From positions 1 through 35,038 of the forward strand of contig JALWYU010000099.1 in NCBI GenBank assembly GCA_026992635.1: a stretch of 35,038 bases of DNA. The letters are read 5' to 3'. Below are positions 1 through 35,038 of this stretch, in pieces. The DNA comes from Bacteroidota bacterium. GTDB taxonomy: Bacteria > Bacteroidota > Bacteroidia > JAADEI01. How positions within the stretch are numbered: the first letter of the stretch is position 1; the number at the start of each line of letters is the position of its first letter. The notes under the pieces are model-generated. The model worked only from the letters and a program-made list of their open reading frames with translations, made no database searches and was not told the origin of the DNA. A program made the position numbers and the translations under genes.

Positions 1-190
1 GGAATATTGTGGTGGTATTTCTCCAAAAAACTTAAATCCGGGACAATCTCCCCACAAATCCTCTTGGCGGTTTCTTCTTGCCTCCCTACTTTATCCACTA
101 AGGAATTTCCATCCTGGCATGGTTTTTGCAACGACGAATTTTGGGGAGACGAATCCTGGGAGGATGGAAGGACGTTGGTGAAATCAGGGT

Positions 191-1369
191 GTGATGGACA
201 GGCAGTGCGCAACTGAGTTCTGGTGGAGAGGTTTCTTTGGGCTGACGGCAGTGGCGGGTTGTATCTGGATGGGCAGTGGCTTGAATGCACAGGTGGTGAT
301 TACCAGCAGTGTTTTACCAGAGCCTGGCGATTCCGTTCAGGTGGTACAGTACGCTCCGGGTTTTTTGAATTTGGCGTTGCAGACGGAGACGGGCGCCGGG
401 TATTTCTGGGATTATTCGGATCTGGTGGATTCCACGTATCGGATGGTATATTATCTGGATGTGCCCACTTCGTTTGTTTGGGCGTATCAAAATCCGATTT
501 TGTATCCGGAGAATGTGGCGTCGTATTGTATGCGGGACAGTCAGTCGCGGTTCTGGCAGACGCTGGATTCTATGGGTTTACCTATTGTGATTGGGAATAC
601 CTGGACGTTTTATCGGGTGGATGCCAATCGGTTTGTCATCACGGGGATTGGTGTGGAGATGAATGGTTTTCCCTTAGCGTTTCGGTATACGCCTATTGAC
701 ACGTTGTTTTTGTTGCCCACTTCGTTTGGGAATACGGTGAGTTCACTGGCAGAGTTCGGCGAACAGATTCCCGGGATTGGCTATTATGGAGGACGGATTC
801 AGCGGACGACCTGGATTGACGGATGGGGTACGCTCGTCACGCCCTTTGACACGTTTGACGTGGTGCGCATTCGGACCAGGACTATACGCTCCGACACGCT
901 TTATCTGGATTCGCTGGGTATTGGCTTTCGTTTTCCACCACGGACCGAGGAGGTGTACTGGTGGTATTCGCCAGTGTATTCCACGCCCGTCCTGGAACTA
1001 CAGGGTATTCCTGTAGGGAATAGTTCGGTTCAGGTTCGTCAGGTGATGTATGTGGATACGACGCGTCGGCAGGTGGTGAGTACAGGCGTTGCGGTTCCTC
1101 GTAGTGGAGCAAGTTTCCATGCTTGTTCGGAGCAGATTCGGCAACTGCGTCGTGTTCTGGCGGGTCAGACAGGTTCTTTCCCCTCGGAACTCCAGCACTG
1201 GGTCTTTTACACGGTAGGTGGTAAGCAACTGTCTGCAGAGCAGATCCTGAAGGGTTTTGTTGAGGATGGGACCCGTATGCGTTGGCAACCCTTAGCTGTT
1301 CGTGTAGAGGATCCCACTTGTCGGTATGCCACAGTCGTTGTGTTGCCCCAACCTGCCGTACAAAAGTAA
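191..1369 (+). CDS. hypothetical secreted protein (signal-peptide-like N-terminus)
   Basis: 392-aa ORF (GTG at 191, in-frame ATG at 194) with hydrophobic leader 'FFGLTAVAGCIWMGSGLNAQ'. No family recognised. Confidence 0.75.
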   Translation: MMDRQCATEFWWRGFFGLTAVAGCIWMGSGLNAQVVITSSVLPEPGDSVQVVQYAPGFLNLALQTETGAGYFWDYSDLVDSTYRMVYYLDVPTSFVWAYQNPILYPENVASYCMRDSQSRFWQTLDSMGLPIVIGNTWTFYRVDANRFVITGIGVEMNGFPLAFRYTPIDTLFLLPTSFGNTVSSLAEFGEQIPGIGYYGGRIQRTTWIDGWGTLVTPFDTFDVVRIRTRTIRSDTLYLDSLGIGFRFPPRTEEVYWWYSPVYSTPVLELQGIPVGNSSVQVRQVMYVDTTRRQVVSTGVAVPRSGASFHACSEQIRQLRRVLAGQTGSFPSELQHWVFYTVGGKQLSAEQILKGFVEDGTRMRWQPLAVRVEDPTCRYATVVVLPQPAVQK

Positions 1370-1461
1370 CACAGGCACTGCGAGTTTGATGATGGCGTGG
1401 GCGTATACACGACGCGAATGGATTGCGCCACCACAGCGACGATGACCGCGCCAGCCCCTCC

Positions 1462-3183
1462 TCACAGCACCAGTTCGTATGGACGGCGGTGACGGACCTC
1501 CACGTAATCCAAGAATGCCTGGGCAACCATTCGCCGTCCTCCAGGCGTGGGGTATTCCCCGGTAAAGTACCAGTCGCCACGATGATGGGGAATCGCCCGG
1601 TGTAACCCAGCCACCGACTGATAGACAATAATCAGTTCAGGGGCAAAAGCACGTGGACGGACCAGCCGGGCAATCTCCCGGGAAATCTCCTCTTCGCGAA
1701 AGAGGGCATACAGCTGCTGAACCGGATTCATGTGGGGCTCCCGCGCCTGAACCACCTGTTGACATTCTTCAATGACCCGTTCAAAGAGCTCGGTTTTCCT
1801 GCCAGAACGCGTCAGCAGGGAAACCACCGCCTGAAAAGCAATCAGTTCATCCAGCCGGCTCATGTCTATCCCGTAAAAATCCGGATAGCGAATCTGGGGG
1901 GCAGAGGATACGAAAATGATCCGGCGCGGCGCTAAATGCGCCAGCGTCGTTAAGATGCTCTCACGCAGCGTAGTCCCCCGAACAATGGAATCATCAATCA
2001 CCACCAGCGTATGAAAAGTACCTGGGGCAAACCATGTCAAATCGTACACGTGCCGCACCAGAATAGAGCGATGTTCTTCCCGAGAGATAAACGTCCGGAG
2101 GCGTGTGTCCTTCACCAGAAGCTTGACACGGCGCACGGGCTGACCCAGCAACTCGGAAATCCGATCCGTCAAACCCAGAAAAGCGGGTTCCGCCGTATTG
2201 GGCACGTACGAAAAGGCGATTTTCTCCACGGGGGTATTCCGGACCAGCGGTAATACGCGTCCCGCCAGTTCTGCCCCCAAGCGATAGCGCTCCTCGTAGA
2301 TCGCCGGGTCAGAAGGACGCGAAAAGTAGATCCGCTCAAATGAGCAGGCGTACACGCGTGAGGCAGACTGCCGAATCCGTACTAAAGCCGGTGTGCCATC
2401 TTCGTCCACGATTAAGGCTTTGCCCGGCGGCACTTCCTCAATCTCACTCAGTGAGACGGAAAATGCTGTAGAGAGGGCGCCACGCTCCGAGGCACAGGCA
2501 ATAAACCTTTCATTGACTGTGAAGTACGCCGGTCGGATCCCCCAGGGATCCCGATAGACAAAGCAAGTACCCGTGCCAGTACCTCCAATGAATGCCCATC
2601 CCCCATCCCAGAGTACGGAACACTCTTTGAGGGCATCCGCAACCGATGCCCCCTGCTGAATCCAGAAAGCAAAGTGGGTTGCCAGTAAGAAAGTGTCCGA
2701 CGTATGGGGCGGGGAAATCCGATGGCGACGCAAAAAACTCCATACCTCCTGGATGTTGGTCAGGTTGAAGTTGCCGGCAAAGAAAATAGTCTGTGCGCGC
2801 TGGAGGGCGGGCAAGACGATGGGCTGGCAAGCCTCCAGGGAATACCCCCCGTAAGTCCCATAGCGCACGTGCCCGGCAAAGCACGTCCCCTGTAAAGGCG
2901 GAGCATTTTCGGACAGGGCACGATGAACCTTTTGCAGGAGCGTGTCAAAGGGGTCGGCTTCCGGAACCTTCACCGCCAAGTAGTAGGGCTGACCCGCAGG
3001 CGCACCCGGGTGCAACGCCAGGAAACCCGCACCATCCTGCCCCCGATTCCGTTGTTTTTGCATCAGGAGAAGGAAGCGCAAAGCCGGGTGAGGTGCTAAG
3101 GATTCCCGAGCCACCACCGGATCCCCGCGCAGGATCAGCAAGCCAATTCCACAGTGGTGTTTGGCTTCAATGGCTTTAGAGAT
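1462..3183 (-). CDS. purF: amidophosphoribosyltransferase-like protein (class II glutamine amidotransferase + PRTase)
   Basis: 'QKQRNRGQDGAGF' and 'HVRYGTYGG' (GATase II) and 'VVIDDSIVRGTTLRESI' (PRPP-binding loop). The reading frame continues upstream of the TTG at 3141 as 'ISKAIEAKHHCGIGLLILRGDP', which contains the catalytic Cys. The start is uncertain (ATC 3183 or ATT 3171?). Confidence 0.88.
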   Translation of the reverse strand: MSKAIEAKHHCGIGLLILRGDPVVARESLAPHPALRFLLLMQKQRNRGQDGAGFLALHPGAPAGQPYYLAVKVPEADPFDTLLQKVHRALSENAPPLQGTCFAGHVRYGTYGGYSLEACQPIVLPALQRAQTIFFAGNFNLTNIQEVWSFLRRHRISPPHTSDTFLLATHFAFWIQQGASVADALKECSVLWDGGWAFIGGTGTGTCFVYRDPWGIRPAYFTVNERFIACASERGALSTAFSVSLSEIEEVPPGKALIVDEDGTPALVRIRQSASRVYACSFERIYFSRPSDPAIYEERYRLGAELAGRVLPLVRNTPVEKIAFSYVPNTAEPAFLGLTDRISELLGQPVRRVKLLVKDTRLRTFISREEHRSILVRHVYDLTWFAPGTFHTLVVIDDSIVRGTTLRESILTTLAHLAPRRIIFVSSAPQIRYPDFYGIDMSRLDELIAFQAVVSLLTRSGRKTELFERVIEECQQVVQAREPHMNPVQQLYALFREEEISREIARLVRPRAFAPELIIVYQSVAGLHRAIPHHRGDWYFTGEYPTPGGRRMVAQAFLDYVEVRHRRPYELVL

Positions 3184-3201
3184 TTTGCCCTGTAGTGAAG
3201 A

Positions 3202-4560
3202 TTAACGTTTTTGCTCCCCGGGAAGGTTCATCCAAGCCTGGATTAGATCCGCGTCGGGCAATCCCTCTAATTGTCGGCGTAGCCATTCTAAGGCAATGAT
3301 TGTTGCTCGCCGAATAACCTCTAATCGGTCAGTACCCAGCCAGACACGGGTACTTTGCGTCTGACCCGGCGTTACCACCGCGATACACACGGTGCCGACG
3401 GGTGTTGTCGTACTCCCTCCCGAGGGACCAGCAATCCCCGTAGTGGCAAGCGCACAGTCCGCACCAAATTGACGCGCAACGTTTTCTGCCATTGCCCGGG
3501 CAACCGCTTCTGAAACCACGCCCTCCCTGTGAATAACACGTTGGGGTACGTCCAGCCACCGTTCCTTAATCTCTGTGTGGTAGGCAACCACGCCTCCCAC
3601 AAAGTAGTCGCTACTGCCCGGAATGGCTGTAATACAGTGGGCGAGATATCCGCCTGTACAGCTCTCGGCAAGGGCAAGCGTATAGCCCCGCATACGCAGT
3701 GCTTCGCCAACGACCGCCGCAAGTGCAACCCCTGCTTCTTCTGCATACACACGGTGCCCCAGGTATTTTCGGATTTCCCCGGCAAGTGCCCGACCACTAT
3801 CTGCCTGATGCTCCGGCGCACGAACCACCACATCCACCAGAATATCATTCGGATAAAAACCGACCTCCACCGAATCGGGCACTTCCGCCACCACCTCCTC
3901 AGGAATGCACTTCTGAACATGCGCTTCCACAAATCCTGCCGTACGGAACGTCCACTGGAGGACGCGCATCAATCGCCATTCCCGCTGCAAGCGCGGGAGT
4001 ACACTCTCCTGAAAAATCGCACGCATCTCAGCCGGAACGCCCGGCAATGCTACGAACACTGCCTCTGGCGTTTTCAGCCAGATACCGGGTGCCGACCCTA
4101 TGGGATTCTCTAAGGGTTCCGCCCCCTCGGGCAACAACGCCTGAACGCGCAGGCTTTCCTCTGCTTCCGACAAGCCCAATTGCCGCGCATACCTGCGTAC
4201 GATTTGCCATGCCCCCTCATCAAAGCGCAACCCACGACCCGTAAAACGCGACAGTGCCGGACGCGTCCGATCGTCAGGCGTCCCGCCCAGCCCACCGGTC
4301 AACACCACCAGATTGGCAAAGCGCGATGCTTCTCCCAGGGCATGGACTATGGCATCTTCGTCATCGGGAACGACACTTCCCCCTACGACTCGTCCTCCTG
4401 CCTCCGAAATCCGATGCGCCAGCCATGTAAAATTTCCATTGGGTGTCCTCCCCGTAAGCAACTCATTGCCAATGCTGAGAATCCAGGCGCGCAGATCAGT
4501 CCGTATCGTTTCTTGTGTGTCGGATTGCAGACTTTGAACCACCTGCCCCTGATCCGTCAT
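3202..4560 (-). CDS. cinA: CinA family protein (competence/damage-inducible; nicotinamide-nucleotide amidohydrolase)
   Basis: 'SIGNELLTGRTPNGNFTWLAHRI', 'VVLTGGLGGTPDDRTRPAL' and C-terminal 'LALAESCTGGYLAHCITAIPGSSDYFVGGVVAYHTEIK'. The ATG at 4560 (MTDQGQ) is preferred because the longer ORF overlaps rng. Confidence 0.95.
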   Translation of the reverse strand: MTDQGQVVQSLQSDTQETIRTDLRAWILSIGNELLTGRTPNGNFTWLAHRISEAGGRVVGGSVVPDDEDAIVHALGEASRFANLVVLTGGLGGTPDDRTRPALSRFTGRGLRFDEGAWQIVRRYARQLGLSEAEESLRVQALLPEGAEPLENPIGSAPGIWLKTPEAVFVALPGVPAEMRAIFQESVLPRLQREWRLMRVLQWTFRTAGFVEAHVQKCIPEEVVAEVPDSVEVGFYPNDILVDVVVRAPEHQADSGRALAGEIRKYLGHRVYAEEAGVALAAVVGEALRMRGYTLALAESCTGGYLAHCITAIPGSSDYFVGGVVAYHTEIKERWLDVPQRVIHREGVVSEAVARAMAENVARQFGADCALATTGIAGPSGGSTTTPVGTVCIAVVTPGQTQSTRVWLGTDRLEVIRRATIIALEWLRRQLEGLPDADLIQAWMNLPGEQKR

Positions 4561-4564
4561 GGCG

Positions 4565-6382
4565 CTATCCTTTCCGGGAAGACGAAGACGACGAAGAAGA
4601 CGAAGCCCCTCGGGAGGACGCCCTCCGACTCCGCACACTGCTACTGCTGCTGCCACCGACCGAGCTCCTCGCCTGTTGTTGTTGCTGCTGTTGCCGCGAC
4701 AAAATCCGGCGCTGCAACAATGGGCTGGAAGAGGTTGCGCGTGTCCGGCTCTTCGTGGGTTTCAATACCTGATAATTCTCGCCAATGGAGGTGATTGCTT
4801 GCTGACGCTTGCGCGTCTCCACGGGCAACGAAGGAATCAACTGGAATTCCATAGGACGCAGCTCAGGCACCGGACGAAACCGAAGCCAGCAACGCAACCG
4901 CAAAGACAAACGCAATGCCCTTGACGGAAACCCCACTTTGTACAAACTGTAAATCTCCGGAGAAACCCGCACAGTACACACCCACTTGCGTGGATAGGCT
5001 TTTCGCCACTCCAGCAAATACCGTTCAATGGTTCGGAGCAGAACGCTGGCAGAAGGTGCACTGCCCGTACCATCGCACCAGGGACAATCCACCTTTATAG
5101 ATGGAGGTACGTACGTTCTCTCTCGCGTCATCTGCAAAATGTTGAATCGTGTAAGTGGCAGAATCACATGTTTGGCTTTATCCACCTGCATGTACTTCTG
5201 GAAGGTCTGATACACTTCGTTGCGGCTTTCGCGCTTTTTCATGTCAATGAAGTCAATCAGGATCAAGCCACCCAGATCGCGCAACCGGATTTGTCGGGCA
5301 ATTTCTTTGCACGCCAGCAGATTAATCTTGAGCGCAGTGAGTTCTTGCGACCCTTCCCGGGGCACGTAACTCCCTGAATTCACGTCAATCACATGAAAAG
5401 CCTCCGTCCGGTCAATCACTAAGTACGCACCCTCGGGCAACGGAACCACCCGCGAATACGCCAGCTGAATCTGTTCCTGAACCTTGTAAAAATCAAAAAG
5501 GGGCGTAGAAGGCTGGTGCAACCGCAACTTATCCACCAGATTGGGCACCTCCTGCTTCAAATATTCACGCACCTCTTCGTACGTTTCCCGGTCGTCAATC
5601 ACAATCCGCGTAACCTGATCCGGCAGCAAATCCCGCAAAATTGTATGCAGCCGATTGGGCTCCCGGTAAATACGTTGCGGGACAAGGCGCCCACGACGAT
5701 ATTGCTCCGATAACGCACGCACACGATTCACTATAGACTGCCAGATAGAACGCAACTGCTGGAACTCTTCAACAAATTCCCGTTCCGTCGCATATTGCGC
5801 TGCCGTCCGGGCAATGATTCCAAACAACGGATGACTGTTCCGCTCAATGAATCGGCGCAACCGCGCACGAATTCGCCGATCCTTGATCTTCCGCGAAATC
5901 CCTTTCACATCCTGAAAAGGATGCAAGACCAGATACCTGCCCGCCAACGCATATTCACATGAGACGCGCGGACCCTTGGATTCCACCGGCTCTTTCTTAA
6001 CCTGGACAGGCAGGAAAATATCTTCCTTAAGTACCTCCGTAATGTTGCCCGTTGCCTTCGTCTGCGGCTCAATCTTGAAGTCTTCCAGGAATGGCGACAG
6101 TTTTTTTCCCGCGAGCAGTTCCGAGAAAAACCGGACGATCGTCCGAATGTTCGGCGTCAAATCTGAGTAATGCAGGAAGCCATCGCGTTCAAACCCCAGA
6201 TCCACAAACGCCACGTTCAATCCGCCGGACACCCGACGAATCCGTCCTAAGAAAATATCCCCGACCGCTAAGGGTTTTTCCAGCTTCTCGCGAATGTACG
6301 AAACCAGTAAACCATCCTCCGTAATCGCTATGTGAATTTCGTCTTGCTGCCTGTCGCGATGAATCAGGACTAACCGTTCCAT
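4565..6382 (-). CDS. rng: ribonuclease E/G family protein with a low-complexity Gln/Ser/Arg C-terminal tail
   Basis: S1-like 'VGDIFLGRIRRVSGGLNVAFVDLGFERDGFLHYSDL', 'FHVIDVNSGS', 'RDLGGLILIDFIDMKKRESRNEVYQ', 'CPWCDGTG' zinc-link. Tail 'QQQQQQQARSSVGGSSSSSVRSRRASSRGASSSSSSSSSRKG'. Confidence 0.95.
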   Translation of the reverse strand: MERLVLIHRDRQQDEIHIAITEDGLLVSYIREKLEKPLAVGDIFLGRIRRVSGGLNVAFVDLGFERDGFLHYSDLTPNIRTIVRFFSELLAGKKLSPFLEDFKIEPQTKATGNITEVLKEDIFLPVQVKKEPVESKGPRVSCEYALAGRYLVLHPFQDVKGISRKIKDRRIRARLRRFIERNSHPLFGIIARTAAQYATEREFVEEFQQLRSIWQSIVNRVRALSEQYRRGRLVPQRIYREPNRLHTILRDLLPDQVTRIVIDDRETYEEVREYLKQEVPNLVDKLRLHQPSTPLFDFYKVQEQIQLAYSRVVPLPEGAYLVIDRTEAFHVIDVNSGSYVPREGSQELTALKINLLACKEIARQIRLRDLGGLILIDFIDMKKRESRNEVYQTFQKYMQVDKAKHVILPLTRFNILQMTRERTYVPPSIKVDCPWCDGTGSAPSASVLLRTIERYLLEWRKAYPRKWVCTVRVSPEIYSLYKVGFPSRALRLSLRLRCWLRFRPVPELRPMEFQLIPSLPVETRKRQQAITSIGENYQVLKPTKSRTRATSSSPLLQRRILSRQQQQQQQARSSVGGSSSSSVRSRRASSRGASSSSSSSSSRKG

Positions 6383-6812
6383 GATTCACAGAGTTTTTTA
6401 CCGCGCTGCCTGAGACAGACACACTCCCTGAACAAGCACCCACAATACCACCCCACCAGGAACCACAAGAATCCGCCACACTAACGCCAGAAGCCACAAC
6501 CCCAGCACATTGCCAGAAAGACAGGAAAACAATGTGCGGACAGTTGGCGACCTCACCACCACCAAGAGTGCCCACCGAACTGGCGTTCAACCCCGGTGGA
6601 CCTTTACCCCGAGCACACCACCACCTTCCTGAACGATTCATCCTTCCGCACCGCTTCATGGATTTACCCACTGCCCATCACCAGAAGGATTCAGAGCGGC
6701 ATATACAACTTGCCTGGGTTTTCCAATCCATTGTCTGGGGAAACCAATCAACACCTTAGACAACTTGTACGTCAGCGGTTCCCCACTTCTTCCAGCCTGA
6801 AATGCCAACACC

Positions 6813-6911
6813 CTAAGCCTTGTATTTGGTTTTGTATCGCATTTTCTTCCTGCGCTTCTTCAACTTGTGTTTATTCATTTTCTTCCGTTTGCGCTTCCTG
6901 CCGCAGGGCAT
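6813..6911 (-). CDS. AURKAIP1/COX24-domain-like (mS38-type) basic microprotein, probable ribosome-associated protein
   Basis: ATG at 6911 encodes MPCGRKRKRKKMNKHKLKKRRKKMRYKTKYKA* (32 aa). It closely resembles Bacteroidota 'MPSGKKRKRHKMATHKRKKRLRKNRHKKK'-type proteins (recalled from memory). It sits inside the longer 6813..7058 ORF call and overlaps the upstream CDS end by 41 nt. Confidence 0.8.
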   Translation of the reverse strand: MPCGRKRKRKKMNKHKLKKRRKKMRYKTKYKA

Positions 6912-7755
6912 GGCTTCCGGATTTTTCCACTTTTCCAGAGTCTTCGGATGCATTGAGTGTAACGTCAGCAGACGGAACAAATGTTTCAGGATTTCGTGCA
7001 GTGCTGTGGCGAAGCAACAGATTAACGATCCACTGGAGTTGCTGGCGACCAACTCCACCCCTCACAAAAGTGGTATCTGCCTCTGAGTCAGGCAGGAACC
7101 CCTCCCAACCCACCGCATGACCAATGAATGCAACCAGTGCCCTGTTGACAGAATCTTCAGGGTCCATTCGCCACAAAGTCAGTGCAATTTCGCGAGCAGT
7201 TACCGTATCCCCCACCACCCAGGCAGCCACCGCCACCGTCCAAACCCAGCGTTTCCACGAAGGACGATGACGCCATTGCATCGCCCCTCCCTGCAACCGA
7301 AGAAGGGTTACAGCACGCATTGCCAGGGCATGCAACCGATCGCCTCCATAGCGCAAAAACAACCGCAAATACGCAAGAGGCAACCATATATAACACGAGT
7401 CTAACGACACATTGCGCACCACCACCTGCTCACACACAAAAAAACGCCACCAGAACGTGGTATCTTCCTGCCACAGGGCTTCCGTAACAGGCTGCTCCCC
7501 TTTACGGACGGCATCCAGCCACGACAGACGCCGTACCCACTCCTCCTGACCTGACCCGGCACTGAACAGGGAATCACGCCAGGCAACCCACGGATCCCAC
7601 CCTCCAGAACCCGTATCTCCTGGCGCCAGTGCCGAGCCCACAGGAATAATCCATGCCCCAAGCCCCGCACACACCACAATAACCACTACCCACACACCAG
7701 TGGTGATCAGGGGGGCATGCCCCCTCCCCTTCGCAATGACACCCACCTTGTTCAC
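6871..7755 (-). CDS. hypothetical membrane-anchored protein
   Basis: 294-aa ORF with N-terminal TM 'GVWVVVIVVCAGLGAWIIPVG' and helical repeat-like, Trp-rich remainder. Same strand as and adjacent to the HU gene. Confidence 0.75.
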   Translation of the reverse strand: MNKVGVIAKGRGHAPLITTGVWVVVIVVCAGLGAWIIPVGSALAPGDTGSGGWDPWVAWRDSLFSAGSGQEEWVRRLSWLDAVRKGEQPVTEALWQEDTTFWWRFFVCEQVVVRNVSLDSCYIWLPLAYLRLFLRYGGDRLHALAMRAVTLLRLQGGAMQWRHRPSWKRWVWTVAVAAWVVGDTVTAREIALTLWRMDPEDSVNRALVAFIGHAVGWEGFLPDSEADTTFVRGGVGRQQLQWIVNLLLRHSTARNPETFVPSADVTLNASEDSGKVEKSGSHALRQEAQTEENE

Positions 7756-7765
7756 CGGGCTCAGC

Positions 7766-8086
7766 TTATTCTGCTTTTTCAGCCCTTTCAGCCTCTTCCT
7801 TCAAGCCTTCCAGGACCGCCCGCTTGAAATTCGGGTAAGGACGAAAACCAGGCACAAATCGCGCGGGCACCACAATGGGCTTGCCCCGGTTGATGTCCCG
7901 CGCAACGCGCCGCCGTTGCAACTTGGGGTAAAACACCCCAAAGTTCCGGAAGATGACCGGGTTGCCCCGAGCCACCTCGTCAATGATCACATTGAGGAGT
8001 TCCTCAATGACGAGCCGAACCTGCGAAGCGGGTAAGCCCGTCCGTCGTGCAACCTCTGCGATCGCTTCTTTCCGACGCATGTTCAT
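7766..8086 (-). CDS. HU/IHF family DNA-binding protein
   Basis: 'MNMRRKEAIAEVARRTGLPASQVRLVIEELLNVIIDEVARGNPVIFRNFGVFYPKLQRRRVARDINRGKPIVVPARFVPGFRPYPNFK'. The longer ORF (to 8284) extends into rnpB, so the start is trimmed to the ATG at 8086. Confidence 0.92.
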   Translation of the reverse strand: MNMRRKEAIAEVARRTGLPASQVRLVIEELLNVIIDEVARGNPVIFRNFGVFYPKLQRRRVARDINRGKPIVVPARFVPGFRPYPNFKRAVLEGLKEEAERAEKAE

Positions 8087-8141
8087 CTCTTTTATGAGAT
8101 ACTTTCCATGGGTAAGGTAAGGCAGAAAAAACAAATACCTG

Positions 8142-8507
8142 GGGATGGGGGTAAGCCGGATTCTGTTTTTGACGCCTGTCATTTGTCTGAGCAGCCCACC
8201 TGCCGGCACCGGGCGGGCAACCCTCCCCTCCACCAATCGGGTGGGCCGGCATTTCGGCTTTGTAGCCCTGTGGGGTTTGCCCAACTGTCCCCTCGCGGGG
8301 ACAGCCCCCGCCTACGCGGGTTTTCACCCTGTCCCAAAGGACAGGATAGTTTCTGTGGCACTTGCCGTCCCACCCACTTTTCAGTGGGTGAGCCTCCGGT
8401 TCCCCGGAGCACAGTGCCCTGGGCTATCCGGACTTTCCTCACCTGGCGACTTCCTCCTCCGACAACCCACTGCTTCTGCCGCCAGGTGCGACAGGCACCC
8501 CCATCCC
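8142..8507 (-). ncRNA. rnpB: RNase P RNA (bacterial type A-like)
   Basis: Minus strand has GAGGAAAGTCCGG, GCCACAGAAA, AGGGTGAAAA, GGGCAAACCCCAC and ACAGAATCCGGCTTAC. P1 GGGATGGGGG (8507-8498) pairs with CCCCCATCCC (8151-8142). P2 GCCTGTC (8496-8490) pairs with GACAGGC (8180-8174). P3 ACCTGGCG (8487-8480) pairs with CGCCAGGT (8448-8441). Confidence 0.96.
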
Positions 8508-9455
8508 ATCCTCTCCAACGTTTTGAACCGGCAATTCAGTTCCCGGACCAGCATCCACTGCCTGCTCCCCTACCCTTTCCTCCTGACTATCGGTGGAAAC
8601 CACCAGCTTCCGACCCACCCACACCGTCAATTCAAACAACCCATACATGGGCAATGCAATCAGAATCTGTGTCAAAACATCGGGCGGCGTCAACAACGCA
8701 CCCACCACAAAACATCCCACAAAAATGTAGGGGCGCCACCGACGTAAACCCTCCACCGTAACCAGACCCATCCGAATCAAGAGCAGCAAAACCAGGGGCG
8801 TCAAAAATACCAGTAGCGACGCACCCATCACACTCAAAAACGTCCTCAAATACGACTGAATGCTGATCAAATTGGTAATTGCCGGACTCACCTGATAAAA
8901 GTACAGAAAACGCACGGCAAAAGGCACCAGCACAAAATACCCGAACGCCAGACCACAACCCGCTAAACCCGCAAACAACCACCAGGTTCGCTGAACCCAC
9001 CGGCGCTCATGCGGATACAATCCTGGCTTCAAAAAACGCCACAACTCAAAAAGCACATATGGCAACGCCAAAACCAACCCACTGAACACCGCAATCTGCA
9101 GGTGCAAAAGGAACTGGGCAGGCAACGACGTATTGATCAACTGAAAACGCATACCCGACGCCGCCGACGACCCCTCTTCACTACAAAACCAGGACACGCC
9201 CCAATCACACAGCACACGAAACGTGATAAAATCCGAATACAGTGGAGGCAACAGAATATGGTCTACAATCCAGCGTACCCACACAAACCCCACAACACTG
9301 AAAAGAAAAACCGCAATCAGTCCACGCAACAGATGACGGCGAAGCGCCTCCAGATGCTCTAAGAAAGACATCGTATGGGCGGTCGTCGGTGATGGCGCAG
9401 GCGATGGCGCCCGAACCTTACCCACTCCGCGCTTCTCGCCACCCCGAACAATCAT
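8439..9455 (-). CDS. tatC: Sec-independent protein translocase TatC
   Basis: 'MSFLEHLEALRRHLLRGLIAVFLFSVVGFVWV', 'FLKPGLYPHERRW', 'FGYFVLVPFAVRFL', 'LTPPDVLTQILIALPMYGLFEL'. The start at 9455 forms an ATGA overlap with the infB stop. An alternative start is 9371 (MSFLEHLE). Confidence 0.95.
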   Translation of the reverse strand: MIVRGGEKRGVGKVRAPSPAPSPTTAHTMSFLEHLEALRRHLLRGLIAVFLFSVVGFVWVRWIVDHILLPPLYSDFITFRVLCDWGVSWFCSEEGSSAASGMRFQLINTSLPAQFLLHLQIAVFSGLVLALPYVLFELWRFLKPGLYPHERRWVQRTWWLFAGLAGCGLAFGYFVLVPFAVRFLYFYQVSPAITNLISIQSYLRTFLSVMGASLLVFLTPLVLLLLIRMGLVTVEGLRRWRPYIFVGCFVVGALLTPPDVLTQILIALPMYGLFELTVWVGRKLVVSTDSQEERVGEQAVDAGPGTELPVQNVGEDGMGVPVAPGGRSSGLSEEEVAR

Positions 9456-12400
9456 CCCCTACGGGATGACGCACCTGCCGACTCCGCCGCCGCCGGGGCA
9501 GCCGCCTCCGAAGGCTTCACCAGCTGAATCTCAAAGCATTCCAGCATATCTCCGGGCTTGACATCGTCAAATCCCGCAATGTGCACACCACATTCATACC
9601 CCTCTGCCACCTCTTTAACGTCGTCTTTGAAACGCTTAAGTGAGTCAATCGTACCCGTATAGACCACCACCCCATCACGAATCACATGCACGCGGGCACC
9701 CCGGCGAATCACACCCTGGCGAACCAGACACCCGGCAACGGTGCCCACACCCCGAATCCGAAAGATTGCCTTCACCTCGGCAGTGCCCAGAATCACTTCC
9801 TTCTCAACCGGTTTTCGCAACCCTTCCACTGCCGCCTGAATGTCCTCAATCAACTTGTAAATCACTGAGTACGTGCGAATCTCCACACCCTCTTGCTCGG
9901 CACGCGTCCGTGCCTTGGGATGCGGACGAACATGAAATCCAATGACAATCGCCTGCGTCGCCGCCGCCAGCACAATATCCGATTCCGAAATCTGACCAAT
10001 GTCCGCATAAATGATGCGCACAGTTACGTCTTCTACACTCAGGCGCGAGAGGGCGTCGCGGACCGCCTCCAGCGTGCCATACGTATCGGCGCGAATGATC
10101 AGGTTCAGTTCGGCAACCTCGCCCTTCTCAACCTGCTTGTGCAAATCGGCGAATCGCGCACGGCGCACACGATATTGCTGTTCGCGCAGAATGCGCTCCC
10201 GATATTGCGCCACTTTTCTTGCGAGGCTTTCGTCTTTGTACACCACGAAGCGGTCGCCCGCCTCGGGCAACACCTCAAACCCCGTGACACGAACGGGCGT
10301 ACCCGGTGGGGCTTCCTCCACGGGCTTACCCCGCTCATCCAGCATAGCACGCACCCGACAAAAGGCATGGCCCGCCACTAAGGGCATCCCCTTCTTCAGA
10401 ACACCCTCCATAACCAACAGCGTCGCAGCGTTACCCAACCCGCTGATCTGCTGCGCCTCTATCACATAGCCTTTAGGACGGACGTCAATCGGGGCTTTGA
10501 GCTCTTTCAATTCTGCCAGCAACAGAATCTTCTCCAGCAATTCGGGTACGCCAATCCCTTTCAGGGCAGAGATTTCCTGGGCAAGGTACTCGCCACCCCA
10601 TTCCTCCACCAGAAAGCCCAGCTCCGCCAGCTGCTGATACACACGCTGGGGATTGGCATCCGGCAGGTCAATCTTGTTGATGGCAAAGATGATGTCCAGT
10701 CCTGCCGATTGGGCATGACTGATGGCTTCCCGCGTCTGGGGCATAACCCCCTCATTGGCGGCAATCACAATAATCGCAATATCGGCAATTTTTGCGCCCC
10801 GCGCACGCATAGACGTAAATGCCTCGTGCCCGGGCGTATCCAGAAAAGTGATCTTCTGGTTGTTGTCCAGCGTAACCTGATACGCACCAATATGCTGGGT
10901 GATGCCTCCGGCTTCCCCCGCTACCACATTCGTCTTCCGGATATAGTCCAGCAATCGCGTTTTCCCGTGATCCACATGCCCCATCACCACCACCACCGGC
11001 GGACGTACACGCCATTCCTTTGGCTCCTCTTCCTCCTCTTCAATCATCTGTTCCTTCACATCCACAAAGCGCACCTCATAGCCCAGTTCACCCGCAATCA
11101 ATTCAATGAGTTCTTTATCCAGGCGCTGATTCAGCGTAACCATATTCCCCAGCTCCATGCACATCCCAATGATCTGCTGTGGCGACACGTTCATCAAGGA
11201 TGCCAGCTCCGCCGTCGTCAAGAATTCCGAGACCTCTAAGACCTTCTTTTCCTCTGTGAGGACACCTTCCTGACGGCGCTTCCGCTTGCGTTCCTTCTTC
11301 TTTTTCACTTTGCCCAGAGTAAATACGGTGGGCACCAGCGTGGGAGTGTCTTTCTTTTTCTTTTCTGGCGTGGGCTTTTCTTCTTTCTTTCGGGCTTTTC
11401 GCTTCGCCGTACTGTACGTTCGTACCTGCCGGGGATGAACCACCACACGCCGAACCGGCGGCACCACCGATGATTCTTCCGCCGCCGACTCACGAACACC
11501 CACAATCCCCACACCACGCTTGTCTTCCTTGCCAATAGTAACTTCGGGCTTACTCCGGCTCCTGTCTTTTTCCTTTGCCCATTCCCGCCCTTTATCCTGA
11601 TCGGGAGAAGGTGCCACAGATGACTGGGCAGGCACGCCCTTTGCCGCGAGCGCACGCCCCTTGCTCCGCCCTTTCTCTTTGTCTTTTCCTTTGTCTTTGC
11701 GTGCTTCCCGACTTTTCTTCAAAAAGACCGATGAACCCTCCAGCTTGGCAGGGTCCAGTCTGCCCACCACCTGCGGACCTTCAAGCACTGCAGACGAGCC
11801 GGTTGTCAGACCACCTGCCTCCAGACCGGAACTCCCCGAAGGCGATTCAGTGGTCTTCTCCCCTACACCATCGGTTGCCTCTGCTTTTGCAGGTGTGTGC
11901 GCAGTGCTGTCTTCCTTTTCTGGTTGCACGTCTTTTGCTTCTGTTGCTGGCGACGCCTGCACCTGCACCCCTGTACCCTCCTCTTCTTTTTCAGGTGGAG
12001 ACACCTCCTTTTTCCTTGCTCCAACACCTTTCTTTCCCTCCAGGTCTACTTTCCCCACGATCTGAACACTCAGCTCTGCAGCAGGGGAGGGGGTGCTAAC
12101 CTGCGAACGCACTCCACTGCTTTCTGATGAGTCCGAAGGAGTGGGCGTGCCCGCTTCCTTCTTCTTGCCTTTTGTTTTTTTGGCTGGAGCAGTGGCAGAA
12201 GCCTCTGGTGCCGTCGCCCCCGACGTCCGCGCTTTCTTCTGGGGCCAGAAAACCTCCTCAAGCAACTTGCGTAGCTGGGCATCCGCTTTGAAATGTTCCA
12301 GTACGTCCTGTGCGATTTCCGGATCAACCTTTGAGCTGGGCGACCGAACAGGGATACCACGCTTCTCCAGAAACTCCCGAATATCGTTAAATGTGAGTTT

Positions 12401-12478
12401 CAGCTGGTCCATTAGCCATTTGACCGGAACACGCTTCTTGCCCTGCGTACTGCCGCTGGTTGCTGTCTTGCGACCCAT
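9452..12478 (-). CDS. infB: translation initiation factor IF-2
   Basis: '[40 protein letters not shown]', '[38 protein letters not shown]', '[10 protein letters not shown]'. Long charged N-terminal extension. Confidence 0.98.
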
Positions 12479-12636
12479 TGGTTTGTTTTCATGAACTGCT
12501 TTCGCCCCGAAAAGAGAACTTAACTCAGATTTTCAATGAAAAGAACGGATTCTTTCGCCGAAAAGTTCACGATTCGTTCCACAATCCCTGTAGAAGGCTT
12601 TCTGACGACCCGCCCACAAACGTAATGCACTTCAAA

Positions 12637-13353
12637 TCAGGCAGACAACAAAAATGAAGGCACCGCCGGTGAATAAGGATACACATACCAGGGCTGCGCG
12701 TCGGTGGGCAACCACAAACTCCGTTCAATCCCATATGCCATCGCCAGAAGAAAATCCCGGGCAGTCAGAACACACCACCGAATCGCTACATCCGCCCGAT
12801 TGACAACCATGCTGTGCACCCCATATTGCGGAAAGGGTAGCCGGTTCAGGGCAGAAATAGAAAGAATCTGAATGGAACGCCAGCAGGCTTCCGCAAAGAA
12901 AAACTCCATAGAAGGGGGACCCGACACACACAGCGCATAATACGCCCGACGATGCGCAGGAATGCAAAGCACTACGGGCGTCCGAACCAGACTCACAGGC
13001 GATTCCGACCCTTCCAGCCGAAGCACCGCACCCCACAACCCGGCAAACGTGGGTAAGCCCACAAGCCGTATGCCCCGCGCACAGGCAATTCCCTTCGCAT
13101 AGGCTAAACCTATGCGCAACCCCGTAAAGGAGCCCGGACCCAAAACCACACCCACAACATCCAGATTGGTCCAGCTCCACCCCGCACACCCCATTACCCG
13201 CTCCACAACAAGTGGTAAGTCCCGGCTGTGATCCACCTGCGGACCCATCACCACGTGAGCAACTATGCGTGCCTCACCTTTCTCGGGACAAAAAACGCCG
13301 GCACCCACCGAAAGCGTATCCCCCGACGTGTCCAGAATCAAAAACCGGTACAT
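12637..13353 (-). CDS. tsaB: tRNA threonylcarbamoyladenosine biosynthesis protein TsaB
   Basis: 'LILDTSGDTLSVGA', 'HSRDLPLVVERVM', 'VVLGPGSFTGLRIGLAYAKGIA'. Confidence 0.9.
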   Translation of the reverse strand: MYRFLILDTSGDTLSVGAGVFCPEKGEARIVAHVVMGPQVDHSRDLPLVVERVMGCAGWSWTNLDVVGVVLGPGSFTGLRIGLAYAKGIACARGIRLVGLPTFAGLWGAVLRLEGSESPVSLVRTPVVLCIPAHRRAYYALCVSGPPSMEFFFAEACWRSIQILSISALNRLPFPQYGVHSMVVNRADVAIRWCVLTARDFLLAMAYGIERSLWLPTDAQPWYVYPYSPAVPSFLLSA

Positions 13354-13377
13354 GCCCCAAGTCCTCCTTCGCCCCTT

Positions 13378-15069
13378 TCAGAATTGAACAGACACTGTGA
13401 GTTCCTGATCGCCCCGACGAACACGCACCTGAACCGTATCGCCAGGACGAAACCGACTGAGCACCTCCATATACGTGTAAATGTTGTCAATTTCGGTGTC
13501 GTCCATCTTGATAATGATGTCGCCTGCTTTTAGTCCGGCACGCCAGGCGGGCTTCCCGCGAACCACGCCATCTATCCGGACGCCCCGACCACTGTACGCA
13601 TAATCCGGAAAGATGCCCAGGGTTACGCGGAAGCCGGGCGTACGCCTGCCTTGCCCATGGGGATGCGCCACCGCCTGAAAAGGCAGAGAGTCTATCGTGT
13701 CCAGTGCCACCAGAACCTGAACCAGAAACTCCAGAATTTCCGCCATACCCGAATAATTCAGGCGGTCGGGCACGTCCGAAGGACGGTGATAATCCGTGTG
13801 CAACCCCGTGAATACATGCATCACCGGAATCTGCTTCCGGTAAAAAGAGGTGTGGTCCGAGGGACCCAGGCCACTGCCTCCTGTCCGAATCCGAAACGAC
13901 GGACGCACAACCCGATAAACCGAATCAAGCAAGGGTTGCCAGGCAGGCGAAGACTCCGTACCCAGCAATTGAAGCAGCGTATCTACTCTGCCCACCATAT
14001 CCAGGTTGACGACAGCCAGGACGCGCTCCAGCGCAATCGGAGAATGCTCCACGAAGTACCGGGAGCCCAGCAACCCCAGTTCCTCCCCATCAAAAGCAAT
14101 GAACACGAGGTGGTGCCGACGATGCGTACGCCCGCCCATTGTCCGGGCGAGCTCAAGGAGGAGTGCCACGCCACTGGCGTTGTCGTCGGCGCCAAAGTGA
14201 ATGCGGCCTGGAAGTGTGTCGCGGGAGCCGGGCACCTGTCCTCTCCCCAGATGATCCAGATGCGCGCACACGATCAGGTAGCGCCCCGAACACGAATCGG
14301 CATTGCAGGGCAACATCCCCACCACATTGTACCCATACCGATGCTGAATCGTGGCATGCAGCTGGAAGGTTACGGGTGTACCTGCTTTGAATTGCTTCCA
14401 GTCCTGAAGGGCATCGGGGACAAACACCACGGGAAACGAAAACGTACTGCCCGGATACCAGTTCAGCGTGTCAATAAAAGATTGCAGGGCACTGAGGGGC
14501 AGCAGGACGATAGCAGGCTTCAACCGTTTTACTTCACTGAGCAAAAAGGGCAGGTTGCGACTGCGTACGCAGGTGTCAGGTACCCAGAGCGCGCGTCCAG
14601 GCGCGGCAATCAGTGAATCGCCAGGACACTGCAGGATCGCAAGTGGGGCTTTGCCTGTGTCCGTGCCGGAATAGCGGGAGGGATACCAGTCCAAAACCCT
14701 GCGCCTGCCAATTTGCAACGTTCCGTGCCAGACCCGACGGTACGCCACTTGAAAGCGTTGCAGGTAAGCGGAACTGCCCGACGCGCCATTCCGGATGAGG
14801 GGCGTCAAGCCCAGACGACGAAACTGATTGAGAATATAGTGGACTGCCTGTTCGCCGCCATCTGTCCCCGTTGCCCGACCGGCAAACGCTTCGGAACACA
14901 ATGCGGTGACGTGCTGGCGCAAGCGCTGTACAGCTGAAGTTTCACTTTGTTGGGATGTCCATCCCCCTGCAAAAAAAACTGCTATAGCCACTGTGAACCC
15001 TGTTAATCCCCAAACACGCGCAGGTGAGGAAAGAGCCTTTCGGGCTTGTGTAGAGCGAAATGAGTACAT
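13378..15069 (-). CDS. M28 family metallopeptidase with C-terminal PDZ domain
   Basis: 'IVCAHLDHLGRG', 'HFGADDNASGVALLLELARTM', 'HHLVFIAFDGEELGLLGSRYFVEH', 'GPSDHTSFYRKQIPVMHVFTGLHTDYH', plus PDZ 'AWRAGLKAGDIIIKMDDTEIDNIYTYM'. Confidence 0.93.
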   Translation of the reverse strand: MYSFRSTQARKALSSPARVWGLTGFTVAIAVFFAGGWTSQQSETSAVQRLRQHVTALCSEAFAGRATGTDGGEQAVHYILNQFRRLGLTPLIRNGASGSSAYLQRFQVAYRRVWHGTLQIGRRRVLDWYPSRYSGTDTGKAPLAILQCPGDSLIAAPGRALWVPDTCVRSRNLPFLLSEVKRLKPAIVLLPLSALQSFIDTLNWYPGSTFSFPVVFVPDALQDWKQFKAGTPVTFQLHATIQHRYGYNVVGMLPCNADSCSGRYLIVCAHLDHLGRGQVPGSRDTLPGRIHFGADDNASGVALLLELARTMGGRTHRRHHLVFIAFDGEELGLLGSRYFVEHSPIALERVLAVVNLDMVGRVDTLLQLLGTESSPAWQPLLDSVYRVVRPSFRIRTGGSGLGPSDHTSFYRKQIPVMHVFTGLHTDYHRPSDVPDRLNYSGMAEILEFLVQVLVALDTIDSLPFQAVAHPHGQGRRTPGFRVTLGIFPDYAYSGRGVRIDGVVRGKPAWRAGLKAGDIIIKMDDTEIDNIYTYMEVLSRFRPGDTVQVRVRRGDQELTVSVQF

Positions 15070-15208
15070 GGAGCACAGGTTTTGGCGTACTCAATTTCTG
15101 TTTCGTGGATTTGCCCTAACTTACCAGAGGAAAAGAAGGTTTTCGTGCTGAAAACCGTGCGCGCTTCCGTGCGCAGGTGCAACCAGTGGTCAGTTTGAAT
15201 GGATAACG

Positions 15209-16396
15209 ATGCGGGGCGGGTTTTGGTTCATGCTTCTCACGATTCTGACGATGCCAATCCGGGGATATTGCCAGACCTCCTGGGAAATCAGTTTCTTTTA
15301 TGGGCGTCGCCCTCTGCAGATTGACTCGGTCTTTTCAGGGGACCTGGTCATTGCCAACGCTGAGCCGGTTCGCCTATCCGGCTATGTAGGCGGCGATGCC
15401 GTGATCGTTGCGCCCATTGTTCACCTGTCGGCATTCACGGTTCAGGGCCGCCTCTTCCTGCTCTGCAAACAATGTGTGCTGACGGACGTCCACATAGATG
15501 AGAAGGCGATTCTTTCGGTTTTTCGGGCTATCAGGATGCGGCATGTTCGTGTTCGGAAAGGGATTCGCCTCCGCGCACAAACCCTTCAGATGGAAAAGGA
15601 CACTTTTCGGGGGACATTTCTGGCGACGGTCCGCGATTCCATTGTGATTCACGAGGCGGACCTGGATCGGGCAATCCTGGGCGCGGAACAGTATACAGAA
15701 ATTCAGCGGACAATTCTTCGGCAGCGTACACTGGTTTTGAGCCCTGCACTCTTCCTGGAAGACGTACGCATGCAGGATACATTGATCCACAATGCTGAGC
15801 GGTTGGTGCCCTTTCAGGTGCAGGGACCACTTTTGTATCGTGCGCGGCTGGACGAAGAAGCCCGAACCCTCGTCAAACGCATGGCAATCCCCTACGAACG
15901 GATTGGACGAACCATTCGGCTTACACTCTGGATCCTGTGGATCGTGTTTTCGGGTGTGCTGATTTTGTTATTGAGCCGGTTCTCGTTTTTAGACCTGGAA
16001 GACGCGACGCGCCGCCTGATGCGCACACCCCTGCGTGCATTGTTGTGGGGATTGGGTTTGTGGGTCGTACTGGTTGGGGGCAGCCTCCTCGCACTGATTA
16101 CGTTGATTGGCTTGCCTATTGCCCTTTTGGGCGTACTGCTGATCATTGTCTTGCTCTGGGGGATGCTGGGTCTGGTATCCGTAGGGCTGGTCCGCCTTAT
16201 TGAACAGCGCTTTACAGCTGGGTTGTCCTGGTGGGTTCGCCTGTCGCTGGCTATGCTCATCGGAGCATTGTGGCTACTTCTTCTGGAGTGGACGATCTGG
16301 AGCTGGCTCCTTCTTCTTTTAGTGGCGACGCTCTGGTATGGCGCCCTGCTCTATGGATGGCGTGCCTCCAGTGGACAGCGTACCTCTCCCACCTGA
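15209..16396 (+). CDS. secreted/membrane protein: bactofilin-like beta region followed by several TM helices
   Basis: Signal peptide 'MLLTILTMPIRGYCQ', 'FSGDLVIANAEPVRLSGYVGGDAVIVAPIVHLSAFTVQGRLFLLCKQCVLTDVHIDEKA' (polymer-forming-like periodicity), C-terminal TM helices. Confidence 0.7.
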   Translation: MRGGFWFMLLTILTMPIRGYCQTSWEISFFYGRRPLQIDSVFSGDLVIANAEPVRLSGYVGGDAVIVAPIVHLSAFTVQGRLFLLCKQCVLTDVHIDEKAILSVFRAIRMRHVRVRKGIRLRAQTLQMEKDTFRGTFLATVRDSIVIHEADLDRAILGAEQYTEIQRTILRQRTLVLSPALFLEDVRMQDTLIHNAERLVPFQVQGPLLYRARLDEEARTLVKRMAIPYERIGRTIRLTLWILWIVFSGVLILLLSRFSFLDLEDATRRLMRTPLRALLWGLGLWVVLVGGSLLALITLIGLPIALLGVLLIIVLLWGMLGLVSVGLVRLIEQRFTAGLSWWVRLSLAMLIGALWLLLLEWTIWSWLLLLLVATLWYGALLYGWRASSGQRTSPT

Positions 16397-16476
16397 AAAT
16401 CCCGAAACGAACGTCCGATATCACGCAAAGGAGTTGCCTAACCATCGGAAAAACCAAAAAACGCGTTTTCCGCTCC

Positions 16477-17664
16477 ATGGCACTCTCGGGTTTTCAAAGG
16501 GATGGGCGTCGTGTGGTTTTCCTGCGCAGCTCACCACCTTTTAAGGAGCCGCGCCTGTTAGCCTCCGCCCTCTTCCTGCATCAATGGGGGTTTGAACCCC
16601 AGGTGTTTTTCTGGGATCGCCAGTGGGAATACGAAGAGCGCCTCACCCTGTTTTCTATTGAGTTCATTCCGGGACGAACGCGTCAGCCCGCCCCGTATGA
16701 GCAGGGCGTCCGGAGCCTGCGATTGCGCAGGGAATGGCTGGGTGTTCTCAACCGGTGGCTGCGCGAAGTCCAGCCCCATGCGGTCCACACCTGTGATATG
16801 GATATGGCGCTTTCTTACTGGTTGACGAACAGTCGGTGGCGGCGCCGTGCAGTTCGCTGGGTCTACGATATCTTTGATTTTTTGTGGCGCTATCATACGG
16901 TGCCCCGATGGTTGCGGACCTTGCTCCGGTCCGTGGACCGCGTCCTCTACACCAGTGCCGACGTGATTTTGTTGCCTGAGGAATCACGCCTCCAGGCAAT
17001 TCCCGAGCGCCTCCGGAAAAAAGTTCGGATTGCACCCAATGCCCCGGTCCTGGCTTACTTTTATGAGCGGGGTCAGTTACCCATCTCTCAGGAAGTGCGC
17101 ATTCCGCAGCCAATCGGGGAGTTCGTGCTTTTTTATCCGGGGGTGCTGAGTGAGAGCCGGCACGTCCGATGGTTGCTCCGCATTGTTCGGGACCTGCCCG
17201 AAGTAGAAGTGTGGATTGCCGGATGGGGACCACTGCGCACACAGGTTGAACAGGATGCCGCGCGTCATCCGCGGATTCGCTATCTGGGTCAGCTCACCAT
17301 TGACGCAGTCCTTCCTTTGTATCGGGAAGTGGATTTGCTCTTTGCCATGTATGACCCGCGGTATCCGGTGAATCGTCAGGCGTCGCCCTCCAAGATCTTT
17401 GAAGCGCTCTGGTTTGGCATTCCGGTTCTGGCGACGCGTGGCATGGGACTGGAACCACTCCAGAAGCACTTACCGGGCTTACACCTCCTCCACAACAGCT
17501 ATGCGGACTTTGTAGAGGGGGTTCGCCAGACCCTCGCACGATATGATCAGTGGCGGGAAGCCGCCCGAACTGCCCGTCAGTACTTGCTGGCGCGGATTCA
17601 GGCGTTTGCCCGGGCACTCGCCCACGCCTATGCAGTCCCGCCAGAAGTGGCGGAACTCCGCTGA
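16477..17664 (+). CDS. glycosyltransferase (GT4-like)
   Basis: 'VHTCDMDMALSYW', 'LFYPGVLSESRHVRWLLRIVRDLPEVEVWIAGWGPLRTQVEQDAARHPRIRYLGQL', 'ASPSKIFEALWFGIPVLAT'. Start trimmed to ATG 16477 because the longer ORF overlaps the upstream CDS. Confidence 0.85.
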   Translation: MALSGFQRDGRRVVFLRSSPPFKEPRLLASALFLHQWGFEPQVFFWDRQWEYEERLTLFSIEFIPGRTRQPAPYEQGVRSLRLRREWLGVLNRWLREVQPHAVHTCDMDMALSYWLTNSRWRRRAVRWVYDIFDFLWRYHTVPRWLRTLLRSVDRVLYTSADVILLPEESRLQAIPERLRKKVRIAPNAPVLAYFYERGQLPISQEVRIPQPIGEFVLFYPGVLSESRHVRWLLRIVRDLPEVEVWIAGWGPLRTQVEQDAARHPRIRYLGQLTIDAVLPLYREVDLLFAMYDPRYPVNRQASPSKIFEALWFGIPVLATRGMGLEPLQKHLPGLHLLHNSYADFVEGVRQTLARYDQWREAARTARQYLLARIQAFARALAHAYAVPPEVAELR

Positions 17665-17706
17665 AAAGATTTCCGGTCCCATAAATCGTACGGATTCTGC
17701 AAATCA

Positions 17707-18234
17707 GAGTGCGATCGGTGCCTCCCCGAGTGCCACGGTTGCCACTTCAGAGTGCCACGGTTACCACCCCTGAGTGCCATTGGAGGCACCCCTGAGTGCC
17801 ATTGGAGGCACCCCTGAGTGCCATTGGAGGCACCCCAGAGTGCCATTGGAGGCACCCCAGAGTGCCATTGGAGGCACCCCAGAGTGCCATTGGAGGCACC
17901 CCAGAGTGCCACTGGAGGCACCCCAGAGTGCCATGGGAGGCACTCCTGAGTGCCATTGGAGGCACCCCTGAGTGCCATCGGAGGCACCCCTGAGTGCCAT
18001 TGGAGGCACTCCTGAGTGCCATGGGAGACACCCCTGAGTGCCATGGGAGGCACCCCTGAGTGCCATCGGAGGCACCCCTGAGTGCCATTGGAGGCACCCC
18101 TGAGTGCCATCGGAGGCACCCCTGAGTGCCATCGGAGGCACCCCTGAGTGCCATCGGAGGCACCCCTGAGTGCCATTGGAGGCACCCCTGAGTGCCATCG
18201 TTGCCACTTCAGAATGCCATCGGTGCCTCTGGGA
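17707..18234. repeat. tandem array of ~24 units, 22-bp unit GAGTGCCATTGGAGGCACCCCT; 19 near-identical core units (17772-18189) plus degenerate edge units
   Basis: Read by eye: core unit starts at 17772, 17794, 17816 ... 18168 stay in exact 22-bp register. Each unit carries GTGCC-N6-GGCAC. Edge units carry GTTGCCACTTCA and CGGTGCCTC variants on both sides. Confidence 0.97.
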
Positions 18235-18322
18235 ACGCCATTCACGTCCCCTGGATAGTCCTGCCAGGCGATACTTTTTCCCCTGTTGTGCTCCAGTAAA
18301 GGTTGTGTTTTGCTTTCACGGG

Positions 18323-21046
18323 TTAGCGGATCAGTGTGACGTCGCCTTTGTAGAAATAGCGTCGGCGCCCACACTCCACCTCATAGTAGTACATGTAGAC
18401 GTCGGGTCGTGCTGGCTTGCCCTGGACTGTACCGTCCCACCCCTTTGTGGACCGAAACAGTGGATAGCCGGCAGGCAGGTTGCGCGCTTCAAAGACGGGA
18501 TTGCCCCATCGGTCGTAGATTTTCCACTCACGGATGATCACGGGCGTGATCGCATAGATGTACAGGACGTCGTTTTTGCCATCGTTATTGGGCGTAAACG
18601 TATTGGGTATCCAGGTGTTGTTCTGGCAGGGTGGTGGTTCAATGCCTGTGACGTAGACTGTGTCCCGCGTGATGCATCCGCGGGGATTGACCACTTCAAA
18701 GATGAACATATGGGTTTGTCCGGGCTCGGGTGCCAGTACCCCGATTTGACTGCCATCGGCACTGACCGTAACGATTTGTCCGTCGGGTGAATACCACTGA
18801 GTGCTTACTGCGGGGTTGTCTGTGATTCCGATCAGGGTGAGGGTATCGCCCGGGAAGCCCGCGGTATCCTGTAGGGCGATGGATAGGGCGCCCGTGTCCA
18901 CAATGACGAAGAAGGTGTCCTGCCAGGGGCAGCCCTGACTGGATAGCGCGATGCCAACAAATTGCTGGGTGTCAATTCCAGGAGGTATGAGAATGACTGT
19001 GGTGGGACAGGTGTCGCAGGTTACGTATTGTTCGGGCAGCCATTGCCAGGCACTTCCCACAGGGATAGAGGCGGTTGCCGGCGTCCCTGCACACACCACT
19101 GTATCGGACAATGCAAAGACTGGCAGGGGGTAAGCGGGCACCCCGACCGTATCCCGAAAGCGGCACCCTATGGAATCTGTCGCGTCTACGATCAGGAGGG
19201 CACTATCGCCGGTCATGATCAGTGGCGCTGTCAGACAGGTATCGCACAGGAGTGAAGCCCCACCCGGTGTAAGGACTGTCCACGTACTCGTCTGGAAGGG
19301 AATCCCCGAAGTGCTCACTATAGCGATCATAGTGGTATCCCCGATGCACACCGTATCGGCGATGAGGATCTGTCCTTCTGGTAAATGGACATAGAAGGAG
19401 TCTCGCCAGGTGGCAGTGGAATCGCCGCAGTAGGCGGTGAGCACAAGGGTATTCCATCCGGGCTGGACAGGATGGACCCATCCGGTATCTATGGGAATCG
19501 TATCTAAGTGAAGTGTCCAGCACACATAAGGTGAAGCCTGCACAGCCACATGAACCGAGTCTGAGGGACAGATTTTCTGGCGGTCGGGTGTCCGGCTCAT
19601 CATGGCGGTGTCCACGACACAGGTGAAACACAGGAGGGAGTCGGGAACGGGTGGCGTGGTCCTGGTAGGCGTCAGCGTGTCAATACTGAGCATTGCCGTG
19701 ATGTCCAGGACCACTATCGGAAGATTCACCGAATGGATGTAAGGCGTGACGATAGTTCGTGTCCAGAAGAGCGTATCCAGATAGCAGGCGACGTAGCCCG
19801 TCGTATCGGTTGCCATCAACAGGGCATCGTATTCGTTATTGCCCGCACCATATTTGGCGTTGAGGCTGACAAGCAAGCCAAAGGACGTGCGCACCACACT
19901 GAATGCTGTGGAAGTGGGCAGGGTATAGCGTCGTGCCGTGTGCAGGTTTCCCGCTGTATCGGCAATGAGAAGGAATGCCTGGCGGGCATTACCAACCTGT
20001 GTTTTTCCTGTAATGACGACGCGTGTCCGGTCTAAGTATGTGATGCTGTAGGCTTCTTCCTGGTTGGAACCGCCATAGGTATAGGCGCGCAGGACGTTGC
20101 CTGTCGTATCCAGAAATATCAACAGGATATCGCTGGAGCCCTGAGAGATTGCCGGGTGCCATGTGGTGGTGGCAATGGCGATTTCGTCGCGAGTAGGGGC
20201 TATGGCGCATTCCACACGTCGGAAGCGGCTGTCGTCATCGTTGGTTCCTATACGTCGGGACCAGAGCACCTGACCCTGCAAATTGATGCGCACGATCCAG
20301 ACATCCCGCCTTGTCTCCTGAAAAGTTCCGCAAGCCACATAGGTGTTGCCCAGCGTGTCAATAAAGGAGAAAAACTCCTTGTCGGGGGTTCCATAGACCT
20401 TTGCCCAAATTGGTGTTCCATTGGGATTGGCGGCGAGGATAAAGCCATTATTGTCTGCCAGTCCGGAGGCGGTACCTCCCAGTGCACCTGCCCCAATGAT
20501 GCGCCCATGCGTGATGTCTTCCATTACGTATTCCATGCTTGCCCAGTTGGCGGAGCTGACCCAATTTGCCCAGTAATAGGTATATGCCCAGAGCATGGTT
20601 CCTGACGGGGAAATCCTCCCAATAAATGGTTTGCATGGACAGCCGCTGATGACCTCGGCACGGATTCCCGACACGAGGATATCGCCCGAAGAATGGGGAT
20701 GGATGCATCGTCCGCCATCGCGCCAGTTCCCGCCTAAATCCCATGCGTAGAGCCAGGCGAGGTCGCCACACCGGTTGATTTTCGCCACGTAAACGTCGCA
20801 ATAGGTGTTGGTTTGCTGAAATTGTCCGGTCATGACGAGGGATCCATCCTGTAGCCAGGAAGAGAACAATCCGCCGGTCATACCGGGATGGGGATAGTGG
20901 CGAATGAACGAAAAGACGTTTTGGGCAAGGATTGGGTTGAATCCAGCCAGCATTGTACTCAGCAGGGAGAGGCGGTGTATCCACGAGTGTATGCCGGGAA
21001 CCCCGAACGTCCAGGTTATCCGTCTGGTTTTGCCTGTCGCATTCAT
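18323..21046 (-). CDS. large secreted protein with gliding-motility-associated (CHU_C, type B T9SS-like) C-terminal domain
   Basis: C-terminus 'PPPCQNNTWIPNTFTPNNDGKNDVLYIYAITPVIIREWKIYDRWGNPVFEARN...TKGWDGTVQGKPARPDVYMYYYEVECGRRRYFYKGDVTLIR'. N-terminal half resembles a beta-propeller/SBBP-type repeat. Start at 21046 or 21094. Confidence 0.9.
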   Translation of the reverse strand: MNATGKTRRITWTFGVPGIHSWIHRLSLLSTMLAGFNPILAQNVFSFIRHYPHPGMTGGLFSSWLQDGSLVMTGQFQQTNTYCDVYVAKINRCGDLAWLYAWDLGGNWRDGGRCIHPHSSGDILVSGIRAEVISGCPCKPFIGRISPSGTMLWAYTYYWANWVSSANWASMEYVMEDITHGRIIGAGALGGTASGLADNNGFILAANPNGTPIWAKVYGTPDKEFFSFIDTLGNTYVACGTFQETRRDVWIVRINLQGQVLWSRRIGTNDDDSRFRRVECAIAPTRDEIAIATTTWHPAISQGSSDILLIFLDTTGNVLRAYTYGGSNQEEAYSITYLDRTRVVITGKTQVGNARQAFLLIADTAGNLHTARRYTLPTSTAFSVVRTSFGLLVSLNAKYGAGNNEYDALLMATDTTGYVACYLDTLFWTRTIVTPYIHSVNLPIVVLDITAMLSIDTLTPTRTTPPVPDSLLCFTCVVDTAMMSRTPDRQKICPSDSVHVAVQASPYVCWTLHLDTIPIDTGWVHPVQPGWNTLVLTAYCGDSTATWRDSFYVHLPEGQILIADTVCIGDTTMIAIVSTSGIPFQTSTWTVLTPGGASLLCDTCLTAPLIMTGDSALLIVDATDSIGCRFRDTVGVPAYPLPVFALSDTVVCAGTPATASIPVGSAWQWLPEQYVTCDTCPTTVILIPPGIDTQQFVGIALSSQGCPWQDTFFVIVDTGALSIALQDTAGFPGDTLTLIGITDNPAVSTQWYSPDGQIVTVSADGSQIGVLAPEPGQTHMFIFEVVNPRGCITRDTVYVTGIEPPPCQNNTWIPNTFTPNNDGKNDVLYIYAITPVIIREWKIYDRWGNPVFEARNLPAGYPLFRSTKGWDGTVQGKPARPDVYMYYYEVECGRRRYFYKGDVTLIR

Positions 21047-21078
21047 GGTGGAACTTGGTTTCGCTTCGTTTACTGCAG

Positions 21079-21486
21079 TTAGGGAATGAGACACCAGCGA
21101 TGGACTGCGCCCGGCGGAAAATCCGCGCGTTCCATCAGTTGCAAGAATCGCTCAGTCAGGTGGTTGATATAGTCCGGTGAGGGGGGTGGCGCTTCTTCCC
21201 AGAAAAAGACAAACACGCTGTCTTGCCTTTGCCATTGTGCCTGCAAACCGAAGGCGATTTCCTGCTGGACTTGCATTCCGTAGACGGGGCAGCTCATTAT
21301 CCAGTTGTGCATAATCAGGGCGATGGCAGGGGCAGGTGCCTGCCCCACAATTGGGCGTACCTGCTGGATGAGGGGGGAATCACAGGGTTCAATGGAGGTT
21401 TCTGGAGATTGGGCGATGCCCCTGGGAAAAGTGCTTATTCCAAGAGCCAGAAAAAGTGCCCAGCACATTGTACCAGAGCAATGCAT
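21079..21486 (-). CDS. hypothetical small secreted protein
   Basis: ATG at 21486 gives 'MHCSGTMCWALFLALGISTFPRGIAQSPETS...' with a signal-peptide-like leader. Same strand as and adjacent to the CHU_C gene. Confidence 0.6.
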   Translation of the reverse strand: MHCSGTMCWALFLALGISTFPRGIAQSPETSIEPCDSPLIQQVRPIVGQAPAPAIALIMHNWIMSCPVYGMQVQQEIAFGLQAQWQRQDSVFVFFWEEAPPPSPDYINHLTERFLQLMERADFPPGAVHRWCLIP

Positions 21487-21667
21487 GGCATACCGGTATT
21501 TTATTGGGTACCCGTTGTGGGCTAAGCCAGATGCCCGTCCCTCTGGCGCTGCCACCGGGTCTTCCCCAGCGCAAGTTCTATTATACAAGGTACGCAACAA
21601 TTGGCAATTGGTCAAACAAAATTGCCACCTTTTTCTGAGTGAATGCCCGTGGTTCTATCTGCCGGCT

Positions 21668-24031
21668 TTATTTGGCGGCGGGCGAGGGTTGCGCCGGGTT
21701 GCTCTCCTTCTGTGCAGGCTTGAACACTGTCCTCCCTTGTCCAATGGATGCGTTCCGTTCTGTATGGACGTACTGGAGATGGTGGATCTGGCGTTGCTGA
21801 ATCTGGACGGTCTGCCAGAGCGCCTGAATAATGCGTTGCTGCTCCTGGATTGCCGCGACCAGCAGGGGAATCAGCACGTCGTAGTTGACGCCGTAAAGTT
21901 CGCGCGTGGTATCGTGGGGTACGTCAACGGCTTCTGGAACGACGCGCTTCAGCTGCTGTGCGAGAAACCCATAGCGGTATTCCCCTTCTGGAAGGACCTG
22001 GAGTTGTCCGCCGGGTGTCCACCGACTGGAATGGTGAAAGTAATGGACAGGACGCAATTGCAGGATTTGCTCCAGTGCCCGTGCTGTGTTAATGGGTGTG
22101 ATGTGGCTTTTGATGCGTGCATCCGAATAGGTGGTCCAGGCATTGGCACGTCCTTTCCCAATGCTGTTGTTGGTGTTGTTGGGCAGTTCTAAGGCGTAAG
22201 TGGGATTGCTCACGTTGATGCCCACACGGTAAGTTGTGCCCACGGGTCCGATTAAAAATGCGTGGCTGGCGGTCAGGACAGGGGGCGTCCCCACACTGAC
22301 GTTGTAATCGCCCCAGGCAAACGTATAGTGGGCGGAGGTGTCCAGATGGATACCTCTACCTCCTGCCCAGGAGTAATTTCCCCCGGCGACGTTGTGACTG
22401 CCACCGCCGACTGTGCTGAATCTGCCCTGGGCAAGGTTTTGATAGCCGCCCGAAACCAAGCTGGCGTATGCGGCGGCGGTATTGCCGAATCCGCCACCGA
22501 TTACGGCAAAGGAGTCTGCGGCAACATTGTGTGCGCCGCCGCCGATGCTGGCGCCCGTCCCCTGTGCAAGGTTGTGTGCGCCGCCGGCAATTGTGCTTCC
22601 ATCGCCTTCGGCAACGTTATAGGTTCCGCCACTGACGGTACTGGCGTAGCCGCGGGCGGTATCCCGGTAGCCACCCCCCACGACACTGAAGGTGTCTCGG
22701 GTCAGGTTGAACATACCGCCGCTGATGGTGCTGCCCAATCCTCTGGCGGCGTTGCCATATCCTCCGCTGACTGTACTTGCCCATTGTGTCGTGGTGTTGA
22801 AGGCACCCCCTGCAATTGTGCTGGCGACGCCCCGTGCCACATTGAATGCCCCACCACCAATTGTGCTTCCGGTTGCGAGGGCGGAGTCCCGATAGCCGCC
22901 TGCGACCGTGCTGAATGTATCGGTGGCGGCGTTGAGGTAGCCGCCGCCAATCGTTGCAACGGCACCGCTGGCAAGATTCATGCCTCCACCACCAATTGTG
23001 CTGCCATAGCCTGAAGCGAGGTTCCCTGCTCCGCCACTGATTGTACTGACGATACCCTGGGCTGTATTGAGGTAGCCGCCGCCAATGGTGGCGAAGGTAT
23101 CGGTTGCCCGATTCAGGAGTCCACCACCAATGACGGTTGTGGCGCCACTGGCAAGGTTTGCCCCGCCTCCACCAATCGTACTGGCATACCCACTGGCTTT
23201 GTTATACCCACCGCCACACACCGTGCTCAGTACGCCACTGGCGGTATCGGCATATCCGCCGCCAATGGTTGCAAAAGTATCGGCAGCGAGATGTGCGGCG
23301 CCTCCGCTGATGGTTGTGGCAAGTGCGTTAGCAATGTTGAAGGCGCCACCCCCGATGATGCTCAGCATTCCGCTGGCGGTGTTATCATACCCGAAGGCAA
23401 TGGAGTAGAGTCCCACGGCGTTGTGGTTCCACTGGTTGCCGGTGACCTGTCCCGCACGCAGTGCGGCTTTTCTTGGATTCCAGATGAAGGCGGTTTGTGC
23501 GCCTGAGGGAATTGTGTCTCCGCTTCCTGTGGTGCCGGTGGCGTAGATCATGCCGTCGCCTGCCAGGTGTAGCCGGTATTGGGGATTCGTGGTGCCAATT
23601 CCCACTTTGCCCTGCGTGTAGATGTTTTCGTTGATGGATGTGGGCTGGACGGTTGTCGTGGCTTTGTACCAGTCGTGGTCGTGGGCGGGCGACGCGCCAA
23701 AGGTTCCATCGCCACGAAGGACGTGTGCGCTGTCCCCTGTCAGGGCGATGCCGCTGACGTCGCCTGTGCTGAGCCGGAGCATCAGGCTGTCGCCTGTCGT
23801 GTAGGGTGGTGCGGAAGGCACCAGTCGGTCTATGCGCAGGTCGCCGCCAATGTGGAGTTTTCGCTGGGGGTTGGGCACGCCGATCCCGACGTTTTGGGCG
23901 TGGAGTACGAGCAGGCTCAAACAAGCACTGAAAAACACGCCTGGAAAAAATCCTGTCTGGAAAAACACGCGTGTAAGCATGATGGATTCGTTTCTGGCTT
24001 GCTGTCCTTCGTGGACCTGCCCTGTCTTCAA
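21668..24031 (-). CDS. YadA-head-like (Hep_Hag) repeat protein with C-terminal peptidase S74 / intramolecular chaperone domain
   Basis: About 20 repeats of 15 aa ('TIGGGYLNTAQGIVS'), then 'TTYSDARIKSHITPINTARALEQILQLRPVHYFHH...YRYGFLAQQLKRVVPEAV...GVNYDVLIPLLVAAIQEQQRIIQAL' (S74 signature, Ser-Asp-x-Arg-x-Lys). Confidence 0.92.
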   Translation of the reverse strand: MKTGQVHEGQQARNESIMLTRVFFQTGFFPGVFFSACLSLLVLHAQNVGIGVPNPQRKLHIGGDLRIDRLVPSAPPYTTGDSLMLRLSTGDVSGIALTGDSAHVLRGDGTFGASPAHDHDWYKATTTVQPTSINENIYTQGKVGIGTTNPQYRLHLAGDGMIYATGTTGSGDTIPSGAQTAFIWNPRKAALRAGQVTGNQWNHNAVGLYSIAFGYDNTASGMLSIIGGGAFNIANALATTISGGAAHLAADTFATIGGGYADTASGVLSTVCGGGYNKASGYASTIGGGGANLASGATTVIGGGLLNRATDTFATIGGGYLNTAQGIVSTISGGAGNLASGYGSTIGGGGMNLASGAVATIGGGYLNAATDTFSTVAGGYRDSALATGSTIGGGAFNVARGVASTIAGGAFNTTTQWASTVSGGYGNAARGLGSTISGGMFNLTRDTFSVVGGGYRDTARGYASTVSGGTYNVAEGDGSTIAGGAHNLAQGTGASIGGGAHNVAADSFAVIGGGFGNTAAAYASLVSGGYQNLAQGRFSTVGGGSHNVAGGNYSWAGGRGIHLDTSAHYTFAWGDYNVSVGTPPVLTASHAFLIGPVGTTYRVGINVSNPTYALELPNNTNNSIGKGRANAWTTYSDARIKSHITPINTARALEQILQLRPVHYFHHSSRWTPGGQLQVLPEGEYRYGFLAQQLKRVVPEAVDVPHDTTRELYGVNYDVLIPLLVAAIQEQQRIIQALWQTVQIQQRQIHHLQYVHTERNASIGQGRTVFKPAQKESNPAQPSPAAK
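22355..23385 (-). repeat. 45-bp (15-aa) coding repeats of the Hep_Hag-like head region
   Basis: Recurrent 'IGGGxxNxAxGxxST' at 15-aa spacing in the translation. Boundaries approximate. Confidence 0.88.
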
Positions 24032-24098
24032 TCCAGAAACTACGGTAATCCGGCGCGCTCACCAAATCTTTCATATTTCCGGGATCATACAGTCCGTC

Positions 24099-24161
24099 TT
24101 GCACAGGTAAGGAACCGGGCGTGTAAGGTCAGACGCCTACCCGGTTTCTTACCAATTGCAA
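24099..24161. promoter_or_regulatory. long imperfect inverted repeat / structured RNA element between pyrC and the S74 gene
   Basis: Plus strand GGTAAGGAACCGGG (24106-24119) pairs with CCCGGTTTCTTACC (24140-24153): 13 Watson-Crick pairs + 1 G-U. Outer TTGCA/TGCAA and inner CGT/ACG pairing also possible. Confidence 0.7.
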
Positions 24162-24184
24162 CACCTGTAGCGCAGACTGTGCAG

Positions 24185-25564
24185 TTATGGTTTGGGAAAC
24201 CGAAGGGGTTTGCCCGCGGGGACAAGCCACCTGCCCAGATGGTAAGCACGCTGTCCGTTAACCCACACAGTTCGGATGCGCCATGTGAACACGTAATTGG
24301 CATAGGGGTGCCACCCACAGGTGTAAGAAAGGGTATTGCCGGCTGTGGGGTGGCGGTCTACGATGACGAGGTCGGCAAAAGCGCCAGCACGAAGCACGCC
24401 GCGGTCGGACAGTCGGAGCAGTCGTGCGGGATGTTCGGCTGTCCACTGGACGACGTCCGTGAGCGTCCACCAGCGACGCGTCACCCCCTCCAGCAAAATG
24501 AGGAGCAGTGTGCGGACACCGGGTATGCCCGCAGGCGCTTCTTCCTTCAGCGTCTTGGATTCAACAGGATGGGGGGCATGGTCGCTCCCTACAGTGTAGA
24601 TCAGGTGGTTTGCCAGTGCGTAGCGGAGGACCTGCTGGTCTTCACGTTGTTTGATTGCGGGATTGCACCACAGGCGTTTGCCCAGCCAGTAAAAATCCTC
24701 TGCGGCAAACCACAGGTAGTGGGGGCAGGTCTCCAGCGTAAAGTGCTGTCGGACGAAAGAGGGCAAGCGCCGATACAAAAACACTTCCTCTGCCGTGGAC
24801 ACATGCAGGATATGAACATGGGGAAGCGTATAGGCAGCAGAAGCGCTGTCTGGGCGATGCTGGAGGTAAAGGTGTGCGAGCCACTGAGTTGCGCGGTAAC
24901 AAGCGGTTCGTGTGCGCCATTTGGGATAGTCCCAGGCGTACGTGGGCTTCTCGCCAAAATAGCGGGGGTCCTCGGCGTGGACCACCAGCAAGCCCGCGTA
25001 CCGCTGGAATACCGTATTAAGGTGTGTCCAGTCGTGGAGGACGAGCCCCCCCGTAGAAGGCGCTAAGAAGATTTTCAATCCGGGCACGCGTGGATCGTGT
25101 TGTGCCCATTCCAGCATCTCTTCCAGGTGGTCATCTATCAGAGCGGGGAACAGTGCCCAGTTACACCAGAGGGGTTGACGGTTCCATCGTTGCCATTTTT
25201 GCTCAAAGACTTCGGGGGTGGTGACTGGCGGATGCGTATTGGGCATATCCAGGATGGTGGTGATGCCGCCTGCCAGTGCACTGCGTGTCTCGGAGAAGCG
25301 CGTGGCGTAAACCGGAGGTTTCGCAGGGTCGCGCGTGTGTACGTGCAGGTCAATGGTGCCGGGCAGGATGAAGCATCCGCGAACGTCTTCTATGTGCCAG
25401 GTGGGTTGCCACCGGTCTTTGGGCAGGTTGCCAATGTGCGTGATGCGTTCGCCTTCAATGAGCAGGTCTGCCCGGTAGACGCCAGTGCCTGTAACCACCC
25501 ATCCTCCCCACAGTAAGGTTGCGGCAGGCGTTGCGGAAGGCACGCTTCCCAAGTGTTTGGACAA
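24185..25564 (-). CDS. pyrC: dihydroorotase / cyclic amidohydrolase
   Basis: 'LPGTIDLHVHTRDPAKPPVYATRFSETRSALAGGITTILDMPNTHPPVTT', 'HAEDPRYF', 'HVSTAEEV', 'GSDHAPHPVESK'. Confidence 0.88.
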   Translation of the reverse strand: MSKHLGSVPSATPAATLLWGGWVVTGTGVYRADLLIEGERITHIGNLPKDRWQPTWHIEDVRGCFILPGTIDLHVHTRDPAKPPVYATRFSETRSALAGGITTILDMPNTHPPVTTPEVFEQKWQRWNRQPLWCNWALFPALIDDHLEEMLEWAQHDPRVPGLKIFLAPSTGGLVLHDWTHLNTVFQRYAGLLVVHAEDPRYFGEKPTYAWDYPKWRTRTACYRATQWLAHLYLQHRPDSASAAYTLPHVHILHVSTAEEVFLYRRLPSFVRQHFTLETCPHYLWFAAEDFYWLGKRLWCNPAIKQREDQQVLRYALANHLIYTVGSDHAPHPVESKTLKEEAPAGIPGVRTLLLILLEGVTRRWWTLTDVVQWTAEHPARLLRLSDRGVLRAGAFADLVIVDRHPTAGNTLSYTCGWHPYANYVFTWRIRTVWVNGQRAYHLGRWLVPAGKPLRFPKP

Positions 25565-25570
25565 CGAAGT

Positions 25571-26989
25571 TCAGACTTCCTGGACGGCTTTCACGATCTT
25601 TTCCAGGGCTTTGCGTGCGTCATCAAACAGCATATAGGTGTTTTCGCGGTAAAAGAGCGGGTTGTCAATGCCGGCGTAGCCCGGACTCAAACTGCGTTTG
25701 ATCACGATGACCTTCTGGGCTTTGTACACCTGGAGGATAGGCATACCTGCTATGGGTGAGGAGGGGTCGGTCTCGGCTAAGGGATTGACCACGTCATTGG
25801 CGCCAATCACCACTGCCACATCACAGCTGGGAAATTCATTGTTTGCCTGTTCCAGTTCTAATAGGAGGTCATAGGGGACGTCTGCCTCCGCCAGCAGCAC
25901 GTTCATGTGTCCGGGCATTCTACCTGCCACCGGATGAATGGCGTATTTGACTTCTACGCCGCGGTCGCGCAGCAGTTTTTCCAGTTCATGGAGTGTGTGT
26001 TGTGCCTGGGCAACGGCTAACCCATACCCCGGAATGAACATGACCTTTTGGGCGTATGCCAGCATGATGGCGGCATCTTCGGGCGAAACTGTACGTACGG
26101 TCTTTTCGCCCTCGTCGGTTGCTGCCCCTCCACTGAATGCGCCAATAATGACGTTCCAGAGTGAGCGGTTCATTGCCCGGCACATCAAAATGGTCAGGAG
26201 CGTTCCGGCAGACCCTACCAGGATTCCGCCAATAATCATTGCCATGTTGTTGTAGGCGAAGCCGGCAATGCCGGCGGCAGTCCCTGTAAAGGAGTTGAGC
26301 AAAGAGATGACGACCGGCATATCCGCCCCTCCGATGGGCAGGACGAACAACACGCCATACAGGAGTGAGAGTGCCAGCATACCCCATGCCCACTGGGTAA
26401 TGTGTGCGGGCTGGAGCATGAGCCAGACCCCATAGCCAAGAATTCCCAGAAGGAGCAGGAGGTTGATGGTCTGGTGGGCGGGTAACCGGATGGACTTTCC
26501 GCTGATCCAGCCTTCCAGCTTACCATAAGCAATAATGCTACCCGAAAACGAGACGGAACCAATAAGCGTACTGAGGAGGATGCCGGCAACGCCCAGCGTC
26601 AAATAGGGATATTCGCCGGGCGCAGGTGGAACGTGCTCCAGTTCCATAATGGAGATCAATGCGGCGCATGCGCCGCCCATCCCGTTGAAGAAGCTGACCA
26701 TTTGGGGCATTGCCGTCATGGGGACGCGCATGGCTAAGAACCAGCCAATGGCGGTACCCACTGCCAGCGCCAGGAAGATCCATTCCAGGTGGCGTAAGGA
26801 ATGCCACGTGCCATCTTCTACGTAGCGGAAGAGAAAGATGGTGCCCAGGATGGCGAGCGTCATACCGGTGGCGGCAATCAGGTTGCCGCGCCGTGCAGTT
26901 TTGGGATGGGCGAGCATTTTCAGTCCTGCTATAAATGTCAGGGAGGCAAGCACATAGATGATTGCCAGGATTTGCATGGGCAGGGGCAT
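25571..26989 (-). CDS. pntB: NAD(P) transhydrogenase subunit beta
   Basis: 'GGADMPVVISLLNSFTGTAAGIAGF', 'VMFIPGYGLAVAQAQHTLHELEKLLRDRGVEVKYAIHPVAGRMPGHMNVLLAEADVPYDLL', 'VIGANDVVNPLAETDPSSPIAGMPIL'. Confidence 0.97.
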   Translation of the reverse strand: MPLPMQILAIIYVLASLTFIAGLKMLAHPKTARRGNLIAATGMTLAILGTIFLFRYVEDGTWHSLRHLEWIFLALAVGTAIGWFLAMRVPMTAMPQMVSFFNGMGGACAALISIMELEHVPPAPGEYPYLTLGVAGILLSTLIGSVSFSGSIIAYGKLEGWISGKSIRLPAHQTINLLLLLGILGYGVWLMLQPAHITQWAWGMLALSLLYGVLFVLPIGGADMPVVISLLNSFTGTAAGIAGFAYNNMAMIIGGILVGSAGTLLTILMCRAMNRSLWNVIIGAFSGGAATDEGEKTVRTVSPEDAAIMLAYAQKVMFIPGYGLAVAQAQHTLHELEKLLRDRGVEVKYAIHPVAGRMPGHMNVLLAEADVPYDLLLELEQANNEFPSCDVAVVIGANDVVNPLAETDPSSPIAGMPILQVYKAQKVIVIKRSLSPGYAGIDNPLFYRENTYMLFDDARKALEKIVKAVQEV

Positions 26990-27008
26990 GGCTCCCAGGT
27001 TTTTTTCT

Positions 27009-27329
27009 TTATTTCGTGGATTTGTCTGAAGGAGAACGGAACATTCGGAGCATCCGATCGGTTACCACGAAGCCCCCCACTACATTGAGCGTGCCCAAAA
27101 GCACTGCCAAGAAGCCCAGGGTGAGCATCAACCAATCCCCTTCGGGGGCGATGCCCAGGGCGATGATCCCGCCAATGATGACCACGCCATGAATAGCGTT
27201 GGCGCCAGACATCAACGGCGTGTGCAGAATTGTGGGCACAGCCGAGATGAGCTCCACGCCCAGAAACAAAGCGAGAATCACGATGTACAGCATCTGGAGG
27301 TTATCGGTGATCCAGGTGATGATTTCCAT
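27009..27329 (-). CDS. NAD(P) transhydrogenase subunit alpha, membrane part
   Basis: 'GVELISAVPTILHTPLMSGANAIHGVVIIGGI', located between the pntA1-like gene and pntB. Confidence 0.94.
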   Translation of the reverse strand: MEIITWITDNLQMLYIVILALFLGVELISAVPTILHTPLMSGANAIHGVVIIGGIIALGIAPEGDWLMLTLGFLAVLLGTLNVVGGFVVTDRMLRMFRSPSDKSTK

Positions 27330-27359
27330 GGGTCGGCGTTTTTCTTGCTCTCTCCTGGT

Positions 27360-28481
27360 TCAGGTGGTGTTGAGGTGCTCCCGCACACGCGCACTGCGAA
27401 TTTCTCCCTGGAAGACGATCAGGCTTTCGTGAATGATTTCGTCGTCTATTTGGGGCTGGATTTTCCCATCCCGGATCAATAATGGCAGGAGATTGGCGAT
27501 ATTCCGGCTGAGCAGCTGGCTGGCAGTTCCTGGAAAACGTGCTGCCAGGTTTGAGTCGCCAATGATGCGTCTGCCTTCCCACAGGATTTCTTCACCGTCT
27601 TTCGTCAGGGCGCAGTTCCCGCCGAAGCGCGCAGCCATATCCACGAGGACTGCTCCCACCGGCATTTGCCGAACGGTTTCCTCGGGAATGAGCAGGGGTG
27701 CGCGTTTGCCCGGAACTGCCGCTGTCGTGAACAGGATGTAGGCACGGGCGGCGTACTGTGCGATGACTTCGCGCTGGCGCCGAAGGAATTCTTCTGTTTG
27801 TTCTACAGCGTATCCGCCGCGTTCTTCCTGGCGTGCACCTTCTACTTCTATGAATTGCCCGCCTACGCTTTCCACCTGTTCGCGGGTGGCGGCACGGACG
27901 TCAAAGGCGTAGACTCGGGCGCCTAAGCGCCGGGCGGTGGCGATTGCCTGGAGCCCCGCCACCCCTGCGCCAATCACGACGACTTCTACAGGGCGAACCG
28001 TCCCTGCCGCGGTAGAGAGCATGGGCATCAGTACGGGGATGCGTTCCGCGGCAAGGACAATGGCGGCGTAGCCGGCGACTGTCGCCTGCGAGCTGAGCAC
28101 GTCCATACTCTGTGCTCGCGTAATGCGCGGGATGGCATCTAGGGCGACCAGCGACAAATTATGCTGAGCCACTTCCCGGGCGTATTCCGGATGCCAGGCA
28201 ATAAAAGGCAGCGTAATGATGCAGGCACCCGCCTTGCATTTTGCCAGTTCTTGGGGAGGGGGCGGTTCTAAGCTAAGAAGCAGGTCTGCCTGACGAAGGA
28301 TCGTCTGACGGTCTGTGAGTTGAACACCTGCCTGGTGGTATGCTTCATCGGGGAATCCTGCCTGTTCGCCAGCGTTGTGCTCTGTCAGAATTGTAAGTTC
28401 TTGCCGGGTGAGGTGCTGGCAGTCTTGAGGCACCAGCATAACGCGTCCGTCCTGCTGCTTCAGCACGCCGATGCGCACCAC
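27360..28481 (-). CDS. pntA: NAD(P) transhydrogenase subunit alpha, NAD-binding part
   Basis: 'VVVIGAGVAGLQAIATARRLGARVYAFDVRAATREQVESVGGQFIEV', 'GYAVEQTEEF', 'DMAARFGGNCALT'. Confidence 0.95.
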   Translation of the reverse strand: MVRIGVLKQQDGRVMLVPQDCQHLTRQELTILTEHNAGEQAGFPDEAYHQAGVQLTDRQTILRQADLLLSLEPPPPQELAKCKAGACIITLPFIAWHPEYAREVAQHNLSLVALDAIPRITRAQSMDVLSSQATVAGYAAIVLAAERIPVLMPMLSTAAGTVRPVEVVVIGAGVAGLQAIATARRLGARVYAFDVRAATREQVESVGGQFIEVEGARQEERGGYAVEQTEEFLRRQREVIAQYAARAYILFTTAAVPGKRAPLLIPEETVRQMPVGAVLVDMAARFGGNCALTKDGEEILWEGRRIIGDSNLAARFPGTASQLLSRNIANLLPLLIRDGKIQPQIDDEIIHESLIVFQGEIRSARVREHLNTT

Positions 28482-28764
28482 TGTTCATCGGATTTTTGGG
28501 GTTCACTTTCCATCGGTGGGTGCGAGATGGTCTTGCTCACAGGTGTGGGATTTGAAGCGATCCTTTTTGCAGGTAAGGTAGACCACTTTCAGAGAAATTT
28601 TTGGCAGTGGGTCGTGCCAGCCCTTTGAAATGTTGAAATCATGTTCAACCGCAAAACTTAAGGGAGCTACTGACAACGGTCTGGGGAACTTCTTTTGCAG
28701 ATCTTGATGTTGTTTTTGGGAAACCGATGGGAGTTCAGGGCATTTGGCAAACCTTTCAGAAAGG

Positions 28765-30093
28765 ATGGAGGGTTTGATCCAGGCTGTGCAGATTATTCTG
28801 GCGTTGAGTTTGCTTGTTTTGATTCATGAATTTGGGCATTTTTTTATGGCAAGGTTGTTTGGCGTGCGTGTAGAGCGCTTTTTCATTTTTTTTGATGTGG
28901 GGGGCTTTGCCCTGTGGAAGAAGAAGTTCGGGCATACGGTGGTGGGAATTGGCTGGCTACCCTTGGGTGGTTATGTGAAAGTGGCGGGTATGGAGGAGAC
29001 GCTCACCAAACGACATATTTTGCCTGCTCCCTGGGAGTTTGGTGCAAAGCCTGTTTGGCAGCGCCTTTTGATTATTTTGGGCGGGATTTTGATGAACGTG
29101 CTGTTTGCCCTTATCCTCTACCCGATAGTTTTGAAGGTGTACTATCCGGAGTATCATCCCATCAGTGTATTTCAGGAAGAGGGGTTGTGTCCGTCGGGGT
29201 TTGGTCGGGATGTGGGATTTCTTCCAGGGGATTTGCCCCTCACTATAGATGGACAGAAGATAGAGCGCTTAGAGGATTTATCGCCGGTGGTTTGGCTCAC
29301 GGCAAGTTCAGCCACGGTACTTCGTGGTGGGATGCCTGTTACGATTATGCTACCTGATACGTTTCCCCGGATGTTTTTCCGGCGGGGTTTGCCGCCGGTT
29401 CTTCGTCCGTGTCGGTGGTGGTTAGTGGTGGATTCGGTTGTTTTGGGTTCGCCAGCTGAACGTGCAGGCTTGCAAAAGGGCGATACGATTACGCACTTTA
29501 ATGATACGGCGGTGGGTTTGCTGACTTCGCCCGAAGAGTTTTTCCAGTGGAAGAAGCGGTTTCGGGGTGATACGGTGCGTATTCGTGTTCGGCGTTCCAT
29601 TGGGGGCATCACCGATCTTCTTGTGATTTTGCCGGATACTTCGGATCAGATGGGCTTTTCTTTTCAAATGGTGTTGCCGTATGGTCGTGCGCGTTATACG
29701 TGGTGGGATGTGTGGCGTGTAGGTGCGCGGGAGCTGTGGTGGATCACTGTAGGGAATGCGGCGGCGTTGATGTATGTGGTTCGTGGGTGGCTGCCGTTAC
29801 GTGAGACGATTCACTCGCCGATTGCCTTAGCGCGACTGTATGCACCGCGGTTTGACTGGGGTCGGTTCTGGCGGATCACAGCGTTGTTTTCCATTATTCT
29901 GGCTTTTATTAATTTGCTTCCGATTCCGACGCTGGATGGCGGTCATGCTTTGTTTTTGCTGTATGAGATGGTGACGGGTCGGAAGCCTCATCCGAGGGTT
30001 GCCCAATGGCTTTCAATTCTGGGCTTTGTGTTCTTGGTGTTGTTGATGTTGTTTGCGATTTCCAAGGACATCTGGATGCTGATTCGTGGCTGA
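28765..30093 (+). CDS. rseP: RseP/site-2 protease family zinc metalloprotease
   Basis: 'LVLIHEFGHFFMARLFGVRVERFFIFFD', PDZ 'GSPAERAGLQKGDTITHFND', 'LLPIPTLDGGHALFLLYEMVTGRKP'. The TTG at 28744 extends the ORF; the ATG at 28765 is preferred. Confidence 0.95.
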   Translation: MEGLIQAVQIILALSLLVLIHEFGHFFMARLFGVRVERFFIFFDVGGFALWKKKFGHTVVGIGWLPLGGYVKVAGMEETLTKRHILPAPWEFGAKPVWQRLLIILGGILMNVLFALILYPIVLKVYYPEYHPISVFQEEGLCPSGFGRDVGFLPGDLPLTIDGQKIERLEDLSPVVWLTASSATVLRGGMPVTIMLPDTFPRMFFRRGLPPVLRPCRWWLVVDSVVLGSPAERAGLQKGDTITHFNDTAVGLLTSPEEFFQWKKRFRGDTVRIRVRRSIGGITDLLVILPDTSDQMGFSFQMVLPYGRARYTWWDVWRVGARELWWITVGNAAALMYVVRGWLPLRETIHSPIALARLYAPRFDWGRFWRITALFSIILAFINLLPIPTLDGGHALFLLYEMVTGRKPHPRVAQWLSILGFVFLVLLMLFAISKDIWMLIRG

Positions 30094-30360
30094 TTGTTCA
30101 GTCGCTGGTACATTATGCGGTGTTGAGCGCAGGAACACTTTATGTTGTTTGTCAGAAAGTTTTGTTTTGTACTGATGGGGATGTGTCAGCAAATTTGCAA
30201 GAAATTTTGTCCCCGTTTAAAGGTTTGGCTTCTCGCAGTTGTCTGACATGACTTAACTTGTTTAGTAGAACCAGGCAGAATTCCAGGTTGGCTGTTTGAA
30301 GTCCCGGTTCCGTCGGTTCTGTACGCCCGTCGGGCAAAATCGTGGGAAAACACGCGGACC

Positions 30361-32253
30361 ATGCCCTCATCCAAGCTGCCTCCACTGGAATACGAAGGGA
30401 AAGAGCCCTTAGAGCAGCCCCTGTTGAAACAGCCCTTAGAGCCGTTGCCTCCATCTATTGAGCACTTGCCGGCGGCGGCTTTACTGGTGGGCTGGCTACC
30501 CCGGGGCTTACGCCGCTCTATCCACCTGCTGTTGCAGCGCTATGACCGAAAGGACCAGTCGCTGGTCAAACTGTATGAAGCGATTCGTCAATGGTGGGCG
30601 CTCACGGACCGTCCTCCCCTTGCTGAATACCTGAAGAGTCAGGGTTTTCCGTTTCATTCTCAGCGACAGCGCCTGCATAAATTGTGGAATGCCTGTTTGC
30701 ATGCCCTGGCAATTTATTATGCGCGTCAGCCGTGGAGTTTCACCAGAGACTTTGTATTTCTTGCTGTGATGTATCCGATTCTGGAGCATGTTACACTTCC
30801 GGAGGTGGTGGATCGCGTGTTGTCCAAGACTTCGTTTGGGTCGGCACAGCCTCATTCCACATTTCCCCCGGATATTTTGTATCGGCGCTTTTTTCGGACG
30901 TGGCTGGTGGTGACGGTTCGCCCCCCTGTTCATGTCCTGTATCCCGACAAATTTTTCTCGTATATGCAGGCATTTTCGCAAGAACTGCTGGGTATTGCAT
31001 ACGCTATGCTGGCGCATATGGCGGTCATTGCCTATCCCAAGATTGGCACGCGTGTCGGTTATCCCTACAGTGAAGCGGAGTTGCGCAAGTGGTTGTGGCA
31101 TTTGTATTACTGGTTACGGCTTCGTCCTGTGTTTCGTGCGGACCCTGAATTGTCGCAGGTTTTTCATTTTTACAGGAAGCTGGCGCTGGTGTATCTGGGT
31201 CAGATTACAGGGTATTTGCCTGGATGGTTTGGCATTCCTCCCAGTTTTGTAGGTGAGCTGCCCCGTCAGATGCGCTGGGGCAAGTTACCGCCGGCACGCA
31301 TGAGCTCGCATCAACTCATTCATATTTTGGCATCTCAGTATCTGGTGTGGCATCCGTGGATTCCTGCGGCAATGGTTCTGTATGATTGGCGTCGGAAGAT
31401 TCTTCCAGTGTTGCAGGCATGTGTAGAGCCTTATTTAGAGGTGGCGTTAAACCGTGAGGACTGCTGGAGTCCTCTGGTCTCCTGGTATGCCACGCGTTTC
31501 CGATTTGGACCCATCATGCATGCTTTCCACGAAGGGGACTGGGATTCTTATTTCGCTCAACTCAAGCAGTTTCAATCGCTGCTTACAGACAAGTGGCAAT
31601 ATTTTCCGACGATTTCCGGATGGTACTATCGGATCCACATCCTTCAAGCCGTGTATCATCTCTTTTGTGGTGATGACGAACGTTTTTGGGCAACGTTCAT
31701 GGAGTTGCATCAAAAAAGCAATCGTGTGGCAATTCGGATTTTGCAGACGGTGATGGCGTTACTGGAGGGGAAAACCCCAGCCTTAGAAGGTGTGTTGATT
31801 CAATGGCAATCCTATTGCAAGCGCTTGGAGAAGTACCAGGAGGATATTCCGGTGCTGGTGCAGAAGATTATGGAGGGTCTCCGAATTGCCTGTCAGATAG
31901 AAAAGCCCTCGGAGCGTTATCGTGAGTTTCTGTGGCAGTTCTTAGAGGAGGTAGAGCGCCTGTTCCAGGAGGATATGATTACGTTTCAGCGGTTTTCCTA
32001 TAGTCAGTTTCCGCTGGTGTTGCGCTGGCGATTGGAAAATCCGCGGGGTGGGGTTCCGCCGGCACGCTGGATCCAGCAACAATGGGCGCGGTTTACGCCA
32101 TGGCATAGTTGGCAAGCCCGCCTGAAAGCCATGTTGAAAGAAATTGACCGGGAGGTGCGTGCCCGGGGTAAGCGTGTTTCTTTTGTCCACCCACTGAATG
32201 CTATCCCATCTTCGGTATCCGATGCAAAACCGAGAAAAAGTACTGTATCGTGA
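30361..32253 (+). CDS. hypothetical protein, 630 aa, predicted mostly helical
   Basis: Long ORF with ATG start, leading 'EPLEQPLLKQPLEPLPPSIEHLP' and Trp/Tyr-rich helical content. No family recognised. Confidence 0.8.
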   Translation: MPSSKLPPLEYEGKEPLEQPLLKQPLEPLPPSIEHLPAAALLVGWLPRGLRRSIHLLLQRYDRKDQSLVKLYEAIRQWWALTDRPPLAEYLKSQGFPFHSQRQRLHKLWNACLHALAIYYARQPWSFTRDFVFLAVMYPILEHVTLPEVVDRVLSKTSFGSAQPHSTFPPDILYRRFFRTWLVVTVRPPVHVLYPDKFFSYMQAFSQELLGIAYAMLAHMAVIAYPKIGTRVGYPYSEAELRKWLWHLYYWLRLRPVFRADPELSQVFHFYRKLALVYLGQITGYLPGWFGIPPSFVGELPRQMRWGKLPPARMSSHQLIHILASQYLVWHPWIPAAMVLYDWRRKILPVLQACVEPYLEVALNREDCWSPLVSWYATRFRFGPIMHAFHEGDWDSYFAQLKQFQSLLTDKWQYFPTISGWYYRIHILQAVYHLFCGDDERFWATFMELHQKSNRVAIRILQTVMALLEGKTPALEGVLIQWQSYCKRLEKYQEDIPVLVQKIMEGLRIACQIEKPSERYREFLWQFLEEVERLFQEDMITFQRFSYSQFPLVLRWRLENPRGGVPPARWIQQQWARFTPWHSWQARLKAMLKEIDREVRARGKRVSFVHPLNAIPSSVSDAKPRKSTVS

Positions 32254-32983
32254 AAAATTGCGTGGGTGCGTATTGCGTCCAGGGTTGATGGGCTTCTAAG
32301 GGAGCCTGGAAGAGGGCGTGGGGTTGCATATTACTGGTGAGTGCGGAGCGATTGACGATGTCCATAATGCTGACCACGATGCGCACGCCATGGGTAACTG
32401 ACCAGCGTTCTATGCCGATCTGGTGTCCGCCGAAGCCCACGACTATGGCTACATTCCATGGGGCAAGAACGTTTTGTGCAGGTGGGTGGGGCACGTCGTA
32501 GGGATAGGAATAGCGGACCGCTAAAGGCAGCATGATCTGTGCACCGATTTCCAGGTAGGGGCCGCCCCATGTGAAGAATCCTCCGCGTTCGCCCCGTGGC
32601 CGAAAACGAACCAGAAAAGGGATTTCCAGATAGTCAATCTGGACGGCTTCCGGCGCTTTGACAAGGAGAGAATCACTGCGCTGATAGGCAAGGCGTTGCG
32701 TAACCCGGCGAAAATACCCGCCAATGAACAGACCATAATTGTAGTAGACCATATTGTATCCGATTGTGATGCCGACGTTCCAGGTGTCGCTCCAGCGCAG
32801 TGCGTAGTTGGGGTCGTTTGCCCAGTTTTTGTTGTAGAGGAGTGCGGGTCCGTAGCCGGCACGAGGTCCAAACATCCATCCGCCCTGGGCATGAAGCCCT
32901 GGATTCCATCCCTGGAACACGATTGTCAAGCCCCAAACCACTACCCGTACGATTGCAGAGAGGAATTGCTTGCTGGCTGGCAT
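32201..32983 (-). CDS. outer-membrane beta-barrel protein (PorT-like)
   Basis: Signal peptide 'IVRVVVWGLTIVFQGWNPGLHAQ', alternating aromatic strands 'NVGITIGYNMVYYNYGLFIGGYF', 'YLEIPFLVRFRPRG', 'FFTWGGPYLEIGAQIMLPL'. Start approximate. Confidence 0.75.
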   Translation of the reverse strand: MPASKQFLSAIVRVVVWGLTIVFQGWNPGLHAQGGWMFGPRAGYGPALLYNKNWANDPNYALRWSDTWNVGITIGYNMVYYNYGLFIGGYFRRVTQRLAYQRSDSLLVKAPEAVQIDYLEIPFLVRFRPRGERGGFFTWGGPYLEIGAQIMLPLAVRYSYPYDVPHPPAQNVLAPWNVAIVVGFGGHQIGIERWSVTHGVRIVVSIMDIVNRSALTSNMQPHALFQAPLEAHQPWTQYAPTQFFTIQYFFSVLHRIPKMG

Positions 32984-33051
32984 GGAACCGATTCCTTTTC
33001 GTGCAATACCTTGTTTCAAAAAACAAGATAGAGCACGTGAGCCAAACAAAA

Positions 33052-33810
33052 ATGCGGGTCATGGCGTGTGAAGGCAGGTTGCAGGGGAAGGTTGCGCTGG
33101 TGACGGGTGGGTCCCGAGGGATTGGGAGGGCGATTGTTCAGCGCTTAGCCTCTGAGGGGGCAACGGTTTATTTCACGTACCGGCAGGCGCGGGAGTCGGC
33201 AGAGCGTGTTGCGATGGAGGCGCCCGAGGCGTTGTTTCCTGTTCAGGCGGATGTCCGGGATGCTGAGGCGATGGCAGGGGTCGTCCAGCGTATTCAGGAG
33301 GAACAAGGGCGACTGGATATCCTGGTGAACAATGCGGGGATTGCCCGCGATAACCTCCTGCTGCGCATGAAGGATGAAGAATGGAATGAAGTGCTGGAGG
33401 TGAATTTGTTTTCGGTGTTTCGGTTGACGCGTCAGGTTCTTCCGATAATGTTGCGTCAGCGTTCGGGTTCCATCATTAACATCTCGTCCATTATTGGATT
33501 GATGGGGAATGCAGGGCAGGCGAATTATGCCACGGCAAAAGCGGGATTAATCGGTTTTACCAAGGCTTTGGCGCGGGAGGTGGGTTCGCGGAACATTCGC
33601 GTTAATGCGGTGGCGCCTGGCTTCATAGAAACGGACATGACGGCGGGCCTTCCGGATGACGTACGCACTGCTTTTCGTCAGCAGATTGCTTTGCGCCGGT
33701 TGGGCAAGCCTGAGGAAGTGGCTTCGGTGGTGGCGTTTCTGGCATCGGATGATGCCAGTTACATTACGGGTCAGGTGCTGGTGGTGTGTGGTGGCTATCT
33801 GATTGCATGA
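33052..33810 (+). CDS. fabG: 3-oxoacyl-[acyl-carrier-protein] reductase
   Basis: 'KVALVTGGSRGIGRAIVQRLASEGATVYF', 'LVNNAGIARDNLLLRM', 'NISSIIGLMGNAGQANYATAKAGLIGFTKALARE', 'NAVAPGFIETDMT'. Start trimmed to ATG 33052. Confidence 0.96.
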   Translation: MRVMACEGRLQGKVALVTGGSRGIGRAIVQRLASEGATVYFTYRQARESAERVAMEAPEALFPVQADVRDAEAMAGVVQRIQEEQGRLDILVNNAGIARDNLLLRMKDEEWNEVLEVNLFSVFRLTRQVLPIMLRQRSGSIINISSIIGLMGNAGQANYATAKAGLIGFTKALAREVGSRNIRVNAVAPGFIETDMTAGLPDDVRTAFRQQIALRRLGKPEEVASVVAFLASDDASYITGQVLVVCGGYLIA

Positions 33811-33817
33811 CTTGCCT

Positions 33818-35038
33818 ATGGAGATCTGGGGGTGGGTACGTGTGGTGGTGGCACTTGTAGGTGCCCTCCTGATTGCAGGGCTGGGTTATTATCAGCTGTG
33901 GCGTGCGGAGGGTTCGGTGTTTTGGCGTCGCTGGCTGGTGCCTGCGTGCTTACGGGGTATAGCGTCGTTTCTGGTGCTCTGGTGGTTGATGGCGCCAATT
34001 GCCTGGCAGGTAGTTCGGGAGTCTGTCCCGCCCACGGTATATTGGCTGGTGGATGCTTCGCGCTCCATTGTGTATCGGCTCAGTGAGTCGTTATCGCTTC
34101 CGGAAGATTCGGTTCGTACGCTGCTGGAGCAATTGATTGACCGGACTGTTCAAGTTGTGGAAGAGTCTGGTTATCCTGTCTATGTTGTCTTTTCTGATGG
34201 GCATACGCTTTTTCCCCGGGATAGTGGAATTTTGTTTCCTGGTCGTCAGACGGATTTGTCCGGGTTGTGGCGGTTATTGCCGGTGCAGGACAGTCATCGT
34301 GTGTCTGTTTTGTTAACGGATGGTGTATCCACGGAGGTTGCCGGGGAGGTGGCGCTTCCTTCTGGGCGAAATCCTGCTTTTTTGCTTTCGGCGCTTCCGA
34401 CAATGGGTGGTCTCTGCGATTTACGTATTGCTCAGGTGGATATGCCTGCCGCGGTCTTACAGGGTCAGCCTTTTTTTGTGCACGTGTGGCTTGAGAGTGT
34501 GCACTGTCCTGAAGCGCTGGTCAGCGTAGAAGTGCGTGCGAAGGGGATCAGTCGGTCGGCAACGCTGTCTGTACCGGGTTTTCAGCCGTTTCGCACGAAG
34601 GTTACGTGGCGCTTTCGGATTGACACGCCCGGACTTGTGTCTTTTACGTTTCGTGTGCCGGTTCAGTCGGAGGAAGCCAACCCGCTGAATAACCGCGTAC
34701 ATCGGTCGGTACGTGTTTTGCGTCAGGTGTGGCGTGTGTTGCTTGCCAGTGGATGGTTGAGTCCCGATGTGGGGGTTGTTGCCTCGGGGTTACGTCTTCA
34801 TCCGGCGTTTCATGTGGAGCATCGGTTGCTTCGGGATTTAAGGGGGGCTGTGGATAGTGCGTACGATCTGGCGCTGGTGTGGCTGCCCGCGTATACTCCG
34901 CAGTGGAAGGAGTGGGCAAAGTGGCTGGAGCGCAATGCCCGGTGGCGTGTTTACTTTTTGTGGGATCGGACACAGGTGGTGCCTCGTCGGTGGCGCCGGT
35001 GGGTGCGCGCTTCTGGCGGTCAGGTACGTCCGCAGTGG
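33818..35038 (+). CDS. membrane-anchored protein with VWA-like segment, truncated at window edge
   Basis: Read directly: ATG 33818, 407 codons with no stop to the window end. N-terminal TM 'VVVALVGALLIAGLGYYQLW', second TM 'GIASFLVLWWLMAPIAW', then 'TVYWLVDASRSIVYRL...VSVLLTDGVSTE'. Not listed in the ORF track, presumably because it has no stop. Confidence 0.8.
   Translation, partial: MEIWGWVRVVVALVGALLIAGLGYYQLWRAEGSVFWRRWLVPACLRGIASFLVLWWLMAPIAWQVVRESVPPTVYWLVDASRSIVYRLSESLSLPEDSVRTLLEQLIDRTVQVVEESGYPVYVVFSDGHTLFPRDSGILFPGRQTDLSGLWRLLPVQDSHRVSVLLTDGVSTEVAGEVALPSGRNPAFLLSALPTMGGLCDLRIAQVDMPAAVLQGQPFFVHVWLESVHCPEALVSVEVRAKGISRSATLSVPGFQPFRTKVTWRFRIDTPGLVSFTFRVPVQSEEANPLNNRVHRSVRVLRQVWRVLLASGWLSPDVGVVASGLRLHPAFHVEHRLLRDLRGAVDSAYDLALVWLPAYTPQWKEWAKWLERNARWRVYFLWDRTQVVPRRWRRWVRASGGQVRPQW

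Follow-up and report, generated by a model that had tools for sequence, protein, structure and literature searches.

What kind of element fills the space between two convergent genes of a Bacteroidota bacterium with nineteen copies of a 22-bp unit whose arms, GTGCC and GGCAC, are reverse complements of each other, and how did it come to be there? The stretch of DNA analyzed here (the window, 35,038 nucleotides in length) is considered together with the rest of the genome and with the genomes of other bacteria, and on this combined evidence the array is probably one locus of a lineage-specific family of dispersed intergenic minisatellites of the MIRU-like kind. The genes, called from open frames and Pfam matches, and the repeat units of the locus are as follows.

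16231-17664, plus strand: glycosyltransferase gene (PF13692, Glyco_trans_1_4), open frame with Pfam match, start codon uncertain
17706-17771, no strand assigned: left edge of the array, three decayed 22-bp units (AGAGTGCGATCGGTGCCTCCCC, GAGTGCCACGGTTGCCACTTCA, GAGTGCCACGGTTACCACCCCT)
17772-18189, no strand assigned: core array, nineteen units of 22 bp, GA-GTGCC-ATYGGA-GGCAC-CCCT on the plus strand
18190-18233, no strand assigned: right edge of the array, two decayed units (GAGTGCCATCGTTGCCACTTCA, GAATGCCATCGGTGCCTCTGGG)
18323-21094, minus strand: surface-protein gene with a CHU_C type IX secretion signal (PF13585), open frame with Pfam match

The stop codon of the glycosyltransferase gene lies 41 bp ahead of the first decayed unit, and the CHU_C gene, whose product resembles in its N-terminal part (residues ~80-430) the DUF5122/SBBP beta-propeller proteins of the same genome, has its 3′ end towards the array. 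The gap between these convergent genes measures 658 bp (17665-18322) and, as the initial annotation had stated, is largely filled by the array, which spans ~17706-18233 with its decayed edge units. TRF reports 19.7 copies of the 22-bp unit at 17765-18198 (matches 95%, indels 0%), and in-register reading finds all 19 core units to be exactly 22 bp long and free of indels, in agreement with the earlier description of nineteen units in exact register with arms 11 bp apart. Near-matches to GTGCC-N6-GGCAC (at most one mismatch) number 22 in the whole window against 2.4 expected from shuffles, and 21 of the 22 lie in or adjoin the array. Within the core, departures from the consensus affect 1 of 190 arm bases versus 16 of 228 loop bases (Fisher p = 0.0007); the loop variants are those described before, as is the one altered arm, which in the unit at 18014 reads GACAC for GGCAC. 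The extent first proposed, 17772-18189, is correct for the core but misses the three decayed units on the left and the two on the right. In these edge units GCCAC/ACCAC or TGCCTC occupies the place of the second arm, and inverted pairing is thus absent there: on the left, the two halves of a unit are not reverse complements of each other, and in GAGTGCCACGGTTGCCACTTCA (left) and GAGTGCCATCGTTGCCACTTCA (right) the second half is GCCAC, with the two halves forming direct TGCC repeats 11 bp apart. A coding role for the array was rejected, as the long minus-strand open frames that run through it follow trivially from a unit that lacks a stop on that strand and from a period, 22, that is not a multiple of 3.

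Approximately eight related intergenic arrays with a 21-22-bp period, the window array among them, were found in the same genome. Its draft assembly comprises 114 contigs and 2.13 Mb, is 82.6% complete, and may contain mis-assembled array lengths. The window array is named C99 and the other loci are named by contig; the family orientation corresponds to the minus strand of the window, on which its unit reads GTGCC-TCCRAT-GGCAC-TCAGGG.

C99, consensus unit in family orientation: GTGCC-TCCAAT-GGCAC-TCAGGG
C14/C55, consensus unit in family orientation: GTGCC-TCCGTT-GGCAC-TCCCCA
C40, consensus unit in family orientation: GTGCC-TCTCAC-GGCAC-CCTCTA
C69, consensus unit in family orientation: GTGCC-TCCTTT-GGCAC-TTCCTG
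C25, unit found by GTGCC at 21-22-bp steps without GGCAC: GAGTGCCAACTCCACCACCCC
C109, unit found in the same way: GTGCCTCCTCCACCTCTACTCA
C80, unit found in the same way, 28.7 copies: GGTGCCGATTGACCCACTGGTG
C48, reverse complement of the unit, from otherwise unselected stretches: ATGCCCTCCAATTGGGAAAAC

This census, which combined TRF over about half of the genome with pattern searches of the whole, is incomplete. Otherwise unselected stretches of this genome yielded C48, and another 549 kb added none; in all, ~790 kb of such DNA contained one array of 21-22-bp period and no other large array. A profile built from nine two-unit sequences recovered, in 1.05 Mb of the genome, only known arrays and one weak two-unit place on C73; it missed the C48, C80, and C109 arrays and is therefore insensitive to divergent ones.

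What the loci have in common is a period of 21-22 bp and units that begin with (A/G)TGCC: seven of the approximately eight arrays carry GTGCC, and C48, the reverse complement of which aligns by eye to the family as ATGCC-CTCC, is apparently homologous to them. The chain of alternating inverted arms, to which the initial annotation had given defining weight, holds in the core of the window array but is found in only four of the approximately eight loci (C99, C14/C55, C40, and C69) and fails in the edge units; in the arrays without GGCAC, the second arm is ACCCA, TGGGA, ACCAC, or ACCTC. Each locus has its own consensus with uniform core units, and in C99, C69, C40, and C55 the edge units are unlike the core, those of C69 lacking an inverted partner as do those of C99. 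Just before the C40 array (L037:7247-7380), irregular GTGCC/GGCAC-like palindromes occur off the 22-bp register and are perhaps decayed units. The C14 array lies at a contig end and the C55 array at a contig start, and the two are probably one array cut by contig ends, an indication that array length can be mis-assembled. An assembly artefact is nevertheless hardly credible as an explanation of the window array, given that its units are not all identical, that its edges have decayed, that unique sequence flanks it on each side, and that further loci carry different consensus sequences.

A minisatellite family of this kind could have arisen in two stages, in which duplication and recombination near repeated surface-protein genes would first lay down copies, and replication slippage or unequal crossing-over would then lengthen each array and make its units uniform; we infer expansion by slippage. 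Units with complementary halves, in which GGCAC replaces GCCAC, dominate the C99 and C69 cores while non-complementary ones survive at the edges, and hairpin-prone units may therefore expand more readily.

The constancy of the arms bears on a different explanation, already raised by the initial annotation, in which a dimeric protein reads GTGCC-N6-GGCAC and polymerizes along sites two helical turns apart. Within the arrays, 14 of 700 arm cells depart from the consensus versus 73 of 840 loop cells (p = 3e-9), in line with the initial annotation, which had seen nearly all variation in the loops; counted by position, however, the departures are only 6 of 50 for arms versus 17 of 60 for loops (p = 0.058). 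Moreover, all 10 arm bases are common to the four consensus sequences with GGCAC, although the arms themselves had served as the search pattern for these arrays (C99, C14/C55, C40, and C69), so their sharing is partly by construction. Conserved and shared arms would suit such a protein, yet we regard it as unlikely, since four sister arrays lack GGCAC and single sites away from the arrays occur about as seldom as chance would predict (GTGCCT-N5-GGCAC occurs there at two places only, one beside the C40 array). Furthermore, C69 mixes 21- and 22-bp units, and exact helical phasing, on which the earlier proposal had leaned, is therefore not required.

Runs of GTGCCA-YNNR-TGGCAC palindromes were observed in rumen Bacteroidales (UBA4301, RGIG4445, RUG12892, RUG14659, and others). 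They mostly comprise 3-4 palindromes, are spaced by exactly 22 bp in 68 of 69 cases, and are mostly intergenic with mixed gene orientation, occurring at no fewer than 14 places in one genome. Their units differ in inner bases and spacers and are therefore not recent tandem copies; by their sequence, these runs look like maintained binding-site clusters and seem more function-like than the arrays of the window family. The two share the GTGCC...GGCAC arms, the 22-bp spacing, and the intergenic position, whereas the rumen clusters differ in having 3-4 units, near-invariant spacing, inner YNNR, unlike spacers, and many loci per genome. For a dimeric protein at the window array, the 22-bp spacing of such palindromes in unrelated bacteria is a point in favor, and the differing inner bases (GTGCCT...TGGCAC in the window family versus GTGCCA-YNNR-TGGCAC) are a point against. 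The broader proposal, that a Bacteroidota DNA-binding protein reads GTGCC-N6-GGCAC every two helical turns and that the arrays of the window family and the rumen clusters represent the same chromosomal binding platform in two guises, appears highly doubtful; if the arms were protein sites, both would be signs of a chromosomal binding system not described before.

Transcription through the arrays could instead produce serial hairpins that end or protect the transcripts of the flanking genes, an RNA-level role that we consider distinctly unlikely. In its favor, the arrays lie 3′ of genes at most loci, the window's convergent genes have no ordinary terminator between them, and tandem four-mers of the GGCAC units fold better than shuffled units with RNA parameters (C69, P = 0.003; C14/C55, P = 0.017; C40, P = 0.023), the window unit being borderline (P = 0.05, and 0.33 with DNA parameters). 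Against it, C80, C48, C25, C109, and both edge units fold no better than their shuffles, two arrays are placed upstream of methylase genes, and the strand of the array relative to the gene is inconsistent. Nor does the gap supply the T-run that an intrinsic terminator would need: no hairpin followed by a T-run occurs between 17664 and 18323. Arm changes such as ATGCC, GGCGC, and GTGTC are almost all uncompensated, the sole compensated unit being GAGCC-GCTCCT-GGCTC at the C55 edge, so the arms largely lack the compensatory stem changes typical of a structured RNA. An Rfam search of the array gave no family at its threshold, and the matches, all below gathering scores, were rejected as chance resemblances to microRNA families. 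The earlier suggestions of a protein platform or a transcript-end role thus drew no evidence of a binding protein or a terminator.

The genes beside the arrays are not a random sample. Five of the eight loci (C99, C69, C55, C25, and C109) lie 3′ of DUF5122/SBBP beta-propeller or CHU_C genes, of which the genome has roughly thirty by a rough count, and this is well above chance even when C55 and C69 are counted once. The C80 (L172:11749-12393) and C48 (L179:6288-6623) arrays each lie 5′ of a PF01555 (N6_N4_Mtase) methylase gene; the genome contains five full-length matches and one fragment of this family, and the methylases beside the two arrays are only distantly alike. These are associations with gene type only, and the convergent placement seen in the window is not general among the loci. 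An obligatory link to SBBP genes was rejected, since most of the SBBP flanks inspected lack an array. The DUF5122/SBBP beta-propeller genes form a large family with 156-bp internal repeats (52 residues; L036:1120-2129, L038:7777-8841), and several of these genes lie at contig ends; CHU_C paralogues are present as well. The C55 and C69 loci are copies of one segmental duplication that includes the neighboring beta-propeller gene, and they can be aligned over the array, the spacer, and the gene with 73-80% identity (79-87% in the non-coding spacer). Since that duplication, the consensus has changed at 0 of 10 arm positions and 4 of 12 loop positions, a constancy that would fit selection on the arms in a sample too small to show it. 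That the arrays might serve as a recombination platform, offering homologous stretches by which the large family of beta-propeller/CHU_C surface genes could be shuffled, gains from this duplication of array and gene together and from the five loci that adjoin the 3′ end of such a gene; it is very improbable all the same, because an array is missing from most of the roughly twenty 3′ flanks inspected at related genes and because the consensus differs between loci, which weakens the homology.

Beyond this genome, none of 387 further genomes of the class contains an exact copy of the palindromic chain, and 58 relatives lack it even when one mismatch is allowed. In 298 kb of sister-genus DNA, neither 21-22-bp arrays nor matches to the nine-sequence two-unit profile occur. 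The genus itself is represented by one genome, draft and incomplete, and among the genomes searched the family appears confined to this lineage. A GTDB scan for the motif gave 68 stretches, many of which look like isolated or coding matches; no plasmid relatives were found, and 25 scattered matches in viral contigs, mostly with 23-bp spacing, were read as chance. A 21-bp array with the same arms, GTGCCAAGTCGGGCACGGGAT, was noted in Amycolatopsis palatopharyngis (L103:6853-7183). The search for the same core that the initial annotation had recommended thus found further arrays in this genome but none in the 387 others of the class. Occurrence in one genome with random placement had been expected to count against a functional array; the single genome was indeed what was found, but the placement is non-random, with five loci at beta-propeller/CHU_C genes and two at methylase genes.

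A dispersed minisatellite family is thus the reading we prefer, and any influence that the array has on where transcripts end or on the local structure of the DNA is probably secondary. Arms that vary less than loops, together with placement that is non-random by gene type, leave room for selection beyond a pure minisatellite. The array might also bind a protein or act as an RNA barrier. Within a single genome, the family neatly illustrates how one short repeat can diversify into array-specific versions, and its duplicated C55/C69 pair and preserved edge units make it possible to ask if units that form hairpins are favored in expansion or if selection acts on the arms.

Among known systems, a CRISPR array shares the regular repeat period, whereas in the window the whole 22-bp unit repeats without unique spacers, as the initial annotation had also concluded. 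REP/BIME elements are likewise intergenic and palindromic and often lie near gene 3′ ends; they are dispersed as isolated or paired palindromes, whereas the window family consists of head-to-tail arrays of a short unit, with isolated copies practically absent and palindromy lost in half of its loci. We found no description of this repeat family in the literature. The closest likeness is to MIRU and other bacterial intergenic minisatellites and VNTRs: MIRU units are longer than 21-22 bp and, unlike them, half of the window-family loci have alternating inverted arms, but both comprise head-to-tail units of high mutual identity in related arrays at several intergenic loci, with locus-specific variants.
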